Positions 1 to 64,000 of a stretch of DNA of 64,000 nt are shown one piece after another. Position 1 is the first letter of the stretch, and each line of letters begins with the position of its first letter. Where the stretch lies: NCBI RefSeq assembly GCF_000336935.1, contig NZ_AOME01000076.1, positions 72,511-136,510 of the forward strand, read 5' to 3'. Both the position numbers and the translations under genes were made by a program. A model generated the notes under the pieces. It was not told the DNA's origin. It saw only the letters and a program-made list of their open reading frames with translations, and did not search any database. The DNA comes from Halococcus salifodinae DSM 8989 (GTDB taxonomy: Archaea; Halobacteriota; Halobacteria; Halobacteriales; Halococcaceae).

Positions 1-421
1 CGATGTCCAGCCCTCCGGAGCCGATCGCCAGCATTCCCATCGCGCCCGCGGCCGGCGTGTGCGAGTCCGAGCCGAGCAGCGTCTTTCCAGGTACTCCAAA
101 TCGCTGCTGGTGGACGGGATGGGAGACGCCGTTGCCGGCGGCGGAGTACCAGACGCCCCACTTCTCGCAGGCGCTTTCGAGGAAGAGATGGTCGTCGGGG
201 TTCTTGTTGTCCTCCTGGATCAGGTTGTGATCCACGTACTGGGCCGAGAGTTCGGTCTCGGTCCGCTCGACGTCCATGGCTTCGAGCTCGAGCATCACCA
301 CCGTGCCGGTGGCGTCCTGTGTCAGCGTCTGGTCGATCTCGAGGGCGATCTCCTCGCCTGGTTCCATCTCCCCTTCGACGAGGTGGTCGTCGATGAGTTG
401 CTCCGCGACGGTTCCGGACAT
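1..421 (-). CDS. acnA: Aconitate hydratase, N-terminal part (runs off the window)
   Basis: This TCA-cycle enzyme interconverts citrate and isocitrate in the cytoplasm. Only the first 140 residues are present; the rest lies beyond base 1. The translation shows the family N-terminus (DDHLVEGEMEPGEEI), a QDATGT stretch, and the conserved LGSDSHTPAAGAMGMLAIGSGG segment (given here in two overlapping halves) that helps form the substrate site; the Fe-S cysteines would lie outside the window. The start at 421 matches the N-terminus I recall for haloarchaeal aconitases. An in-frame ATG at 466 would add 15 residues, but these use CAA, TCA and AGG codons unlike the rest of the gene. However, an AT-rich box at about 485-492 sits at leaderless distance from 466. 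The gene is divergent from the oxidoreductase at 515. Confidence 0.9.
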   Translation of the reverse strand, partial: MSGTVAEQLIDDHLVEGEMEPGEEIALEIDQTLTQDATGTVVMLELEAMDVERTETELSAQYVDHNLIQEDNKNPDDHLFLESACEKWGVWYSAAGNGVSHPVHQQRFGVPGKTLLGSDSHTPAAGAMGMLAIGSGGLDI

Positions 422-514
422 GGGCTGGAACCACGTGGGGAACGGCCTTTGCTCTTGCGCTGACATCCCTCGCGCCGGGAAACCGTATTACCGCCGACGG
501 CCGTAGCGCGGGCA

Positions 515-1579
515 ATGGCTCTCGACGGCTACTTCGAGGGGTTCACGAGGCGCGACTGGCAGACGATCGACGAGGGGCAAGTCGAAATCGCCGTGATCGG
601 TCTCGGTGGGTTCGCCCGCGAGCGCGCCCTGCCTGCGATCCGCGACGCGGAGTTCTGCGAGGTCACCGTCCTCGTGAGTGGGTCGCCCGAGAAGGCTGCG
701 GACCTCGCCACGTCGTTCGGCGTCGAGCGGGTGCTTGACTACGAGGCGTTCCGCGACGGAGAGGCCAGCGACGCGTACGACGCGGTCTACGTCGCGACTC
801 CGCCGGCGTTCCACGAGGAGTACGCGACGACCGCCGCCGACCGCGGCAAACACGTCCTCTGTGAGAAGCCCCTCGCCGTGGATCACGCGGCGGCCGAGCG
901 CATCGTCGCGGCCTGTGCAGACGCCGGCGTGGTGTGTATGACAGCCTACCGGCTCCGAACCGAACCCGCGGTCAGGCGGATGCGCGAACTGATCGCCGAC
1001 GGCGCGATCGGCGATCCAGTCCAGGTCCACGGCGGGTTCTCCGCACGGCTGCTCGACGACATGAGCGCCGACACGTGGCGGCTCGATCCCGACGTTGCGG
1101 GCGGCGGCGCGCTGATGGATCTGGGAGTGTACCCGCTCAACACCACCCGCTTCCTGCTCGATGCCGATCCCACGTCGGTGGTGGCCGAGACTCACTCCGG
1201 GGAAGCACCGTTCGACCGCGTGGACGAGCATGTCGCCCTCCAACTCACCTTCCCAGGTGGCGTGACTGCCTCGTGTACGGCGAGTTTCGACGCCCACCCC
1301 GACAGCCGTCTCCAGGTGCTCGGCACCGACGGCCAAGTGCTCATCACCGACCCTTTCGGCGGCGACGTCTCCCAGGAGATCGTGGTCGAGCGCGGCGACA
1401 CTCACACCCGCTACGCCGGCCCGTCGGTCGACGAGGTCCGCGAGGAGTTCGATTACTTCGCGCACTGCGTGCTCACCGGCGAGGACTGTGAGACCGACGG
1501 CGAGGACGGACTCACCGATCTCCGCATCATCGAAGCGGCCTACGAATCCGCTGAGATCGGCGAGCGCGTCGAACTGTAA
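515..1579 (+). CDS. gfo6: Gfo/Idh/MocA-family oxidoreductase, likely NADP-dependent D-xylose 1-dehydrogenase
   Basis: The 354-residue protein has an N-terminal dinucleotide-binding fold (AVIGLGGFARERALPAI, about residues 29-45), the EKPLAV motif of the family (K is catalytic, about residue 119), and a C-terminal GFO_IDH_MocA sheet domain including MDLGVYPLNTTRFLLDADP. Its length, start and spacing closely resemble the D-xylose dehydrogenase Gfo6 described in Haloarcula, which oxidises D-xylose to xylonolactone. Substrate assignment is inference because the family is broad and no other pentose genes are adjacent. The start codon is supported by a box (GTATTA) about 27 nt upstream, fitting a leaderless mRNA. 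Confidence 0.8.
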   Translation: MALDGYFEGFTRRDWQTIDEGQVEIAVIGLGGFARERALPAIRDAEFCEVTVLVSGSPEKAADLATSFGVERVLDYEAFRDGEASDAYDAVYVATPPAFHEEYATTAADRGKHVLCEKPLAVDHAAAERIVAACADAGVVCMTAYRLRTEPAVRRMRELIADGAIGDPVQVHGGFSARLLDDMSADTWRLDPDVAGGGALMDLGVYPLNTTRFLLDADPTSVVAETHSGEAPFDRVDEHVALQLTFPGGVTASCTASFDAHPDSRLQVLGTDGQVLITDPFGGDVSQEIVVERGDTHTRYAGPSVDEVREEFDYFAHCVLTGEDCETDGEDGLTDLRIIEAAYESAEIGERVEL

Positions 1580-1617
1580 CTGTCGAATCAGTCGCCGAGA
1601 AACGTGACTGAACGCCC

Positions 1618-2427
1618 TCACCCCGTCCGGAAGGAGTAATCGAATGCCGGGGCCGAATGGGTGAGCGAGCCCAACGAGATCACGTCGACGCCGGTGGCGG
1701 CGTATTCGGGAACGGTGTCGAGCGTGATCCCGCCGCTCGCCTCCGCGAGCACGCCCGCAGGCAGCGCCTCGACGCCCTCCGAAACCGCCGCGGGCGCGAG
1801 GTTGTCGAACAGCACGATGTCCGCACCCGCTTCGGCGGCCCGCCGGCCCTCGGCGGGGCGCTCGACTTCGACTTCGATCTTCGTGGCGAAGGAGGCACGC
1901 TCCCGGAAGTGCGAAACGGCGTCTTCGAGCCCCATCTCCGCGACGTGGTTGTCCTTCACCATCACCATATGCGAGAGATCGAGCCGGTGGGTGTCGCCGC
2001 CGCCAGCGACGATCGCGCGCTTTTCGACGCCGCGGAGACCGGGCGTGGTCTTGCGCGTCCCCGCGATCCGCACCCCGTCGCTCACCTCGCGGGCGGCGTC
2101 GACGGCCTCCCGGGTTCGAGTGGCGACCCCGGAGGCGTGGCCCGCGACGTTGACCGCAACGCGCTCGCCACGGAGAACTTCGCGCGCCGCACCGTCGGCG
2201 GTCAGAACCGTGTCGCCCGACTCGATCCGATCGCCCGGATCGGCGTGCGTCTCGACCCCGACCCCGAGATGGTCGAAGACCGCGACGGCGGCCTCCAGTC
2301 CGGCCGCGACGCCCGACTCCTTCGCGACCAGTCGTCCCGTCGTCTCGCCCGGCACCTCGTTGGTCACGTCGTGGTGGCCGAGGTCCTCGTGAAGCCACCG
2401 CTCGACCTGGCTACGGGCGACCGGCAT
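1618..2427 (-). CDS. nadC: Nicotinate-nucleotide pyrophosphorylase (carboxylating)
   Basis: NadC converts quinolinate plus PRPP to nicotinate mononucleotide, the third step of de novo NAD synthesis. The 269 residues match the family length. Visible motifs are the N-terminal EDLGHHDVT, the LNVAGHASGVATRT-type segment (VNVAGHASGVATRTREAV), TRKTTPGLR with basic residues that contact quinolinate and phosphate, HRLDLSHMVMVKDNH, KIEVEVE, and the C-terminal EASGGITLDTVPEYAATGVD phosphate-binding loop. It is the last gene of nadA-nadB-nadC, and its start lies 17 nt inside nadB, so translation is probably coupled. Confidence 0.96.
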   Translation of the reverse strand: MPVARSQVERWLHEDLGHHDVTNEVPGETTGRLVAKESGVAAGLEAAVAVFDHLGVGVETHADPGDRIESGDTVLTADGAAREVLRGERVAVNVAGHASGVATRTREAVDAAREVSDGVRIAGTRKTTPGLRGVEKRAIVAGGGDTHRLDLSHMVMVKDNHVAEMGLEDAVSHFRERASFATKIEVEVERPAEGRRAAEAGADIVLFDNLAPAAVSEGVEALPAGVLAEASGGITLDTVPEYAATGVDVISLGSLTHSAPAFDYSFRTG

Positions 2428-4006
2428 GGACCTCGTTCTCTTCGCTGGCGTCGGTCGTATCGGCGCTCTCGTCGACGAGATGATGACAGCCGCGCGACTC
2501 GGCGTTCTCGCTCGCGGCCCGAACGATCAGGAGTGCCGTGACGGTCGCAGCCCGGAGCTCGTAGAGTTCGCGCGAGGTGCGTGTCCGGACGTAGGCGTCG
2601 ACCTCGCCCTTCAGCCGCCGGACCGCCGCGCTCGCGCGCCGGAGGCCGTCGGGGGTGCGGGCGAGGCCGACGTACTCGTCCATCGTCCGCCGGAGTCGGC
2701 CGAACTTCTCTTCAGCGAATGCCTCGGGGAGCGCGGGGTCGCTGTCGCGGAGGTCGGGAGCCTCGACCACCACTGGGGACGCATCGTCCGCGGCGGCGGC
2801 CTGGCCCGCGCGTAGGCCCCACACCAACCCTTCGAGCAGACTCGTCGAGGCGAGCCGGTTCGCGCCATGAACTCCGGTTCGGGAGCACTCCCCGACCGCG
2901 AACAGCCGATCGAGGCTCGTCCGCCCGTGAGAATCGACGTCGATTCCGCCGCATACGAAGTGCTCGGCGGGCGACACCGGAATCCCTGTCTCAACGTCGA
3001 CGCCGCGCTCGTCGCACTTCGCGGCGAGGTCCGGGAACTCCTCTTCGAAGTCGAGCGGCGAGACGTCGAGCACGACATCGCCGGTCCGGTCGCGCTCGCT
3101 CGCCACGGCGCGCGCGACCACGTCCCGCGGCGCGAGTTCGGCGTCAGGGTGGTAGTCAGGCATGAATCGTTCTTCCTCGTCGTTCCGGAGCAGTGCGCCC
3201 TCCCCACGGACGGCTTCGCTCAGCAGGAACGGTTCGTCTCCCGCATACGCCGTCGGATGGAACTGGACGTACTCCATGTCGGATACATCTACGCCGGCGA
3301 GCGCCGCCATCGCGATCCCATCGCCGGTCGCGCCCTCGGGGTTGGTCGAACGGTCGTAGAGTGCGCCGATCCCGCCCGTGGCGAGCACGGTCGCGCCGGC
3401 ATAGATCGGTTCGACGGTCGAATCGGACTCGACCATCGCGCCGTGGACCCGGCCCTCGCGGGTGAGGAGTTCGAGCGCCGCGGTGTCCTCGCGGATCGCC
3501 ACGTTCGGATGGTCGTCGAGATGCGAGAGGAACGGGCCGAGGACGTGGCGGCCGGTGCTCGCGTTCACGTGGAGAATTCGGCGCTCGCCGTGGGCGGCCT
3601 CGCGGCCGTATGCGAACCCGGCGTCGTCCTCGTCGGTGTCGAACGGCACGTCGAGCGTCTCCACGAGCACGTCCTCGACGGCGTCGTTCGCGTTCTCCAC
3701 GAGGACGTCGACCGCCTCGGGGTCGGCCGCGCCGTCGCTCGCCGTGAGGATGTCCTGCTTGAACTCTTCGGGGTGCTCGCGCGAGACCGCGATGCCGCCC
3801 TGGGCCCACCAGCTCGTCGCGTCCGCCGGGCGCTCGGCCTTCGTCACGAGCAACACGTCTTGGCCTGCGCGTGCGGCCGCGAGCGCCGCCGCACAGCCCG
3901 CGACGCCGCTGCCGATTACCAGCGTTTCGGCGGTCGTCGCGTTCGTGTCGTCGGTTTCGTCCGTCTCGCTCGCAGCCTCGCTGCCGTCCGCTTCGGTGCC
4001 AGGCAC
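2411..4006 (-). CDS. nadB: L-aspartate oxidase
   Basis: This flavoenzyme oxidises L-aspartate to iminoaspartate for quinolinate synthase. The FAD-binding signature GSGVAGCAAALAAARAG lies near the N-terminus. The TSWWAQGGIAV, GGIGALYDRSTNPEGATGDG and GGIDVDSHGRTSLDRLFAVG segments and the GANRLASTSLLEGLVWG flavin motif are all typical of NadB. The chosen start is GTG at 4006, directly after the nadA stop (2 nt between them), giving 531 residues. The longer upstream frame overlaps nadA and has no family similarity. The first 24 residues are a Glu/Asp/Thr-rich halophilic extension. Confidence 0.95.
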   Translation of the reverse strand: MPGTEADGSEAASETDETDDTNATTAETLVIGSGVAGCAAALAAARAGQDVLLVTKAERPADATSWWAQGGIAVSREHPEEFKQDILTASDGAADPEAVDVLVENANDAVEDVLVETLDVPFDTDEDDAGFAYGREAAHGERRILHVNASTGRHVLGPFLSHLDDHPNVAIREDTAALELLTREGRVHGAMVESDSTVEPIYAGATVLATGGIGALYDRSTNPEGATGDGIAMAALAGVDVSDMEYVQFHPTAYAGDEPFLLSEAVRGEGALLRNDEEERFMPDYHPDAELAPRDVVARAVASERDRTGDVVLDVSPLDFEEEFPDLAAKCDERGVDVETGIPVSPAEHFVCGGIDVDSHGRTSLDRLFAVGECSRTGVHGANRLASTSLLEGLVWGLRAGQAAAADDASPVVVEAPDLRDSDPALPEAFAEEKFGRLRRTMDEYVGLARTPDGLRRASAAVRRLKGEVDAYVRTRTSRELYELRAATVTALLIVRAASENAESRGCHHLVDESADTTDASEENEVHAGRP

Positions 4007-4008
4007 GG

Positions 4009-5142
4009 TCAGATCTCCAGCATTCGGTCGAGCGCCACGCCGGCGAGTTCCTTTTCGTCGGGCGCGACTTCGATCACGTTTCGCTCGCGGCCCTCGACCA
4101 GCTCTTCGAGCACCCACGTCAGGTAGTTCGGGTCGATCTGGCGCATCGCGTTGCAGTCCATGCACGCGTCGCCGCAGAGGGGAAGGACCTCGATCTCGGG
4201 ATGCCACCGCGCGAGGTGGTTCGCGAGGTGGATTTCGGTCCCGATCGCCCACGTCTCACCGGGATCGGCCTCGGCCACCGTATCGGTGATCGTACTGGTC
4301 GAGCCCACCACGTCCGCAGCCTCGACGACCTCGCGGCGGCACTCGGGATGGACGACCACGTTCGCGTCGGGGTGGTCCTCCCGAATCTCCTCGACGTGAC
4401 TCTCGCGGAAGCGCTCGTGGACCTGGCAGTACCCCTCCCAGAGCACGATGTCGGCCGCCGCGACCTCGCTCGCGTCCTTGCCCTCGGGGTCCCACGGGTC
4501 CCACACAGCAGTATCGTCTTCCATCCCCAACCGGTGAGCGGTGTTCTCTCCGAGGTGTTTGTCGGGGAGAAAGAGCACCTTGTCGCCGCGCTCGAAGGCG
4601 TACTCGAAGGCCCTGTGGGCGTTCGAAGACGTGCAGACGAGCCCGCCCTGCTCGGCACAAAAGGCCTTCAGGTCGGCGTAGGAGTTCATGTACGTCACCG
4701 GGATGATGTTCTCGTCGGGTGCAGCGTCGGTGATCTCCGCCCACGCGGCGTCGACCTGGAGGGCTTCTGCCATCCCCGCCATCGGGCAAGAGGCCTCCAT
4801 CGAGGGGAGGATGACTGTTTGAGAGTCGTCGGTGATGATGTCCGCGGATTCGGCCATGAACGTCACGCCGCAGAACACGACGTGATCGGCGTCGGCCTCG
4901 GCGGCGCGCTTCGAGAGGGCGTACGAATCGCCGATGAAGTCGGCGTGCTCGACGATCTCCTCGCGCTGGTAGTTGTGCCCGAGCACGAGGACGTCGTCGC
5001 CGAGTTCGTCGAGCGCCCGCCCGATGCGCTCCGTACGCTCGGATTCGGACAGTTCCCGGTATCGTGGTGGGAGATGTTCCAGATTGTCGTATTTGAACAG
5101 GCTGAGGTCGGTTTCGAGGTCCGTTGTTTCCAGTTCTGGCAT
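4009..5142 (-). CDS. nadA: Quinolinate synthase
   Basis: NadA condenses iminoaspartate with dihydroxyacetone phosphate to quinolinate using an oxygen-sensitive [4Fe-4S] cluster. The three cysteine contexts expected for cluster binding are visible: VVFCGVTFMAESA, GGLVCTSSNAHRAFE and PLCGDACMDCNAM. LGHNYQREEIVEHADFIGDS and VVHPECRREVVEAADVVGST are further family motifs. The length of 377 is typical of the longer archaeal form. It is the first gene of the nad operon; an AT-rich palindrome lies 45-56 nt upstream (separate entry). Confidence 0.97.
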   Translation of the reverse strand: MPELETTDLETDLSLFKYDNLEHLPPRYRELSESERTERIGRALDELGDDVLVLGHNYQREEIVEHADFIGDSYALSKRAAEADADHVVFCGVTFMAESADIITDDSQTVILPSMEASCPMAGMAEALQVDAAWAEITDAAPDENIIPVTYMNSYADLKAFCAEQGGLVCTSSNAHRAFEYAFERGDKVLFLPDKHLGENTAHRLGMEDDTAVWDPWDPEGKDASEVAAADIVLWEGYCQVHERFRESHVEEIREDHPDANVVVHPECRREVVEAADVVGSTSTITDTVAEADPGETWAIGTEIHLANHLARWHPEIEVLPLCGDACMDCNAMRQIDPNYLTWVLEELVEGRERNVIEVAPDEKELAGVALDRMLEI

Positions 5143-5186
5143 GTGTTTCGAGACTCCGGTAGCACTAGCCCACGGTGGCCATTATT

Positions 5187-5198
5187 GAAAATATTTTC
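5187..5198. promoter_or_regulatory. Perfect AT-rich palindrome upstream of nadA
   Basis: GAAAATATTTTC is a perfect 12-bp palindrome and is nested in a wider TTGAA-N11-TTCAA arrangement (5185-5205). It lies 45-56 bp before the nadA start in GC-rich surroundings, overlapping the likely TATA region of the minus-strand promoter. It may be the core promoter, an operator for an NAD-responsive repressor, or both. No regulator can be named from sequence. Confidence 0.5.
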
Positions 5199-5273
5199 TC
5201 TTCAAAACGTATCTGCCGGGACCACAAGCTATCGATTTCGACAACAGGAGGATCCGATCGCCGCGAACCGGGC

Positions 5274-6842
5274 TCAGCGCGCGTCGTAGACGATCTCGCC
5301 GTCGATGATCGTTGCCGCGACATCGATGGCCGCGATGTCGTCTGGCTGGTCCCACGGCGAGCGGTCGAGCGCGACGAGATCGCCACGCTTGCCTGGTTCG
5401 ATCGTTCCCAGCCGATCCTCGTCGAAGCCGGCGTACGCCGCGCCGCGGGTGTACGCCCGGAGCGCCTCGGTCACGGGGAGTCGCTGGACGTCGGCGGGCG
5501 CGTTCACGGAGTGGTGGACGCCAAGCAGCGGGTCGAGCGGCATGCAGTCGCTGCCGAAGGCGAGTCGAACTCCGGCGTCGCGGAGTTCTCGAAGTGGGTT
5601 CGAGCGTCGCCGGCGCTCGGAACCGATCCGGGCGTCGTAGAGCCCTCCCTCATCCGCCCACTTCAGGAAGTTCGGCTGGACCGACGCCACCACGTCGAGA
5701 TCGGCGAAGCGGTCGATGGCCCCATCGAAGGGAAGTTCGGCGTGCTCGATCCGGTGACGTGCGCCGCCGGGATCGTCGGTCGCCGCGTAGGCCGCGAGGA
5801 CCTCGTCGACCGCCCTGTCGCCGATGGCGTGGGCCGTCACCTGGAAGCCGGCGCCGTCGGCACGTTCGACGATCTCACGGAGTTCGGCGGGCGGAACGAC
5901 CCACTGACCAGTGGCCCCGCCGTCAGCGGTTTCGGTCTCAGTGTCGGCGTACGGCTCGGTCAGTTTCGCGGTCCGTGCGCCGATGCTCCCGTCGGTGAAG
6001 GTCTTGATCGCGCCCGTCCGCACGAACTCGCTGCCGTGGTTGGTCGCGAGGCCGGTTTCGATCGCGGCGTCGAGGTGATCGCTCCAGTAGTTGATTCGGA
6101 CTCGGAGCGCGAGCTCCCCTGCGGAATCGAGGTCGCGGTAGACCCGCGGTGCGTGGGAGTGCCGGATCATGTCGTGGACGCCGGTGACGCCGCGTTCGTT
6201 GGCGTGTTCCTGGGCGGCAAGGAGGAGGTCGCGGGTCTCGTTGCGGTCGGGCGCGATCGCTTCTCGAACGGGGCCGAGCGCATCCTCGACGAGCACGCCC
6301 GTGGGATCGCCGTTCTCGGTTCGGACATCGCCCTCGGGAAGCCGGTCGCCGAGGCGATCGAGGGCGACGCCGTTCACGCCCCCGGTGTGCATGTCCTCGC
6401 GGAACGCGACCACCGGTCGCGTCTCGCTCACCCGATCGAGGTCTTCCCGGTCGAGATAGCGCGACTCCTCCCACGCGCTCTCGTCGTAGCCGAAGCCCAG
6501 AACCCACTCGCGGTCGGTCTCACCGTCGTCGAGTTCGTCGGCGCGCTCTGCGAGCAGCGAGACCGCTTCGTCGGGCGAGGTGGCGTCGGCGAGGTCGGCG
6601 TGGACGAGGCGCTTGCCGAGCTCCTCCATATGCGTGTGGGCGTCGATGAATCCCGGGAGGAGCACGCGGCCGTCGAGGTCGATCGTGTGGGTGTCGACGC
6701 CCGCGAGGAAGTCGATCTCGTACGTCGACCCCACCCGGATGATCTCGCCGTCGCGGACGGCGACCGCCTCGGCGGTCTCGTCGGGATCGGTCAGCGTGTG
6801 GACCGCGGCGTTCGTAAGCACCAGATCCGCAGCGTCGGTCAT
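5274..6842 (-). CDS. Amidohydrolase family protein (YtcJ-like)
   Basis: The 522-residue predicted metal-dependent hydrolase has the layout of the amidohydrolase-3/YtcJ group: an N-terminal composite beta-domain, PGFIDAHTHMEELGK with the HxH metal pair at about residues 70-72, TAHAIGDRAVDEVLAAY with a further metal histidine, RHRIEHAELP, the FGSDCMPLDPLLGVH aspartate region, and the closing LGTIEPGKRGDLVALDR motif. The substrate is unknown; relatives act on N-substituted amino acids, formamides or cyclic amides. The ATG at 6842 is chosen because the composite domain begins there. It stands alone, divergent from HMG-CoA reductase. Confidence 0.9.
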   Translation of the reverse strand: MTDAADLVLTNAAVHTLTDPDETAEAVAVRDGEIIRVGSTYEIDFLAGVDTHTIDLDGRVLLPGFIDAHTHMEELGKRLVHADLADATSPDEAVSLLAERADELDDGETDREWVLGFGYDESAWEESRYLDREDLDRVSETRPVVAFREDMHTGGVNGVALDRLGDRLPEGDVRTENGDPTGVLVEDALGPVREAIAPDRNETRDLLLAAQEHANERGVTGVHDMIRHSHAPRVYRDLDSAGELALRVRINYWSDHLDAAIETGLATNHGSEFVRTGAIKTFTDGSIGARTAKLTEPYADTETETADGGATGQWVVPPAELREIVERADGAGFQVTAHAIGDRAVDEVLAAYAATDDPGGARHRIEHAELPFDGAIDRFADLDVVASVQPNFLKWADEGGLYDARIGSERRRRSNPLRELRDAGVRLAFGSDCMPLDPLLGVHHSVNAPADVQRLPVTEALRAYTRGAAYAGFDEDRLGTIEPGKRGDLVALDRSPWDQPDDIAAIDVAATIIDGEIVYDAR

Positions 6843-6960
6843 GGCGTTGGAACGATCGGGTGGGCAATAAGGATACAGCCAGCGAAGCGGGCGTGTAGGA
6901 TGGGTGATGAGCCAATGCCGAGTACGATGGTACTGATGTCGCTGCTGCGGTAGTTGTGGT

Positions 6961-7070
6961 TGGCGCGCGGGAGCGCGCCAAAGCGCGCGACTCGTGCGAG
7001 GGATGACCGAGGGAGCGCAACGACCGAGGGAGTCGGTTGGGGAGGCTCGTGGCTTGTGGTTCTCATTTGT
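6961..7070 (+). repeat. Dispersed intergenic repeat module A, copy 1
   Basis: This copy lies in the 353-bp divergent gap between the amidohydrolase and HMG-CoA reductase. It begins with the hairpin-forming GGCGCGCGGGAGCGCGCC, continues with CGACTCGTGCGAGGGATGA, and ends with GTCGGTTGGGGAGG and TTGTGGTTCTCATTTG. The same ordered blocks recur at about 10675, 14808 (reverse), 35382 (reverse) and 40338. Short open frames crossing it on both strands are by-products of the repeat. The rest of the gap contains only the HMG-CoA reductase promoter box (about 7164-7174). Confidence 0.8.
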
Positions 7071-7195
7071 GTCGGCATCGTAGCGGTCTCGACGACGGTG
7101 ATAGTCACCGGACATCCTCATGACACGAAGCAGTCCTAGCCAGCAAGCACACCAGAGAGGGTAACGCTTAGGCGGCGGCCACCCGCTGTCGAGGT

Positions 7196-8410
7196 ATGAG
7201 CGACGCTGCCGACCTCGCCGAGCGCGTTCGATCGGGCGACCTCGCGCTCCACGACCTCGACGATCACGCCGATCCCGCAACCGCGACCGAAGCCCGACGT
7301 CGGGTCGTCGCGCGCGCGACCGACACCGATCTCGACGGGGTGGGAGCAACTGCCCTCGATCCAACCGACGCCGTCGGAACGACCATCGAGAACATGATCG
7401 GCGCAGTCGAAATCCCGCTCGGCGTCGCCGGCCCTCTTCCTGTGGCGGGCGGCGCGGCCGACGACGAACACTACCTTCCGCTCGCGACAACCGAGGGCGC
7501 GCTGGTCGCCTCGGTCAACCGCGGCTGTTCGATCCTCCGCGCGGCCGAGGGCGCGAACGCCAGGGTCACGAAGCGCTCGATGACCCGCGCGCCAGTCTTT
7601 CGAGTGGCCGATGTGGTCGAGGCCGAGGCGGTCGTCTCGTGGGTGCGCGAGAACCGCGACGCACTCCGGAACGCCGCCGAGGAGACCACGAGCCACGGCG
7701 AACTCACGGACGTGACGCCCTACGTCGTGGGTGACTCGGTGTTCCTCCGCTTCGGTTACGACACCAAGGACGCGATGGGGATGAACATGGCGACCATCGC
7801 CACGCGAGCGGCCAGCGAGGTAGTCGAAGCCGAGACGTCCGCCGACCTCGTGGCGCTGTCGGGCAACCTCTGTACCGACAAGAAGCCCGCCGCGATCAAC
7901 GCGGTCGAGGGTCGCGGTCGGAGCGTGGTGGCCGACGTGACGATCCCGAACGAGGTGGTGGAGGATCGACTCCACGCCACGCCCGACGCGATCGCCGAGG
8001 TCAACACCCGAAAGAACCTCATCGGGTCGGCGAAAGCCGGAAGTTTGGGATTCAACGCCCACGCCGCGAACGTGGTGGCGGGCGTCTTCCTCGCCACCGG
8101 CCAGGACGCCGCTCAGGTGGTCGAGGGAGCGAACGCGATCACGACCGTCGAAGCCAGGGGAGACGAACTCTACGCCAGCGTCTCGCTCGCGAGTCTCGAA
8201 GTCGGAACGGTGGGTGGCGGGACGAAACTGCCCACCCAGTCGGCAGCGCTCTCGCTGCTCGGCGTGGCTGGGGGTGGCGACCCGCCCGGCGCGAACGCCG
8301 ACCGCCTCGCGGAAGTGATCGCCGCGGGCGCGCTCGCTGGCGAACTCTCCCTCCTCGGAGCGCTCGCCTCACGGAACCTGTCGAGCGCCCACGAAGAGCT
8401 TGGACGGTGA
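7196..8410 (+). CDS. hmgA: Hydroxymethylglutaryl-CoA reductase (NADPH), class I
   Basis: This enzyme makes mevalonate for archaeal isoprenoid lipids, carotenoids and quinones, and is the statin target in haloarchaea. The 404 residues show ENMIGAVEIPLGVAGPL, TTEGALVASVNRGC (catalytic Glu), DAMGMNMAT (catalytic Asp), SGNLCTDKKPAAIN (catalytic Lys), and a C-terminal SSAHEELGR carrying the catalytic His. No membrane anchor is present, as expected for the archaeal form. A TTAGG-type box about 27 nt before the ATG suggests a leaderless transcript. Confidence 0.97.
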   Translation: MSDAADLAERVRSGDLALHDLDDHADPATATEARRRVVARATDTDLDGVGATALDPTDAVGTTIENMIGAVEIPLGVAGPLPVAGGAADDEHYLPLATTEGALVASVNRGCSILRAAEGANARVTKRSMTRAPVFRVADVVEAEAVVSWVRENRDALRNAAEETTSHGELTDVTPYVVGDSVFLRFGYDTKDAMGMNMATIATRAASEVVEAETSADLVALSGNLCTDKKPAAINAVEGRGRSVVADVTIPNEVVEDRLHATPDAIAEVNTRKNLIGSAKAGSLGFNAHAANVVAGVFLATGQDAAQVVEGANAITTVEARGDELYASVSLASLEVGTVGGGTKLPTQSAALSLLGVAGGGDPPGANADRLAEVIAAGALAGELSLLGALASRNLSSAHEELGR

Positions 8411-8482
8411 GGCCCGACCGGCGCTGCGACCGCCGCCACACGAGACCGGTGCCGACATAACCGGCGAGCCAGTAGGCGAGCC

Positions 8483-8857
8483 ATGACCGAGATCGATCGC
8501 GTCCGTGCCGAGCCAGATCTCGTCGTGACGGCGCTCCAGCAGAAGTTCCTCGAACCCAACCCCGTCGGCGAGCCCGCGATCCGTGTCGCGCCCGACGGCG
8601 AGGCGGAGCTGTTCGTCCACGAGGACGGGTTCGAACAGCCCGCGGAGGGTGTCGATCTGCATCCCGAGCGCTTCGTCGGCGACGAACTCGATCTCCCCGA
8701 TCCCGACGCCGATCTCGACGACGAGGCGATCGAGGCACTCGGCGAGCGGCTCGGCTCGGAGGTTCGACCGGCGCTGCGGAACGACGTCGATCTCAACGCC
8801 GACCGCGACGAGGCCGAACACATCGTCCCGGTCGAGTACGAATCCAACGACCCGTAG
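8483..8857 (+). CDS. Conserved haloarchaeal-type small acidic protein, unknown function
   Basis: This 124-residue soluble protein is very acidic, with no cysteine and no membrane segment. It carries a central LDLPDPDADLDDEAIEAL acidic stretch and ends with EHIVPVEYESNDP. I do not recognise a named family. A coding assignment is supported by strong codon bias, the acidic composition and an upstream CATAAC box at leaderless distance (about 8457). It is convergent with the membrane protein at 8907-9254. Confidence 0.75.
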   Translation: MTEIDRVRAEPDLVVTALQQKFLEPNPVGEPAIRVAPDGEAELFVHEDGFEQPAEGVDLHPERFVGDELDLPDPDADLDDEAIEALGERLGSEVRPALRNDVDLNADRDEAEHIVPVEYESNDP

Positions 8858-8906
8858 TTCAGCGTCACGATCCGGTTCGATCGGATCGACGAACGACGGA
8901 CTCCTT

Positions 8907-9254
8907 CTATCGCATCTGCCCCACGAGAAACGCACAGCCGCCGGCGAGCACCGCAACGCCGACGACCAGCACGGTGCCGCTGGCGAGCGCGGTCGCACCG
9001 ACCACGAGACCGAACCCGCCCGCGCCGATCGCGTGGGCGAGCCCGATCAACCGGCGACCGCGCCGGAGATACACCACCGCACCGAGCCCGAACCCGAGCG
9101 TGAGGACCGCCCCGGAGAGGACGAACGGCGGGGTCGGAGTCCCGAAGATCGGAATCGGTTCGACCACGGGTTCGAGGAGGAAGAGCAGGCCGGCGAGCCC
9201 GACCAGCGTGCCGACCACGAGCGGCGCGGGGTCGAGATCACGCTTGCCCGTCAC
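8907..9254 (-). CDS. Small multi-pass membrane protein
   Basis: The 115-residue protein has about four hydrophobic segments: LVVGTLVGLAGLLFLLEPV, FVLSGAVLTLGFGLGAVVYL, LIGLAHAIGAGGFGLVVGA and VLVVGVAVLAGGCAFLVG, with a basic RRGRR turn between the second and third. Function is unknown. Its ATG overlaps the stop of the upstream zinc-ribbon gene by 4 nt (ATGA), so the two are co-transcribed and probably translationally coupled. Confidence 0.8.
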   Translation of the reverse strand: MTGKRDLDPAPLVVGTLVGLAGLLFLLEPVVEPIPIFGTPTPPFVLSGAVLTLGFGLGAVVYLRRGRRLIGLAHAIGAGGFGLVVGATALASGTVLVVGVAVLAGGCAFLVGQMR

Positions 9255-9772
9255 AGGAGTCGGTACGCGCCGTCGTTCCGGCTCGCCTCGCCCTGTTGGA
9301 CGAGTCGGTCGAGCGCGCGCTCGGTGAACGCGGTGGACACGTCACGCGCGGTCGCGTACGCGATGACAGCCTCCTCGGTCGGCTCATCGAGTTCGTCGAC
9401 GGCGTTTCGGACCGTGTCGAGCCGGCTCGGGCTTCCCGCGGCCGCCCCGCTCGTCGCGCCCTCGCCCGCTTCGGAGACTGCCTCGGCGTCGAGGCCCGAC
9501 TCCTGGAGGTACGTCGTCTCGTCCATCCGTTCGTTCTCGGCGCGCGTTTCGAGCGTTGCGAACGAATCGAGGTCGTCGGGCGCGTGGTCGCTGCGGTCGG
9601 CGAGCAGCGCGGTGCGGGCCTCGCGCGCGGCGTCGGCGGCGTCAGTCTCGGCAAATTTCGTGAGCTTCGGGTACTGATGGCGCGCGCCACACGAGGGACA
9701 GGACGTGGTCTCGGGACGGCCCTCGACCACCCACAGCGCGCTGCACTCGCTGCAGCCGACCACCGCATACAT
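9251..9772 (-). CDS. Zinc-ribbon protein with C-terminal winged-helix-like region (DUF5817-like)
   Basis: The 173-residue protein starts with a zinc ribbon, MYAVVGCSECSALWVVEGRPE then TTSCPSCGARH (two CxxC pairs, residues about 7-34). A helical acidic middle follows, then a C-terminal segment (EEAVIAYATARDVSTAFTERALDRLVQQG) resembling a winged-helix recognition unit with a final beta-hairpin AYRLL. The layout matches the haloarchaeal DUF5817 group as I recall it. A nucleic-acid-binding role is inference. The next gene (membrane protein) overlaps by 4 nt. Confidence 0.8.
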   Translation of the reverse strand: MYAVVGCSECSALWVVEGRPETTSCPSCGARHQYPKLTKFAETDAADAAREARTALLADRSDHAPDDLDSFATLETRAENERMDETTYLQESGLDAEAVSEAGEGATSGAAAGSPSRLDTVRNAVDELDEPTEEAVIAYATARDVSTAFTERALDRLVQQGEASRNDGAYRLL

Positions 9773-9833
9773 GCCCCTTTCTCCGGTCCGCGATCGGTTG
9801 AACCTTTAGGTACATCGGCCGTGTGATGTCCGC

Positions 9834-10172
9834 ATGAAGACCGTTGCGACGGCCGATCGCGAGACCACCGAGGCGGTTGAGGGTGTTTCGGTCACAGTGC
9901 TCGCGAGCGGCGAGGCGATGAACGTCCAGGCGTTCACGATCGATTCTGGAGCCAGCGTCCCGGCGCACAGCCACCACCACGAACAGGCGGGCTACCTGTT
10001 CGCGGGCCACGCGACGTTCGTCCTTGACGACGAGGAACACGAAGTCGGCCCCGAAGGATCGTACGCCATCCCCGCCGACGAGGCGCACGCGGTCGAGAAC
10101 CGTGGCGACGCGATCGTTCGCGGTGTCGAGTGCTTCAGCCCGCCCAGACCGCGCCCCAACTGGATGGACTGA
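9834..10172 (+). CDS. Cupin-domain protein
   Basis: This 112-residue single-domain cupin shows the metal-binding motif 1 VPAHSHHHEQAGYLFAG (G-X5-HxH-X3,4-E-type) and motif 2 with PADEAHAVEN. Such small cupins bind a divalent metal and may be enzymes or sensors; the substrate is unknown. It is divergent from the zinc-ribbon gene with only 61 bp between the starts. A CTTTAGGTA box about 27 nt upstream supports this start. Confidence 0.88.
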   Translation: MKTVATADRETTEAVEGVSVTVLASGEAMNVQAFTIDSGASVPAHSHHHEQAGYLFAGHATFVLDDEEHEVGPEGSYAIPADEAHAVENRGDAIVRGVECFSPPRPRPNWMD

Positions 10173-10264
10173 TCACGGGGGCGAACGATGGCGGCTGTCG
10201 GTGACGAGAGCTGTCGGACCCGATCAGCCACCGCCAAACGATCGACGGCGACTGACCGAGTCCG

Positions 10265-10612
10265 TTATGCGGTGTCCGACTCCTCGGCCTCGTCGAGCGC
10301 CGCGAGATCCCGCTCGTCGTTGTACTCGTTTGGTCCGCCCGCCTCGCCCGAGAGCTCGTCGTAGAGCGACTCGCGAACCTCCTCGGGCGTGTCGTACTCG
10401 TCGTCCAGCCGGTCGAACACGCTGCCCATCGATTCGGTCTCGTTCGGGAGGTCGAGCGGTTGGTCGGCGTACTCGGTGGCGAGTTCCTCGCTTCTGACGG
10501 GGTACTTCCGGTCGCGAACGTCGGTCTCGACTTCGTCGAGAATGTTCTCGACGTGTTCGGCGCGTTCGTGCTGGCGATCGCGAGGGTCCTCGGCTCGATC
10601 GTCGATCGGCAT
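10265..10612 (-). CDS. Haloarchaeal DUF5789-like protein
   Basis: The 115-residue acidic soluble protein contains DVRDRKYPVRSEELATEYAD and GSVFDRLDDEYDTPEEVRESLYDELSG. This pattern resembles the DUF2795/DUF5789 group of small haloarchaeal proteins with a predicted DNA/RNA-binding-like helical fold. The start at 10612 (MPIDDRAEDPRD) was chosen over a 29-codon extension running into a repeat. Function is unknown. Confidence 0.75.
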   Translation of the reverse strand: MPIDDRAEDPRDRQHERAEHVENILDEVETDVRDRKYPVRSEELATEYADQPLDLPNETESMGSVFDRLDDEYDTPEEVRESLYDELSGEAGGPNEYNDERDLAALDEAEESDTA

Positions 10613-10674
10613 ACGCCCCGTAAGACACGCGGACGAAAAAGTGTCCCACCGTCGTGTGCAATCCCGGTAGCAGC

Positions 10675-10928
10675 CGGCGCGCGGAAGCGTGCGGAGCACG
10701 CGACTCGCGCGAGGCTTGCACGAGCGAAATGAGTGCAGGCTCCTCAGAGTGGTTCGGAATACGCTTCGCGTCTTCCGTCATTGCAGGAATCGGTGATTTC
10801 CTGCAGGCAGTCAGATTCCGTCGGAATCTGACGACATCACGGGAGAGCTTTGCTCTCCCGAACGACTTCGCTTTGACGATGGATGAGCGAACGAGTGAAA
10901 CAAGTGGGTAAGTCGGTTGGGGAGGGAG
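10675..10928 (+). repeat. Module A, copy 2 (with hairpin-cluster insertion)
   Basis: It starts with GGCGCGCGGAAGCGTGCGG, GCACGCGACTCGCGCGAGG, and closes with GATGAGCGAACGAGTGAAA and GTCGGTTGGGGAGGGAGTGG. Compared with the other copies, about 150 bp of tandem hairpins separates the two halves. It passes directly into module B copy 1. Confidence 0.75.
10711..10860. repeat. Cluster of five consecutive inverted repeats
   Basis: Five adjacent hairpins can be folded: 10711-10745 (imperfect, GAGGCTTGCAC with GTGCAGGCTC), 10755-10777 (loop TTC, one mismatch), 10782-10805 (TGCAGGAA with TTCCTGCA), 10810-10832 (perfect 10-bp stem GTCAGATTCC, loop GTC), and 10840-10860 (perfect 9-bp stem CGGGAGAGC, loop TTT). 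The stems are unrelated in sequence, which argues for selection on structure or repeated insertion of small palindromes. Confidence 0.7.
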
Positions 10929-11106
10929 TGGCTGTCGCGGTGCGGTGCTAGACGGTAGTGCCAGTGATTGCACCGCGAACGAGGCCGAAGGCCGAGTGAG
11001 CGGGCCGAGGAACCTCCGAGCGGAGCGAGGGGGTGACGACGGCTTTTGGTCCAGATTTTGCCAGCGAGTGAGCGACCGTAGGGAGCGAACGAGCGCAGCA
11101 AAAGGT
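10929..11106 (+). repeat. Dispersed intergenic repeat module B, copy 1
   Basis: Blocks in order are GTCGCGGTGCGGT, CCAGTGATTGCACCGCGAAC, GAGTGAGCGGG, TTTTGGTCCAGATTTTGC, then GAGCGAACGAGC and GCAAAAGGTGG. The terminal TTTTGC and GCAAAA arms can pair around a purine-rich loop. Related copies are at 14656-14807 (reverse) and 51987-52230. Confidence 0.75.
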
Positions 11107-11109
11107 GGA

Positions 11110-11194
11110 AGTCCGCCCTCCCCGATTTGAACTCGTGAAAACGGTCCGACTCGCTTCGCTCGTCGGCTGCGACTTCCCTGCTCAAATCGGGTCG
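11110..11194. repeat. Partial tRNA-Tyr 3'-end copy inside an inverted repeat
   Basis: Bases 11110-11132 repeat exactly the 23 bases at 11236-11258, i.e. the acceptor 3' strand and T-arm of the tRNA-Tyr gene plus the two flanking bases, in the same orientation and 126 bp away. CCCGATTTGA (11121-11130) then pairs with TCAAATCGGG (11185-11194), with an inner CCGAC/GTCGG hairpin between. It lies downstream of the tRNA in the direction of its transcription. Confidence 0.8.
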
Positions 11195-11237
11195 GTTGGA
11201 CGTGCTTCCCGCTCGCCGTTGGCTCGCGGAGAAGTAG

Positions 11238-11311
11238 TCCGCCCTCCCCGATTTGAACGGGGGACAAGCCGATCTACAGTCGGCTGCTCTACCAGTCTGA
11301 GCTAAGGGCGG
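11238..11311 (-). tRNA. tRNA-Tyr (GTA)
   Basis: A 74-nt cloverleaf on the minus strand: acceptor CCGCCCT/AGGGCGG with discriminator A, D-arm GCTC/GAGC, anticodon stem GCCGA/TCGGC with loop CTGTAGA giving anticodon GTA, five-base variable loop TTGTC, and T-arm CCCCG/CGGGG with TTCAAAT. The C1-G72 pair is the expected archaeal tyrosine identity element. CCA is not encoded and no intron is seen. Confidence 0.98.
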
Positions 11312-11437
11312 ACATGCCGACTAATCCGACTGTCGGACTTAAGAATTGCCATCCCGCCCGCCGTCCGACACGCATCGGCGCACCGCTCGATGGCCGGGAA
11401 GATTCAAGTAGCCACGTATCGTGCGGTCGCACGACGG

Positions 11438-11965
11438 ATGAGTAAAATCACGTTCCGCGCCGACGACGAGCTCATCGACGAGCTCGAGTCGCTCGACGCC
11501 TCGAAGAGCGAGGCGATGCGCGAGGCGCTCCGGGCCTACCTCGAGAGCGCGCGGGACGCGGACCCCGACAGCCTCGACGATCTCGTCAGACAGCGTGTCG
11601 ACGCGATCGTCGACGAACGCCTCGATGGTGCGTTTACGCCGTCCCAGCCACAGGATATCAACGTAAACATCGCGCTCGACGGCGCATCCGACGCGTCTGA
11701 CGCCTCCGTGGACGCGGACGGACCCGAACGTAAGACGGAGGCCGCCGAGGCCGAACCGGACGTGCAAACGGACTCCGACGCGCGTAAAACGTGCGCACAA
11801 TGTGGCGAGGAAGTCGGTCCAGAGCACGTGTACTGCCCGAATTGCGGGGAGAAGGCGACACGACGGGTGTTCTGTGACTGCGGCGACGAGCTCCGCTCGG
11901 ACTGGGGATTCTGCCCGAGCTGTGGCCGGCGAACCCCCGCTGCGAACGTGCTCGACGGTGCGTAA
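11438..11965 (+). CDS. cdrL: CdrL-like ribbon-helix-helix / zinc-ribbon protein
   Basis: The 175-residue protein has an N-terminal ribbon-helix-helix DNA-binding unit (MSKITFRADDELIDELESL then SKSEAMREALRAYLES), a helical and acidic linker, and a C-terminal double zinc ribbon (CAQCGEE...YCPNCGEK...CDCGDE...FCPSCGRR). Position and domains match CdrL of the cdrS-cdrL-ftsZ2 locus described in Haloferax volcanii, where CdrS and CdrL regulate cell division. The start at 11438 is chosen because the RHH begins there; an upstream ATG at 11390 adds 16 unrelated residues. An inverted repeat CGTGCGGTCGCACG ends 4 nt before the ATG. Confidence 0.88.
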   Translation: MSKITFRADDELIDELESLDASKSEAMREALRAYLESARDADPDSLDDLVRQRVDAIVDERLDGAFTPSQPQDINVNIALDGASDASDASVDADGPERKTEAAEAEPDVQTDSDARKTCAQCGEEVGPEHVYCPNCGEKATRRVFCDCGDELRSDWGFCPSCGRRTPAANVLDGA

Positions 11966-12013
11966 ACGCTACTGAAGGCCTCGAAACGCTGTTTACGTGG
12001 CGATCCGGACGTT

Positions 12014-12141
12014 CGTCTTACGCTGGCCGGAAGTTTTATTACATCTGGGCTGATTGCATACGCCTGCGTAAGACGGCCGTCTTACACCAGCGCCGATCGA
12101 TGTCGATGGCGTCTCCGTCGTGCGGTTTCGGCGTGTAAGAT
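12014..12141. promoter_or_regulatory. cdrS-ftsZ2 promoter with 18-bp palindromic operator and half-sites
   Basis: GTAAGACGGCCGTCTTAC (12068-12085) is a perfect palindrome. Matching half-sites flank it: CGTCTTACG at 12014-12022 and TGTAAGAT at about 12134-12141. The AT-rich box TTTTATTA (about 12034-12041) is the likely TATA element, which places the palindrome near the transcription start and leaves a leader of roughly 100 nt before cdrS. Autoregulation by the RHH proteins encoded on either side is inference. A further half-site, CGTAAGACGG, lies inside cdrL at 11729-11738. Confidence 0.75.
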
Positions 12142-12170
12142 GCGCGGTCGCCAAAACGGAGGACCCACAT

Positions 12171-12344
12171 ATGGAGCGTGTGACACTACGGATCCCGAAA
12201 CAGCAGATCGCGGAGGTCGAACAGATGGTCGAACACGGGGAGTACCCGAATCGTAGCGAGGCGATCCGGGCGGCGGTCAGGGAGATGGTCGCCGAGGAGG
12301 GTCGGGACGACTCCCCGACCAAGCGACCGTTCGCGAGGGCCTAA
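12171..12344 (+). CDS. cdrS: CdrS, ribbon-helix-helix cell-division regulator
   Basis: This 57-residue protein is essentially one ribbon-helix-helix domain: [20 protein letters not shown], then [16 protein letters not shown]. It matches CdrS, the small transcription factor encoded next to ftsZ2 in haloarchaea, which controls division-gene expression. Only 2 nt separate its stop from the ftsZ2 ATG, so the two are one transcription unit. The ATG at 12171 was chosen over a longer frame because the RHH strand starts there. Confidence 0.93.
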
Positions 12345-12346
12345 CG

Positions 12347-13498
12347 ATGCAGGACATCGTGGAATCGGCGCTCGAAAACGCGGAGAAAGAGCAACGTCAA
12401 CGCGACGAGTCCGATCTCGACGAGTTCGGCGACCCCCGGATCGTGGTGGTCGGCTGTGGTGGTGCGGGCAACAACACCGTCAATCGGCTCCACAACATCG
12501 AGGTCGAGGGTGCCGAAACCATCGCGATCAACACCGACAAGCAGCATCTCCAGATGATCCGGGCCGACACCCGGGTGCTGGTCGGCAAATCGCTCACTCA
12601 GGGGCTCGGCGCGGGCGGCGACCCCGAGATGGGCGAGCGCGCGACCGAGATGGCCCAATCCACCATCCGCGAGGTGCTCTCCGGTGCGGACCTCGTGTTC
12701 GTCACCGCGGGGATGGGCGGCGGCACCGGTACCGGGGCCGCACCCGTGGTCTCGAAGATCGCGAGCGACGAGGGCGCGATCGTCGTCGGGATGGTCTCGA
12801 CGCCGTTCAACGTCGAGCGCGCTCGTACTGTCAAGGCCGAGGAAGGGCTCGAAGAGCTCCGCAACGAGGCCGATTCGATCATCGTGCTCGACAACAACCG
12901 CCTGCTCGACTACGTGCCGAACCTCCCGGTCGGCAAGGCGTTCTCGGTGATGGACCAACTCATCGCGGAGACGGTGAAGGGGATCGCCGAGACGATCACC
13001 CAGCCCTCGCTGATCAACCTCGACTACGCCGACATGACCTCGATCATGAACCAGGGCGGCGTCGCGGTCATGCTGGTCGGCGAGACCCAGGACAAGAACA
13101 AAACCGAGGAAGTCGTGAAAGACGCGATGAGCCACCCGCTCCTCGACGTCGATTATCGCGGGGCGTCCGGCGGATTGGTCCACATCACCGGTGGCCCCGA
13201 CCTCACCCTGAAGGAGGCGGAGGCGATCGCCGAGCGCATCACCGACCGGCTCGACCCCAGCGCGAACGTCATCTGGGGCTCGCGCATCCGCGAGGAGTAC
13301 AAGGGCAAGGTCCGGGTGATGGCGATCATGACCGGTGTCCAGAGCGCTCAGGTCCTCGGTCCCGACGCCCAACAGCAGGCCGACCGGTCGCGTGAAGCGC
13401 TCGCGGCCGACTCGTTCGACACGAGCTACGCCGAGAGCGACGGCGGCCGCGACGTGTCGGACCACGATTCCCACGACGATCTCGACGTCATCCGCTGA
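12347..13498 (+). CDS. ftsZ2: Cell division protein FtsZ2
   Basis: This tubulin-like GTPase of the archaeal division ring acts in constriction, together with FtsZ1. The 383 residues show the nucleotide-binding [15 protein letters not shown], the tubulin signature [48 protein letters not shown], and the catalytic T7 region NLDYADM. The N-terminal [18 protein letters not shown] helix and the acidic C-terminal tail ([15 protein letters not shown]) are FtsZ2-like rather than FtsZ1-like. It is downstream of cdrS with a 2-nt gap. Confidence 0.97.
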
Positions 13499-13539
13499 TC
13501 CGCGCTTCGGCCCTCCACCCACACGATCCGTTGCTGTCG

Positions 13540-13661
13540 AATACGATATATATACAAATTCTGTCTGTAACTGTCGGCTGTTCGGACGGCGATTTTGGCA
13601 GAAAAGATCACGACAATCGATCTGATACGATCAGCCGTGGCTCCGTGTAGTACACCAATGA
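13540..13661. other. Orphan TATA-like stretch between convergent ftsZ2 and ncsA
   Basis: ATACGATATATATACAAATT (about 13540-13559) is a strong TATA-like tract in a convergent gap where no gene start is expected. It is followed by a partly self-complementary stretch (13565-13605). It could be a terminator-like AT-rich region for ftsZ2 or the promoter of a short antisense or non-coding RNA reading into the ncsA 3' end. Confidence 0.3.
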
Positions 13662-14624
13662 TTACGCTGCGTGAACGGCCTCGGTGAGCTGGCACGACCG
13701 ACAGATTTCGCGCGTGGTGGTGCCGCCGCAGCGTTCGCACTCGCCGAGGTCCGGGCCGTCGCCGCGGTAGGCTTCGGCGGCGAGCTTGGCGAACTCCTCG
13801 TAGCCCGCCATGATCGAGTGACGAGTGCCGGGATGATTCTCTTCGAGATCGAACAACAACTGTTGAATCTCACCGCGGTAGGCCTCGCTGGAGTGGGGAC
13901 ACTCCGCCATGTGGACGGGGAGATCGGCGAGGTGAGCGTAGAGCGCGACCTCCTTTTCGGGGACGTCTCTGAGGGGTTTCGCCCGGGGAACGAACTCGGT
14001 AGTGTTGGTGCGTTCGGGGAAGGGACCGAGGCTCGCATCGAAGTGTTTCGCCATCTGGGCGACATCGCCTTCGAGGACGTTCATCATCGCGGTCTGGGCC
14101 TCGTCGTCGAGATTGTGGCCTGTCAGGAGCTTGTCGGCTCCGTAGGCGTCGGCGTACTCGGCGAGCAGCTCGCGCCGGAAGACCCCACAGTACGCGCAGG
14201 CGGCCATGTTCTCGGGATCCTTCTCGACCACGCGATCCATTTCGAGATCGAACTCGTCGGCGTAGGTGACGACCTCGTGGGGAATCCCGTGATCGTCGGC
14301 GAACGCACTCGCGGCGTCGAGGCTCTCGTCGCGGTAGCCCTCGATCCCCTCGTGGATCGTGAGCGCGACCAGCTCGATCCGGGGATCGTCGGCGAACGTT
14401 TCGGTGAGGATCGACCCGAGCACGACGCTGTCCTTCCCGCCCGAGAGACCGAGCAGCCACGTCTCGGGGTCCTGGGGGGTGGCGTCGTCGCCGATGAGGC
14501 CGTCCTCGCGGATTCGTCGGCGGACCCGCTTCTCGACCGACGCGCGGAGGTGGTGCTCGCAGAGATGCGCGCCCGAGTACGCCGCGTGCAGCACCGCCTC
14601 GCGGTCGCACTTGGTGCAGTCCAT
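13662..14624 (-). CDS. ncsA: tRNA 2-thiolation protein NcsA (TtuA/TIGR00269 family)
   Basis: This adenylating PP-loop enzyme 2-thiolates tRNA wobble uridine, with sulfur carried by ubiquitin-like SAMP proteins. The 320 residues show an N-terminal zinc finger (CTKCDRE...CEHH), the PP-loop GLSGGKDSVVLG (about residues 58-69), Fe-S-type cysteines in ACAYCGVFRR and HMAECPHSSEAYRG, TGHNLDDEAQT, and a C-terminal zinc finger (CERCGG...CRSC). Adjacency to ftsZ2-cdrS-cdrL matches the Haloferax gene order. Confidence 0.93.
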   Translation of the reverse strand: MDCTKCDREAVLHAAYSGAHLCEHHLRASVEKRVRRRIREDGLIGDDATPQDPETWLLGLSGGKDSVVLGSILTETFADDPRIELVALTIHEGIEGYRDESLDAASAFADDHGIPHEVVTYADEFDLEMDRVVEKDPENMAACAYCGVFRRELLAEYADAYGADKLLTGHNLDDEAQTAMMNVLEGDVAQMAKHFDASLGPFPERTNTTEFVPRAKPLRDVPEKEVALYAHLADLPVHMAECPHSSEAYRGEIQQLLFDLEENHPGTRHSIMAGYEEFAKLAAEAYRGDGPDLGECERCGGTTTREICRSCQLTEAVHAA

Positions 14625-14655
14625 ATCTCAACTGGGGTGGTACGGCGCTTGACGG

Positions 14656-14807
14656 TTTCGCCTCCACTTTTTTACAAGGACCCGTTCGCTCGCTCCGCTC
14701 GCTCAGGGTCCTTGTAAAAACCTGGACTAAAAACACCCGCTCACTCGGCACAGCCTCGTTCGCGGTACAGTCACTAGCCTTTTCCGCTACCGCACCGCGA
14801 CGACCAC
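14656..14807 (-). repeat. Module B, copy 2 (reverse) with a 15-bp hairpin
   Basis: Read on the minus strand it follows the same block order as 10929-11106: CGCGGTGCGGT, CGCGAACGAGG, GAGTGAGCGGGTGTTTTT, GTCCAGG. It then has a perfect 15-bp stem, TTTTTACAAGGACCC (14669-14683) paired with GGGTCCTTGTAAAAA (14706-14720), around a GCTCGCTCCGCTCGC-type loop, and finishes with AAAAAGTGGAGG. The stem sequence differs from copy 1, yet pairing is kept. Confidence 0.8.
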
Positions 14808-14900
14808 CCCCTCCCCAACCGATTCGCTCCGCTCGCGATGCTCGCTTCGCTCATCCCTCGCGCGAGTCGTGCGCCTGCGGCGCACTCCCGCGCGCCAACC
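14808..14900 (-). repeat. Module A, copy 3 (reverse)
   Basis: On the minus strand it reads GGTTGGCGCGCGGGAGTGCG, CGCACGACTCGCGCGAGGGA, GAGCGAAGCGAGC, and AATCGGTTGGGGAGGGGGTG. It is joined directly to module B, as in copy 2, so A-B is a composite unit. Confidence 0.8.
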
Positions 14901-14972
14901 GCTACTACCCTGTCTCCGGCAGGCCAATACGGTCCGGAAACCGTTTTGCATCGTGGGCGGCTACCCTCTCCA

Positions 14973-15626
14973 ATGACCGAGTTCGCCCGCGCCGAGGCCG
15001 TCGACCGGATCGAGCGCCTCGTCGAGACGGTTGCAACCGAGACGATGCCCGTCCCGATCCGCGAGATCTGGGTCTACGGCGATCTCGTGCTCGGGCTCGA
15101 TCCCGTCGAGCGCCTCGACATCTACCTCACGAAGGACCTGCTCTTTCACGGTGACGGCGACCGCGAGGAGGAGTTCCGCGAATCACACGGTGTCGAGGGG
15201 ATCGGCAAGACGGTGAGCGCCGAGTGGGCCGACGAGCACCCCGAGTTCATCCGCGCGAACCCGAACGGGTACGCCGCCCCCGAGAAGTGTCTCGCGGCCC
15301 ACCTCGTCGGCGATGAGGAACCGATCCACCTCGAGATCTGCAACGCGAGCTTCGAGGACAACGTGACCCAGCGACTGAAGGGCGCGATGGCGCGCGAGAA
15401 CTACGAACAGGTCCTCGACCCGCGGGGGGCGTGTCTCTGGATCGACGGCCAGCGCTCGACGGACGCCTTCGAAAAACTCCGCAACGGCGAGTTCGTCTTC
15501 CCCACCCTCGCCGAGGCGCTCTCGATGATCGGGGTGGACGACGGCGAGGCCGAGCAAGCTGCCGACGCGGTACGGGACTACCGCGAGCGTCAGGCGGGCG
15601 CGACCGTTCGCGGCGACGTGGTCTGA
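14973..15626 (+). CDS. Conserved haloarchaeal protein of unknown function
   Basis: The 217-residue soluble acidic protein includes MPVPIREIWVYGDLVLGLDP, VERLDIYLTKDLLF and PEKCLAAHLVGDEEPIHLEI. The VYGDLVLG...LDIYLTKD layout vaguely recalls nucleotidyltransferase-like strands, but no catalytic motif can be defended. The start at 14973 (MTEFARAEAVDRIERL) avoids translating the upstream repeat. It is divergent from ncsA. Confidence 0.8.
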   Translation: MTEFARAEAVDRIERLVETVATETMPVPIREIWVYGDLVLGLDPVERLDIYLTKDLLFHGDGDREEEFRESHGVEGIGKTVSAEWADEHPEFIRANPNGYAAPEKCLAAHLVGDEEPIHLEICNASFEDNVTQRLKGAMARENYEQVLDPRGACLWIDGQRSTDAFEKLRNGEFVFPTLAEALSMIGVDDGEAEQAADAVRDYRERQAGATVRGDVV

Positions 15627-15706
15627 CACCCCCGAACCACCGATCTCGATCGACCGCCGCGCGCCGACGGAAACGACTATTGCGACAGACGTGATCTATC
15701 GACCCT

Positions 15707-16024
15707 ATGCACGATCGCACGATGACGCGACGACGGGTAGTAGCGCTCTCGGGAACTGCGACGGCGCTCGGCCTCGCGGGCTGTTCGGAGATCGGTCTCG
15801 GCGGCGGCGAAGAGGGTGACGGTGAGAGCGGAGAGGGTGGCGACGGTGGGGGCGGAGAAGGAGAGGAGGGCAATGGAGACGGCGAAGATGGAGAAGGAGG
15901 ACAGGAAGGCGACGGCGGTGAGGGTGGGGGAGAGGGTGGCGAAAACGGCGGCGAGGGCGGAGAAGATGGGGAAGACGGTGGGGGTGGCGAAGACGGTGGA
16001 GGTGGCGGCGACGAAGACGGCTAA
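15707..16024 (+). CDS. Putative Tat-exported lipoprotein with Gly/Glu/Asp low-complexity domain
   Basis: The 105 residues begin with MHDRTMTRRRVVALSG, a twin-arginine-type signal, followed by a lipobox LAGC (Cys about residue 26). Everything after SEIGLGGG is a Gly/Glu/Asp/Asn repeat with no aromatic or basic residues. The coding strand is a purine-rich, G-rich tract. It is probably a cell-surface, highly anionic tail, but may also be the remains of a longer lipoprotein. An internal ATG at 15722 is an alternative start. It is convergent with endonuclease IV. Confidence 0.6.
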   Translation: MHDRTMTRRRVVALSGTATALGLAGCSEIGLGGGEEGDGESGEGGDGGGGEGEEGNGDGEDGEGGQEGDGGEGGGEGGENGGEGGEDGEDGGGGEDGGGGGDEDG

Positions 16025-16050
16025 CGGATGGCGACACCCAGCGGCTGACC

Positions 16051-16875
16051 TTACTCGGCGCGCAGTTCTCGAACCCGGTCGACGTTCCACGCGAAGCCAC
16101 GGCCGTCCTCGGTCGGTGTTTCGAGGACGAACGGCACCTCGCCGAGCGCGTCGTGGTTGACGATCGCGCCCATTCCATCGTCACCGATCAATCCCTCGCC
16201 GATGTGGGCGTGTTCGTCCTTGTTGGTGCCACAGGCGTGTTTCGAGTCGTTGAGATGGATGCAGTGGAGGGTGTCGAGACCCACCACCTCGTCGAACTCC
16301 GTGAGCACGTCGTCGACTCCCTCGGGTGTCGAGAGGTCGTAGCCCGCGGCGAAGGCGTGGGCGGTGTCGAGACAGGTTCCGAAATCGGTGTCGGCGCGGT
16401 CGCGGACGCCCGCGAGATGGGCGAACTCGCCGCCCAACTTGGTCCCGCTACCGGCATCGCTCTCGATCAACAGGGTGACGTCCGCGGGGATATCGAGTTC
16501 GTCGACGGCGCTCGCGGCGTTGTCGAGACCTCCCTCGACCCCTGCGCCGGTGTGCGCGCCGAGATGGACGTTGACGTACTCGATCCCCAAGCGATGGGCG
16601 GCGTCGCACTCGGCCTGGAGGCTCCGGATCGACTTCTCGCGGAGGTCGTCTTTGGGTGTAGCGAGGTTGACGAGGTAGGAAGCGTGGATCACCCACGGCC
16701 CGAGGTCGGCACCCGACTCGCGGAACGCGGCGGCCTCGCTCTCGGCGATATCGGGACCGGCCCAAACCTGGGGCGAGGTCGTGAATATCTGTCCGCAGTT
16801 CCCGCCGACGTCGCGCTGGCGACCCACGGCGTTGTCGACGCCACCGGCGACCGAGACGTGTGCTCCAATGTGCAT
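16051..16875 (-). CDS. nfo: Endonuclease IV (AP endonuclease)
   Basis: It cleaves DNA 5' to abasic sites in base excision repair using three zinc ions. The 274 residues begin [17 protein letters not shown] and show the zinc-ligand motifs [62 protein letters not shown] and [11 protein letters not shown], all in the order of the AP2Ec family. Family length and start agree. Confidence 0.97.
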
Positions 16876-16940
16876 GGTCCCGCCTCGCCGCCGGCGGGCA
16901 AAGGGGCTTCGAAGCCGACGGCCGGCGTACGATACGCCGG

Positions 16941-17789
16941 CTACTCGGTCGGGTCCTCGCGGTCGGTTGCACCTCGCGCTGCGGTGGGGTCCTCACGATC
17001 GCGATTCCACGCCGCGGCGTCGTACTTCGCGCGGGCGCGCTCGCGGGCACGGTCGAGTTCGTCGTCGGTCCACTCGCCGACCTCGGCGTCGGCCCACGCA
17101 GCGAGTGATTCCTCGAACGCGTCGACGGCTGCCGCCCGATCCACATCGGTGTGCTCGCCGATCGTCGTCACCCGCTCGCGGAACCGCTCGGCGGTGACCG
17201 GCGGATCGTCGAACATCGCGAAGTGACGCTCGGAGCTATCGTCGAACATGACGGATCCATGTTGTATCACGCTGTCGCGTCGGCGGTACTGGGCGTTCCC
17301 GCTCACCTTTTGCTCGTCGACCACGACGTCGTGGGCCGGGTTGAGCGCGCGCAGGTAACACGCCGGCTCGAACAGCGCGGGACGCTCTTCGTCCGCGAAC
17401 GACGCCGAAACCCCGAGTCGCTCGAACCCGGAAAAGAGTGGCTCACAGAGACGTTCGTACGTGTCCATCAGATCGCCAGGCAGCTCCTCGGCGGGCGCGA
17501 CGATCGAATAGGAGATGTCGGCGTGAGTGTCGTGGTAGATCGCGCCGCCGCCGGTCGGCCGCCGAACCACGTCGATCCCCTCGCGTTCGCAGAACTCCCA
17601 ATCCACCGTCGCGGGATCTTGGTGATATCCGAGCGAGAGCGTGGCGGGATCCCAGCGGTAGACCCGCAGCGTTCGCGGGCCGCCCTCGGCGGCGGTCTCG
17701 GCCGCGATCTCGTCGAGCGCCATGTTCATCGCACCTCGCCGCCGGTCCTCGCGGATCAACCGCCACTCTCGATCGGTGATGTCGGTCAT
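16941..17789 (-). CDS. lplA: Lipoate-protein ligase A / lipoyl transferase family protein
   Basis: The 282 residues carry the BPL_LPL catalytic-domain motifs: [36 protein letters not shown] and the lysine loop [11 protein letters not shown]. Such enzymes attach lipoate (or octanoate) to 2-oxoacid dehydrogenase and glycine cleavage proteins. The C-terminal accessory region ends in a charged tail with two REDPTA-like repeats ([21 protein letters not shown], a few residues given). Whether it is a ligase or an octanoyltransferase cannot be decided by eye. Confidence 0.88.
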
Positions 17790-17931
17790 ACCGCCCGAAC
17801 GCAGCGGCGGAACAAATCGATTTGGAGAGCGGAGCGAAGGTCGTTCGAGTTTTATATCGTATTATGTAATTTATGATGGGGTGGTCGCTCACGCGCGATG
17901 CTTTTGCCCGTCGCGGGGGTACGCGAAGATG

Positions 17932-18843
17932 ATGGTTCGCAACGTCGCAAGCGAGATGGCGGCGCTCGAAGCCGAGGATTTCCACCTCCTTTCGGGCGTC
18001 GAGCAGGGGATGCGGTTCAGCGAGTGGGTCAACCGGGGAAAACTGCCGGAGTTCGCTAATCTCACCGCCGAGAACGTCGACTACCGCCTGGATCGGTGTG
18101 CGGACCGCGGGCTGCTCGAACGCCGAACGATACAGTACGAAGGCTACAAGCTCACCTTCGAGGGCTACGACGCGCTCGCGCTCCACACCTTCGCCGAGCG
18201 GGGCACCATCGAGGGCGTCGGCGCACCCCTCGGTGTCGGGAAGGAAAGCGACGTCTACGAAGTCCAGTCGTACACCCCGTTCGCGCTCAAGTTCCACCGT
18301 GAGGGATACACGAACTTCCGGGAGGTGATGCGCGAGCGCGAGTACACCGCCGACCGCGATCACGTCTCGTGGCTCTACACCGCGCGGAAGGCCGCCGAAC
18401 GCGAGTACGACGCGCTCGAAACCCTCTATCCAGACGTCTCGGTGCCCCGGCCGATCGATCACAACCGCCACGCGATCGTGATGGAGAAGATCGACGGCGT
18501 CGAGCTGTCGAGAGCCGACCTCGACGACGATCAAGTGCTTGGCGTCTGCGATCTCGTGCTCCAAGAAGTCGCGCGTGCGTTCGACGCGGGCTACGTCCAC
18601 GCCGACATGAGCGAGTACAACGTCTTCGTCGCCAGTGATGGGGTTTGCGTCTTCGACTGGCCTCAGGCGGTCTCGACCGATCACGAGAACGCCGTCGACC
18701 TCCTCGAACGCGATGTCGAGAACGTTCTCGGCTACTTCCATCGGAAGTATCCCCGACGGATGGCAGAAACGCCCGATAGCGACGCGATCGCCGACGCGAT
18801 CACCGACGCGGAGTTCGAATCGATCGACGACGTGGCTCCGTAA
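17932..18843 (+). CDS. rio2: RIO-type serine/threonine protein kinase, Rio2
   Basis: This atypical kinase is involved in small-subunit ribosome maturation. The 303 residues have the Rio2-specific N-terminal winged helix (MVRNVASEM through GLLERRTIQYEGYKLTFEGYD), then the RIO kinase core: GVGKESDVYEV phosphate loop, PFALKFHREGYTNFR with the ATP lysine, IVMEKIDGVEL hinge, catalytic VHADMSEYNVFV, and the metal-binding CVFDWPQAV. The ATG at 17932 is preferred over the adjacent 17929 ATG because MVRNV is the usual start; the two cannot be separated by sequence. A TTTTATAT box lies at about 17851. Confidence 0.94.
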   Translation: MVRNVASEMAALEAEDFHLLSGVEQGMRFSEWVNRGKLPEFANLTAENVDYRLDRCADRGLLERRTIQYEGYKLTFEGYDALALHTFAERGTIEGVGAPLGVGKESDVYEVQSYTPFALKFHREGYTNFREVMREREYTADRDHVSWLYTARKAAEREYDALETLYPDVSVPRPIDHNRHAIVMEKIDGVELSRADLDDDQVLGVCDLVLQEVARAFDAGYVHADMSEYNVFVASDGVCVFDWPQAVSTDHENAVDLLERDVENVLGYFHRKYPRRMAETPDSDAIADAITDAEFESIDDVAP

Positions 18844-19058
18844 TAAACTCCATTTTGATATATTGAATCGGTCCGGTGATCCATCCGATCGAACGGTCGA
18901 CCGAGTACGCTGCTCGTCGTCCTCACGACACTGATGCTCCGACGACGCCTCTGACAACGACAAAATAGTTACGTTAATTCACATCAGCGAACGGTTTTGT
19001 TCGAACCGGCCGAGCGAACGACCGTGCAACCGACCCTCCTCGTGGATCGGGTGGAACG

Positions 19059-20261
19059 ATGAGGTTCGGGGGACGGCTCCCCTCACGGCTCGTTCTGAAG
19101 TATTACATCTACCAGGCCACGACGACGTTCGGCTTTTTCTGGCCGGTGTTCACGCTGTTCTTGCTCTCGCGGGGGCTCTCGTACACCGAAATCGGGCTGC
19201 TGTCGAGCCTCTCGGCCGGGGCGACCGTGGTCGGCGAGGTGCCGACTGGGTATGTCGGGGATCGACTCGGACGGCGCAACAGCCTCGTGATCGGGGCGGT
19301 TCTCCTCGCCGTCTCGCTGCTCGGGTTCGTCGTAGTGAACACCTTCTGGGGGTTCGCGGTGCTGTGGGTGCTCTGGGGACTCGGCGGCGCGTTCCAGTCG
19401 GGGAGTGCGGACGCGTGGCTCTACGACGCGCTCGAAACCCACCTCGACGAGGCCGAGTACACCCGAGTTCGCGGACGCGGCGGGTCAGTCAATCAGTGGG
19501 TAAGTGCGGCGACGATGCTGACTGCCGGCGGGCTGTACAGCATCGACCATCGGCTCCCGTTCCTCGCTGGCGCGCTCCTCGTGCTCTCGATCCCAGTGGT
19601 GCTCTCGTTTCCACGGATGGCGACCGATCCCGACGAGGACGACCTGACGGTGTTCGACGCGGTGCCGATCGTCCGCGAGCGACTGACTGCACCGCCGCTT
19701 CGATCCCTGGTCCTCTACGTGGCGCTGTTCTTCGCGATCATCCGCGCGGCCGACGAGTTCATCCAGCCGATCGCGACGCGGACTCTTTCACTCCCCGCGA
19801 CCGGACTCGGACCGCTGTACGCAGGATTCACCGTGATCGCCGCGATCGCGAGCTACTTCGCTGGCGACATCGAAGACCGACTCTCTACCCGCGGGGCCGT
19901 GTTGGTCGTGCCGGTGGCGACCGCGATCCTGTTCGTGGTGCCCGCGTTCGTCCCGCTCGCCGCGTTCCCGCTGTTCTTCGGAATGAAGTCGAGCCAGGCG
20001 GTGCTCCGACCGATCGTGAGCGGCTACATCAACGACCACGTCGAATCGCTCGGCCGGGCGACGGTGCTCAGCGCCGCCTCGCTGGTGTACGCCGTGGTCC
20101 GCCTCCCGCTCCGACCAGTGGTGGGCTGGATCGCCGACCTCACGGCCCCGATCCCCGCGACCGCGCTGCTCGGCGGTGGTTTTCTCGCCAGCGCGGCCGT
20201 CATCTATCGCTGGGGGACACCAGCGAGCACCGACTCGTCGGCGGGACAAACCGCAGATTGA
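19059..20261 (+). CDS. MFS transporter
   Basis: The 400-residue, 12-helix membrane protein of the major facilitator superfamily has the loop 2-3 signature GDRLGRRNSL, PTGYVGDRLG and a central acidic cytoplasmic loop (TDPDEDDLTVFD). The second half contains ADEFIQPIATRTL and SGYINDHVESLGRATVLS, a pattern seen in prokaryotic transporters of unknown substrate. The substrate is not predictable. A TTACGTTAATTC stretch about 80 nt upstream may hold the promoter. Confidence 0.88.
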   Translation: MRFGGRLPSRLVLKYYIYQATTTFGFFWPVFTLFLLSRGLSYTEIGLLSSLSAGATVVGEVPTGYVGDRLGRRNSLVIGAVLLAVSLLGFVVVNTFWGFAVLWVLWGLGGAFQSGSADAWLYDALETHLDEAEYTRVRGRGGSVNQWVSAATMLTAGGLYSIDHRLPFLAGALLVLSIPVVLSFPRMATDPDEDDLTVFDAVPIVRERLTAPPLRSLVLYVALFFAIIRAADEFIQPIATRTLSLPATGLGPLYAGFTVIAAIASYFAGDIEDRLSTRGAVLVVPVATAILFVVPAFVPLAAFPLFFGMKSSQAVLRPIVSGYINDHVESLGRATVLSAASLVYAVVRLPLRPVVGWIADLTAPIPATALLGGGFLASAAVIYRWGTPASTDSSAGQTAD

Positions 20262-20295
20262 GGCGATCCCCTCTCCATCGTTGTCGTGCGTCTGT

Positions 20296-20748
20296 TCACT
20301 CGCCGTTCGGAGGGGATTCGTCGTCCGGCCGAGCAACGAGAACGGAGACCGAGGCGAGCCGGACGACGCGCTCGGCGGTGCTGCCGAGGACGAGTCCTTC
20401 GAGGCCGGTGCGGCCGTGGGTGGCCATCACGATCAGATCGGCGGCGTGGTCGTCGGCCGCCCCGATGATCTCCTCGTGGGCCGCGCCGTGGCGGACCTCG
20501 CCCGTGGCCGCGACATCGCGCCCTTCGGCCGTCGACACGAGGTCGTCGACGTAGCCCTCGCCGGTGCGCTCCATGTCGTCGCGGACGCCCTCGTCGTACT
20601 CGTGGACCGTCACCCCGCTGTCGGGGTCCTCGATGACGTGGACGATCTGAACGGCCGCGTCGTACGTCGACGCGAGGTCGAAGCCGCGTTCGGCCGCCTG
20701 GCGTGCGTGGTCGCTGCCGTCGGTCGGGATCAGGATCGTCTCGTACAT
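20296..20748 (-). CDS. Universal stress protein (UspA family)
   Basis: The 150-residue single UspA domain begins with MYETILIPTDGSDHARQAAE and shows the ATP-binding signature MATHGRTGLEGLVLGSTAERVV (G-2x-G-9x-G-[ST] pattern), followed by a final strand SVLVARPDD. Family function is stress-related nucleotide binding. The start at 20748 is the usual Usp start; the eight-residue upstream extension is not conserved-looking. Confidence 0.93.
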   Translation of the reverse strand: MYETILIPTDGSDHARQAAERGFDLASTYDAAVQIVHVIEDPDSGVTVHEYDEGVRDDMERTGEGYVDDLVSTAEGRDVAATGEVRHGAAHEEIIGAADDHAADLIVMATHGRTGLEGLVLGSTAERVVRLASVSVLVARPDDESPPNGE

Positions 20749-20832
20749 GGGTCGAATACGCGTAGCGGTCACATATACTGCCGGTGGAACGAGTGTGACA
20801 CCGGTTCCGGTACTTTGGGGGCGTTCGCGTGC

Positions 20833-20860
20833 GGTGCAGGCCGGATAGCCGGCCTGCGCC
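20833..20860 (-). terminator. Strong hairpin downstream of the DUF1328 gene
   Basis: GCAGGCCGG-ATAG-CCGGCCTGC is a perfect 9-bp stem, extendable to 12 bp with one G-T pair. It lies about 11 nt after the stop of the 62-residue membrane protein. There is no following T-run on the minus strand, so a terminator or 3'-end-stabilising role is inference. Confidence 0.4.
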
Positions 20861-20870
20861 GATTCACCGA

Positions 20871-21059
20871 TCAGAGGAAGAAGGAGACGACTGCGAGGAT
20901 GATGAAGACGATGACGAGGATCCGCGCGATCTCCATCGAGATGCCGGCGATACCCTGCGCACCGACCACGTACGCGATCAGCGCGAGGACCAGAAACCCG
21001 ATCGCGAGTTCGATGAACCCGCCGCTCTGTAGTACCGTCCCGGTGAGTGTTGCGAGCAT
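20871..21059 (-). CDS. DUF1328-family small membrane protein
   Basis: The 62 residues form two hydrophobic helices: GGFIELAIGFLVLALIAYVVG and AGISMEIARILVIVFIILAVVSFFL (first 20 residues are diagnostic). The AGISMEIARIL turn and FFL end are typical of DUF1328/YtjA-like proteins, a family of small integral membrane proteins of unknown function. Confidence 0.88.
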   Translation of the reverse strand: MLATLTGTVLQSGGFIELAIGFLVLALIAYVVGAQGIAGISMEIARILVIVFIILAVVSFFL

Positions 21060-21384
21060 TTCAGACTCTCCCTCCGACGTGCGGGGTTCGTGTGAGCGGC
21101 TCGGTACGGCTGGTCAGCGGCGGACGTGTCGGTTGCATCACGCCAGTGCAACCGTCTCCTTGAGGATTCAACTCGAGGCTTGCACCAGCCGGTTGTATAA
21201 AAACGACGTCCACGAACCGGACGAGGACCGCGGCGTTCCGAAGCGCTTAACAGCGCCACTGGCGGAGATCCAGTGACTCGCTGGGACGGGCACCGGCGGG
21301 CACCTGTGGCGATACTGCAGGTCGGAATGTGGCCAGCGTGGTCCGGTGGACCACGCGGCTGAACCATCAACGCCCGCAGCAACC
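21060..21384. other. 325-bp region with L15e promoter and leader hairpin
   Basis: No gene is apparent. A TTGTATAAAAACG box (about 21193) and a CGCTTAACAGCG element (about 21245) are candidate promoter elements for the L15e gene, giving a leader of at least about 110 nt. Inside it GCGTGGTCC-GGT-GGACCACGC (21336-21356) forms a perfect 9-bp stem, 28 nt before the ATG. Ribosomal-protein leaders often regulate their own translation; that is only a suggestion here. Confidence 0.5.
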
Positions 21385-21975
21385 ATGGCACGAAGTTTCT
21401 ACTCCCACATCGGCGACGCGTGGCACGACGCGGACAACGAGATGCACGAGGAGCTCCAGTGGCAGCGCCTTCAGGAGTGGCGCGACCAGGGCGCGATCGA
21501 GCGGATCGACCGTCCCACCCGTCTCGATCGGGCGCGCTCGCTCGGCTACAAGGCCAAACAGGGCATCGTTCTCGCCCGGATCGCGGTCCGGAAGGGCACG
21601 GCCCGAAAACAGCGCCACGACGCTGGCCGGCGGACGAAGCGCCAGGGCGTCAACAAGGTCACCCGCCGGAAGTCGATCCAGCGGATCGCGGAGGAGCGAT
21701 CCAGCCGGAAGTTCACGAACCTTCGGGTACTCAACTCCTACCCGGTCGGCGAGGACGGGAGCCAGAAGTGGTTCGAGGCGATCCTCGTCGATCCCGAGCA
21801 TCCCGCGATCGAGAACGACGACGACCTGAACTGGATCTGTGCCGACGACCAGCGCGGTCGAGCGTTCCGCGGGCTGACGAGCGCCGGCAAGCAGGGACGT
21901 GGCCTCGGCACGAAGGGGAAGGGCACGGAACACACCCGCCCGAGCGTTCACGGCGGCAAGGGTCGCGGGAAGTAA
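21385..21975 (+). CDS. rpl15e: Large-subunit ribosomal protein L15e
   Basis: This 196-residue eukaryote/archaea-specific ribosomal protein starts MARSFYSHIGDAWHD and contains the conserved RLDRARSLGYKAKQGIVLARI, RKGTARKQRHDAGRR, RRKSIQRIAEERSSRKF and NLRVLNSYPVGEDG segments, ending in a basic GKGRGK tail. The ATG at 21385 fits the family; a 13-codon upstream extension (from 21346) lies in a hairpin-rich leader. Confidence 0.97.
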   Translation: MARSFYSHIGDAWHDADNEMHEELQWQRLQEWRDQGAIERIDRPTRLDRARSLGYKAKQGIVLARIAVRKGTARKQRHDAGRRTKRQGVNKVTRRKSIQRIAEERSSRKFTNLRVLNSYPVGEDGSQKWFEAILVDPEHPAIENDDDLNWICADDQRGRAFRGLTSAGKQGRGLGTKGKGTEHTRPSVHGGKGRGK

Positions 21976-22014
21976 GCCCGACCACTCTTTACTCGCGAGG
22001 ACGTATCACCCTCG

Positions 22015-22695
22015 ATGAGTCACGACACCGCCGCAAGCGACGCCAGCACCGCCTCGGACGACGAGACGCTCACGATGTACGCCGACTACGTCTGCCCGTT
22101 CTGCTATCTCGGAGAGGCCTCGCTGGAGCAGTACCGCGAGGAGCGCGACGACCCCCTCGACGTCGCGTGGCACCCCTTCGACCTCCGGAGCCGCGAGCGT
22201 GGGCCGGACGGCGAGATCGATCCGGCGGCCGACAGCGGCAAGGACGACGAGTATTACGAGCAGGCCAGGGAGAACGTCCGGCGACTCCAGGAGGAGTACG
22301 ACGTCGAGATGAGCCTCGAGATCGCCGAGGACGTCGATTCGAAGCACGCCCAGCAGGCCGCGCTGTTCGTTCGAGAGGAGTATCCCGACGCGTTCGCGGC
22401 GTTCCACGAGCGGGTGTTCGACGCGCTCTGGCAGGACGAGCGCGACATCGGCGATCCCGAGGTGCTGGCCGAGATCGCGGCCGACGTCGGACCGACCGAT
22501 GGCGAGGGGACGGAGATCGACACTGACGCACTCCGGGCGGCGATCGACGATCCCGACCACGAGGCGGCGCTCGAAGAGCGGTTCCGGGAAGCCCAGCAGA
22601 CGGGCGTCACGGGAGTTCCGACGTTCGCCTACGAGGGCCACGCCGCTCGCGGGGCCGTCCCGCCCGAGCATCTCCGGCGGCTCATCGAGGGCTGA
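22015..22695 (+). CDS. DsbA-family (FrnE-like) thioredoxin-fold oxidoreductase
   Basis: The 226-residue cytoplasmic protein (no signal peptide) has the redox motif CPFC in MYADYVCPFCYLGEASLEQY, the helical DsbA insertion rich in SKHAQQAALFVREE, and a cis-proline loop TGVTGVPTFAYEGHAARGA. These are the marks of the DsbA/FrnE/2-hydroxychromene isomerase-like group. Substrate is unknown. The C-terminus overlaps the convergent flavoprotein gene by 14 bp. Confidence 0.92.
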   Translation: MSHDTAASDASTASDDETLTMYADYVCPFCYLGEASLEQYREERDDPLDVAWHPFDLRSRERGPDGEIDPAADSGKDDEYYEQARENVRRLQEEYDVEMSLEIAEDVDSKHAQQAALFVREEYPDAFAAFHERVFDALWQDERDIGDPEVLAEIAADVGPTDGEGTEIDTDALRAAIDDPDHEAALEERFREAQQTGVTGVPTFAYEGHAARGAVPPEHLRRLIEG

Positions 22696-24385
22696 GCCAC
22701 GACACGATCGACGGGATCTGGGGAGTGAACCGCTGGCCCGCACGGGCGATCGTCCGGCCGGCCTCGCCGGGATGGTCCTGCCCGAGTCGATAGCCGATCT
22801 CGTCCTGGCGCTTCGGGGCGTCGAAGACCGCGGGCTCTTCGAAGTCGAACAGCTCACACGGCTCGGCAGCGACGTCCGCATCGGCGACGATCGCGTTCGT
22901 GGCGCGCCGTGCGGCCTCGTTCGCGCCCTCCATGCTGGCGAGATCCGTCGTCGTGCGGACGTAGTCGGCGGCGAGCACGAAGTTGTCGGCCGCCGTACGC
23001 GCGTCGGGGCGGTGGCGGAGCGAGCGCACGGTGTTGAGCAGCAGCGGTTCGTGGTTCGCCGCGACGGTCCCGTCCGAACCGAACTCGATCGCGGGGTCGA
23101 GAAACCAGTCCACGAGGTCGGTCTCGTCGAGGCTGCCGGTTTCGAGATGGTCGTCGAACTGGGCGAGGACTTCGGTCTTGATCTCCTCGGCAGTGCACTC
23201 GCGGGCCGGCTTGTCGGAGACGATTCCAGGGGCGTTCCAGTCGGAGATGCAGATCGAGAGGATTCCCTCCACTTGGCCGTCGCCGTAGTCGTCGGGATCG
23301 AACTCGCTCCAGAACTGGCGCTGGGAGATCGAGGTAAGCGACCACGGCGCGTCGAGATAGACCCCGTGGCCGTGGACGTCCGTCGCATCCTCGGCGAGAT
23401 AGAACTGAATGCCGTTCATCCACGCGGTGTCGAGCCCGTCGAGCCGGGAGAGCGACGGTGCGGCCGTCACGAGATCGGGCGTCCGGAGATCGACTATCAC
23501 CTCGACCGGGACCGCACCGACGTAGTAGTCCGCCTCGATCCGTTGGGTCTCGCCGTTGCGGCCGACCGTCGCGCCGGTCACCCGCTCGGTGTCGGTGTGG
23601 ATCTCACGGACGGTGGTTTCGGGACGGAGCGAGACCCCGAGATCGTCGAGATACGTGACCCAGGGATCGATCCAGACTTCGCTCGACGGGCCGTTGAGCA
23701 GCGAGTCGGCATCGACAGTCGAATCGACCAGCCCCCGGAACAGTTGGAGGTAGACTCGACCGATGGTTCTCGTCGAACTCTTCTCGGGACGCATCGCCAC
23801 CAGCGACTGGGTAATGCCGTAGCCGAGGAACTTCTGATACGCAGTAGACATGCTCTCGGCGTCGATGAACTCCCACCACGAGATTTTGTCGTACTCCTCG
23901 CGCCGGCGACGCTCGCACGAGGTCGCGAACTGGAGCAGCCGGCTCGCGAAGAACGCTCGTTCGCGCTCGGAGATCGCATCGCGCGCGAACAGGTTGCCGA
24001 GCATCCGTCGCCAGCCCGAAATCGACTCGGGAGTTTCGGTCGGGAACACCTCCGGTCGGCCGGCCTCGGCCATCAGCATCTGGGTCGTGGGCTCGAGGTT
24101 GTCGTAGACGCCGTCGGGATTGTTCCCGTAGGGAATCCGTTTCATCGAGTCGGTGAGGTGGCGGTAGAATCCGGGAAAGAACCGGAAGCCGTGTTCACCG
24201 GGTAGCGGTTTCCGATCGTCGGTCGCCGAGTCGGGAACCGGGATGGAACGGGCCTTGCCGCCGAAACGCTCACGCGTCTCGTACACCGTCACGTCGAAGC
24301 CGCGCTCGCCGAGTTCCTGGGCCGCGCTCAGCCCACCGACGCCCCCGCCGAGTATCGCAACGGTCGGTATCGTTGAACCCCCCAT
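22682..24385 (-). CDS. FAD-dependent amine-oxidase-type protein, phytoene-desaturase-like
   Basis: The 567-residue flavoprotein has the dinucleotide-binding motif VAILGGGVGGLSAAQELGER followed by VYETRERFGGKARS at residues 9-45, and a C-terminal FAD segment DNFVLAADYVRTTTDLASME with NEAARRATNAIV. Both are characteristic of plant-type phytoene/zeta-carotene desaturases and hydroxysqualene dehydroxylases. GEHGFRFFPGFYRHLTDSM is also typical. A carotenoid or squalene role is inference; no other carotenoid genes are near. The start at 24385 is chosen because the FAD motif follows closely. Confidence 0.85.
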   Translation of the reverse strand: MGGSTIPTVAILGGGVGGLSAAQELGERGFDVTVYETRERFGGKARSIPVPDSATDDRKPLPGEHGFRFFPGFYRHLTDSMKRIPYGNNPDGVYDNLEPTTQMLMAEAGRPEVFPTETPESISGWRRMLGNLFARDAISERERAFFASRLLQFATSCERRRREEYDKISWWEFIDAESMSTAYQKFLGYGITQSLVAMRPEKSSTRTIGRVYLQLFRGLVDSTVDADSLLNGPSSEVWIDPWVTYLDDLGVSLRPETTVREIHTDTERVTGATVGRNGETQRIEADYYVGAVPVEVIVDLRTPDLVTAAPSLSRLDGLDTAWMNGIQFYLAEDATDVHGHGVYLDAPWSLTSISQRQFWSEFDPDDYGDGQVEGILSICISDWNAPGIVSDKPARECTAEEIKTEVLAQFDDHLETGSLDETDLVDWFLDPAIEFGSDGTVAANHEPLLLNTVRSLRHRPDARTAADNFVLAADYVRTTTDLASMEGANEAARRATNAIVADADVAAEPCELFDFEEPAVFDAPKRQDEIGYRLGQDHPGEAGRTIARAGQRFTPQIPSIVSWLSPR

Positions 24386-24509
24386 TGGTCGGTTGTTCCA
24401 TAACGGGGTTCCGACCCGTAAAACGTTGCGTTGGCGGCTATCGCTACCGAAATCGTGGCTCACGATCGTCGAGCGCCAGCGCTAAGTATCACTCAGTGGT
24501 ATCTCTGGT

Positions 24510-24632
24510 ATGAGCGATCCTGGCGCGATCGACCACGAGTTCGTCGATAGATGTTGCCAGCCATATTCCGAGTGCGACCCGTTCCGGGGTCCGTTCGGGG
24601 TGGATGTGCGGGTGTTGGGGGACGAGGCATGA
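24510..24632 (+). CDS. 40-residue cysteine-containing microprotein overlapping thiD
   Basis: This short frame (M-S-D-P-G-A-I-D, then [18 protein letters not shown], ending RVLGDEA) stops in TGA that overlaps the thiD ATG as ATGA. Codon usage is G/C-ending like real genes here, the composition is acidic, and three cysteines (CC and C six residues on) could bind metal. A TAAGTAT box (24484-24490) sits about 23-27 nt before the ATG, so a leaderless mRNA would begin exactly at this start codon. It may be a real microprotein or a leader peptide coupling translation to thiD. Confidence 0.55.
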
Positions 24633-25993
24633 CCCGCGAGCCGGTCCCTGTCTCGCGTCCGGTCGGGCTCACGATCGCGAGCAGCGATTCTGGGGGTGGG
24701 GCGGGGATCCAGGCCGATCTGAAGACGATGGAGGCCTGCGGCGTGTTCGGGACCAGCGTGATCGTCGCCACGACCGCTCAGAACACCCAGGGGGTCGAGT
24801 CGGTTCACGTCCTCCCGACCGACGAGATCGAGGCCCAGTACACGGCCATCACGACCGACTTCGATCTCGGCGGCGTCAAAACCGGCATGCTCGCCACCGC
24901 GGAAGTAGTCGAGACCGTGACTGGCTACGCTCGCGACCTCGACGCCCCGCTCGTCGTGGACCCGGTGATGGTGGCGGCGTCGGGCGACCGACTGCTCGAA
25001 CCCGCTGGCGAGAACGCCTACGAGGCCCTGATCGAGGAGGCGGCGCTGGTGACACCGAACGCCGACGAGTGCGCGGTGCTCACCGGAATCGAACCTGAGG
25101 GCGAGGAGAGCGCGCGCGAGGCGGGCGAGGCGCTGATCGAGATGGGGGCCGAGGCGGCGCTCATCAAGGGTGGACACGTCCCTGGTGAGACGGCGACCGA
25201 CGTGCTGGTGACGAGCGAGGGACGCGAGGTCTTCGAGCACCCACGAGTCGAGACCAAGGCGACCCACGGTTCGGGCTGTACGCTCGCGAGCGCGATCACC
25301 GCACGGCTCGCGGCGGGCGACGCGCTCGATGCGGCGGTCGAAGACGGACTGGCGCTCATGGAGCGCGCGATCCGATACCCACTCGACGTCGGCGAAGGGC
25401 CCGGTTCGGTCCACCACCACGCCGACCTCCGGGATCGTGCGGCGCGCGAACCGACCGCCGAGACCGTCGCAAGCGTGGTCGACGCTCTGGTCGAGCGCGA
25501 CGTCAGCCCGCTCGTTCCGGAGGTCGGGATGAACGTCGTCGGCGCGACGCCCTATGCCGAAACGCCTGGCGAAACCGCCGCGGTCGAGGGGCGGATCACG
25601 CGGACGTTCTCGGGCGTGAATCCGAATCGTGGAGTCCGCTTCGGCGCGTCGAGCCACGTCGCCCGATTCCTGCTCGCCGCCCGCGAGTTCGATCCCGCCC
25701 TCCGGTTCGCCGTCAACTGCCGGTTCGATAGGGATGTCGAGGCAGCGCTCGACGGGCTCGACTGGTCGGTCGCCACGTACGATCGGAGCGAGGAACCCGA
25801 GCAAGTGAAAGATGCTGCGGAAGGCACGATGGGCTGGGGCGCACGCCAGGCGTTCGATCGGTCGGCGACGCCGGCCGCGGTGATCGACCGCGGCGAGGTG
25901 GGGAAAGAGGCGATCGTCAAACTCGTCGCGACGGACCGGGAATCGCTGACCGAGCGGGTGTTCTCGCTGCTCGACGCGCTCGAAACCGCCTGA
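24629..25993 (+). CDS. thiDN: Bifunctional HMP kinase / thiamine-phosphate synthase (ThiD-ThiN fusion)
   Basis: Residues about 12-265 are ThiD, which phosphorylates hydroxymethylpyrimidine: [49 protein letters not shown] and the anion hole [12 protein letters not shown]. Residues about 280-454 are ThiN ([38 protein letters not shown] and [13 protein letters not shown]), which joins HMP-PP to the thiazole phosphate in place of ThiE in archaea. ThiD-ThiN fusions are common in haloarchaea. No TPP riboswitch was recognised upstream. Confidence 0.96.
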
Positions 25994-26012
25994 GCGTCCC
26001 CTCGTCTCGTCA

Positions 26013-27050
26013 TCAGACGCGCTGGGTGAGCACGAACAGCAACAGCGCCATCAACACCGATCCGAGGAGCGCTTCGACGCCGGCGATCGCCCGCGCACCC
26101 GCCCCGATCGGTTGTATGTCGCCGTAGCTGAGCGTGGAAAACGTGACGACACTGAAGTAGAGACCATTGTAGAACACGCGTACCAGCTGGCCCGGTGTCG
26201 CCGCGAGAACATCCGCGACTGGCTGTTCGAACCCATACGTTCCGGAGTCCGTGCGCAGCCCACCGGTCAGCGGATACAGGATTCCGGAACACCCCATTAC
26301 CACGACCGAGCTCGTGACGACCCGTGTGGGGCTGGTTCCGTACCGCATCACCCACCGCGAACCTTCGAGTTTGAGCGCACGGAGGTACTCGCCGCCCGCC
26401 CACGCCGCCCGTCTCCGGGTGCTCTTCTCACCGAGATAACACGCCCGCGACCGCTGCGGGAGGGCGTCCTGTTCGAACAGCCGACGGAGTTCCCGGTAGG
26501 TCCAACTCGCCGCTTCGAGCGTTGCGACCCGCGTCTCGCGGTCTTCGGCGTCGTCGACGAGGCTCTCGTAGATCACCCGGTCGCCGAAGTCGGTCGCGCG
26601 GTCGAGGCGCACGTCGGTGAAGCTGGCGCGGTAGAGCTTCGTCCCGTCGAGACTCGCCTCCCGGAGGTCGATGTCGTCGAACGTCGCCCCTTCCACGTCG
26701 GCCCCGTCGAAGCACGCTCGGCGGGCGTCCACCCGATCGAACGTCGCCCGCCGACAGTCCGCGCCGGTGAGATCGGTGCCGCGGAGGGTCGCACCGGTGA
26801 AATCCGCTCCGACGAGGCTCCGCCCGCGCAACCACGACGCGCCCGTGAGGTCCGCCCCGCGGAGGTCAGCGCCGTCGAGGCGTTCACCCGGTTCGGGTCG
26901 GTGGGAATCGAGCGCCTCGCGCGTCTTGGGGCTGCCGTCGTGCCAGAAACAGCGATCGTCGTCGCCACGCACTGGCCGCCAGCAACGTGCCGTGCCCCGA
27001 TTCGTGAGCAGTTCCACGTCCTCGACGTAGCCACATCGCGTCTTGGACAT
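26013..27050 (-). CDS. Pentapeptide-repeat protein fused to a two-helix ion channel domain, with N-terminal Cys/His motif
   Basis: The 345 residues have three parts. Residues 6-37 show a C-X16-C-X10-C-X2-H arrangement (C6, C23, C34, H37) that could bind zinc. Residues about 56-155 are A(D/N)LXX-type pentapeptide repeats, e.g. LDGADLRGADLTGAS. The C-terminal 110 residues form a TM1-pore-TM2 channel unit with the filter-like TFSTLSYGDIQPIG preceded by a pore helix. The filter reads SYGD instead of GYGD. The likely role is a K+-type channel with a cytoplasmic beta-helix; gating is unknown. Confidence 0.88.
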   Translation of the reverse strand: MSKTRCGYVEDVELLTNRGTARCWRPVRGDDDRCFWHDGSPKTREALDSHRPEPGERLDGADLRGADLTGASWLRGRSLVGADFTGATLRGTDLTGADCRRATFDRVDARRACFDGADVEGATFDDIDLREASLDGTKLYRASFTDVRLDRATDFGDRVIYESLVDDAEDRETRVATLEAASWTYRELRRLFEQDALPQRSRACYLGEKSTRRRAAWAGGEYLRALKLEGSRWVMRYGTSPTRVVTSSVVVMGCSGILYPLTGGLRTDSGTYGFEQPVADVLAATPGQLVRVFYNGLYFSVVTFSTLSYGDIQPIGAGARAIAGVEALLGSVLMALLLFVLTQRV

Positions 27051-27123
27051 CGCTCGGATATGGCCCGAGAATCGTTATAGGCTTTTTAGCCGTGACGGGC
27101 GAGTCGCGACCGACGGCAGGCAC

Positions 27124-27792
27124 TCATCGGATCGGAACGTGGCGAGTGAGGGCGTTTCGGGCGATCAGCACGGCGAACAGCCCCACGCCGCCCGCAGCGA
27201 TCGCGAACACGGGGTTCGAGAGCGCGGCCGTCACGGCGCGGTCGAGCAGCGTCGTCGACCACTGGACCAGCAGTTGTGACGGCAGCACCGCCCGGCCGGT
27301 GACGACGAGCGCCGCGATGCCCGTCGCGAAGAGGCCACTCCCCACGGCGGAGTAGAGCGCGAACGTGCCGACGTGCATCCCCGCGACACCGGCGGGGATC
27401 GAGATCACCGAACGAACCACCGGCAGGAGGCGACCCCAGAACACCGACGACTCGCCGTACCGGCGAAACCAGCGCCGCGCGCGTGAGAGATCCGACTCGG
27501 AAACCCGAACGTACGCACCATAGCGATCGACGAGCGGCTGGTGGGCCGCATCGAAGACGTAGTACGCGAACAGACTCCCCGCCGTCCCACCGGCCGCCAC
27601 GACGAGGACGAACGCGAGGAAGCTCGCGGGCGTCGAGACGATCGCCGCGGCCCCGACGGGCAGGACGAGCTCGCTCGGGACGAACGGGAAGAGCAGCGAG
27701 GTTTCGAGAAACATGAAGACGAACAGCGCGAGCAGGCCGTACTGGGCGAGCAGCGTCGTCGCCGTCTCCTCGATGGGGATCCCGACGAGCAT
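27124..27792 (-). CDS. DedA-family (SNARE-associated/VTT) membrane protein
   Basis: The 222-residue protein has about five to six hydrophobic segments, with the DedA signatures FVFMFLETSLLFPFVPSEL and FWGRLLPVVRSVISIPAGVAGM. DedA/VTT proteins are linked to lipid scrambling or transport and membrane homeostasis. The short N-terminus MLVGIPIEETATTLLAQYG starts directly before the first helix. Confidence 0.92.
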   Translation of the reverse strand: MLVGIPIEETATTLLAQYGLLALFVFMFLETSLLFPFVPSELVLPVGAAAIVSTPASFLAFVLVVAAGGTAGSLFAYYVFDAAHQPLVDRYGAYVRVSESDLSRARRWFRRYGESSVFWGRLLPVVRSVISIPAGVAGMHVGTFALYSAVGSGLFATGIAALVVTGRAVLPSQLLVQWSTTLLDRAVTAALSNPVFAIAAGGVGLFAVLIARNALTRHVPIR

Positions 27793-27880
27793 CGCCGACC
27801 GTACGCCGGTAGCGCCTTTGACGCTTTCACGTTCCCACCGAACCCACAGGTTTTAGCGCTCGGGCGCGCCGAATGAGGGT

Positions 27881-30580
27881 ATGGCAGAGGGGATCGTCGG
27901 GGAGTTTCTCGCGCTCAAAGAAGAGACGGATGCCGACCTGTTGGCGATGCAATGCGGCGATTTCTACGAGTTTTTCGGCGACGACGCCGAGTTCGTCGGC
28001 GAAGAGCTCGACCTCAAGATCTCCGAAAAGTCCTCGCACGGCTCGGCCTACCCGATGGCCGGCGTTCCCCTCACCGAACTCACACCCTACCTGAAGGCCC
28101 TCGTCGAGCGGGGCTACCGCGTCGCCGTCGCCGACCAGTACGAAGTCGACGGCGGCCACAAGCGTGCGATCGAGCGGGTGGTCACACCCGGCACGCTGCT
28201 CGAAACGACCGACAGCGAGGCACGCTATCTCGCGGCGATCGTCCGCGAGGATGGCGGAAACGACGGGGCAGGCGAGGGTCGCTACGGCCTCGCGTTCGCG
28301 GACGTTACCACCGGCCGGTTTCACGCCACCGAGATTTCGGGCGACGCTGAGGACGTGCTGACCGAGTGCTACCGGTTCGCACCCGCCGAGATACTCCCGG
28401 GTCCTGCCGTGCGCACCGACGACGACCTCCTCGAACGGCTCCGCGAGCGCACCGCGGGGACGCTCTCGCTCCACACCACTGACGCGTTCACGCCGGACAC
28501 TGCACGCGCGACCGTCGACGAGCAGTTCGGCGGCGCGGCACTCGCCAGCGTCGGTCTCGACGAAGCGAGGGAAGCGATCCGGGCGGCTGGCGCAGTGCTC
28601 GATTACGTCGACGCGACTGGCGTCGGCACGCTCGCGTCGATGACCAGGCTCCAGCCCTACCACTCGGGAGAGGGCGTCGCGCTCGACGCGACCACCCAGC
28701 GCAACCTCGAACTCGTCGAGCCGATGGGTGAGGCCGGCCGGACGCTGCTCGACACCATCGATCACACCGTGACGAGCGCGGGCGGACGACTCCTCCGCGA
28801 GTGGCTGTGTCGGCCGATACGGGCGCGGGCGGAGCTCACCAGGCGAGCCGACGGCGTCGAGGCACTCGCTGCGGCGGCGCTCGCACGCGAGGAACTCCGC
28901 GAGGAGCTTGGCGGGGCGTACGACGTCGAGCGGCTGTCGAGCAAGGCGGTGTCGGGCAGCGCCGACGCGCGCGACCTGCTCCGGGTCCGGGATTCGCTCG
29001 CCGTGCTGCCGCGGCTCGCCGACGCCGTCGCGGGCTCGCCGGAGCTCGGCGAGTCGCCGATCGCCGACGTGCTCGCGCGGCCGGACCGCGCCGCTGCCGA
29101 GGAGCTTCGGGGAGCGCTCGACGATGCGCTCGCGGAGGACCCTCCGGGAGGCGTCCGCGAGGGCGGCCTCATCCAGCAGGGGTACGACAACGATCTGGAC
29201 GAACTGATCGCAGGCCACGAGGCAGCGCTCGACTGGATCGACGGCCTCGCCGACCGCGAGAAGCGCCGCCACTCCATCACCCACCTCAGCACGGGCCGGA
29301 ACAAGACGGACGGATACTACATCCAGGTCGGCAACTCCGAGACTGACCAGGTTCCCGAAAAGTACGACCAAATCAAGTCGCTGAAGAACGCGAACCGGTA
29401 CACCACCGACGAACTCGTAGAGCGCGAGCGAGAGGTGTTCCGGTTCGAGGAGCGCCGGGGCGACCTGGAGTACGAGCTGTTCTGCGAGCTTCGCGGACGG
29501 GTCGCGGATGCAGCGCAACTCCTCCAGGATGTCGGTCGCGCGCTCGCCGAATGCGACTGCCTCGCGAGCCTCGCGGTACACGCCGTGGGTCACGACTGGA
29601 CCCGGCCCGAGCTGGTCGAGTCGGGGCTCGACATCGACGGGGGCCGCCACCCGGTGGTCGAACAGGAGGTCGAGTTCGTCCCGAACGATCTCGAACTCAC
29701 CGACGACCGCGCGTTCCTCGTGGTCACCGGGCCGAACATGAGCGGGAAGTCGACGTACATGCGCCAGACCGCGCTCATCACGCTGCTCGCCCAGATCGGA
29801 AGCTTCGTGCCCGCCCGAAGCGCACGGATCGCGCCGGTCGACGGGATCTACACTCGCGTGGGCGCGCTCGACGAGCTCGCCCAGGGGCGCTCGACGTTCA
29901 TGGTCGAGATGAGCGAGCTCGCAAACATCCTCCATTCGGCAACTGAGGAGTCGCTGGTGATCCTCGACGAGGTGGGTCGGGGCACCGCAACCTATGATGG
30001 CATCTCGATCGCGTGGGCCGCGACCGAGTATCTCCACAACGAGGTGCGCGCGAAGACGCTTTTTGCGACTCACTACCACGAACTCACCGGGCTCGCCGAA
30101 CACCTCGATCGGGTGGCGAACGTCCACGTCGCGGCGGACGAGCGGGGCGACGACGTCACGTTCCTGCGGACCGTCGAAGAGGGGCCAACTGACAGAAGTT
30201 ACGGGATCCACGTTGCGGATCTCGCAGGGGTGCCGGAGCCGGTGGTCGGGCGCTCGCGGGACGTGCTCGCGAAGCTCCGGGCCGAGAAGGCGATCGAGGC
30301 GCGCGGGTCGTCGTCGGGACAGTCGGTCCAGGCCGTGTTCGACCTCGATGCGGGATCGTTCCGCGGGTCGGCGAGCGCGGACGGTGGCCGGACGACGGAC
30401 GAACTCTCCGAAGGGAGAACGACCGAGGACGAAACCGTCGACGACTCGCTTGATCCCGAAGCCGAATCGGTGCTCGACGCAGTACAGGAAACGAACATCG
30501 ACGAGACGTCGCCGGTCGAGCTCATGAGCCGGGTTTCGGCGTGGCAGCAACAGCTCGACGACACGGAGGAAGACGGATGA
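27881..30580 (+). CDS. mutS: DNA mismatch repair protein MutS
   Basis: It recognises mismatches and small loops. The 899-residue MutS1-type protein has the mismatch-binding Phe-X-Glu (CGDFYEFF, about residue 28), connector and lever domains, and a C-terminal ATPase with Walker A TGPNMSGKSTYM (about 620), ILDEVGRGTATYDG Walker B, and ATHYHELTGLAEHL. A charged low-complexity linker (TTDELSEGRTTEDETVDD) precedes the C-terminal helix-turn-helix dimer region. Its last codon overlaps mutL by ATGA. A GTTTTAG box about 27 nt upstream supports the start. Confidence 0.97.
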   Translation: MAEGIVGEFLALKEETDADLLAMQCGDFYEFFGDDAEFVGEELDLKISEKSSHGSAYPMAGVPLTELTPYLKALVERGYRVAVADQYEVDGGHKRAIERVVTPGTLLETTDSEARYLAAIVREDGGNDGAGEGRYGLAFADVTTGRFHATEISGDAEDVLTECYRFAPAEILPGPAVRTDDDLLERLRERTAGTLSLHTTDAFTPDTARATVDEQFGGAALASVGLDEAREAIRAAGAVLDYVDATGVGTLASMTRLQPYHSGEGVALDATTQRNLELVEPMGEAGRTLLDTIDHTVTSAGGRLLREWLCRPIRARAELTRRADGVEALAAAALAREELREELGGAYDVERLSSKAVSGSADARDLLRVRDSLAVLPRLADAVAGSPELGESPIADVLARPDRAAAEELRGALDDALAEDPPGGVREGGLIQQGYDNDLDELIAGHEAALDWIDGLADREKRRHSITHLSTGRNKTDGYYIQVGNSETDQVPEKYDQIKSLKNANRYTTDELVEREREVFRFEERRGDLEYELFCELRGRVADAAQLLQDVGRALAECDCLASLAVHAVGHDWTRPELVESGLDIDGGRHPVVEQEVEFVPNDLELTDDRAFLVVTGPNMSGKSTYMRQTALITLLAQIGSFVPARSARIAPVDGIYTRVGALDELAQGRSTFMVEMSELANILHSATEESLVILDEVGRGTATYDGISIAWAATEYLHNEVRAKTLFATHYHELTGLAEHLDRVANVHVAADERGDDVTFLRTVEEGPTDRSYGIHVADLAGVPEPVVGRSRDVLAKLRAEKAIEARGSSSGQSVQAVFDLDAGSFRGSASADGGRTTDELSEGRTTEDETVDDSLDPEAESVLDAVQETNIDETSPVELMSRVSAWQQQLDDTEEDG

Positions 30581-32751
30581 GCGACGGGGCGGATGGAGGC
30601 AAGCGGACGGACGAAATCCACCGGCTCGACCAGGCGACGATCGAGCGCATCGCCGCCGGCGAGGTGGTCGAGCGACCCGCCTCCGCGGTGAAGGAGCTGG
30701 TCGAGAACAGCCTCGATGCCGACGCCTCGCGGGTGCGCGTCGTGGTCGAAGCGGGCGGCACCGACGGGATCCGCGTGACGGACGACGGACGGGGGATGAC
30801 TGCGGAAGCGGTCGAGCGCGCGGTCGAGAAACACACCACGAGCAAGATCGCGGACATCGACGATCTGGAGGCCGGTGTGGGGAGCCTGGGCTTCCGGGGC
30901 GAGGCGCTCGCGGCCATCGGCGCGGTCTCGCGGCTCACGATCCGGACCAAGGCTCGGGGAACGAGCCGCGGCACCGAACTCCGGATGGCTGGCGGCGAGA
31001 TCGAAAGCGTCGAACCTGCGGGCTGTCCGGAGGGTACTACCGTCGAAGTCGAGGACCTGTTCTACAACGTCCCCGCGCGCCGGAAGTATCTCAAACAGGA
31101 CGCCACCGAGTTCACCCACGTCAATCGGGTGACGACGGGCTACGCGCTCTCGAACCCTGACGTGGCGCTCGCACTCGAACACGACGGTCGCGAGGTGTTC
31201 TCAACGACGGGGCAAGGAAGTCTGGAGGCCACGATCCTCTCGGTCTATGGCCGCGATGTCGCGGAGGCGATGATCCTGGTCGAAGCACACGCGGACAGCG
31301 AGTCCGACGGTGCGGACGGTGGGAACGACGAGGAACGCGACACCGACGGACCGCTCGACGAACTCTCCGGGGTCGTTAGCCACCCCGAGACGACCCGCGC
31401 GAGCCCGGAGTACTGCTCGGTGTTCGTCAACGGCCGGTACGTGAGCGCGACCGCGGTTCGGGACGCGATCGTGGAAGCCTACGGCGGCCAGCTCGCGCCC
31501 GATCGGTACCCGTTCACCGTACTCTTCCTCTCGCTGCCGGCGGACACGATCGACGTGAACGTCCACCCTCGAAAGCGCGAGATCCGCTTCGCCGACGAGG
31601 CCGACGTTCGTGAGCAGGTCCGGACGGCGGTCGAGGACGCGCTCATGCGTGAGGGCGTGGTCCGCTCCGGCGCGCCACGCGGTCGATCGGCACCCGACCA
31701 GACTGAGATCGAACCCGAGAGCGGGGATGCAGGGCCGCCCGACGACGGTGGTGAGTCGGCGAGATCGGACCGATCGACCGACGCCGACGACTCGGCGTCC
31801 CGATCGACGGAACCACCCGACGCGCGGGACACGACGAGGACGGATCTCGACGACTCCGGGACCGAAACGACGGGGACCGAACCCGCCGACGCTGGGCCCG
31901 AACACCCCTCGACGAACGAATCGAACGTGCCGACAGGGCCGGAGCCGACGGAGGCCGAGACGACGGTATCCGACCAAACAGCGGGCGATGCGGCACGCGA
32001 ACCGATCGGCGAACCGCCCGCTGCCGGCGATAACGACGCTGGCGACGGGTCACGACGTCCAGCGGAACCTGGGAAGTTCACCGACGTGGCCGAACAGACC
32101 ACGCTCGCCGGCGATCGGGTGCCGGACGATCACGCGTTCGATCGGCTTCCGCGACTCCGGGTGCTCGGACAGCTCCACGACACCTACATCGCCTGCGAAT
32201 CGCCCGATGGCCTCGTCCTGATCGACCAGCACGCTGCCGACGAGCGGATCAACTACGAGCGTCTCCGGGAGCGCGTCGCGGGCGAGACGGCGATTCAGGA
32301 ACTCGCCGACCCCGTCGAAATCGAACTCACGGCGGCGGAGGTCGAGCTGTTCGAATCGTTCGCCGACGCGCTCGCCGAACTCGGGTTCGAGGCCTCACGG
32401 GCCGACGATCGGACGGTCGAGGTGCGGGCGGTGCCGGCGGTGCTCGACGGTGCGGCCGATCCCGATCGACTCCGGGACGTACTCTCGGGGTTTGTCGGCG
32501 ACGAAGAGCCCGAGGCATCGATCGAGCGCGACGCCGACGCGCTGCTCGCCGATCTCGCGTGCTACCCCTCGATCACGGGCAACACCTCGCTCGCCGAGGG
32601 GGACGTGATCGACCTCCTCCGGACGCTCGACGACTGCGAGAACCCCTACGCCTGTCCGCACGGTCGGCCGGTCGTGATCGAGGTCGGGAACGACGAGCTC
32701 GACGACCGCTTCGAGCGCGACTACCCCGGTCACGCCGGCCGGCGGGAATAG
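30577..32751 (+). CDS. mutL: DNA mismatch repair protein MutL (with endonuclease motif)
   Basis: The 724-residue protein has an N-terminal GHKL ATPase: ERIAAGEVVERPASAVKEL, ENSLDA, TDDGRGM, HTTSKI, GFRGEAL. It continues with the MutL transducer fold, a 130-residue acidic Ser/Thr/Glu-rich linker, and a C-terminal dimerisation domain. The C-terminus carries DQHAADERINYE (about residue 548), matching the DQHA-X2-E-X4-E endonuclease motif, and CPHGRP (about 693), both found in nicking MutLs of organisms without MutH. It is in an operon with mutS (4-nt overlap). Confidence 0.97.
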   Translation: MSDGADGGKRTDEIHRLDQATIERIAAGEVVERPASAVKELVENSLDADASRVRVVVEAGGTDGIRVTDDGRGMTAEAVERAVEKHTTSKIADIDDLEAGVGSLGFRGEALAAIGAVSRLTIRTKARGTSRGTELRMAGGEIESVEPAGCPEGTTVEVEDLFYNVPARRKYLKQDATEFTHVNRVTTGYALSNPDVALALEHDGREVFSTTGQGSLEATILSVYGRDVAEAMILVEAHADSESDGADGGNDEERDTDGPLDELSGVVSHPETTRASPEYCSVFVNGRYVSATAVRDAIVEAYGGQLAPDRYPFTVLFLSLPADTIDVNVHPRKREIRFADEADVREQVRTAVEDALMREGVVRSGAPRGRSAPDQTEIEPESGDAGPPDDGGESARSDRSTDADDSASRSTEPPDARDTTRTDLDDSGTETTGTEPADAGPEHPSTNESNVPTGPEPTEAETTVSDQTAGDAAREPIGEPPAAGDNDAGDGSRRPAEPGKFTDVAEQTTLAGDRVPDDHAFDRLPRLRVLGQLHDTYIACESPDGLVLIDQHAADERINYERLRERVAGETAIQELADPVEIELTAAEVELFESFADALAELGFEASRADDRTVEVRAVPAVLDGAADPDRLRDVLSGFVGDEEPEASIERDADALLADLACYPSITGNTSLAEGDVIDLLRTLDDCENPYACPHGRPVVIEVGNDELDDRFERDYPGHAGRRE

Positions 32752-32809
32752 CGCCACTCGATACAAACGGATCACGGGCGTTAATATAGAACGTCGCGAT
32801 TGCGAAACG

Positions 32810-33751
32810 ATGGCTGACCTCCTCACGTTCGGTGCGGCGATCCTCGAACTCACCACGCCCGGTCGCGAGCGCCTCGCAACCACCGATCGGCTGGAGGTCG
32901 CGGCGACGGGGTCGGCGGCGAACGCCGCGGTGACTGCCGCCCGGATCGGGAGCGACGCGACGTGGCTCTCGAAGCTGCCCGACACCCACCTCGGCCGGCG
33001 CGCTGCCGCCGGGATCGCCTCTCACGGCGTCGAAACCGAGATCCACTGGACCGACGAGGGCCGTCAAGAACTCGCCTTCGCCGAGCGGGCGGGACCGCCG
33101 CGCGGGAACGCCCGCATCGTCGATCGGGCGTCGAGTGCGATCGCGTCGGCGACGCCCGACGACCTCTCGCTGTCGGCGGTCGGCGATCCGGGGATGGTGT
33201 TCGTCGACGCCCTCCTCCCGACGCGCTCGACGACGCTCGCCGACACGACCGCGACCTTCCTCGCCGAGACCGGTGCTGCGGGAGCGGAAGCCGTGCTCGG
33301 ACTCGGTCGCCAGGAGCCGTCGGCGACGGTCGAAGCGACCCAGAACCTCCTCCCGGCGGTCGACACCCTGATCACGGCGGAGGCGGGCGCGGCGGCGCTC
33401 GGCGATCGTGCGGACCCGACCGAAACCGCCCACGCGCTGGCGGCCGAGCACGATCTCGAAACGGTCGTGATCGCGCGCGACGAGCGCGGCGGCGTGGTCT
33501 GGCACGATCGGACCGTCCACGAGCGCGCGTCCCCCGCGACCGAAACGGTCGACGAGCGCGGCGCGTTCGACGCGTTCTGTGGGGGATTTCTGGCTCACCG
33601 GGCCGCGGGAGCCACGGCTGACACGGCGCTCGAAGCTGGGGTTGCGAGCGCGGCGCTCGCACGAACCGTTCCCGGGCCCGTCCCCGCGATCACCGCCGCG
33701 GAGGTCGAGCGGTGTACCGCGTCGATGGCCGAGCCCGGGATGAGCGAGTGA
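32810..33751 (+). CDS. PfkB-family carbohydrate kinase
   Basis: The 313-residue ribokinase-fold protein has the N-terminal substrate-binding glycine motif (VAATGSAANAAVTAARIG), GLGRQEPSATV, LITAEAGAAAL and a catalytic-region segment DERGAFDAFCGGFLAHRAAG. The usual anion hole GAGD reads GAFD here, with the catalytic Asp kept. The family includes 2-keto-3-deoxygluconate kinase, ribokinase and fructokinase, so the substrate remains open. A TTAATATAG box about 27 nt upstream suggests a leaderless transcript. Confidence 0.87.
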   Translation: MADLLTFGAAILELTTPGRERLATTDRLEVAATGSAANAAVTAARIGSDATWLSKLPDTHLGRRAAAGIASHGVETEIHWTDEGRQELAFAERAGPPRGNARIVDRASSAIASATPDDLSLSAVGDPGMVFVDALLPTRSTTLADTTATFLAETGAAGAEAVLGLGRQEPSATVEATQNLLPAVDTLITAEAGAAALGDRADPTETAHALAAEHDLETVVIARDERGGVVWHDRTVHERASPATETVDERGAFDAFCGGFLAHRAAGATADTALEAGVASAALARTVPGPVPAITAAEVERCTASMAEPGMSE

Positions 33752-33822
33752 TGCGCCGCCGAGCGTGTGCCGCCGCGGCCAGCACGGACAACGGCTAAGC
33801 CGATCGGGAGCGTGGAACTCCC

Positions 33823-35277
33823 ATGCACGTCGTGATCGTCGGCGCGTACGGCAGCGCGGGAGTCGCGGTCGCACAGGAACTCGTCGAGCGACGGGACAGC
33901 CCCGAAGACGTCGAACTCACGCTCGTCGACGACGGCGAGCCGGGCGGCGGGCTCTGCATTCTCCGTGGCTGTATGCCCTCGAAAGAGGTGCTCTCGGCGG
34001 GCGCACACCGCTTTCAAGCTCGCCACGACCACCGACTCTCGGGATCGCTCCCCGACGTCGATCTCGAATCGGTGGTCGAAACCAAGAACGAGCACACGTC
34101 GAACTTCGCGGCCCACCGCCGGAGTTCGGTCCACGACCTCGCCGAGCGCGAGAACGTCGAATTCCTCCACGAGACCGCGCGGTTCGTCGACGACCACACG
34201 GTCGCGGTCGGCGATCGGACGATCGAGGCCGACTATGCCGTGATCGCCACCGGTTCGACCGTGAACGTGCCCGACCTCCCCGGGATGGGGGAGGTCGAGT
34301 ACATGACCAGCGCGGACGTGCTCGATAGTACCGAGTTCCCCGACAGCGGGGTCGTGATGGGCTTTGGCTACGTCGGGATCGAGATGGTTCCCTACCTGAG
34401 CGAGGCGGCGGGGATGGACCTCACCGTGATCGAGCACGACGCGCGTCCGCTCGACGAGGCCGATCCCGCCTTCGGCGACGCGCTGCTCGATATCTATCGC
34501 GAGGAGTTCGGGATCGAGGTGTTGACCCACACCTACGAGCAGTCGGTCGAGGCGACAGCTGACGGGGGCGTGCGCCTCCACGTCGAGCGCGACGGACAGG
34601 ATAAAACGGTCGACGCCGACCAGCTCTTCCTCTTCACCGGCCGCCGACCGACGCTCGACGGACTCGGGCTCGAAAACACGACACACTCGATCGGCACCAC
34701 CACGGTCGGCGACCGTGACGAGCCGGTGCCGCGACCCGAAGTGGGTTGGGTCGGGCCGACGATGCAGGCCGCCGACGATCCCCAAACCTTCGTGGTCGGC
34801 GACGTCAACGGCCGGGAACCGATCCTCCACGTCGCCAAGGAGCAGGGGTTCACTGCCGGGCGGAACGTCCTCGCCCACGCCGCTGGCGAGGAGCTCGAAG
34901 CGTACGAGAACGTCCACCACCACGTGATGTTCTCGGGGCTCGGCGTGTACCCGTTCACGCGGGTGGGCCACTCCCAGGCGACGGCCGAAGAGGCGGGTTT
35001 GGAGGTCGTGACCGCGACTCGCGAAGCCGCCGACGACGGCGTGTTCAAAACCAAGGATGTTCCCGAGGGCCTGGCGCGCCTCGTGGTCGACGAAGAGGAC
35101 GGCACGGTGCTCGGCTACCAGGGCCTGCACTACCACGCCGACGTGATGGCGAAGACGATGCAGGTGATCGTCGAGGGCGGGATGGACGTTCGCGAGATCC
35201 CCGATCGGGCGTACCACCCGACGACGCCCGAGATTCTGGACGGGTTGTTCCGCGAAACGAGCGACCAGTTGGAGTGA
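33823..35277 (+). CDS. Pyridine-nucleotide disulfide oxidoreductase (dihydrolipoamide dehydrogenase-like)
   Basis: The 484 residues follow the class I flavoprotein disulfide reductase plan: an N-terminal FAD fold, a redox pair in GGGLCILRGCMPSKE (C-X4-C, about residues 45-50), an NAD(P)-binding repeat GFGYVGIEMVPYLSEAAG, the FAD motif QTFVVGDVNGREPILHVAKEQG (first 20 residues), and a C-terminal interface with YHPTTPEIL resembling the HPT-X2-E catalytic motif. The first nucleotide motif reads GAYGSAG rather than GGGPGG, which is atypical. The exact substrate (lipoamide, mercury, other thiols) is not assignable. Confidence 0.88.
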   Translation: MHVVIVGAYGSAGVAVAQELVERRDSPEDVELTLVDDGEPGGGLCILRGCMPSKEVLSAGAHRFQARHDHRLSGSLPDVDLESVVETKNEHTSNFAAHRRSSVHDLAERENVEFLHETARFVDDHTVAVGDRTIEADYAVIATGSTVNVPDLPGMGEVEYMTSADVLDSTEFPDSGVVMGFGYVGIEMVPYLSEAAGMDLTVIEHDARPLDEADPAFGDALLDIYREEFGIEVLTHTYEQSVEATADGGVRLHVERDGQDKTVDADQLFLFTGRRPTLDGLGLENTTHSIGTTTVGDRDEPVPRPEVGWVGPTMQAADDPQTFVVGDVNGREPILHVAKEQGFTAGRNVLAHAAGEELEAYENVHHHVMFSGLGVYPFTRVGHSQATAEEAGLEVVTATREAADDGVFKTKDVPEGLARLVVDEEDGTVLGYQGLHYHADVMAKTMQVIVEGGMDVREIPDRAYHPTTPEILDGLFRETSDQLE

Positions 35278-35658
35278 GGCTGTCACAACCGTTATTGACG
35301 GACCTATCAGCAGCTACTGGTTTCGCGTCTTTGTAACAGCAGTCGGCGACGATTGCCGATTCGCCCGAACAGAATCCCGATTCAAATGAGAACCGCAGGC
35401 CACTCCCTCCCCAACCGATTCCTTCACTTCGTTCGCACCGCTCACTCCGTTCAGTCATCCCTCGCGCGAGTCGTGCGCTCCGCACACTCCCGCGCGCCAC
35501 CGCGTCCCGGTCGGAACCTGATCCCGAGCAATCCAACTTCCAAGACTCGGACAGCGGGATGGATAGCAGGTCTGTGTGAACTGTAGTCGCGTGTAAAATA
35601 TAGTCATACGAATCGCTACGCGGGAGTGATTTATTCCGCCGGCCTCCGATTCCTGAGC
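35278..35658. other. 381-bp intergenic region carrying module A copy 4
   Basis: It lies between two plus-strand genes and contains the reverse-oriented module A (35382-35510). About 150 bp follow, with the MFS promoter region (AATATAGTCATACGAATCGC, about 35598-35617) and a T-rich stretch before the next start. No gene is supported; Ser/Arg-rich frames derive from the repeat. Confidence 0.7.
35382..35510 (-). repeat. Module A, copy 4 (reverse)
   Basis: On the minus strand it reads GGTGGCGCGCGGGAGTGTGC, GCGCACGACTCGCGCGAGGG, ATGACTGAACGGAGTGAGCG, GAAGGAATCGGTTGGGGAGG and GCCTGCGGTTCTCATTTG. The final GCGGTTCTCATTTG block matches copies 1 and 5 rather than the module-B-linked copies 2 and 3. 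Confidence 0.8.
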
Positions 35659-37014
35659 ATGGCAAGCGAGCCCGCGAGCGTTCGCGACCGTGTTCGGGAG
35701 CTGTTCGCACTCGAACGCGACGTGCTCGTGCTCTCGGTCGCGATGTTCGCGTTCAGTCTCGGCTTCCAGATGACGAGCCGGTATCTCGGGGAGTACATGG
35801 TCGCGCTCGGCGCGAGCGCGTTCATTGTGGGGCTGTACGGCACGTTCTCGAACGTCATCAGCGCGGTCTACCCCTACCCCGGTGGGGCGATCTCGGATCG
35901 GATCGGCTCGCGGTACGCGCTCACCGTCTTCGGCCTCCTCTCGGCGGTCGGCTTCGCGGTGTGGCTCGTCGCACCAGCCTTCGGCGCGCTCGCCATCCCC
36001 CTGATCTTCGTCGGGCTCGTGTTCGCCCAGGCCTGGAAGTCCTTCGGGCTGGGCGCGACCTTCGCCATCGTCAAACAGAGCGTCTCGTCCGCGCGGCTCG
36101 CGGAGGGGTTCGCCAGCACCGAGACGTTCCGACGGACCGCGTTTCTGGTGGGGCCGCTGCTCGCGGCCGGCGTGTTTGCCACCCTTGCCACGACGGATAC
36201 CGGATCAATGACCGATCCACAGGTGGTCGAAGCGTTCGTCGCCATCCTCGCGATCGCGTTTGTCTTCGCTGTTCTGGGGACGCTCGCCCAGCACGTGCTC
36301 TACGACTCGGCTGGCGATGATTTCGGCAAGAAGTTCGAAGGGATCTCGCAAGTCGCCGACGACCTCCGGAACCTCCCCCCGGAGCTCCGCCCGCTGCTGA
36401 TCGGCGACACGCTGGTTCGCTTCGCCAACGGGATGGTGTACGTCTTCTTCGTGATCGTCGTCACCCGGTTTCTGGGCGTCGGCCTCTCGGTCACTCTTCC
36501 CGTTGTGGGGACCGTCGATCTCTCGCCCCAGGCGTACTTCGGCGTTCTCCTCGGGATCGAGATGGCGGTCGCGCTCCTGACGATGATCCCCGTCGCGAAG
36601 CTCACCCGACGGGTGGGGCTCAAACCCGTGGTCGCGGTCGGGTTCGCGGTGTACGCGGTCTTCCCCGCGCTGCTCATCGCCGCGCCGCCGGACGCGGGGG
36701 TGCTCGCGGCGCTCTTTGCGTTCTCGGGGCTGCGCTTTGCGGGACTGCCCGCGCACAAGGCGCTCATCGTCGGCCCCGCGGAACGCGGTGCAGGCGGACG
36801 CGTCACCGGCTCGTACTACCTTGTCCGTAACGTCGTCGTGATTCCGAGCGCGGCGCTCGGCGGCGTACTCTACGGCGGGTTGGCGGTGCCAGGCGTCGGG
36901 CAGGTGCTCGCTGGGAGCCCACCGCTCGCGTTCGGCACAGCGACCGTCGTCGGCCTCCTCGGCACGGGCTACTTCCTCGTCTTCGGCGAGGAGTTCGCGG
37001 TCGCCGGTAGCTGA
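35659..37014 (+). CDS. MFS transporter
   Basis: The 451-residue protein has about 12 transmembrane helices. The loop signature appears as GGAISDRIGSRYAL after helix 2, and its counterpart in the second half is AKLTRRVGLKPVVAVG. An N-terminal cytoplasmic ERD-rich segment precedes helix 1. AWKSFGLGATFAIVKQSV and AHKALIVGPAERGAGGRVTG are distinctive interior loops. The substrate is unknown. The start at 35659 (MASEPASV) is favoured over an upstream frame that begins within the promoter. Confidence 0.88.
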   Translation: MASEPASVRDRVRELFALERDVLVLSVAMFAFSLGFQMTSRYLGEYMVALGASAFIVGLYGTFSNVISAVYPYPGGAISDRIGSRYALTVFGLLSAVGFAVWLVAPAFGALAIPLIFVGLVFAQAWKSFGLGATFAIVKQSVSSARLAEGFASTETFRRTAFLVGPLLAAGVFATLATTDTGSMTDPQVVEAFVAILAIAFVFAVLGTLAQHVLYDSAGDDFGKKFEGISQVADDLRNLPPELRPLLIGDTLVRFANGMVYVFFVIVVTRFLGVGLSVTLPVVGTVDLSPQAYFGVLLGIEMAVALLTMIPVAKLTRRVGLKPVVAVGFAVYAVFPALLIAAPPDAGVLAALFAFSGLRFAGLPAHKALIVGPAERGAGGRVTGSYYLVRNVVVIPSAALGGVLYGGLAVPGVGQVLAGSPPLAFGTATVVGLLGTGYFLVFGEEFAVAGS

Positions 37015-37041
37015 TCACAGGAGAGGGGACCGAACGATCCG

Positions 37042-37803
37042 CTACTGCGCGGAGTACCCGCCGTCGACGACGAGTCCGTGGCCGGTCACGTAGGAGGACT
37101 CGTCGCTGGCGAGGAAGGCGATGCAGTCGGCGATCTCGTCGGGTTCGCCGAGCCGTCGCAGGGGGTACTGGGCCGTCAGCCGCTCGCGGGCGATCTCGGG
37201 GTCGCCCTGCGATTCGAAGAACTCCCGGCCGAGTGCGGTGTCGGTGAACCCCGGACAGACGGTGTTCGCGCGCACGCCGTGTGGCCCTGCCTCGGCGGCC
37301 ACCGCCCGGGTAAAGTTGAGTACCGCGCCCTTCGTGAGCGAGTAGACCGACTGTTTCGGCAGACCGAGCACGCTCGCCAGCGATCCGACGTTCACGATCG
37401 CGCCCGATCCCTGGGCCTTCATCGCCGGCAGGGCGGCGTGACAGCCGTTCCACACTCCCCGAAGGTTGATGTCGAGAACTCGATCGAACGTCTCGGTGTC
37501 GGTTTCCTCGACGACCGCCGGCGGTTGGCCGATGCCGGCGTTGTTGACGAGTGCGTCGAGACCGTCCTCGGCGGCGATGGATTCGACGAGGTCGGCGAAC
37601 GCCGCCTCGTCGCGCACGTCGAGTTCGTGGAAGGTCGCGTCGCCCTCGGCCGCCGCGATCCGCTCGACGGTCTCCTCGCCACCCTCACGGTCGACGTCAG
37701 TGACGATCACCCGAGCGCCCTCCTCGGCACAGCGCTCGGCGGTCGCACGCCCGATCCCCGCGCCTGCACCCGTCACGAACACCGTCTGATCCTCGAATCG
37801 CAT
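37042..37803 (-). CDS. Short-chain dehydrogenase/reductase
   Basis: This 253-residue classical SDR has the cofactor motif VTGAGAGIGRAT (TGXXXGXG), an Asp after the second strand (VTDVDREGG) suggesting NAD(H) preference, NNAGIG, the catalytic Ser in NVGSLAS, the YSLTK (YXXXK) pair, and PGFTDT. The C-terminus has DEIADCIAFLASDESSYVTG and DGGYSAQ. It resembles 3-oxoacyl-ACP reductase or glucose dehydrogenase-like SDRs; the substrate is unknown. The ATG at 37803 is chosen since MRFEDQTVFVTG is the domain start. Confidence 0.92.
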   Translation of the reverse strand: MRFEDQTVFVTGAGAGIGRATAERCAEEGARVIVTDVDREGGEETVERIAAAEGDATFHELDVRDEAAFADLVESIAAEDGLDALVNNAGIGQPPAVVEETDTETFDRVLDINLRGVWNGCHAALPAMKAQGSGAIVNVGSLASVLGLPKQSVYSLTKGAVLNFTRAVAAEAGPHGVRANTVCPGFTDTALGREFFESQGDPEIARERLTAQYPLRRLGEPDEIADCIAFLASDESSYVTGHGLVVDGGYSAQ

Positions 37804-37966
37804 GGTAGGTCGCCACGGCCTGGCAGCATAAACCCGATCGGTCGTGGACGAACGATCAAGATGGTTGGACGGGCCGTCGGTAGGCGGAGGATCGACGGGG
37901 TGAACCCAATCGTGAGCGCGGATCGACCGCCGAAAGAACGAACCACGCTGCCGTCTATCGGACCGT

Positions 37967-38704
37967 ATGGCAGCCGACCAGCCACTCGCCGACGACACGG
38001 CGATTGTCACCGGAGCCAGCTCGGGGATCGGAAGCGCGACCGCACACGCGCTCGCACGCGACGGGGCCGACCTCGCGCTCGCCGCACGACGAGAGGAGCG
38101 TCTCGAAGAACTCGCTGCGGAGCTCGAAGCCGATCACGGCGTCGCGACCCTCGTCGCACCGACCGACGTCACCGAGGAGGACGCGGTCGCGGACCTCGTC
38201 GATGGGACGGTCGATGCGTTCGGCGGCCTCGACGTGCTCGTCAACAACGCCGGTCTCGCGCGCGGGTCGGCCGTGGAGGACCTCTCGACCGAGGAGTACC
38301 GCACCATGATGGATGTCAACGTCGACGGCTGTTTCTTCGCGACGCGCGCGGCGCTCCCCCATCTCCGGGCGTCCGAGGGAAACCTGGTCTTCGTGGGGAG
38401 CTTCGCGGGGCAGTACCCCCGCCCGTTCAACCCGGTCTACGCCGCGACGAAGTGGTGGGTTCGCGGGTTCGCCCATAGCGTCGCTGGCGCAGTCGGTGAG
38501 GCGGGCGTCGGTGTCACCGTGATCAACCCCTCGGAGGTGCGGACGGAGTTCGGCGACGACGAGAGCTTCGCGGAACGGTTCGACGAGGGCGAGGTCACCG
38601 AACCCGACGAGATCGGCGACGCGATCGCGTTCGCCACGCGCCAGGACCGTTCGACCGTGAGCGAACTCGACCTCTTCCGGCGCGACAAGTTCAGCGACTT
38701 CTGA
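37967..38704 (+). CDS. Short-chain dehydrogenase/reductase
   Basis: The 245-residue SDR has IVTGASSGIGSATAHALA, RREERLEEL (Arg pair suggests NADP(H)), NNAGLARGS, FVGSFAG (catalytic Ser), YAATKWWVRG (YXXXK) and NPSEVRTEFG. The layout is that of the YdfG/serine-3-dehydrogenase-like group. It is divergent from the SDR at 37042-37803, with about 160 bp between starts. It is convergent and overlaps the following minus-strand gene by 14 bp. Confidence 0.92.
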   Translation: MAADQPLADDTAIVTGASSGIGSATAHALARDGADLALAARREERLEELAAELEADHGVATLVAPTDVTEEDAVADLVDGTVDAFGGLDVLVNNAGLARGSAVEDLSTEEYRTMMDVNVDGCFFATRAALPHLRASEGNLVFVGSFAGQYPRPFNPVYAATKWWVRGFAHSVAGAVGEAGVGVTVINPSEVRTEFGDDESFAERFDEGEVTEPDEIGDAIAFATRQDRSTVSELDLFRRDKFSDF

Positions 38705-39122
38705 GTTCGACCGCGAGCGCGTCGGCGGGGTCGGCCGGTCCGCGGACGTATCTCGTGGGATCGCGCTCGACCGCGAAGGCGTGGATCGTGACCACCAGAC
38801 GCTCGGAATCGAGCGTCGCACGCAGGACGGGACCGACGCTCGTGATTGCGACGTACGGCGGCGCGGCGACCGGTTGGGCCGGGAGTTCCTCGTCGAGCGT
38901 GTCGACGGCCCCGGCGAGCGCCGCCGCCAGGCGGTTGAGTACACCTGCACGATCGAGCGCACGCTTGAACGGGTCGACCACCGCCGCCCGGTCGGACGTG
39001 GTCGCACCATCCCACGAGTCGGCAACGGCGTCGGCACACGCGAGCACGGCGTCGAGCAGGTCGGCGTGAGTGGTAAGGAGATGCTCGCGAACGGTGGCCG
39101 GTGCGGACGTGGGTCGGTTCAC
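38691..39122 (-). CDS. Haloarchaeal hypothetical protein, downstream partner of rhodanese/MBL gene
   Basis: The 143-residue protein has an N-terminal helical half (VREHLLTTHADLLDAVLACA) and a C-terminal beta-rich half (VAAPPYVAITSVGPVLRATL, RLVVTIHAFAVER). No named family is recognised. Its ATG overlaps the stop of the upstream rhodanese/metallo-beta-lactamase gene by 4 nt, implying co-expression. Confidence 0.75.
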   Translation of the reverse strand: MNRPTSAPATVREHLLTTHADLLDAVLACADAVADSWDGATTSDRAAVVDPFKRALDRAGVLNRLAAALAGAVDTLDEELPAQPVAAPPYVAITSVGPVLRATLDSERLVVTIHAFAVERDPTRYVRGPADPADALAVELRSR

Positions 39123-40291
39123 TCCGTGGGCGCAGCGGCACAGTTGTTCGGCCCGAGTTCGAGTTCGAACGCGGTCTCGTCGTCGGCGCTTTCCCGTCCG
39201 CGGTTGATCGCGACGATGCGCTCGTGGTTCGCTGGTCGTGGTCCCATCCCGTCGAGCACCCGCTCGACGAACCGCTCGCGATCGAGTGAGAACACGGAGA
39301 GTCGATCGCGGAGGTCGCCGAGCCGTGTGGCGTACGCGCCGTCGGTCTCCGATCGTTCCGACGGGCCGTAGTGGCCTGGCGCGACGAACAGATCGTCGTC
39401 CAGCACGTCGAAGCGCTCGGTCAGGGTGCCGTGGAGCGTCCTGGCGAGGTCGCGCGCGCCGTCGGCTCCGGCTTCGAGGTCCGGCCGTGGAACGCCGTCG
39501 AGGAACAGCGAATCACCGGTCAGCAGGGTATTGCCGACCCGGAACGCGAACGCGCCCGAGGTGTGGCCCGGTGCGGCGATCGCTTCCATTACCGTGTCGC
39601 CGAGTTCGAGTGCTTCGCCGTCGGCGATCGTCGTGACGTCGTCGACGCCACGCGCGGCGGCAGGCTCGGAGAGGACCGGCTCCGCGCCGGTTTCGGCCGC
39701 GAGCCGTCGAACGCCGCTCACGTGGTCTGCGTGGAGGTGAGTGTCGATCGCATAGCGGAGGTCGACGCCACGATCCGCGGCGTCGGCAACGTACCGATCG
39801 GTGAACTCTCGGAGCGGGTCGATCACCGCCGCCTCGCCGCCGGCGTGGACGAGATACGCGAGACAGCCGCTCGACGGCCGGCGGTACTGGACGATGGTTG
39901 TGGAACCGCCGGAGTCGATCTCGCTCGCGCGGTAGACCCGTGCCCAGCCCGTCATTCCCTCGGCCAGGTTGCGGGCCGTGACGCCCACCCCGGTGAGCAG
40001 GTCGGCGACGTGATCGCTCGCCTCGCCACGACCACAGACCACCGTGATCGGCTCGTCGAGGTCGAGATCGGCGGCGAGGTCGTCGATCTCGCCCGTGACC
40101 TCGGCCTGGAGGAATCGGGCGTGGGGGACGTGCTCGCGCTCGATCGACGATCCCTCGATGGCCCAGGACGCGATCTCGTCGCGGTCGCGGACGTCGAGTA
40201 CGCTCATCCGATCGCCGGCGTCGATGGCGCGCGCGAGTTCGGCGGGGGTGATCGCGTCGTCCGCCGTCGATCCGGACGAAGATGCATTCAT
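39119..40291 (-). CDS. Rhodanese-metallo-beta-lactamase fusion (persulfide dioxygenase-like)
   Basis: Of 390 residues, about 10-110 form a rhodanese domain (MSVLDVRDRDEIASWAIEGS, active-site loop VVCGRGEASD with the catalytic Cys). Residues about 130-320 form a metallo-beta-lactamase domain with the metal motif THLHADHVSG, APGHTSGAF and LLTGDSLFLDGV, typical of glyoxalase II/ETHE1 persulfide dioxygenases. Sulfur-transfer or persulfide oxidation is the likely role; fusions of these two domains are known in sulfide metabolism. The start at 40291 avoids translating the GC-rich leader. Confidence 0.9.
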   Translation of the reverse strand: MNASSSGSTADDAITPAELARAIDAGDRMSVLDVRDRDEIASWAIEGSSIEREHVPHARFLQAEVTGEIDDLAADLDLDEPITVVCGRGEASDHVADLLTGVGVTARNLAEGMTGWARVYRASEIDSGGSTTIVQYRRPSSGCLAYLVHAGGEAAVIDPLREFTDRYVADAADRGVDLRYAIDTHLHADHVSGVRRLAAETGAEPVLSEPAAARGVDDVTTIADGEALELGDTVMEAIAAPGHTSGAFAFRVGNTLLTGDSLFLDGVPRPDLEAGADGARDLARTLHGTLTERFDVLDDDLFVAPGHYGPSERSETDGAYATRLGDLRDRLSVFSLDRERFVERVLDGMGPRPANHERIVAINRGRESADDETAFELELGPNNCAAAPTE

Positions 40292-40337
40292 GTGCGCGGT
40301 AGGTGTCCACGGCCGATATACTGTTGGTCGAGTGTCC

Positions 40338-40474
40338 ACCGGCGCGGTGGTGGCGCTCGCGGTGCGGAGAGCGTCCGCTCGTGCGAGGGATGACTGAGTG
40401 CGGCGAGCGAAGCGAGCAAGCGAAGGAATCGGTTGGGGAGGGTGTGGCCTGCGGTTCTCGTTTGCGTCGTGATT
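40338..40474 (+). repeat. Module A, copy 5
   Basis: It sits in the 279-bp divergent gap between the rhodanese/MBL gene and the rubrerythrin-like gene. Blocks are GGTGGCGCTCGCGGTGCGGA, CTCGTGCGAGGGATGACTGA, GCGAGCGAAGCGAGC, GAAGGAATCGGTTGGGGAGG and GCCTGCGGTTCTCGTTTG. It is the most diverged in its first hairpin. Confidence 0.78.
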
Positions 40475-40570
40475 TGCCTCCGGCGAGTCGGCTGCCGTCG
40501 CCCTCCACGATGAGTCACCATCGATTCCTCGTGCCCGACAGTATAAGTGTCAGCCACGATAGTGGACGTC

Positions 40571-41224
40571 ATGGACGGCGAGACCCTGATCGACGACGTG
40601 CGGGACGCGAAGGCGACCCGGCTCGATCGGCTCGGCGGGACCAAATGGCTGCTCGCGGCGACGGGGGCCGACCTCGAAACCGAGCGCGTTCTTCGGGTAG
40701 CGACCGAAAGCGAGACGGCCGCCGCCGAGACGTTCGAGCAGTGGGCCGACGACGAGGGGAGCGATCGGGCGCGCGAGGCGTTCGCGTCGGTCGCGGCGCT
40801 CGAACGCGACCACGCGGCCCGAGTCGCGGACCACCTCGACGGCGATCCCGAATCGGAGACCGATTCCGGACCGGACGCCGCGCCTGGCGCGCTCCACGAG
40901 CATCTTCGAGGTCTCGACGATACCGCAGAACGCGTCGGTGCGGGTCTCGTCGGACGGCCGCTCGTGAGCGACCGCACCACCGTTCAGATCGTGAGCTTCT
41001 TCGTCAACGAGGCGGACGAGCGCCGCGCCGATCTCTTTCGAGAACTTCGATCCGAAACCGGCGACCTCCTCGACGAAGGGGCGGCGGTGCTCGATGGGGT
41101 CTGTGGCGCGGACGACGATTGGGAGCGCGCCCGCGGAGCCGCCACGGCGACGATCGACGTCGCGTACGACGAGTTCGCGGGCGATCTCGACGCGATGGGG
41201 CTCGACCCGCGTTCGATCTGCTGA
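40571..41224 (+). CDS. Rubrerythrin-like (ferritin-fold) protein
   Basis: The 217-residue all-helical acidic protein has Glu-rich helices placed like the ferritin/rubrerythrin fold: ESETAAAETFEQWADDE, ALERDHAARVADHLDGD (E-x2-H), and a later FFVNEADERRADLFREL with DVAYDEFAGDL. Spacing of Glu and ExxH motifs suggests a di-iron site, although the family in haloarchaea is divergent and lacks the rubredoxin domain. Function in oxidative stress is inference. The start at 40571 is used. Confidence 0.7.
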   Translation: MDGETLIDDVRDAKATRLDRLGGTKWLLAATGADLETERVLRVATESETAAAETFEQWADDEGSDRAREAFASVAALERDHAARVADHLDGDPESETDSGPDAAPGALHEHLRGLDDTAERVGAGLVGRPLVSDRTTVQIVSFFVNEADERRADLFRELRSETGDLLDEGAAVLDGVCGADDDWERARGAATATIDVAYDEFAGDLDAMGLDPRSIC

Positions 41225-41274
41225 GTCGTGCCGTCGCTCGCAACCGAGTGCGGGTGCCGAGAGCGGTGTGCGTC

Positions 41275-41754
41275 TCAGATCGAGAACTCGTAGAGGTCGT
41301 CGCCGACGTGGTGGACCGATGCGACGACCTTCCCCGAATCCCCGGTCATCTCACTCCCGTCGACGAGCGCGCGCCCGACCGCGAGAGCCTTGCCGTGGGC
41401 TTCCTCGACGATCACGACGTGCTGGTCCGCTTCGATTCCGGGGTCGGCCTCGGTGATACCTGGCCGCATCACGTCCGCGCCGTCCGAGACAAAGGAGATC
41501 GCGCCGGTGTCGACGGTGACGACACCCGTCTCGGGCGGATGGGCGTTCGCGCCGCGCACGGTGAGGAAGGGTGCGTCGTCGAGGTAGATCACGAGCGGCT
41601 CGCCATCGACGAGGACGAGGTCACGATCACTTTCGGCGAACTCGACGCGCTCGTAGGTGTCACCGGCGAGGTCGACGCCGAGCCGATCGGCGAGCGTCCG
41701 CTCGATCTCGTCGACTGCGTCGCTTCTGAGGTGGTGGCGGGATCTGACCTGCAT
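41275..41754 (-). CDS. PUA-domain RNA-binding protein
   Basis: The 159-residue protein ends in a complete PUA domain: LTVRGANAHPPETGVVTVDT, GADVMRPGITEADPGIEADQ, VVIVEEAHGKALAVGRALVD and YEFSI. PUA domains bind structured RNA in tRNA/rRNA modification and translation proteins. The N-terminal 60 residues (SRHHLRSDAVDEIERTLADR) resemble the pre-PUA domain of MCT-1/Tma20-type proteins. The start at 41754 is the first ATG compatible with this domain. Confidence 0.88.
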   Translation of the reverse strand: MQVRSRHHLRSDAVDEIERTLADRLGVDLAGDTYERVEFAESDRDLVLVDGEPLVIYLDDAPFLTVRGANAHPPETGVVTVDTGAISFVSDGADVMRPGITEADPGIEADQHVVIVEEAHGKALAVGRALVDGSEMTGDSGKVVASVHHVGDDLYEFSI

Positions 41755-41868
41755 ACCCTCTCGTACCCATCGGCGGTGATAAATCGTGCGCCAGCGACGC
41801 GGACACAACCCGGATACGACAGGTGGCCGACGCGAAGAGGTAAGTGCGCGGCTACCGAAGGAGATCGT

Positions 41869-42177
41869 ATGTGGGGGTCCCGGCGCACCCGGGAGAGCAA
41901 GACGATCACCTGTATTGCGTGCGGCGGCTCGGTCCGGCGCTCGGAGGCGCGCGAGTACGACAAGCACGGCGATCGATGGAAACGCACTGGAAAAGAGTTC
42001 GAACACCTCTGTAAGGACTGTTATCGCGACCTCTGCCACCAGCCGCGCGACGATCTCGAAGCCCTGCTCGTCGAGATCCACGCCATCGAGGGCACTGAGT
42101 CGCGGACCGCGTTCCTCCGACGGTACGACGAGATCGTCGAGGAACGCTACGGTCCGCTCGAAGAGCGCGAGCGCTGA
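41869..42177 (+). CDS. Small zinc-finger protein, unknown function
   Basis: The 102-residue protein has a CxxC...CxxC arrangement (CIACGGSVRRSEAREYD, then EHLCKDCYRDLC) spaced like a treble-clef or zinc-ribbon finger, followed by a helical C-terminus (DDLEALLVEIHAIEG, RRYDEIVEERYGPLEERER). A nucleic-acid or protein-binding role is likely but unproven. The ATG at 41869 begins immediately before the finger. Confidence 0.8.
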   Translation: MWGSRRTRESKTITCIACGGSVRRSEAREYDKHGDRWKRTGKEFEHLCKDCYRDLCHQPRDDLEALLVEIHAIEGTESRTAFLRRYDEIVEERYGPLEERER

Positions 42178-42267
42178 CTCGCGGCTCGCCGTTCTTTCTT
42201 CGTCACCGTCCCACCGCACCCGTCGTCGTGCCAGAACGACTAATTGTCGGCTGCCCGTAGCCCGGTC

Positions 42268-43548
42268 ATGAGCGATCAAGCAGCCGCTGGCACCACCGAA
42301 GGACAGGGGCCGGTCGAGATCGACGAGGAACTCGCCCGCCACCTCGAGAACAAGCGCGAGGAGCTGTTCGAGAAGTTCGGCATCCACGAGGAGTTCCCCG
42401 ACGAAGTGCTCGAAGAGGCCGAAACCCGCACCGAGGACGTCGCAAGCGAGATCGACGACGAACTCGACGATCGTCAGGATCTCCGCGACCTGACGACGTG
42501 GACTACCGACCCGGTCGACGCGCGGGACTTCGACGACGCACTCAGCATCGAGAAGGGTGAGCAAGAGTTCGTGCTCCACGTCCATATCGCGGACGTGACC
42601 CACTACGTCCACCCCGACAGTGAGATGTGGACCGAGGCGGTCGAGCGGGCGAACACCGTCTACCTCCCGGATCACACCGTCCACATGCTGCCCGCGACGC
42701 TCGCCGAGACGGTGTGTTCGCTCGTGCCCGACGAGGATCGCCTCGCCCACACCGTCGAGATGCATCTCGACCGCGAGACCCTCTCCTTCGAGTCGATCGA
42801 CATCTACAAATCGGTGATCCGGAGCGACGAGCGGCTGACCTACACCCAGGCCGAACGCCGGCTCGACGATCCCGAGAGCGCACTCCACGAGGAGAGTTCC
42901 TTAGTGTTCGAACTCGCCGACCGGCTCCACGAGCAGCGCAAGGAGGACGGTTCCTTAGTATTGAACCCGCGCCGCGATCGCGCCCACACCATCATTGAGG
43001 AGTGCATGCTGAAAGCGAACAAGGCCGTGACCCACGAGCTGATGTGGAATCAAGGGGTCGAGGCGATGTACCGCGTCCACCCCCAGCCATCGCCCGACCA
43101 GTGGGACGACGCGCTGCAGGAGATCCAAGAACTCGACGGCGTGTCGATCCCCGGTGACGCATGGGGCGACGACCCCCGGATCGCGGTGAACGCCACCCTG
43201 GAGGAGGCCCCTGAGCGCCAGCTCGGCAAGATCCAGTACGCCGTGATGAAGGTGATGCCGCGCGCCCGCTACATGAACGACCCCTTCGGCGGGCACCACG
43301 CGCTCAACTTCGACATCTATGGGCATTTCACCAGCCCGATCCGCCGGCTCTCCGATCTGGTGAACCACTGGATCGTCCACGCGAACGACGTGCCCGAGAA
43401 CCTGCTGCAACTGTGTGATCACGCCTCCGATCAACAACAGGCCGGCGAGAAGTGCGAACGCGAGTACAAGCAGTTCCTAGAGGAGGTCGGGCTGGATGCG
43501 GATGCGGTGAACAACCGTGGGATCGAGATCGTGGAAAAGGACCAATGA
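42268..43548 (+). CDS. rnr: RNB-domain ribonuclease (RNase R-like)
   Basis: The 426-residue protein is the catalytic RNB core of RNase II/R without obvious cold-shock or S1 domains, the short form found in haloarchaea. The metal-binding motif TDPVDARDFDDALSIE (four aspartates) is intact, followed by VHIADVTHYV, YLPDHTVHMLPATL and the conserved C-terminal block FDIYGHFTSPIRRLSDLVNHW. It degrades RNA 3' to 5'; short-form substrate range is unknown. A CTAATTG box about 27 nt upstream supports the ATG at 42268. Confidence 0.95.
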   Translation: MSDQAAAGTTEGQGPVEIDEELARHLENKREELFEKFGIHEEFPDEVLEEAETRTEDVASEIDDELDDRQDLRDLTTWTTDPVDARDFDDALSIEKGEQEFVLHVHIADVTHYVHPDSEMWTEAVERANTVYLPDHTVHMLPATLAETVCSLVPDEDRLAHTVEMHLDRETLSFESIDIYKSVIRSDERLTYTQAERRLDDPESALHEESSLVFELADRLHEQRKEDGSLVLNPRRDRAHTIIEECMLKANKAVTHELMWNQGVEAMYRVHPQPSPDQWDDALQEIQELDGVSIPGDAWGDDPRIAVNATLEEAPERQLGKIQYAVMKVMPRARYMNDPFGGHHALNFDIYGHFTSPIRRLSDLVNHWIVHANDVPENLLQLCDHASDQQQAGEKCEREYKQFLEEVGLDADAVNNRGIEIVEKDQ

Positions 43549-43582
43549 ATTAGATAGTCTAAACTCGTTGAATCTTGTTTTG

Positions 43583-44212
43583 TTAAGCCTGACTGAGTTC
43601 TTGCTCGGTCATATCCACCGAAGGCTCACCACCAGCACAATTTTGACAATAATTATTGCTACCTTCATCCCTCGTGGCTATCGGCACTCCAAAAAGGACA
43701 AATTGTTCCCGATAGGTTCGAGCGATGCCCTTGTCGATACTATCATAGCACACGTTGCAGGGTTCTTCGACATTTCGAATGATTGCCTCTCCGGTCGAAC
43801 GATTCCATCCTACCGTGGTAACTGGGTGTTTTATGCTGATTCGTTCTCGAACAGGTGGAAGAAGAATTGCACCAATAGCGATGAAGATCACGCCTTGTAT
43901 GAACGATATGACCAATCCTACGATTCCAGCTCCGCTGAAAAGCGTGCCTAGTCCTCCCAAAACAAATAATACACCGAATATCCACGCGAGAGATTTTAAC
44001 CCATACCGGAACAGTTTTTCTATATCGACCTCTGTCGATTGATCAATATCTCCAAGTCCAGAAGACAAACTGCTTTCACTATCTTCGATAGATGACGTTT
44101 GACTCACCTCCTGATTTCTCACTCCGCAGTGAGGACACAGTTCCGCTTGTTCCTTAATTGCCTCTCCGCACGACGCACAGAAGACTTCGTCATAGCCTTT
44201 TTCTCTCGACAT
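43583..44212 (-). CDS. Zinc-ribbon membrane protein in AT-rich cassette (1)
   Basis: The 209-residue protein has an N-terminal zinc ribbon (VFCASCGEAIKEQAELCPHC), a linker rich in Ser/Asp, two hydrophobic segments (LAWIFGVLFVLGGLGTLFSG and IVGLVISFIQGVIFIAIGAI), and a C-terminal cytoplasmic-type domain with two further Cys pairs (CNVCYD, YCQNCAGG). Base and codon use are strongly AT-biased compared with neighbours. Its start overlaps the stop of gene 2 by 1 nt. Function is unknown. Confidence 0.8.
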   Translation of the reverse strand: MSREKGYDEVFCASCGEAIKEQAELCPHCGVRNQEVSQTSSIEDSESSLSSGLGDIDQSTEVDIEKLFRYGLKSLAWIFGVLFVLGGLGTLFSGAGIVGLVISFIQGVIFIAIGAILLPPVRERISIKHPVTTVGWNRSTGEAIIRNVEEPCNVCYDSIDKGIARTYREQFVLFGVPIATRDEGSNNYCQNCAGGEPSVDMTEQELSQA

Positions 44213-44703
44213 CAGTAACCTGCTACCCCAGCCCTTCTGAGTTCTTCTCTAGCATCTTTAATCATTTTTCTCGTATGAAGGGGGACGATAACGAACCCGA
44301 GAAGAATATAATTAAAGGTGAGAAAATTCAGGACGGCCAACCCAGTCTTACCGACCTTGAGGTATCCAATCGGCGTGAGAAACAACCCCCACAGCATAGT
44401 GGTTGTTATATCTTTGCTTGCCATCTTTTCCAACTCATATTGACGTCTATCTGATATTTCGATGCTACTGCCTTGTTTTTGCTTTCCTGTCTGTCTTTCG
44501 TCCGTGGTTTGTCGAACGCCGCATTCTGGACAGACTTCAGCCTGATTCTTGATAGCTGCTCCACAACTTGTACAATAGACTTCGTCAGGACCCAGTTTTG
44601 GCTTGCTGTTAGAAGTTGAAGTGGTTTCTTGAATCGATTCCTCGGGGTCTGATTCTAATTCAGTAGTTTCCTCCTGATCTGAGTCTGGTTGTTCTGATGC
44701 CAT
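44212..44703 (-). CDS. Zinc-ribbon membrane protein in AT-rich cassette (2)
   Basis: The 163-residue protein has an acidic Ser/Glu/Thr-rich N-terminus, then a zinc ribbon (VYCTSCGAAIKNQAEVCPEC) nearly parallel to that of the next gene. Two hydrophobic segments follow around LTPIGYLKVGKTGLAVLNFL and ILLGFVIVPLHTRKMI, and a conserved-looking DAREELRRAGVAGY end, a layout seen in small haloarchaeal zinc-ribbon membrane proteins. It is AT-rich like its partner and first in the two-gene unit. Confidence 0.82.
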   Translation of the reverse strand: MASEQPDSDQEETTELESDPEESIQETTSTSNSKPKLGPDEVYCTSCGAAIKNQAEVCPECGVRQTTDERQTGKQKQGSSIEISDRRQYELEKMASKDITTTMLWGLFLTPIGYLKVGKTGLAVLNFLTFNYILLGFVIVPLHTRKMIKDAREELRRAGVAGY

Positions 44704-44812
44704 TGAATCGGTTGCTATTCGCTACCCATATTAATCATTTGTTAATAGATGTGGTAGTTGACAGGCGCTCTATCCTCAAAATTTAAACCATCGCGTGAAC
44801 GTGCGGCGACGA

Positions 44813-44977
44813 TTACTCGGCGATCGCTTGGACGAGCAGCGCGATGATGACCGGGATGTCGATGCCCGATGCGATCAATACCACGAGAATCGGTATCTTC
44901 CCGACGGTGCTCGCGTCGCCCCGGATCGATCGCCGTGCGTCGTTGATGCTTTCGGCGAGGTCGGTGATAGCGCCCAT
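44813..44977 (-). CDS. Small single-helix membrane protein
   Basis: The 54 residues are MGAITDLAESINDARRSIRG and a hydrophobic tail (ILVVLIASGIDIPVIIALLV) ending in QAIAE. There is no recognised family. A start at 44977 is preferred because the upstream residues are not acidic or membrane-like. It lies downstream of the OFA transporter with a 126-nt gap and may be in the same transcript. Confidence 0.55.
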   Translation of the reverse strand: MGAITDLAESINDARRSIRGDASTVGKIPILVVLIASGIDIPVIIALLVQAIAE

Positions 44978-45103
44978 GCGGCGAAAACCGGGACGAAGCG
45001 TGTTCACCGCTGGGCCGGCCAGCGCAAGCAACGGGGCCGTGCAGTCACCGTTCTATCGGCCGACGAAGCCAAAGTCGATCGGTGGTTCGTCGATCTCGGT
45101 CGT

Positions 45104-46390
45104 TCAGTCGGTCGCCGTCTCCGTGGCGCTCGGAGCACGACTCGCGTTCTGGAGCTTGCCGATCCGCCAGCGGAGGACGACCACCGTCACGAGACCCACG
45201 ACGAGCGCACCGTTCATGACGTACAGCGCGCTCGTGTAGTTCCCCGTCGATTCGAGAATTATCGAGGCGAGCTGCGGGCCGGCCACGCCGGCGACACCCC
45301 ACGCCGTGAGCGCGTAGCCGTGGATCGCGCTGACCTCCTCGGTGCCGAAGAGGTCGCTGAGGTACGCCGGCAGGCAGGCGAACCCGCCGCCGTAGCACGT
45401 GATGACGAGGAAGATGATTCCCGCGAGGAGCCAGACGCCCGTGACCTGTGGCATCACGAAGAAGGCGACGATCTGGATGGCGAAAAACGCCGCATACGTC
45501 GTCGTCCGGCCGATGTAATCCGACAGGGAGGCCCACGCGATGCGGCCGCCGCCGTTGAAGATCCCGATGTAGCCGGTGATGAACGCGGCGGTCGTTGCGC
45601 TCGCGCCGGCGATCTGCTGGAGCATCGGCGAGGCGAACGCGAGCAGCATGATCCCCGCCGAGACGTTGATGAAGACGATGAGCCACACCATCCAGAAGCG
45701 TGGCGACGTGCGTGCTTCCTTCGCGGTGAGGTTACTGATTCCCGACAGCGCGCTCCTCGCTTCCTCCTGGTTTTCCGGTGTGTCTTCCATCCCCTCAGGC
45801 AGCCACCCGTCCGGCGGCTTGGCGAGATAGCTCGATCCCGCCGCCATCAGGACGAAGTACAACGCGCCGAGGGCGAAAAAGGCCGTCGCGACGCCGTAGC
45901 CCTGGATCAGGAAGTTTCCGAGCGGACCGGTCAGCAGCGCGCCGGCCCCGAACCCCATCACTGCGAGGCCGGTAGCCATTCCGCGGCGGTCGGGGAACCA
46001 CTCGACGAGCGTCCCGATCGGTGTGATGTATCCGACTCCGATTCCCATCCCGCCGACGACCCCGAACGTAGCGAGAAAGAGCGGGAGGCTTCCGAGGAGG
46101 ACACTCACGCCGGAGCCGACCATCCCGAGGCCGTACAGGACGGCCGCAGCCAGCCCGGATCGCCGTGGGCCGTACTTCTCGACGTAACTCCCCAGGAAGG
46201 CGGCCGTGATGCCGAGCACGAAGATAGCGATCGAAAAGGCGGTCGTCACGCTCCCCGTGCTCCAGCCCAGCGTCTCGTTTAACGGTATCTGGTAGATACT
46301 GTACGCGTAAATGCTACCGATCGACAGGTGGATCGCGACGGCCGACGCCGCGATCACCCATCGGTTCTTGTCCGTGCCCGTGGCTGACAT
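45104..46390 (-). CDS. OFA-family MFS transporter (oxalate/formate antiporter-like)
   Basis: The 428-residue, 12-helix protein begins with the OFA hallmark RWVIAASAVAIHLSIGSIYA, then YEKYGPRRSGLAAA-type loop (VEKYGPRRSGL), GMGIGVGYITPIGTLVEWFP, DRRGMATGLAVMGFGAGALL, and in the second half FNGGGRIAWASLSDYIGRT and HGYALTAWGVAGVAGPQL. OFA members exchange oxalate/formate or transport monocarboxylates; the actual substrate is unknown. An AT-rich TTATTAA box (about 46413-46420) lies upstream. Confidence 0.92.
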   Translation of the reverse strand: MSATGTDKNRWVIAASAVAIHLSIGSIYAYSIYQIPLNETLGWSTGSVTTAFSIAIFVLGITAAFLGSYVEKYGPRRSGLAAAVLYGLGMVGSGVSVLLGSLPLFLATFGVVGGMGIGVGYITPIGTLVEWFPDRRGMATGLAVMGFGAGALLTGPLGNFLIQGYGVATAFFALGALYFVLMAAGSSYLAKPPDGWLPEGMEDTPENQEEARSALSGISNLTAKEARTSPRFWMVWLIVFINVSAGIMLLAFASPMLQQIAGASATTAAFITGYIGIFNGGGRIAWASLSDYIGRTTTYAAFFAIQIVAFFVMPQVTGVWLLAGIIFLVITCYGGGFACLPAYLSDLFGTEEVSAIHGYALTAWGVAGVAGPQLASIILESTGNYTSALYVMNGALVVGLVTVVVLRWRIGKLQNASRAPSATETATD

Positions 46391-46570
46391 CCTCTAACAG
46401 CACGTTCTATCGTTAATAACAAGTTTTGGTTGCTGAAACGGTTGCCGATTCTCGGGCACAGAGAGACAAATTTCCCTTGACACGAACTGTTCCCAGTTCT
46501 GTGGCCAAAACGAGTGTCGCATCGAATCAGTTTCGAAGTGCAGCTCCGCGGTCCGAACGCGCCACGCCGA

Positions 46571-47320
46571 TCACTCGCTCATCGAGGCGGGGACGGTCGG
46601 GACGACCGGCATTCGCGACGTGGCGAGATAGGCTCCCTTCCGGAACGCACCTTTCGTGTACTGACGTGCGCTGCGGTGGATCGGCGTTCGCTTGCCCTTG
46701 ATCTCGGTCGCGCCCGCACGCATCGCCTCGACGACCGCCTCGCCGTCGATGGCCTCGGAGCGAAGCGACGCGGCGTCGAGATCGATCCGGATCTCGGTGT
46801 AGGCCCGGCCGACGTTCGGGAGGGTGTGAGCGTCGCTCGCGCCGACTTTCGGGTACTCGTGCGCCGTCGCGAACGCCCGTGCCCGACGGTTCCGGTAGCC
46901 CGTGAACACCATCGAGTTGTAGGCTTCGATCGCATCACAGTCGGTGAGATAGCGTTTCCTGACGCCGTGACGGCTCCGCTGGAAGGGGTGGGGAACGACC
47001 GCGACGCCGCCGAGGTCGCGCACCCGCTCGACCGTTTCAGTGAGCGATCGCCCCCGTTCCGGGCGGGTTTCGACCCCGATGGCGAGCAGGTGGCCGTGGC
47101 TGGTCGAGACCTCGACGCCCGGGATCCCGAGCAGCCCGTACTCGGGCGCGAGCTCGGCCGCTCGGAGCGACTCCTCGATCGCGTCGTGGTCGGTGACGAC
47201 GATCCCGTCGAGTTCGAGATCGGCCACGTGTTCGAGGAGGAGTTCGACCGGCTCCCGGCCGTCGTACGAGCCCTCCGAATGGACGTGCGGATCGATGGCG
47301 ACCGTGGCCGTCTGACTCAT
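46571..47320 (-). CDS. PHP-domain metal-dependent phosphoesterase-like protein
   Basis: The 249-residue protein has the PHP motifs: IDPHVHSEGSYDGREPVELL (HxH), VVTDHDAI, GVEVSTSHGHLLAIG, VVPHPFQRSR and VGASDAHTLPNVGRAY. These supply the trinuclear metal ligands of the histidinol-phosphatase-like/PHP family. The substrate is unknown; possibilities include nucleotide or RNA ends. A GCTTATTACCG box about 27 nt upstream supports a leaderless start at 47320. Confidence 0.92.
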   Translation of the reverse strand: MSQTATVAIDPHVHSEGSYDGREPVELLLEHVADLELDGIVVTDHDAIEESLRAAELAPEYGLLGIPGVEVSTSHGHLLAIGVETRPERGRSLTETVERVRDLGGVAVVPHPFQRSRHGVRKRYLTDCDAIEAYNSMVFTGYRNRRARAFATAHEYPKVGASDAHTLPNVGRAYTEIRIDLDAASLRSEAIDGEAVVEAMRAGATEIKGKRTPIHRSARQYTKGAFRKGAYLATSRMPVVPTVPASMSE

Positions 47321-47502
47321 TCGTCAATCATATCTCCCGGATCGGTAATAAGCGCTCCCTCCGAGTGAGTGTGAGCGGCGGCTGTGCGGTGGCGAGTGGT
47401 CGTATCGTAATTCGACTTCGATGATCGTGGCTGTGAGCCGCCAGAGCCGTCTGCTGTTGAGGGAGTACATCGGAATCGCTCGAACGATACCGAGCCCACG
47501 AC

Positions 47503-47554
47503 GGACTCGCCGGGACCGAGCAAACGCGAAGCGTTTGCGAGGGTCGGCGAGTCC
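47503..47554. repeat. Partial tRNA-Ala 3'-end copy inside an inverted repeat
   Basis: GGACTCGCCGGGA at 47503-47515 repeats the 3' end of the tRNA-Ala gene (47586-47598) in the same orientation. It pairs through GGACTCGCC (47503-47511) with GGCGAGTCC (47546-47554), enclosing a perfect inner hairpin CAAACGC-GAA-GCGTTTG (47521-47537). It is located downstream of the tRNA in its transcription direction. Confidence 0.8.
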
Positions 47555-47584
47555 ACGACTGAACGAGCGAAGCGAGTGAAGGAG

Positions 47585-47656
47585 TGGACTCGCCGGGATT
47601 CGAACCCGGGGCCTCTTCCTTGCGAAGGAAGCGATCTACCACTGATCTACGAGCCC
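47585..47656 (-). tRNA. tRNA-Ala (CGC)
   Basis: A 72-nt cloverleaf on the minus strand: acceptor GGGCTCG/CGAGTCC containing the alanine identity G3-U70 wobble, discriminator A, D-arm GATC/GATC, anticodon stem CTTCC/GGAAG with loop TTCGCAA (anticodon CGC), variable loop AGGCC, and T-arm CCGGG/CCCGG with TTCGAAT. CCA is not encoded and no intron is present. Confidence 0.97.
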
Positions 47657-47666
47657 GCATCCGCTT

Positions 47667-48284
47667 CTATCCGGGCGGTCCGCTTGTAACTTGCGTTCTG
47701 TCGCGAGGTTTGCCAACCGCCAACAGCCCCATGCGTCCAGCGAGCAGTCCGAGCAGGAAGCCGGTGAAGTGCGCGACCAGCGCGACGCCGGGCGCGCCGG
47801 TCATCACCGTCACGACGATCGCGAGCACCGCGAACAGCGCGATCTGGGCCCATCGGTTCAATCGGAGCACGTCGAGCACCGAGCCCGACACCGGATTGCC
47901 GGCGACGACGTACCCCAGCAGGGCGAAGATCGCGCCGCTCGCGCCGAGAACCCGACTCCCCGGCAGGAGCATCACCTGGGCGAGGCCCGCGAGCACGCCC
48001 GTGGTGATGAAGAAAACGTGATACCGGAACCACGTGGTCGAGCGCTCGACGATCAGTCCGATCAGCACGAGCATGATCGCGTTGCTCACGAGATGTGCGG
48101 GGCCGGCGTGAGCATAGACACTCGTCACCAGCGACCACGGTCGAAGCGGGAAGGTCGGACCGAGAACGAACAGGAACTGCGACAGGCCGAGCAAACCGAG
48201 CAGCTTGGTGGCCTCGTTGACGACGAACACGACGGCCATGATCGCGAGCGTCTGAACCGTCGGACTTCCCGCGAGGCGACCCAT
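47667..48284 (-). CDS. Rhomboid-family intramembrane serine protease
   Basis: The 205-residue protein has about six transmembrane helices. Rhomboid marks are YAHAGPAHLVSNAIMLVLIG (HxxxN in helix 2), the catalytic serine in LGASGAIFALLG (GxSG), and the catalytic histidine in LVAHFTGFLLGLLAG. The short soluble tail ends KPRDRTQVTSGPPG. It cleaves transmembrane substrates in the membrane; substrates are unknown. The stop lies 10 nt from the tRNA-Ala 5' end. Confidence 0.92.
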   Translation of the reverse strand: MGRLAGSPTVQTLAIMAVVFVVNEATKLLGLLGLSQFLFVLGPTFPLRPWSLVTSVYAHAGPAHLVSNAIMLVLIGLIVERSTTWFRYHVFFITTGVLAGLAQVMLLPGSRVLGASGAIFALLGYVVAGNPVSGSVLDVLRLNRWAQIALFAVLAIVVTVMTGAPGVALVAHFTGFLLGLLAGRMGLLAVGKPRDRTQVTSGPPG

Positions 48285-48389
48285 ACCTGTGGTTGTGTCT
48301 CGTGATAGAAAACTGCACGGGTGGTGTGGGCCGAGCGCGTGAGCGAGCTCAGTGCCGCGGCCGACAGCTGTCGAGTCGAACCGTCGCGT

Positions 48390-48698
48390 TCAGTCTTCGA
48401 GAACGATCTCGATGCTGACGTCGTTCGGCACTTGGATCCGCATGAGCTGGCGGAGTGCGCGCTCGTCGGCGTCGAGGTCGATCAGCCGCTTGTGGACCCG
48501 CATCTCCCAGTGCTCCCACGTCGCGGTCCCCTCGCCGTCGGGGGATTTCCGGATCGGCACTTCGAGCTCTTTCGTCGGCAGCGGGATCGGTCCGCTGAGA
48601 TTGACCCCCGTCTTGGTGGCGATCTCGCGGACGTCGTCGCAGATATCGTCCAAGTCCTCCGGGCTCGTGCCGGCGAGGCGGACGCGCGCCTGCTGCAT
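48390..48698 (-). CDS. rps10: Small-subunit ribosomal protein S10
   Basis: The 102-residue S10 has [40 protein letters not shown] and [20 protein letters not shown], ending with [16 protein letters not shown]. It is the last gene of the EF-1alpha unit; its ATG overlaps the EF-1alpha stop by 1 nt (TAATG). Confidence 0.98.
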
Positions 48699-49963
48699 TA
48701 TGACTCGTCGACCGAGAGGACCTTGCCAGCGGCGATGGTCTGACCCATGTCGCGGATGGCGAAGCTCCCGAGTTCGGGGATCTCGCTCGACGGCTCGATG
48801 CTCAGCGGTTTCTGCGGACGCACGGTCACGACGGCGGCGTCACCCGACTGGATGAAGTCGGGGTTCTCCTCGTCGACCTCGCCGCTGGAGGGGTCGATCT
48901 TCGAGTCGATCGACTCGATGGTGCAGGCGACCTGTGTGGTGTGTGCGTGGAAGACCGGGGTGTAGCCCGCGGTGATCACGCTCGGGTGCTGCATCACGAC
49001 GACCTGGGCCTGGAAGGTCTCAGCGACTGACGGGGGGTCCTCGGCGGGGCCACAGACGTCGCCCCGGCGGATGTCGTCCTTGCCGATGCCGCGGACGTTG
49101 AACCCGACGTTGTCACCCGGCTCGGCCTTCGGGACTTCCTCGTGGTGCATCTCGACGGTCTTGACCTCGCCGCCGACGTCGCTCGGCTGGAAGGAGACGT
49201 TGTTGCCGGTTTCGAGCGTGCCGGTCTCGACGCGCCCGACTGGTACTGTACCGATGCCCGAGATGGTGTAGACGTCCTGAATCGGAAGCCGGAGCGGGGC
49301 GTCGGTCGGCGGCTGGGGCTCCGGAAGGGTGTTGAGCGCTTCGAGAACCGTCTCGCCGTCGTACCAGGGCGTGTCGTCGCTCGCCTCGGCGATGTTGGTA
49401 CCCTCGAACGCCGAGATCGGGATGAAGCTCGCGTCCTCGGTGGCGAAGTTGACCTGACCGAGGAGCTCCTTGACCTCCTCGATGGTCTGTTTGTAGTCGC
49501 TCTCGGAGTTGTCGACGAGGTCCATCTTGTTGATCCCGACGATCAGATCCTGGATGCCCAGCGTGCGGGCGAGGAAGACGTGCTCTTGGGTCTGGGGCTG
49601 GACGCCGTCGTCCGCCGCGACCACGAGCACGGCGTGGTCGGCCTGGCTCGCGCCCGTGATCATGTTCTTCACGAAGTCACGGTGGCCAGGGGTGTCGACG
49701 ATGGTGAAGTAGTACTCGTCGGTGTCGAACTCCTGGTGGGCGATGTCGATGGTGACGCCTCGCTCTCGCTCTTCGGCGAGGTTGTCCATCACGTAGGCGA
49801 ACTCGAAGCCGCCCTTGCCCTTCTCCTCGGCTTCCTCTTTGTGCTGCTCGATGACGTGCTCGGGGACGTTGCCTGTCTCGTACAGGAGGCGTCCGACGAG
49901 CGTGCTCTTGCCGTGGTCGACGTGGCCGATAATGGCCAAGTTCTGGTGCGGTTTGTCTGCCAT
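48698..49963 (-). CDS. tuf: Translation elongation factor EF-1alpha
   Basis: This GTPase delivers aminoacyl-tRNA to the ribosome. The 421 residues show G1 [19 protein letters not shown], the switch [16 protein letters not shown]3 [21 protein letters not shown]4 NKMDLV, and domain 2/3 elements [20 protein letters not shown] and [12 protein letters not shown]. Length and start are typical. It follows the hom gene and overlaps rps10 by 1 nt. Confidence 0.98.
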
Positions 49964-50107
49964 AGGTGTCTCACGCGCAGGGTGCGCTGTACCGGGAGCG
50001 TTCGGTAGTTCCGGTTAAAACGATTACGATACACGGCCCGAGAACGCCAGCCTCGGCCGGTTTGGGACGCCTGCCCACGGCCTCGTCGCTGCGGATGACC
50101 GACTCGT

Positions 50108-51061
50108 TCAGGGAAGTCGCCCCACGTCCCCGAGCACTGCGGTCGCGGTCGCCCGACCGCCCGCACCGCGCCCGCTCAGGTTCAACTGGCCGGCGTGGCG
50201 GGTTTCGACCTGGACGATGTTCTGGGTCCCAGTCACGGCAAGGGTCCCGTTTTCGGGCACGAGGCGGGGACCGACCCGGACCTCGGGGCCCCCGTCGCCG
50301 TCGACGACCTCGCCGACCAGCCGGACGGTGCGGCCGTCGTCGGTGGCGAGATCGAGCGCGCTCGGGGTGAGATCGGTGATGCCGGTGACGTCGGCGTCCG
50401 CGAGTGTCGTCTCGCCGTTTCCGAGGACGTTCGCGAGGATGGCACACTTGAGTGCGGCGTCGGTGCCCTCGACGTCGAAGGTGGGGTCGGCCTCCGCGAC
50501 GCCGAGGTCCTGGGCCTCCGCGAGCACGTGGTCGTATGCGAGCCCTTCGGCACTCATCCGCGAGAGGATGAAGTTCGCGGTCCCGTTGAGCACGCCCCGG
50601 ACGGCGGTCACGTTCGCCGGGCCGAGATCCGCGATCGTCGAGAGCACCGGGATCGCGCCACCGACGGCGGCCTCGAACAGGACTTCGCCCTCGCTTTCGC
50701 GCTCGGCCGCCCGGAGGTCGGCGTACCGCTCGGCGACCGGGCCCTTGTTCGCGAGCACGGCGTGGGAATCGCGATCGAGCGCGTGGCGCACGTGTGAGAA
50801 TCCAGGTTCGGCGTCGCCGAGGGTCGTCGGCGTGGCCTCGATCAGGGCGTCGTACTCCGCATCGAGCGCGCGATCGATTTCGTCGGTGCCGATGCCTCGG
50901 CCCTCGGCCTTCCGTTCGAGAGCGGTCCCGACATCGATGCCGTCGGGATCGACCGTCGCGCTCGTCGAGTCGGCGAGCGCCGTCACGCGGTGGCCGTACT
51001 CGCCAGCAAGCTCGGCGACCGCGCTCCCGACCGCGCCACAGCCGATGATCGCGAGTCTCAT
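50108..51061 (-). CDS. hom: Homoserine dehydrogenase
   Basis: This enzyme reduces aspartate semialdehyde to homoserine for threonine and methionine synthesis. The 317 residues have the N-terminal NAD(P) motif IIGCGAVGSAVAELAGEYG, NKGPVAERYADLRAAE (catalytic Lys region), AAVGGAIPVLSTI, RGVLNGTANFILSRMSAEGL and AEADPTFDVEGTDAALKCAI (catalytic Asp/Glu region). No aspartokinase domain is present. Its start overlaps the upstream ACT-domain gene by 4 nt. Confidence 0.96.
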   Translation of the reverse strand: MRLAIIGCGAVGSAVAELAGEYGHRVTALADSTSATVDPDGIDVGTALERKAEGRGIGTDEIDRALDAEYDALIEATPTTLGDAEPGFSHVRHALDRDSHAVLANKGPVAERYADLRAAERESEGEVLFEAAVGGAIPVLSTIADLGPANVTAVRGVLNGTANFILSRMSAEGLAYDHVLAEAQDLGVAEADPTFDVEGTDAALKCAILANVLGNGETTLADADVTGITDLTPSALDLATDDGRTVRLVGEVVDGDGGPEVRVGPRLVPENGTLAVTGTQNIVQVETRHAGQLNLSGRGAGGRATATAVLGDVGRLP

Positions 51062-51597
51062 CGGTCGGCCCCCACGAGCGGCTCGACGAGGAGCAGGTCC
51101 TTCTCGTCGGCGACGTCGCGAACGGTGTCGAGCGCACGGTCGCGCTCGCCGGTCTGAGTCGCCAGCCGGAGGCGGGCGCTCGCGGGTTCATCGGTGCCGT
51201 CCGGGGCCGATAGTGCGATGTCCGCTACCGAAGCGCTCGCACATTCGAGCCGCGAGAGGGTATCGGAGAGATCGGTCTCGACGAGATCGCCGACGAGCAC
51301 CACCGAGAGTTCCTCGCCGTAGCGTTCCGCGCCGGCCTGGATGACGTTCACGCCCGCCTCGCGGAGTGCGGTCACGATCGACTCGAAGCGCTCGGGCGTC
51401 GCCTCCAGATCGACCTCGACCGGGATATGACCCCGGGGAGTGAGCGAGCCCCGCTCGTGGAAGATCGAGAGGAGGTTCCCGCCGTTGTCGGCGATGGGTT
51501 CGAGCGTACGGAGGAGCTCGCCAGGCTCGTCGACGAGTTCGAGCCGCACCGTGTACGCCGAGACCGTGCCGTCGGCCGATTCGCTCACGGCGACCAC
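51058..51597 (-). CDS. ACT-domain amino-acid-binding protein
   Basis: The 179-residue protein has an N-terminal ACT domain (YTVRLELVDEPGELLRTLEP, NGGNLLSIFHERGSLTP) and a second beta/alpha half (LSVVLVGDLVETDLSDTLSR through DEKDLLLVEPLV). It overlaps hom by ATGA, so it is probably the allosteric regulatory subunit or partner of homoserine dehydrogenase; this partnership is a common archaeal arrangement and an inference here. Confidence 0.88.
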   Translation of the reverse strand: MVAVSESADGTVSAYTVRLELVDEPGELLRTLEPIADNGGNLLSIFHERGSLTPRGHIPVEVDLEATPERFESIVTALREAGVNVIQAGAERYGEELSVVLVGDLVETDLSDTLSRLECASASVADIALSAPDGTDEPASARLRLATQTGERDRALDTVRDVADEKDLLLVEPLVGADR

Positions 51598-51759
51598 CGT
51601 AGCGTGCGTGCGTCAGTCGTATTCATACCCCCTGCTCGCGGGCCGTCGGGCTTAAACACTCACTTCTCGGCTGGTTCGTTGTTGCCGCGGTTGGTCGTCC
51701 GGCCCGAGCGCTCCGCTGCCAGTCGAACCGCTTAGGGTCGCGCCGTCCCAATACTATCC

Positions 51760-51978
51760 ATGTCGGTCGCCCATCAGATCATGGATGTCTTCATCTCGGG
51801 ATTGATCGCGGGGCTGTCGTCGTTCCTGCTCAGTGCGTTCGCGCCGCGGCTCGCGGTGACGATCGGCGTCATCCTCGCCAGCATGTACTACTTCTCGCGC
51901 AACCCGTGGGGCAGCCAGAACGGTGACGCGATCAACGATCGGTTGGACGATCTCTACGACCAGTATCTGCCGTTTTGA
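51760..51978 (+). CDS. Small membrane protein
   Basis: The 72 residues have two hydrophobic helices (FISGLIAGLSSFLLSAFAP and LAVTIGVILASMYYFSRNPW, given in part) and an acidic C-terminal tail (NDRLDDLYDQYLPF). The family is not recognised. An AGGGTC/CCAATACTATCC stretch just before the ATG may hold promoter elements. It is convergent with EF-2 across module B copy 3. Confidence 0.72.
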   Translation: MSVAHQIMDVFISGLIAGLSSFLLSAFAPRLAVTIGVILASMYYFSRNPWGSQNGDAINDRLDDLYDQYLPF

Positions 51979-51986
51979 GCGGTTGC

Positions 51987-52230
51987 TGCGGCGGTCGCGG
52001 TGCGGCAGCGGCCGCAGTACGGTGGCGGGTGCGGTCCTCGGCGGATCGAGGGCGAGGACGCGACCAACGGGAGCGTCCGAGGGCTCGGGCGGTGCTGTGC
52101 GGTTGCGGAGAGCACCAGTGATCCCACCGCGAACGAGGTCGAAGTTCTCGTGAGCGGGTGTTTTTGGTCCAGATTTTTGCGAGGGGTTGAGCGAGCCGAA
52201 GGCGAGCGATGCCCCGAAGTAAAAAGGTGG
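51987..52230 (+). repeat. Module B, copy 3 (without module A)
   Basis: It occupies the 268-bp gap between the convergent small membrane protein and EF-2 genes. Recognisable blocks are GTCGCGGTGCGG, CCAGTGATCCCACCGCGAAC, GAGGTCGAAGTTCTCGTGAG, CGGGTGTTTTTGGTCCAGAT and TTTTTGCGAGGGG, ending with GCCCCGAAGT and AAAAAGGTGG. The end arms again can pair (imperfectly) around GAGCGAGCC...GGCGAGCGA. About 100 extra GC-rich bases separate the first two blocks. Confidence 0.78.
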
Positions 52231-52246
52231 GTACGAAAGGTGGGTT

Positions 52247-54433
52247 CTAGAAGTAGTCCACGCCGGGCGGGAGTTCGAGCTTCATCCCTTTGCGCTCGCG
52301 GATCTCCTTGATCGTCTCGGGCTGGAGGTTGTCGGCCATCACCTGGAAGCCCGCGTTCTCGGTGTTCCACGACGCGCGGCCCTCGGTCGCGGAGCGAATG
52401 TCGCTCGCGAACCCGATCATCTCGTCGACCGGCGCGACGCCCTCGACCACCATGAGGTCGCCTTCCTGGTACATGTCGTCGACCTGGCCACGGCGGCCCT
52501 GGATCTCGCCCGAGGCGGGACCCATGTGCTCCGAGGGAACGTCGATCCGGACGTTCTGGATGGGTTCGAGCATCGAGATCCGACCGTCGATCAGCGAGCG
52601 GTGGACCGCCTGCCGGACGGCGGGGATGACCTGAGCGGGCCCACGGTGGATGGCGTCCTCGTGGAGCCGCGCGTCGTCGAGGCGGATGAGGGTGCCCTGG
52701 ACCGGCTCTGCGGCGAGCGGCCCGTCGTCGAGCGCCTCTTCCCAGCCCTCGACGACGAGTTCCATCGTCTCGTTGAGGTGCTGAATCCCCTTCGTGTCGT
52801 CGATCAGGACGTTCGTCCCGTGGATGGTCTCGACCTCTTGGGAGGTGTCCTTGTCCATCCCTGCCTCTTGGAGCGCCTCGCGGCGTTCCTGTTCGGGCAT
52901 GTCCATCGACGCCTCGCCGCGCTTGATGGTCTCGACGACGTCCGCCGGGAGGGGTTCGACGGTGAGGTAAAAGCGGTTGTGACGGTTGGGCGACTGGCCC
53001 TCGACCATGTCGGAGGGCTGCTGGACGGCTTCGCGGAAGACCACGATGGGCTCACCCGTGGTGACGGGGATGCCCTGGTTGCGCTCGATGCGCTGGGTGA
53101 TGACTTCGAGGTGGAGCTCGCCCTGGCCGGAGATGAGGTGCTCGCCGGTGTCCTCGTTGATCTCGATCCGGATGGTGGGGTCCTCCTTCGAGACCTGCTG
53201 GAGCGTCTCGATCAGCTTCGGGAGGTCGTCCATGCTCTGGGCCTCGACGGACTTCGTGATGACGGGCTCGGAGATGTGCTCGATCGACTCGAACGGTGTC
53301 ATCTCCACGCTCGATACCGTCGAACCCGCGATCGCGTCCCGAAGGCCGGTGACGGCGGCGATGTTCCCGGCGGGAACGCGCTCGACCTCCTCACGCTCGC
53401 CGCCCATGAAGATCCCGACCGACTGGATGCGGTTGGTGCCCGCCGTCCCGGAGACGTAGAGGTCCTGGCCGCGTTCGAGCGTGCCCGAAAACAGTCTCCC
53501 GGAGGCGATCTCGCCGGCGTGGGGGTCCATCCCGATATCGGTCACCATGAACACGACCTCGCCCTCGTCGTCGACGAGGCGCATGCCCTCGGCGAGTTCG
53601 GACGTGTCGTCGCCACGCCACACGGTGGGAACCCGTTCGGGCTGGGCCTTCACGGGGTTCGGGAAGTGTTCGGCCACCATGTCGAGCACGACGTTCGAGA
53701 GCGGCGAGTGCTTGCGGAGCTCGTCGATCTCGTCGTTGCGGTTGTAGTCGATGATGTCGGCGAAGTCGATCCCGGTGGCCTGCATCTGGGGCAGGCTGGT
53801 CGCCCAGTTGTAGAGCGCCGAACCGAACGCCACGGTGCCGTCCTGGACCGAGACCTTCCAGCCCTCTTCTTCGTATTTCTCCTCGTCCATCCCACGGATG
53901 AGCTCGTTGACGTCGCCGATCACGGCCTGAAGGCGCTCCTGCATCTCTTCGGGGCCTTCCTGAAGCTCGTTGATCAGGCGGTCGACCTTGTTGATGAACA
54001 GCGCAGGTTTGACGTTCTCGCGGAGTGCCTGACGAAGGACGGTCTCGGTCTGGGGCATCGTACCCTCGACCGCGTCGACGACCACGAGCGCGCCGTCGAC
54101 CGCGCGCATCGCCCGGGTGACGTCGCCGCCGAAGTCGACGTGGCCCGGCGTGTCGATGAGGTTGACGAGGTGGTTGGTGTCCTGGTACTCGTGGGTCATC
54201 GAGACGTTCGCCGCGTCGATCGTGATCCCGCGTTCCTGCTCGTCCTCCTCGGTGTCCATCGCGAGCTGCTCGCCCGCGAGGTCCTCGGAGATCATGCCCG
54301 CGCCGGCGAGCAGGTTGTCCGTCAGCGTGGTCTTGCCGTGATCGATGTGTGCGGCGATCGCGATGTTCCGGATGTTCTCCGGTTCGTCCATCAGCCGCTC
54401 GCACTCCTGTACGATCTTTCTACGTCGGCCCAT
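52247..54433 (-). CDS. fusA: Translation elongation factor EF-2
   Basis: This GTPase catalyses ribosome translocation. The 728 residues have G1 [33 protein letters not shown]3 [21 protein letters not shown]4 [10 protein letters not shown], and the C-terminal block with the diphthamide-site region ([17 protein letters not shown]). The start at 54433 ([10 protein letters not shown]) is the archaeal EF-2 N-terminus; ten upstream codons of the longer frame lie in the promoter area. It is separated from rps7 by the AT-rich island and the DUF5781 gene. Confidence 0.98.
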
Positions 54434-54551
54434 TATGTCGATTCGTACCGGAAGCAGGGTCAAAAGGGTAGTGATACGCTTTTCTCTCGTTAGCCCCTAA
54501 TTGAGAAGAGGAGCGACCTTTTGAACCAGAACTCTCAAAATCAGTGATGTT

Positions 54552-54887
54552 TTATACTGCAACTATATTTTCATATTGGTCTACAAGTGATTTCTGAAAT
54601 TGGTGTACAAATCGTTGTAGTTGGTCAGGACAGTCACTATCTATCTGGTCAAGCACTTCATCAATATTCTCAGATACTTTCCCATTTATGTCAAACCATC
54701 CTTCAGCAGCTCCTACACTCAGAATATAGAGACCATGACTCTCAGCAGCGAGTATGAGTTCTCCAATATTTTTGGCGATTTCGTTGTTCACTGAGGATAT
54801 ACCATCCTGCTTGAAATCCGACCACTCAGTACTACTTGATTGGATTTGTTGACATATGCGGTTGCACTCGCTCATCATACTCCCCAT
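54552..54887 (-). pseudogene. Detached C-terminal part of the OLD-type nuclease
   Basis: A 111-residue AT-rich frame that overlaps the end of the preceding ATPase frame by 13 nt. GLYILSVGAAEGWFDINGKV and PDQLQRFVHQFQKSLVDQY resemble the part that follows the TOPRIM domain in OLD-family nucleases. Adding one G to the G4 run at 54882-54885 would fuse the two frames into one protein of about 534 residues (KIWG then SMMSEC). It is therefore most likely the 3' piece of a frameshifted gene, not an independent protein; a programmed frameshift or a separate small subunit are alternatives. Confidence 0.7.
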
Positions 54888-56155
54888 ATTTTCCCACTTA
54901 GCGCTTCAAGAGAATCACGAAATATTGATGGAGACGACAAAATATCAATATCGGCTACGATCACCTGAGGTATCGCTCCTGCTCGTAATACGTTGGCAAT
55001 TTTAGGTGCATTGTGTATCCTATTACAGGGTATATATTCGGCATTTCTTTCACCAAGGATCTCGTCAGCTACATATCTGTAAACTAACTTATCTGAGCCA
55101 CCCTCACAAATCACTATTCCTTTTTGGAATACACCGTTCATCACCCTCAAACTAGATAATAGAGAGTCGGAAGATAGGTTAGAAATCACATCTTCCGAAA
55201 TTTTGTTATACTGCGTATGATCATCGGATCGATTAAGTCGATATACTGTGGTGCCAGCATTTCCAGATAGTACTCCATCTAAGAAATGGGAATTGTGAGT
55301 AGAGATTACAATCTGGCCAGAAGTACTCCTTGCGTGTTCAGATAACCAAATGCCAAATTCTCTCGCTTGTGCAGGGTGCAGAAAAGCCTCTGGCTCGTCC
55401 AGCAACACGACACGTTGTTGTGCTAAAAGCAGACTTAAGATTACCCCCGCTAAACTCCGATAACCGGCCCCTTGATCATCTATTTTCTCACCTATTTCTT
55501 GATCATTTTCCGGATTACCAGTCGGAGTAACTATGTTTCCGTTGATATTATCTAGGTCGTCATCTACTCTGAGTGAGAAGGTGCGAGTGCTACTGAAATC
55601 AAGTACTATATCTTGTTGGAAAATGTTGTTGAAAGCACTATTGAGTTCTCTGCGAGCAGAAGGAGCTTCGTAAAGCTTCTGTAGAACATTGGACGGATCT
55701 CCCTCATGGAAATTATAAGTTTCACAAGAATTGGCGATTTCGAGCCTTGAAGATGCGTTTAGAAAAGCTACTTTGAATTGCATTAGTCTACGGCGAACCA
55801 AATCAGAACTCGTTACATCGCCGCCACTGGTTTGTAGCCCTTCTAATTGGTTTGTGTTGAGATTCTCTGTATTGCGATTGTTAAGACTGGGCGAAATTCC
55901 GCTTACATTATGTCTGTTAGCCATATCTGGATTTTCTACGACAGACAATTCCTGCATAAACGCACTATAACTCGTATCTTCATAATCAATATCCGTCACA
56001 ATAGTAGAATTCGACGCCTCTTGTCCATTTGACATGATACTAGAAATGTCGCGTAGTGTCTGTGATTTCCCAGTATTATTAGGGCCTACTAAAATAACAA
56101 AGTCAGATAAATTAACCGTCTCACCGTTTTTGGTCGAGTAATCGTTTATTTTCAT
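54875..56155 (-). CDS. OLD-family ATPase/TOPRIM nuclease, N-terminal portion (frameshifted)
   Basis: The 426 residues show an ABC/SMC-like ATPase: Walker A GPNNTGKS (24-31), signature-like GAGYRSLAG (229-237), Walker B VVLLDEPEAFLHP (249-261) and H-loop STHNSHFLD (285-293). This is followed by the start of a TOPRIM domain with ICEGGSD (Glu351) and ADIDIL (Asp402, Asp404). That is the plan of OLD (overcoming lysogenisation defect) nucleases and related anti-phage proteins. The frame ends at residue 426 within the TOPRIM domain; the remainder continues in another frame at 54552-54887. Low GC and AT-rich codons mark it as acquired. No UvrD-type helicase partner is adjacent. Confidence 0.82.
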   Translation of the reverse strand: MKINDYSTKNGETVNLSDFVILVGPNNTGKSQTLRDISSIMSNGQEASNSTIVTDIDYEDTSYSAFMQELSVVENPDMANRHNVSGISPSLNNRNTENLNTNQLEGLQTSGGDVTSSDLVRRRLMQFKVAFLNASSRLEIANSCETYNFHEGDPSNVLQKLYEAPSARRELNSAFNNIFQQDIVLDFSSTRTFSLRVDDDLDNINGNIVTPTGNPENDQEIGEKIDDQGAGYRSLAGVILSLLLAQQRVVLLDEPEAFLHPAQAREFGIWLSEHARSTSGQIVISTHNSHFLDGVLSGNAGTTVYRLNRSDDHTQYNKISEDVISNLSSDSLLSSLRVMNGVFQKGIVICEGGSDKLVYRYVADEILGERNAEYIPCNRIHNAPKIANVLRAGAIPQVIVADIDILSSPSIFRDSLEALSGKIWGV

Positions 56156-56448
56156 TTGGTTTTAAATACCTACCGTCTGGTTGGCTCGCTGAGTAGATGC
56201 CAGTAATCCCGTGAGTAGTAAAAACCCACGGTCGGTTCCACTAGTTGTCTGTTTCACTACTGGCGTTGCACTCGGGGGGTTTTCAGTCATCGAAATGATT
56301 GCACAGCAAATTTTAGCTGATCCAGATGCCACCAGCAGGCTTTACTGCCAGTGAGTGGATCGGTCACACCGAGTAGGGAGAGGAAACTGTTGTCAGGGCG
56401 CAACACCGGCACAAGAGTCATACCCGTCCCAGCCTGTGATGAGTACAC
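56156..56448. other. 293-bp boundary of the AT-rich island
   Basis: A TATTTAAAA box (56158-56168) lies only a few bases before the OLD ATPase ATG, too close for a leaderless start there, so the true start or promoter is uncertain. The rest contains short repeats of ACTGCCAGT/ACTGGC type (ATGCCAGTAAT 56198, CTACTGGCG 56256, TACTGCCAG 56342) but no recognised gene. Base composition returns to high GC near 56380. Confidence 0.4.
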
Positions 56449-57198
56449 ATGGACGTTCGCGTGCAGTCAGCCGGCCCGACCGAACCGTTCCTCGGCGCGC
56501 GCGACCTCTTCACGACCGAACACGACCTCGATCTCCCGGTCGACGTCCACGTTCGCGACAACCCCGACTCGCGGACCTGGACCGCCCACTACGACGACCA
56601 CCACGTGCTCAACATCTCCCGCCAGGCGGCGAACTCCGCGATGGCGCGCCCGCTCGCGCTCCACGAGTATTCGCACATGCGCCGTCACGAGACCGACCAT
56701 CCCTCGCACGTCCAGTCGACGCGGGAGGCGCTCTATCTCGCCTTGGCGGGCCACTCGGTCGAGCGGCGGACGCTCACCCAGTGCTATCAGATCGCGAACC
56801 ACATGAAGGACATCTACGCCGACGACATCACCCTTACTGTGGCTCCTGCCGACAGGCTAGTGGCGTTTCTGGAGTCGAGCCTCGCGGCCGCGCTCGCGGA
56901 CCGACCCGCCGATCCGCCGTCGTGGACGCGACTCACGCCCGCGGCCGACCCGGAGATCACCGCGGTCAACGCGGCGTTCGCGCTCGCACTCCTCGAACGC
57001 CACGACTGCATCGGCGACGACCATCGGCTGTACGACCTCGCCCACGCCGCCGCGAACGACGCCGCCGGGATCGAAATCGCCGCGTTCAAGCGTCGCTTTC
57101 GGGATCTCGGGGCTGATCCCGACGCGGGCGAGTACCGTCGCGCGCTGGTCGAGGCGACCCGTGAGTACGCGACTCGATCGAACTACGCCGCCGACTGA
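56449..57198 (+). CDS. DUF5781-like protein with HExxH zinc-metalloprotease motif
   Basis: The 249-residue soluble protein contains RPLALHEYSHMRRHETDHPS, a HEYSH zinc-protease motif, with a further Glu-bearing helix downstream (STREALYLALAGHSVERRTL) that could complete a gluzincin-like site. The layout fits DUF5781 of haloarchaea. It is the only plus-strand gene in the RNA polymerase/ribosomal cluster. A GTCATACC box about 27 nt upstream supports the start. Protease activity is inference. Confidence 0.82.
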   Translation: MDVRVQSAGPTEPFLGARDLFTTEHDLDLPVDVHVRDNPDSRTWTAHYDDHHVLNISRQAANSAMARPLALHEYSHMRRHETDHPSHVQSTREALYLALAGHSVERRTLTQCYQIANHMKDIYADDITLTVAPADRLVAFLESSLAAALADRPADPPSWTRLTPAADPEITAVNAAFALALLERHDCIGDDHRLYDLAHAAANDAAGIEIAAFKRRFRDLGADPDAGEYRRALVEATREYATRSNYAAD

Positions 57199-57277
57199 CC
57201 ACCGCTGCTCGTCGCGACTGCTTGGCGGCCGAAAACAGGAAAACCGACGATCGAACCGAAATCAGATTCGGACCGGA

Positions 57278-57898
57278 TCAGCGAGCCGCGGCCGCGACGC
57301 GCTCTTTCTCCTCTTTCTGGTTGACCGCGTACGTCTGGACGTCGTAGTTCGCCGCGCCGGTGAGCTGGTCGGCGAGCGCCTCGTGGGCGTCGGTCGGCGA
57401 CTTGAACGACGCGTTGTACGCGCCCTCAGCGAGGAACTTGAGCGCCTGGTCGACCCGGCGCTGGGGGGCAACGTCCACAGCCTGGGGCACCGAAATCCCG
57501 CCGTACTTCAGCCGCACCGTCTCCTCGCGCGGAGCGGCGTTCTCGACCGCGGTGACGAGCACCTGGATCGGGTTCTCGTCGGTCCGGTCGTGGACCTCCT
57601 CGAACGCCTTCCGGACGATCCGGGTGGCCTGCTGTTTCTTGCCGGTGTTCGCGTCGGACTGCATCAGCCGGTTGATCAGCCGTTCGACGATCGAGACTTC
57701 GCTCTTCTGGAACTGCTTGCCGGCGTGGCGACCCATCGTGTGCTCCACGGGGGTGACGGTGATGTAGCGCTTGGTCGAGGGGTCGTTGTACTCGAACCCC
57801 GTGACTTCCCAGCGCTCGAACAGCTGCGCGTCGGTCTCGCTCTCCTCGTCGGTCCCAGCGGGTTTCTCCGGCTCGGGGGTATCCTCTTCGGCAGACAT
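57278..57898 (-). CDS. rps7: Small-subunit ribosomal protein S7
   Basis: The 206 residues include an acidic N-terminal extension (SAEEDTPEPEKPAGTDEESE) followed by the S7 core: VERLINRLMQSDANTGKKQQ, NPIQVLVTAVENAAPREETV, RLKYGGISVPQAVDVAPQRR and the helical end. Its ATG overlaps the rps12 stop by 1 nt (TAATG). Confidence 0.98.
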   Translation of the reverse strand: MSAEEDTPEPEKPAGTDEESETDAQLFERWEVTGFEYNDPSTKRYITVTPVEHTMGRHAGKQFQKSEVSIVERLINRLMQSDANTGKKQQATRIVRKAFEEVHDRTDENPIQVLVTAVENAAPREETVRLKYGGISVPQAVDVAPQRRVDQALKFLAEGAYNASFKSPTDAHEALADQLTGAANYDVQTYAVNQKEEKERVAAAAR

Positions 57899-58326
57899 TA
57901 TCGCACCGGCTTCTCCGCGTTCCCGCGGACGAGTTCGATCAGGCTCACGCCGTTGACCTTCTCGACTTTGTAGTTCACGCCCGAGATGTCACCCATCGCG
58001 CGGCCCTTCGCGCCGCCGATCCCCGCGATCGTGACTTCGTCGTGCTCGTCGATGAAGCTAATCGCGCCATCGCCGGGACAGAACGCCGAGACCTGTTTGC
58101 CGTTTTTGATGAGCTGGACCCGGACACACTTCCGGATCGCGGAGTTCGGCTGCTTGGCTTCGATGCCGACCTTTTCGAGCACGATGCCCCGTCCCTGGGG
58201 AGCGCCTTCAAGCGGGTCCGACTGCTCGCGCAGCCCGCGTTCCCGCCGGGCGTACTCCGAGTCGGACCACCGGTGGCTCTGGCGGTCCTTCTTGAGTTTC
58301 CGCGCCGCGTACTTGCCGTTGGCCAT
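57898..58326 (-). CDS. rps12: Small-subunit ribosomal protein S12
   Basis: The 142 residues show archaeal S12 features: [40 protein letters not shown] (decoding-centre loop with PNS), [20 protein letters not shown] and [17 protein letters not shown]. The ATG at 58326 is the family start; the ten-residue upstream extension is not conserved. It is preceded by a CTTAAG-type promoter box (about 58352). Confidence 0.98.
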
Positions 58327-58566
58327 ATGGACTCCTGTATCCGATGGGCGCACTTAAGCCTCCCTTTTCGGGTCGTGGCAAGCGCTTCGACTGAGACCGT
58401 GTGTGGGTGCGGATGGCGCGCGGCGGGCGCGCCGCGGTGCGGTGTGGTTTGCGGAGCGGTGGCGGTTTCTCACTTGTACCGGCAATCGCGGTTCAGCTCT
58501 CGTTTCGGCCTCTTTCATTCTCTGAGGTCGTTTCTCTCGTTTTGGATCACATCTTCCACGAGAACG

Positions 58567-58992
58567 CTACGCTAGTTCGATGTCGTCGATGTCGAAATGC
58601 CGCTTCGCCAGTCGCCGCGCGGTCTCGATCCGCCGGCCGTCCGCACCGATCGCCGCGCCCCGGTCGGCCCGATCGACCTCCGCATAGGCCACCGTATCCC
58701 GGTTCTCGCTGATCGTGACGTTGTACACCGCGGCGGGCGCGAGCGCGTTGGCGACGAACGCCTCGGGCGTGTCGGCGTCCTCGACGAGCGTGACCGGCCG
58801 ATCGAGTCGCTGTTCGACTTTTTCGACCATCCGTCCGTCGGGACCGATCGCGTCGGCCATCTCGCCGGCCGCCACCAGAAAACAGACTCGATCGTTCGCA
58901 TCGTCGAACAGACAGTCGACGGCGGTCGTTCCCGTGACGTCCTCGAACAGCGCGATGTGTCGGCGCGCCGCGTCCGAGAGCGTCACGCGCAT
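58567..58992 (-). CDS. nusA: Transcription factor NusA-like protein (KH domains)
   Basis: The 141-residue archaeal NusA consists of two KH domains without the bacterial S1 part: CLFDDANDRVCFLVAAGEMA with AIGPDGRMVEKVEQRLDRPV, then AVYNVTISENRDTVAYAEVD with AIGADGRRIETARRLAKRHF. The GxxG-type loops (GPDG, GADG) are RNA-binding. The start at 58992 is 1 nt from the rpoA2 stop, so it belongs to the polymerase operon. Confidence 0.95.
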   Translation of the reverse strand: MRVTLSDAARRHIALFEDVTGTTAVDCLFDDANDRVCFLVAAGEMADAIGPDGRMVEKVEQRLDRPVTLVEDADTPEAFVANALAPAAVYNVTISENRDTVAYAEVDRADRGAAIGADGRRIETARRLAKRHFDIDDIELA

Positions 58993-58993
58993 C

Positions 58994-60190
58994 TCAGTCG
59001 GCGCTGGTTTCGTCGTCCGCGCCGCCGGCCGCACCGCTCGTGCCGCCCATCCGGAGGTTGACGTCGCCGGTGCCGAGCTTGATCGGCTTGCCGACGATGA
59101 CGTTCTCGGTCACGCCGTTGAGATCGTCGACCTCGCCGTGGACTGCCGCATCGAGCAGGTGGTTGACCGTGACCTCGAAGGCGGCACGGGCGAGCACCGA
59201 GTCCTTCGAGCCCGAGATGCCGTGGCGACCGATCGACTCGATCGTGCCCTCGGCGGTCATGATGTCCGCGACGAGCATGAGGTGGCGGATGTTGACGTTG
59301 CCGAGGCCCTGCTCTTCGAGCGTGTCCATCGTCTCCTCGATAATGGTCTCGCGCGCGGCCTCGACCCCGAGGTTGCTGTGGATCTCGTGGATGTTGTTGC
59401 ACGTCGTCCGCGAGGCGTCGACGCCCTCGATGTCGAGCACGTCGCCGAAGGCCGATCCCTCGGTGTAGAGCACGAACTCCTCGCCGGTGTCGAGCTCCTC
59501 CTTTCGGATCACGACCCGCGAGACCTCGTCGATCCCCTTGAACACGATCTCGCGCAGCTCCTCGACGAGCTGGAGCAGATCACGATAGCTCGGCTGCTCG
59601 GGTCCGAACTCCACAGTAGTCCCCGACTGGGTGACGTCGACGCCGAGGCTGTCCTCGATGATCTCGGCGACTTCTTCCGGCGTGATCATCCGCTCTTCGA
59701 GGGTCTGATCGTTCAGATCGATCTGCACGAGCATGTCGGCGACGTTGGTCGAGACGTCCCCGAGCGCGAGGATGCGCGTCGCCTCGATCCCCCAGACCAC
59801 CTCGTGGGCCTTCTCGCGGTCGGTCGCGTACTCCCCGTCCAGATGCACCGTCATCATCGGCGTGTCGGGGGTCTTCCGAGCGTCGACGAGTTCGATCAGC
59901 CGCGGCAGCCCCTGAGTGACGTCGATCTCCGCCACGCCCGCGTAGTGGAACGTGTTCATCGTCATCTGGGTGCCGGGCTCGCCGATCGATTGAGCCGACA
60001 CGGTCCCGACGGGATCGAGTGGGTCCACCCGGGTGTCGAGATACCGCTCCTCGACCGCCGTTGCGATCTCGTCGGCCTCCTCTGCGGTCACGTCCCGGTC
60101 CTCGATCGTTTCGTACACTTCGTCCTTGAGTCGTTTCGGGAGGTCGGTCCCCTCGACCGTCGACTCGATCCCGCTCGTGATCTCAGTCAT
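58994..60190 (-). CDS. rpoA2: DNA-directed RNA polymerase subunit A''
   Basis: This is the C-terminal portion of the largest RNA polymerase subunit, split as usual in archaea. The 398 residues carry the bridge/trigger region [20 protein letters not shown] and [33 protein letters not shown], and [20 protein letters not shown]. It starts 8 nt before the rpoA1 stop and ends in a halophilic acidic tail ([10 protein letters not shown]). Confidence 0.98.
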
Positions 60191-63137
60191 CGTTCACCTG
60201 TGGCACTTCGATCGGCGTGTCGGTTCGGTCGTCGGCCATCCGGTCGTCGGCGTCCTCCGAGAGATTGGTCGTCGGCTCGGCGACGAACGCCTCGCCGTCG
60301 TCCGCGAACTCCGCGGCGAGCACGTCGTCCGCGATCGCCTCGACGTTGACGTCGTTCTCGGTGTCCGAGGAGACCTTCACCGGACTGGTGCCGTCCTCGC
60401 CGAACTCGAACTGGACGATGTTGTCGTTGGTGTCCCGGACGGTGCCGTCGTACTGGGTTTCGAGCTCCGACAGCGCGTTGATCAGCCGGCGCTGGAGGTA
60501 GCCCGACTTCGAGGTCCGGACCGCCGTATCCACGAGTCCCTCACGGCCGCCCATCGCGTGGAAGAAGAACTCCCGTGGCGTGAGCCCGCCGCGGTAGGAG
60601 TGCTCGACGAACCCGTGGGCCTCCGCCGAGAGGTCGTCTGGCTTGTAGTGACTCAGCGTGCGGTCCTCGTACCCGCGATTGATCCGTTCGCCACGGACCG
60701 CCTGCTGACCGACGCAGGCCGCCATCTGGGTGAGGTTGAGCATCGAACCACGCGCGCCCGACTCGGCCATGATGACCGCGGGGTTGTCCTCCGCGAAGTG
60801 GTCCTCCGCGATGTCACCCGCCGAGTCCCGGGCCTTCCCGAGTGTCTGCATGATCTTCATCTCGAGGGTCTCGTCGACGGTGCGGCCGGGCAGCGATTCG
60901 AGCTCGTCGTTCTCGTAGGTGGTGATGAGCTCGTCGATCCGCTCGTAGGCGTTGTCGATGCTCTCGTCGATCTGGGTCTCGGCCGCTTCCGGGATCGACT
61001 CGTCGTCGATCCCGATCGAGAACCCGAAGTGCATGATCGCGCGCATCGCGAGCGACGCGACCTCGTTGATGAGCACGCGCGCACGGGTCTCGCCGTGCTT
61101 TTTCACGATGCGGTCGACGACCTCGCCGCCGAACGCGCCGACGGCGTCCTCGTCGACGGTTCCCTCGATGAGCTGGCCGTCCTCGATCACGACCGTATCA
61201 CCGGTCGACGAGCTGAACTCGAGGTCGAGGTCGCCGGGCAGCAGCTCGGAGAAGATCGTCCGGCCGGTCCAGTACGGCTTTCCGTCCTCTTCACCATCAG
61301 AATCAGGCAGCCCGTCGACCGCCGTCGCCCGGAGGAGATCGAGCGCCTGTGTCTCGTTGAACCGCGGGATCCCACCGGTCTCGGGGTCGTCGTGGGTGAG
61401 GAGATAAGTCCCGCTGATGTGGTCTTGGATCGCGCCGATGATGTTCTCGCCCATCTTCGGCGAGAGGATCTGCTCTTGGACCCGCATCAGCACGCGGGCC
61501 TCTGCACGCGCCTCCTCGTTCTGGAGGGCGTGCATGTTCATCTCGTCGCCGTCGAAGTCGGCGTTGTACGGCGGACAAACAGTAGTATTCAGCCGGAACG
61601 TCTTGTACGGCATCACCACGACCTCGTGGGCCATGATACTCATCCGGTGGAGCGAGGGCTGGCGGTTGAAGATCACGATGTCGCCATCCGAGAGATGGCG
61701 CTGGACCTGCCAGCCGGGCTCGATCCGCTCGGCGAGCTCTTCCTTTGCCTGATCGAGGATCTTCATCACCTTGCCGTCGGGCCGGATGACCCGATTCGCG
61801 CCGGGGTGGGTCTCCGCGCCGTTGCGAACGTACTGGCGCGCCTCCTCGATGTTGCGCTCGTTGACGTTCATCGTCTGGGTCATCTCTTCGGCGACCCGTT
61901 CGGGAACCCCGACCTCGTTCAGGCTGAGGGTCGGGTCCGGCGAGATAACAGTACGAGCCGAGAAGTTCACACGCTTGCCCGAGAGGCTGCCTCGGAACCG
62001 GCCGTCCTTGCCCTTCAGCCGCTGTGAGAGGGTCTTGAGGGGCCGTCCGGAACGGTGGCGAGCGGGCGGCGTGCCTGAAATCTCGTTGTCCATGAACGTC
62101 GTGACGTGGTACTGGAGCAGCTCCCAGAGGTCCTCGATGATGAGCTGTGGCGCACCCGCCTCACGGTTCTCCATGAACCGCTGGTTGATCCGGATGATGT
62201 CCACCAGCTTGTGCGTCAGGTCGTCCTCGCTCCGCTGGCCGTTGTCGAGGGTGATCGATGGCCGGGCGGTGACCGGCGGCACGGGGAGGACAGTCAAGAT
62301 CATCCACTCCGGGCGCGAACGCTCGGGATCGATCCCGAGTACCGCGATATCCTCGTCCGGGATCGCTTCGAACCAGTCCCGGATGTCGCTCGGCATCAGC
62401 TTGTTCATGTCCTCCTCGGTGAGGTCGACGTCGAGCGCGCGCTCGATCGCCTCGCGATCGGCCTCGCGCGGCCGGAACTCCCCACCCAGAATGTCGTTGA
62501 TCCGCGAGAGGTCGATGTCGGTCTCGTCGGCGAGCTGTTGGGGCGAGCTACCGGGCTCGTCCGACTCCTCGTCGGGCTGCATCGCCTCGGCGATCAGTTC
62601 GGGGTACTCCGCCGCGAGCACGTCCTGGACCTCGTAGTACGTCGTCGGCTTCTCGTGCTGGATGTCGTACTGCTCCTCGCCGCAGTACGCACACCGATCC
62701 TTCTTTCGCGCCTGGCGGATCGCGGCCTTCGTCACGTCGTTCACGTCGTCGTCGAGTTCGCGCGCCCGCTGGAGGCGGTTCGCGAACTCGTTGCGCTCCT
62801 GTTCGTCGAGCAGGAGTCGCGAGCACTCCCGACAGGTGCCCCGAAGCAGCCGCCGCATCAGCTTCGTGAACCCGACGTGGATCACGGGCGCGGCGAGCTC
62901 GATGTGGCCGAAGTGGCCGTTACACGATCCCGAGTGCTGACCGCAGGTCTTGCACTCCAGACCGGGGTCGATCACGCCGAGCCGGGGGTCCATCAGCCCC
63001 ATGTCGATGGGGTAGCCGTCGTCGTCGTAGGTGTCGGCGGTGATGATCTTCGTCGCGCTCATCTCGCGGTACTCCTCCGGGTTCATCAGCCCGAAGTCGA
63101 TCGCACCGATCTCCTTTGGTGTTGCGTTCGTGCTCAT
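60183..63137 (-). CDS. rpoA1: DNA-directed RNA polymerase subunit A'
   Basis: The 984 residues form the N-terminal part of the largest subunit: zinc site [20 protein letters not shown], second Cys site ([10 protein letters not shown] with [10 protein letters not shown]), [20 protein letters not shown], active-site [12 protein letters not shown] (three Mg-binding Asp), and the funnel/bridge [20 protein letters not shown] with [10 protein letters not shown]. No intein is present. The gene starts 19 nt after the rpoB' stop. Confidence 0.98.
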
Positions 63138-63156
63138 GTGTAGTCGGTAGTGATCC

Positions 63157-64000
63157 TCAGACCGCGTCCTCGAGTTCGAGCCGCGGGGCGATCCCCAGCG
63201 CCTTCATCTCGTCGAGCAGGAGTTTGAACGCGTAGCTCATCTCGATCTCGTGGATCTCGGTCTCCTCCCCACAGTTCGGGCAGTACACCCGACGCTGCTC
63301 GACGTTCTCGACCGCACTCATCCCACACTCCCCACAGACGTAGACGAACTCCCGGTCGGACTCGTCGAGCAGGCGCTCTTTCAACGCCATCGCCGCGCCG
63401 TGCCCGATCAGCACGTCCCGCTCCATCTCGCCGACCCGGAGCCCACCCTCGCGAGCGCGCCCCTCGGTCGGCTGGCGCGTGAGCACCTGGACCGGGCCGC
63501 GCGAGCGAGCGTGGATCTTGTTCGAGACCATGTGGTAGAGTTTCTGATAGAAAATGGTCCCGACGAAGATCTCGGCGTCGATCTTTTCGCCCGTCACGCC
63601 GGAGTACATGATCTCCTTCCCGCTCGAATCGAACCCGTGCTCTTCGAGCGACCCGCGGAGCTCCTCCTCGTCCTCACCGGTGAAGGCCGTGCCGTCGACC
63701 CGCCGCCCTTCGAGGGAGCCGACCTTGCCGCCGAGCATCTCCAGCACGTGGCCCACCGTCATCCGCGACGGCAGCGCGTGCGGGTTGATGATGAGGTCGG
63801 GCACGACGCCCTCCTCGGTGAAGGGCATGTCTTCCTGGGGCGCGATGTGGCCCACGACGCCCTTCTGGCCGTGTCGACTCGCGAACTTGTCGCCGAGCTC
63901 GGGGATCCGCTGGTCGCGCACGGAAACTTTCGAGAGTTTCGAGCCGTCCTCGCCCTGCATCAGCGTCACCGTATCCACCACTCCGGACTCGCCCGAACGC
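63157..64000 (-). CDS. rpoB1: DNA-directed RNA polymerase subunit B' (C-terminal part, 5' end outside window)
   Basis: The visible C-terminal part of about 281 residues shows [20 protein letters not shown] then [75 protein letters not shown] and the C-terminal zinc site CGECG...YCPNCGEE. The frame is open to the window edge, so the true start lies beyond base 64000. It is the upstream neighbour of rpoA1 in the operon. Confidence 0.97.

Follow-up and report, generated by a model that had tools for sequence, protein, structure and literature searches.

Nested hairpin doublets in an intergenic spacer of Halococcus salifodinae, read as non-autonomous mobile palindromes

The closest described kind to the hairpin block considered here is that of the SMR-A and PATE elements of Haloquadratum. 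The SMR-A elements of Haloquadratum walsbyi are short (about 110 bp) and transposase-free, carry prominent terminal inverted repeats, show no target duplication and are inserted within palindromes, the ends of IS605-type elements included; they form several families without sequence similarity and the authors call their mobilisation 'enigmatic', while PATEs are said to resemble known IS605-type ends in sequence (PMC3119063). The principal element of the present block, termed here a 'type I' doublet, is like SMR-A in being (at about 60 nt) too short for a transposase and in lacking a target duplication, and unlike it in that same length and in its 5-bp imperfect ends, TGGTT and AACGA. Membership of SMR-A is not claimed, because the comparison is by description and the length and ends given for SMR-A are different. 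With PATEs and the ends of IS200/IS605 elements, type I has in common near-terminal palindromes, the lack of a target duplication and a haloarchaeal host; unlike them, its stems vary freely and its copies are abundant in genomes free of TnpA. A literature search, with most subscription journals outside its reach, returned nothing besides the SMR/PATE paper (PMC3119063) that describes a haloarchaeal element of two hairpins, and no match to the sequence strings of the family. The Haloquadratum plasmid PL47 contains no doublet, and has two hairpins of at least 8 bp.

Bacterial REP and BIME repeats are likewise intergenic, built of paired palindromes and present in many copies, but REP stems are conserved in sequence, unlike those of type I, and nesting at a fixed linker is not known from REP elements. 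Integron attC sites are recognised by their folded shape, with little contribution from stem sequence, and the fixed ends and variable complementary stems of type I are reminiscent of them; an attC site is, however, a single folded arm, and type I consists of two hairpins joined by 6 nt.

The block and its hairpins

The window is the whole stretch of 64,000 nucleotides that was analysed (G000:C76:72511-136510), taken from the 4.2-Mb genome of H. salifodinae DSM 8989. On its two sides the block has a DUF5789 gene and a tRNA-Tyr gene, with a CdrL-like zinc-ribbon gene and ftsZ past the latter; it consists of one doublet within another (Table 1). Minus its 56-nt insert, the outer (type I) doublet is 60 nt long; the insert, a 'type II' doublet, is missing from the orthologous element of genome G002, and 91 of 118 type I elements have a plain linker that lacks it. 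The left flank aligns with an empty hairpin repeat found at other loci (GCAGG-CGTCAGA..TCTGACG-GTGGATGAG). That no second type I element was found in the window fits the statement of the earlier note that other copies of its repeat 'module A' lack the block.

Table 1. Features of the block and its neighbourhood, in window coordinates
Feature	Position	Strand	Basis or remark
DUF5789 gene	10268-10612	-	
Left flank, one half of the repeat that received type I	10720-10749	.	Alignment with empty hairpin repeat
Type I doublet, TGGTT-HP1-TCA[insert]TCA-HP2-AACGA	10750-10865	+	Joints and hairpins read directly; class-wide family; ends via rejoined flanks
HP1 of type I, imperfect stem, loop TTC	10755-10777	+	
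TCA, left half of type I linker TCATCA	10778-10780	+	
Type II doublet, T-HPa-GGCA-HPb-GACA, inserted at TCA^TCA	10781-10836	+	
HPa of type II, 8-bp stem, 8-nt loop	10782-10805	+	
HPb of type II, 10-bp stem, loop GTC	10810-10832	+	
TCA, right half of type I linker	10837-10839	+	
HP2 of type I, 9-bp stem, loop TTT	10840-10860	+	
Right flank, remaining half of the repeat that received type I (CTTCGCTTTGACGATGGATGAG)	10866-10890	.	Also in G002 and in the unoccupied hairpin of G004
tRNA-Tyr gene	11237-11311	-	

Five hairpins in a row had been described at 10711-10860. Four strong stems, spanning 10755-10860, are indeed present, the 10-bp and 9-bp stems exactly as reported; the fifth (about 10711-10745) shows only imperfect pairing. 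Three perfect stems of at least 7 bp fall within 150 bp, a number reached by none of 2000 local dinucleotide shuffles. This count alone is not proof, because three-stem spots also occur near 50920 and 11400 of the same window and because three of eight whole-window shuffles contain such a 150-bp spot. Folding z-scores for the block are -4.5 (RNA, + strand), -5.6 (DNA) and -4.9 (RNA, - strand), with none of 200 shuffles as good, and the reality of the hairpins is settled by their homologues, both in the home genome and across the class.

A class-wide family with fixed joints and free stems

The home genome has five further copies of the block, at 87-94% identity, and some part of the block is matched in 23 of 41 genomes (the home genome counted). 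A covariance model placed at least 28 home-genome sites at 48 bits or above, among the 150 of 5036 candidates that were scored. For the class as a whole, a 'joint-only' pattern was used (GTGGTT, TCATCA and AACGAC with 15-29 free bases between them, hairpins not being demanded). By this measure 235 of 391 genomes, and 71 of 86 genera of the haloarchaeal class, carry type I, against three hits in total for the reversed-pattern control; nearly all of the matches listed contain two hairpins, and at least two (in G379 and G055) do not. A narrower pattern matched 51 of the 391 genomes with no control hits. In a named collection it matched 54 stretches (47 from Halobacteria and seven from bacteria), a perfect stem of at least 8 bp being present in 39 of the 47 and in none of the seven. 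Type I elements are about 55-70 bp long and reach about 116 bp when they hold a type II insert, and one of five plasmid records (Halomicrobium urmianum) carries such an element with its type II insert.

The stems of this family vary in sequence and are matched arm to arm. Among 96 elements, the fraction of paired positions between an element's own arms is 0.94 for HP1 and 0.98 for HP2, and falls to 0.81 and 0.84, respectively, when arms are re-dealt among elements of equal length. In an alignment of 29 sequences, nine of 24 pairs show two-sided change (45 cells), with one cell changed on one side only (a G-U) and seven cells unpaired, and this covariation was matched by none of 500 shuffles; the outer pairs made by the joints are invariant and thus uninformative on the point. 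The joints are fixed and the hairpin shape is kept, and the sequence of a stem is free provided that its two arms match. An 8-nt arm common to both hairpins of one element was found in none of the 96, where 9.65 were expected; this is what would be expected if direct repeats were lost by deletion.

Compensatory change of this strength, a low RNA folding energy and a somewhat frequent convergence of neighbouring genes (17 of the 48 elements with both neighbours called) would suit a structured RNA module, such as a terminator, stabiliser or small RNA lying in 3' ends, in which branched helices tolerate insertions; the earlier note had likewise listed an RNA-processing structure. Unlike a structured RNA family, however, type I sets a single G-U step against 45 two-sided changes, and its stem mismatches are balanced (six G-T and eight A-C) with no strand bias, findings that disfavour RNA processing as well. 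Nor is the orientation relative to genes fixed, divergent pairs making up eight of the 48 (a weak test, as the gene calls were home-made), and an Rfam scan of the region gave no match at the block at E values up to 1. An RNA module is very unlikely.

The loops bear on the same question. GNA triloops are in general stable in DNA. In perfect type I hairpins, GNA or TNC loops account for 55 of 73 and 69 of 81, on either strand and in about equal orientations, which again argues against RNA; among background triloop hairpins with stems of at least 6 bp the corresponding numbers are 24 of 105 and 11 of 63. Those with 9-bp stems are also rich in these loops (4 of 8 and 5 of 7), and some of them may themselves belong to such arrays. 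Extraordinary stability has been described for a DNA hairpin with CGCGAAGCG (PMC10527192). Scarce G-U steps, balanced mismatches and the occurrence of GNA/TNC loops on either strand together fit hairpins of DNA better than hairpins of RNA.

Insertion sites, orthologous loci and nesting

The ends of type I can be placed by removing it. When exactly TGGTT...AACGA was taken out and the flanks were rejoined, an empty site was found for 54 of 94 elements in the loci collected; two other ways of leaving two bases gave 51 and 42, and rejoining with 0, 1, 3 or more bases left gave only 0-10. Apart from the G and C of the site, the rejoined flanks contain no repeated bases, so that there is no target duplication. 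The target reads CTCG^CTNCGCTC, where the G and C at the cut are fixed by construction. In 45% of cases the junction is no more than 4 nt from the centre of a hairpin loop, as compared with 28% of control positions (P = 4e-4), a moderate preference, and flank-to-flank complementarity exceeds the 95th percentile of re-paired flanks for 21 of 92 elements. Unoccupied sites occur in a wide variety of repeats, in tRNA tails and at tnpB ends; most of them are other copies of a repeat, not the corresponding locus of a sister strain.

At the locus itself, related Halococcus genomes differ. Genome G004 has a single plain hairpin with the same right-hand flank, G002 has type I alone and G000 (the home genome) has type I and type II; G001, G003 and G009 have a 108-nt spacer with none of the block, and G005, G006, G007 and G008 are without the doublet. 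The block is best read, with a probability of about 0.68, as one non-coding mobile palindrome nested in another, a type I insertion followed by a type II insertion into its linker; type I is read as a mobile palindrome that is non-autonomous and has other palindromes as its targets. The earlier note was right to list a site of palindrome accumulation, which takes the form of nested doublets, and its suspicion of recombination targets holds to the extent that precise empty sites and nested insertions point to an origin by recombination or transposition. The block is not the decayed end of an IS element or gene, which the note had named as a contrary outcome.

Its more specific suggestion, that of integron attC-like or phage-integrase attachment sites, could appeal to the neighbouring tRNA-Tyr with its duplicated 3' end. 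Unlike an integron, however, the units have no cassette genes between them, none of 41 genomes has an integron integrase above the cut-off (the control genomes also gave 0 of 14, leaving this search with no positive control), and most type I sites are away from tRNA genes; attachment sites of either kind are scarcely credible here.

A further alternative dispenses with transposition, and holds that type I is a mosaic assembled by recombination and gene conversion between repeats at common joints, template switching keeping the arms perfect. Correction of palindromes is expected to give perfect arms, and exchange of half-elements has occurred: the left half of the G002 element is unlike that of G000, and therefore recombination at the linker has also acted. 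Likewise, the elements L271 and L273 are identical with one flank in common and the other unrelated. Against a mosaic stand the precise ends and the unoccupied sites in so many repeats, tRNA tails and tnpB ends, together with joints that are invariant over 71 genera, and we consider it unlikely. Other identical elements, such as L282/L283 and L276/L277, are set in differing sequence on one side or on both, and some share both flanks (in G330), the latter looking like copies of larger modules. Genomes G000 and G002 align at 84-93% identity, and many of the collinear breaks between them fall in such spacers, others being gene-sized inserts or variable coding stretches.

Another proposal would make type I a minimal, PATE-like derivative of IS200/IS605, with end hairpins moved through single-stranded DNA by the Y1 transposase TnpA. 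The paired subterminal palindromes and the lack of a target duplication agree with it, and PATEs with 52-bp core deletions have been described (PMC3119063). Seven of 111 type I elements are at or in IS1341-type tnpB genes (four at 52-117 bp past the end of the gene, and three overlapping or interrupting it), most others being in different palindromic repeats. At these genes, however, type I resembles an invader of the element's end rather than the end itself; its ends (TGGTT/AACGA) are symmetrical, and copies are numerous in genomes without a PF01797 match (G057 with 17, G045 with 10, G011 with 27 and G013 with 18). Type I is present in 14 of the 20 TnpA-negative genomes listed, out of 124. 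Descent from IS200/IS605 in this form is decidedly unlikely. As a required mobiliser, TnpA was rejected on the copy numbers of G057 and G045.

Whereas 91 of the 118 type I elements have the plain linker, 27 have sequence between TCA and TCA. A few of these inserts are degenerate or parse poorly, and the inserts include doublets of at least three kinds: type II (T-HP-..GCA-HP-GACA), type III (CTGA-HP-GAGGTC-HP-ACGA) and type IV (TC-HP-GACTCT-HP-GA).

A possible mechanism and neighbouring observations

In the mechanism that we propose, type I (TGGTT-HP1-TCATCA-HP2-AACGA) would enter a palindromic intergenic repeat at a G^C step without target duplication, and type II (T-HPa-GGCA-HPb-GACA) would then enter the middle of its linker. 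A putative enzyme or repair process would recognise folded single-stranded (or cruciform) DNA together with the joints, and would place the recognised pair into other palindromes, whose loops would serve as exposed targets. The family and its spread, the paired stem changes, the ends and empty sites and the nesting are observed, and both the folded DNA state and the mobilising enzyme are inferred. Extended to the class, this becomes the more tentative and rather doubtful idea of a transposition system in which a two-hairpin mobile unit is defined by DNA shape and three short joints, rather than by sequence, and is placed by a putative structure-reading recombinase. If that were true, doublets would go into the loops of palindromes and into each other's linkers, giving rise to branched trees of hairpins across genomes. 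Compensatory changes in stems are usually taken as a sign of functional RNA, and type I offers a clear case of them at the level of DNA. With ends, target and empty sites that are precisely defined, it opens the movement of transposase-free haloarchaeal repeats to direct tests, and the joint pattern is a simple search for any haloarchaeal genome.

Several further arrays were seen in the same material. In L005, L007 and L011 (the C51 and C70 copies), the loop of HP2 (CGAAACGGC..GCCGTTTCG) carries another hairpin pair, a third level of nesting. Locus L027 (G000:C78, about 39833) has six consecutive hairpins in which GGC and CCGT linkers alternate, an arrangement resembling three doublets of a different kind in tandem. 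In L207 (upstream of tnpA in G000:C56), L040 and L056, GCGTC and GACGC enclose a doublet whose stems resemble those of type II, as though it had gone into the middle of a palindrome. Modules beginning GAAAGCCCTCGG are found behind different genes in L006, L007, L010 and L011, where they seem to start right at the TGA stop codon. The 108-nt insert of Halococcus 5S rRNA was considered as a relative and rejected: the two 5S loci inspected out of nine, L262 and L266, contain no doublet, with one lone joint-hexamer match near the end.

To the right of the block, a repeat module at 10966-11106 ends in GCAGCAAAAGGTGG and includes the unoccupied form of the L002/L003 type I site. The 3' end of tRNA-Tyr (TCCGCCCTCCCCGATTTGAAC, 11238-11258) is repeated in the spacer at 11112-11132, about 125 bp away, and G005 and G007 have further partial copies of that end with small hairpins in between; such repeated tRNA ends are possibly scars of integration at the end of the tRNA gene.

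What the first reader, a model, noticed from the sequence alone, without database searches (positions are those of the whole stretch)
47503..47656. tRNA-Ala has the same kind of tail-mimic hairpin downstream
A 13-bp copy of the tRNA-Ala 3' end (47503-47515) lies 70 bp downstream of the gene and forms a 9-bp stem with GGCGAGTCC (47546-47554), enclosing a perfect CAAACGC/GCGTTTG hairpin. Both tRNAs of the window thus have tail copies locked in inverted repeats together with GAGCGAAGCGAG words. Two of two suggests a systematic feature, such as tRNA 3'-processing or termination decoys, or recurrent decay of integrated elements.
Basis: partly seen in the sequence, partly recalled or inferred. Interest (0 to 1): 0.66.

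Follow-up and report, generated by a model that had tools for sequence, protein, structure and literature searches.

The report
tRNA-anchored arrays of tail-copying mini-inserts
In salt-loving archaea (Halobacteria) many tRNA genes are followed by short hairpin-forming DNA inserts, each ending in an exact copy of that tRNA's own tail, which come and go cleanly between species and pile up at the tRNA end; the tRNA-Ala hairpin is one of them, and the class-wide pattern looks like a little-known kind of miniature site-specific mobile element.

Summary
In this haloarchaeal genome 17 of 48 tRNAs have an exact copy of at least 12 nt of their own 3' tail within 300 nt downstream (none upstream, about 1.7 expected); most copies are 21-24 nt. 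The standard unit, about 100 nt plus tail copy, is: variable hairpin, inverted partial tail, conserved covarying imperfect hairpin, direct tail copy running from T-loop to the mature 3' end. The tRNA-Ala case is a second type copying only the last ~13 nt. A covariance model of the main type finds it in 236 of 242 Halobacteria genomes and in no sampled genome elsewhere in the phylum. Orthologous loci within the genus show clean empty and filled sites; the same insert sits at several different tRNAs; in arrays the distal copies are the more decayed, so growth is at the tRNA. Best reading: miniature elements inserted site-specifically at tRNA 3' ends by an unidentified recombinase acting in trans, working like att-flanked mini-cassettes. 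Integrase, strand and chemistry are inferred. Closest anatomical parallel: the E. coli tyrTV/rtT repeats, which also pair a direct and an inverted tail copy. I found no published description, but the literature search was limited.

The parts
47585..47656 (-). tRNA-Ala(CGC) gene; its 3' end (47586-47598 on +) is the copied tail
47503..47515 (-). direct 13-nt copy of the tRNA-Ala 3' tail (without the discriminator base); distal end of the type C unit
   Evidence: matches the tRNA's last 11 nt before the discriminator 11/11
47545..47556 (-). inverted copy of the tail (CGGCGAGTCCAC on +); pairs 10 bp with the direct copy or 12 bp with the tRNA's own end
47520..47538 (-). apical hairpin of the type C unit (GCAAACGC/GCGTTTGC, 3-nt loop)
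   Evidence: loop and stem vary in relatives while pairing is kept
47565..47576 (+). GAGCGAAGCGAG word in the spacer between tRNA end and inverted copy
11238..11311 (-). tRNA-Tyr(GTA) gene, the second tRNA of the window, with a type B unit
11133..11237 (-). 105-nt type B insert after tRNA-Tyr: variable hairpin, then inverted T-loop arm (11182-11191), conserved hairpin with GAGCGAAGCGAG tip (11150-11161)
   Evidence: the covariance model built from such units matches here (G000:C76:83629-83705; this sequence was one of the 12 used to build it)
11112..11132 (-). exact 21-nt copy of the tRNA-Tyr tail (GTTCAAATCGGGGAGGGCGGA) closing the unit

Best explanation
The tRNA-Ala hairpin is one unit of a class-wide family of miniature insertion elements of Halobacteria that live directly behind tRNA genes. 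A unit is about 55-160 nt of non-coding DNA followed by a copy of the host tRNA's 3' tail. Units enter (and leave) precisely at the tRNA 3' end, one at a time, newest next to the tRNA, so that arrays of tail, insert, tail, insert, tail build up. The tail acts like the core of an attachment site: the T-loop to the 3' end (about 21 nt) for the main type, the last 12-14 nt for the tRNA-Ala type. The conserved imperfect hairpin, whose outer arm is an inverted copy of the tail, is the recognition structure, probably read as folded or cruciform DNA by a tyrosine-type recombinase supplied in trans, in a way that works like an integron cassette site but with the tRNA gene as the anchor. Shown: the tail copies, precise presence/absence, array polarity, spread of one insert module over several tRNAs, and the covarying fold. 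Inferred: a site-specific recombinase, its identity, folded DNA as substrate, and a mobile or selfish role.
For: Genome-wide tail copies downstream only. In 83 hits of a degenerate pattern in named haloarchaeal contigs, 77 lie 41-378 nt downstream of a tRNA on the same strand, of 28 isoacceptor kinds, mostly with 21/21 tail identity; 249 units at 38 isoacceptors, 185 exact. Clean empty/filled orthologous sites within the genus: Leu(GAG) 0/1/2 units in G008/G000/G002, Ser(CGA), Asp, Arg(CCG), and Ala in G006 (empty) versus G002 (filled). Arg(CCT) shows the same for the type C kind, with a 14-nt duplication. Distal copies are more decayed in 26 arrays against 2 (p = 3e-6), and neighbouring units are mostly unrelated, 64 of 79. 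One ~88-nt insert module sits exactly at the end of tRNAs for Lys (two), Trp, Ile, Arg, Ser-type and Glu; in several the closing tail copy matches the local tRNA. The fold of the main type in 120 distinct sequences: 95.7% of cells paired, covariation score 0.320 versus 0.133 shuffled and 0.085 or less when slid. The inverted arm tracks the host tRNA beyond the T-loop. The tRNA-Ala type: both arms match their own tRNA in 72% of cases against 0.8% for foreign tRNAs, at Ala, Arg and Gly tRNAs in many genera.
Against: No recombinase is linked to the units. The chromosomal XerD-like gene next to a methionine-synthase-like gene is in nearly all genomes, unit-bearing or not. No unit was found in viral contigs, phage records or as plasmid attP; the one good plasmid hit sits behind a plasmid tRNA-Gly. 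In a plain att reaction the incoming element would overwrite the tRNA tail, which makes spread between different tRNAs hard to explain. Sense-strand G-T wobbles are commoner than A-C in helix 1, which would also fit an RNA. The empty sites could be losses by the repeat-mediated deletion described in Haloquadratum (PMC3119063).
Confidence: 0.58

Rival explanations
1. Transposition with target-site duplication: an unknown transposase or Cas1-like integrase makes a staggered cut around the tRNA tail (about 21-22 nt, or 12-14 nt for the tRNA-Ala type) and repair duplicates the tail, as casposons and CRISPR arrays duplicate their target.
For: The same insert module occurs at unrelated tRNAs, in several with the local tail duplicated; exact boundaries at the T-loop and mature 3' end; arrays polarized towards the target as in CRISPR.
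Against: Unit ends carry no shared terminal inverted repeats by eye; the internal inverted arm matches the target's own tail, which a blind target duplication would not produce; at Arg(CCT) and Leu(TAG) the displaced copy carries the nucleotide of a relative's tRNA while the adjoining tRNA differs, although single mutations could do the same.
Confidence: 0.18
2. RNA-level function: units are transcribed as tRNA trailers, like E. coli rtT RNA, and the tail and anti-tail copies act in 3' processing, termination or tRNA quality control.
For: Same strand and always behind the tRNA; strong covariation; the E. coli rtT repeats have the same direct/inverted tail arrangement; G-T wobble exceeds A-C in helix 1.
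Against: Most tRNAs lack units and sister species differ at the same tRNA; in helix 2 only 3 G-T against 779 Watson-Crick and 5 A-C cells, unlike a typical RNA family; the inverted arm in the tRNA-Ala locus could sequester the tRNA's own acceptor strand.
Confidence: 0.14
3. Tandem duplication by replication slippage or hairpin-driven template switching, with no dedicated enzyme; tail identity kept by gene conversion.
For: A few arrays contain near-identical neighbours (8 of 79 pairs, e.g. the two 104-nt inserts at Leu(GAG) in G002).
Against: Most neighbours are unrelated (64 of 79) and insert modules are shared between different tRNAs.
Confidence: 0.06
4. Remnants of ordinary tRNA-integrating viruses or plasmids whose middle has been deleted.
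For: Such elements exist here: HSTV-2-like viruses carry tRNA-Leu tail attP next to an integrase, and the Arg(GCG) locus of this genome shows a 3' half-tRNA copy 2 kb away.
Against: Their attP is a 3' half-tRNA without the unit fold; unit lengths cluster at about 95-130 nt; hardly any intermediate sizes, only 7 candidate tail copies beyond 600 nt and most of those weak.
Confidence: 0.04

Closest known systems
E. coli tyrTV repeats / rtT RNA (Rfam RF00391)
   Same: Tandem units directly behind a tRNA, each ending in a copy of the tRNA 3' end; tested here: each 178-bp repeat also has an inverted tail copy (GGGGAAGGAT) about 61 nt into the repeat, before the closing direct copy.
   Different: One tRNA locus with three near-identical repeats, against tens of tRNAs, mixed units and a whole class of archaea; no sequence similarity (no Rfam match to the archaeal arrays).
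Integron gene cassettes with attC sites
   Same: Arrays growing at an anchor; each unit ends in a recombination-site-like imperfect hairpin with conserved core, variable tip and outer arms that pair with each other.
   Different: Anchor is a tRNA gene; units almost never carry genes; no IntI partner known; the core is the tRNA tail; folded-strand recombination untested.
Archaeal tRNA attachment sites (SNJ2, pNOB8, HSTV-2 type integrases; PMC8371274)
   Same: Use the 3' part of tRNA genes; the short SNJ2 acceptor-end core (13-14 bp) resembles the copied part in the tRNA-Ala type; tail restored in the tRNA, second copy at the far end.
   Different: Those flank multi-kb elements with integrase genes; the HSTV-2-like attP lacks the unit fold.
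Non-autonomous haloarchaeal repeats (MITEs, PATEs, SMRs; PMC3119063)
   Same: Short, non-coding, palindrome-rich, no own enzyme, strain-specific presence.
   Different: Those insert at many places and PATEs/SMRs make no target duplication; these units sit behind tRNAs and carry tail copies of 12-22 nt.
Casposons / CRISPR adaptation
   Same: Target duplicated on insertion, growth at one end of an array; casposons are known from tRNA 3' ends (own knowledge).
   Different: No cas1-like gene linked here (not searched), no common terminal inverted repeats seen, internal arm complementary to the target.

Membership tests
rtT RNA repeats (RF00391) | match to the Rfam covariance model | tested here: not met
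   cmscan finds RtT three times in E. coli and none in haloarchaeal arrays L159, L165, L397
rtT RNA repeats (RF00391) | repeats behind a tRNA, each with a tRNA tail copy | tested here: met
Integron cassette array | site-specific integrase of the IntI type next to the array | tested here: not met
   PF00589 gives three genes in G000; one (C89) lies next to a tRNA-Met that has no unit, none next to a unit array
Integron cassette array | attC-like imperfect hairpin with conserved core and variable tip at the end of each unit | tested here: met
   covariation in 120 sequences; analogy only, no attC sequence match claimed
Integron cassette array | units usually carry a gene | tested here: not met
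   about 250 short units, 2-3 gene-sized candidates
Integron cassette array | recombination through a folded single strand | not testable with these tools
   needs in vivo or in vitro assay
Integrated element at a tRNA att site | direct repeat of the tRNA 3' part at both ends, precise empty sites | tested here: met
Integrated element at a tRNA att site | circular free form with attP | tested here: inconclusive
   no unit in viral contigs or phage records; the only good plasmid hit is behind a plasmid tRNA; absence from databases is weak evidence
MITE / PATE / SMR | dispersed insertion at many kinds of places | tested here: not met
   pattern and model hits whose surroundings were read lie behind tRNAs
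Casposon-like insertion | Cas1-type integrase and common terminal inverted repeats | tested here: inconclusive
   unit ends show no common inverted repeat by eye; cas1 not searched

The most novel reading that the evidence does not exclude
Halobacteria possess an archaeal counterpart of the integron: tRNA genes serve as anchors into which miniature cassettes are inserted through folded-strand recombination sites whose outer arm is templated on, or selected to match, the host tRNA tail, giving polarized arrays at many tRNAs of nearly every species.
Probability: 0.25. Interest if true: 0.92.

Novelty: new variant of a known kind. Interest (0 to 1): 0.78.

Why it matters
It turns a one-locus curiosity (E. 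coli rtT) and a single oddity of this window into a class-wide, quantifiable system present in 236 of 242 sampled Halobacteria genomes. It points to an unrecognized recombination activity that reshapes tRNA 3' flanks, gives a natural read-out of site-specific insertion history at essential genes, and makes the question 'what makes and removes tRNA tail copies?' directly testable in genetically tractable haloarchaea.

Tried and rejected
Viral attP origin: three exact-pattern scans of viral contigs and three phage searches found only ordinary tRNA-Leu attP sites of HSTV-2-like viruses without the fold, or nothing. Plasmid carriage: only a plasmid-borne tRNA-Gly with its own unit. Candidate recombinase: the conserved XerD-like gene does not track presence of units. 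Rfam: no known RNA family. Gene cassettes: searched up to 10 kb; only isolated cases, e.g. an F420-type oxidoreductase gene between tRNA-Tyr units in L157. Sources of confusion met: genome-search loci are not turned to the match strand (fixed); MAFFT misplaces one column of the inverted arm, so some pairs are undercounted. Literature: nine full-text searches found no description of these arrays; the library lacks most subscription papers, and the SNJ2 integrase paper was not held under the DOI I tried.

Full report
Observation.

Genome-wide test. I collected all 48 tRNAs that Rfam's tRNA model finds in the 4.2-Mb genome. An exact match of 12 nt or more to a tRNA's own last 24 nt occurs within 300 nt downstream in 17 of 48, upstream in 0 of 48, and 1.7 would be expected from other tRNAs' downstream regions; inverted matches of 10 nt or more occur in 11 of 48 downstream, 0 upstream, 3.0 expected. 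Most copies are 21-24 nt, start at the T-loop (G53) and stop at the mature 3' end. The near-complete tRNA sets of two congeners behave the same way.

Anatomy. Printing the loci shows a common plan: tRNA tail; a variable first hairpin; an inverted partial tail (T-loop plus a few T-stem positions); a conserved imperfect hairpin; a direct tail copy. I call the common kinds type A (CAGGGAGTGAA...GACCGTG) and type B (GTCGCAG...ACCGTC). The finding belongs to type C, which copies only the last 12-14 nt: inverted tail, GACC-type stem, apical hairpin, GGTC, direct tail. For type B, a model from 12 sequences was searched and realigned. In 120 distinct matches 95.7% of cells are paired; covariation score 0.320 against 0.133 in shuffles and at most 0.085 when partners are slid. 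The alignment was fitted to the structure, which favours it, but pair 25/98 alone shows CG 53, GC 47, AU 5, UA 3. Helix 2 has 779 Watson-Crick, 3 G-T and 5 A-C cells; helix 1 has 55 G-T/T-G and 12 A-C/C-A, so strand and molecule are not settled. The inverted arm follows its own tRNA beyond the universal T-loop: 82, 62, 45 and 40% own match at four T-stem positions against 55, 38, 26 and 25% for foreign tRNAs. For type C, 29 hits with an identified tRNA match their own tail 10.8/11 (direct) and 8.7/11 (inverted) against 6.8 and 5.8 for tRNAs of other amino acids; covariation score 0.284 against 0.119, with fewer sequences and a less certain alignment.

Distribution. Of 83 hits in these, 77 lie 41-378 nt behind a tRNA on the same strand; of the other six, four lie within about 500 nt of the locus edge. 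The pattern contains the T-loop, so it favours tail copies, but it does not require a tRNA gene next to it. The type B model hits 236 of 242 genomes of the class, 69 of 73 genera, and in a phylum-wide sample of 148 genomes all 22 positive genomes belong to the window's order. Type C is found in 29 of 39 genomes, at Ala, Arg and Gly tRNAs.

Dynamics. Arrays of 2-4 units occur, e.g. four units behind tRNA-Tyr in G020 (L165). In 60 arrays with two or more units the last tail copy is more decayed than the first in 26 and less in 2 (p = 3e-6); consecutive inserts are mostly unrelated. Orthologous tRNAs of three congeners show clean presence/absence with conserved sequence on both sides: Leu(GAG) has 0, 1 and 2 units; Ser(CGA), Asp and Arg(CCG) are empty in G008 and filled in G000. 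tRNA-Ala itself is empty in G006, has a type B unit in G002 and type C in G000 and G008. At Arg(CCT) the G000 and G002 sequence equals the G008 sequence plus a type C insert and a 14-nt tail duplication; the displaced copy carries the nucleotide of G008's tRNA. An 88-nt first-hairpin module occurs right behind Lys (TTT and CTT), Trp, Ile, Arg(TCG), Glu and a Ser-type tail in seven genomes; in several the closing tail copy matches the local tRNA, in others the copy is diverged or missing. So insert modules do move between tRNA kinds.

Mechanism. Precise joints, tail cores identical to classical integrase target regions and growth at the tRNA argue for site-specific insertion. The fold with an outer arm matched to the tail argues that the structure is recognized, like an integron attC site. 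The unresolved point is how an insert reaches a new tRNA without corrupting its tail: either tails are corrected or exchanged afterwards, or the tail is duplicated at insertion. Removal could be by the same enzyme or by the repeat-mediated deletion reported for Haloquadratum, where one case with a 22-bp repeat was noted as a partial tRNA duplication (PMC3119063). No recombinase could be assigned.

Comparison with the known. Known haloviral attP sites at tRNA-Leu lack the fold. The E. coli tyrV locus has three Rfam RtT repeats, and I find that each repeat has both an inverted and a direct tail copy in the same order, which is the closest anatomical parallel. Membership in any of the considered families is not claimed; see the table.

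Limits. Units in relatives were collected by similarity to units, so rates outside G000, G008 and G002 are not unbiased. Genome names of G handles are hidden. E-values of the home-made models are rough. The search for previous descriptions was limited to open-licence full texts.

Noticed in passing
window 11040-11110 (- strand); also L098, L100-L105, L380, L392: Another hairpin family, roughly CCACTTTTTGC...GCAAAAACGTGG, directly follows many tRNAs or the last tail copy across the genus; possibly a terminator or a further element type.
   Followed up: no
L157 (G022:C4:318000-333000), about 7.4-9.2 kb: A gene for an F420-dependent LLM-type oxidoreductase (assigned by eye) lies between unit copies behind tRNA-Tyr, a rare gene-bearing unit.
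   Followed up: partly
L090 (G000:C78), 0.2-2.5 kb: tRNA-Arg(GCG) is separated by 2 kb from a 3' half-tRNA copy followed by type B and type C units: probably a remnant of an ordinary anticodon-loop integrating element.
   Followed up: partly
L296-L298 (HSTV-2, HCTV-6, HRTV-7): Viral attP is the 3' half of a tRNA-Leu, directly upstream of the XerCD/integrase gene.
   Followed up: yes
L428 (E. coli K-12 tyrV): Each rtT repeat contains an inverted copy of the tRNA-Tyr tail (GGGGAAGGAT) about 60 nt after the direct copy.
   Followed up: yes
L032 and L396 (G000 contigs C89, C102): Two closely related integrase genes near ParA-like genes, each with an N in the assembly inside a repeated stretch of the reading frame.
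   Followed up: no
window 21303-21370: Match to the eL15 ribosomal protein leader family RF03144.
   Followed up: no
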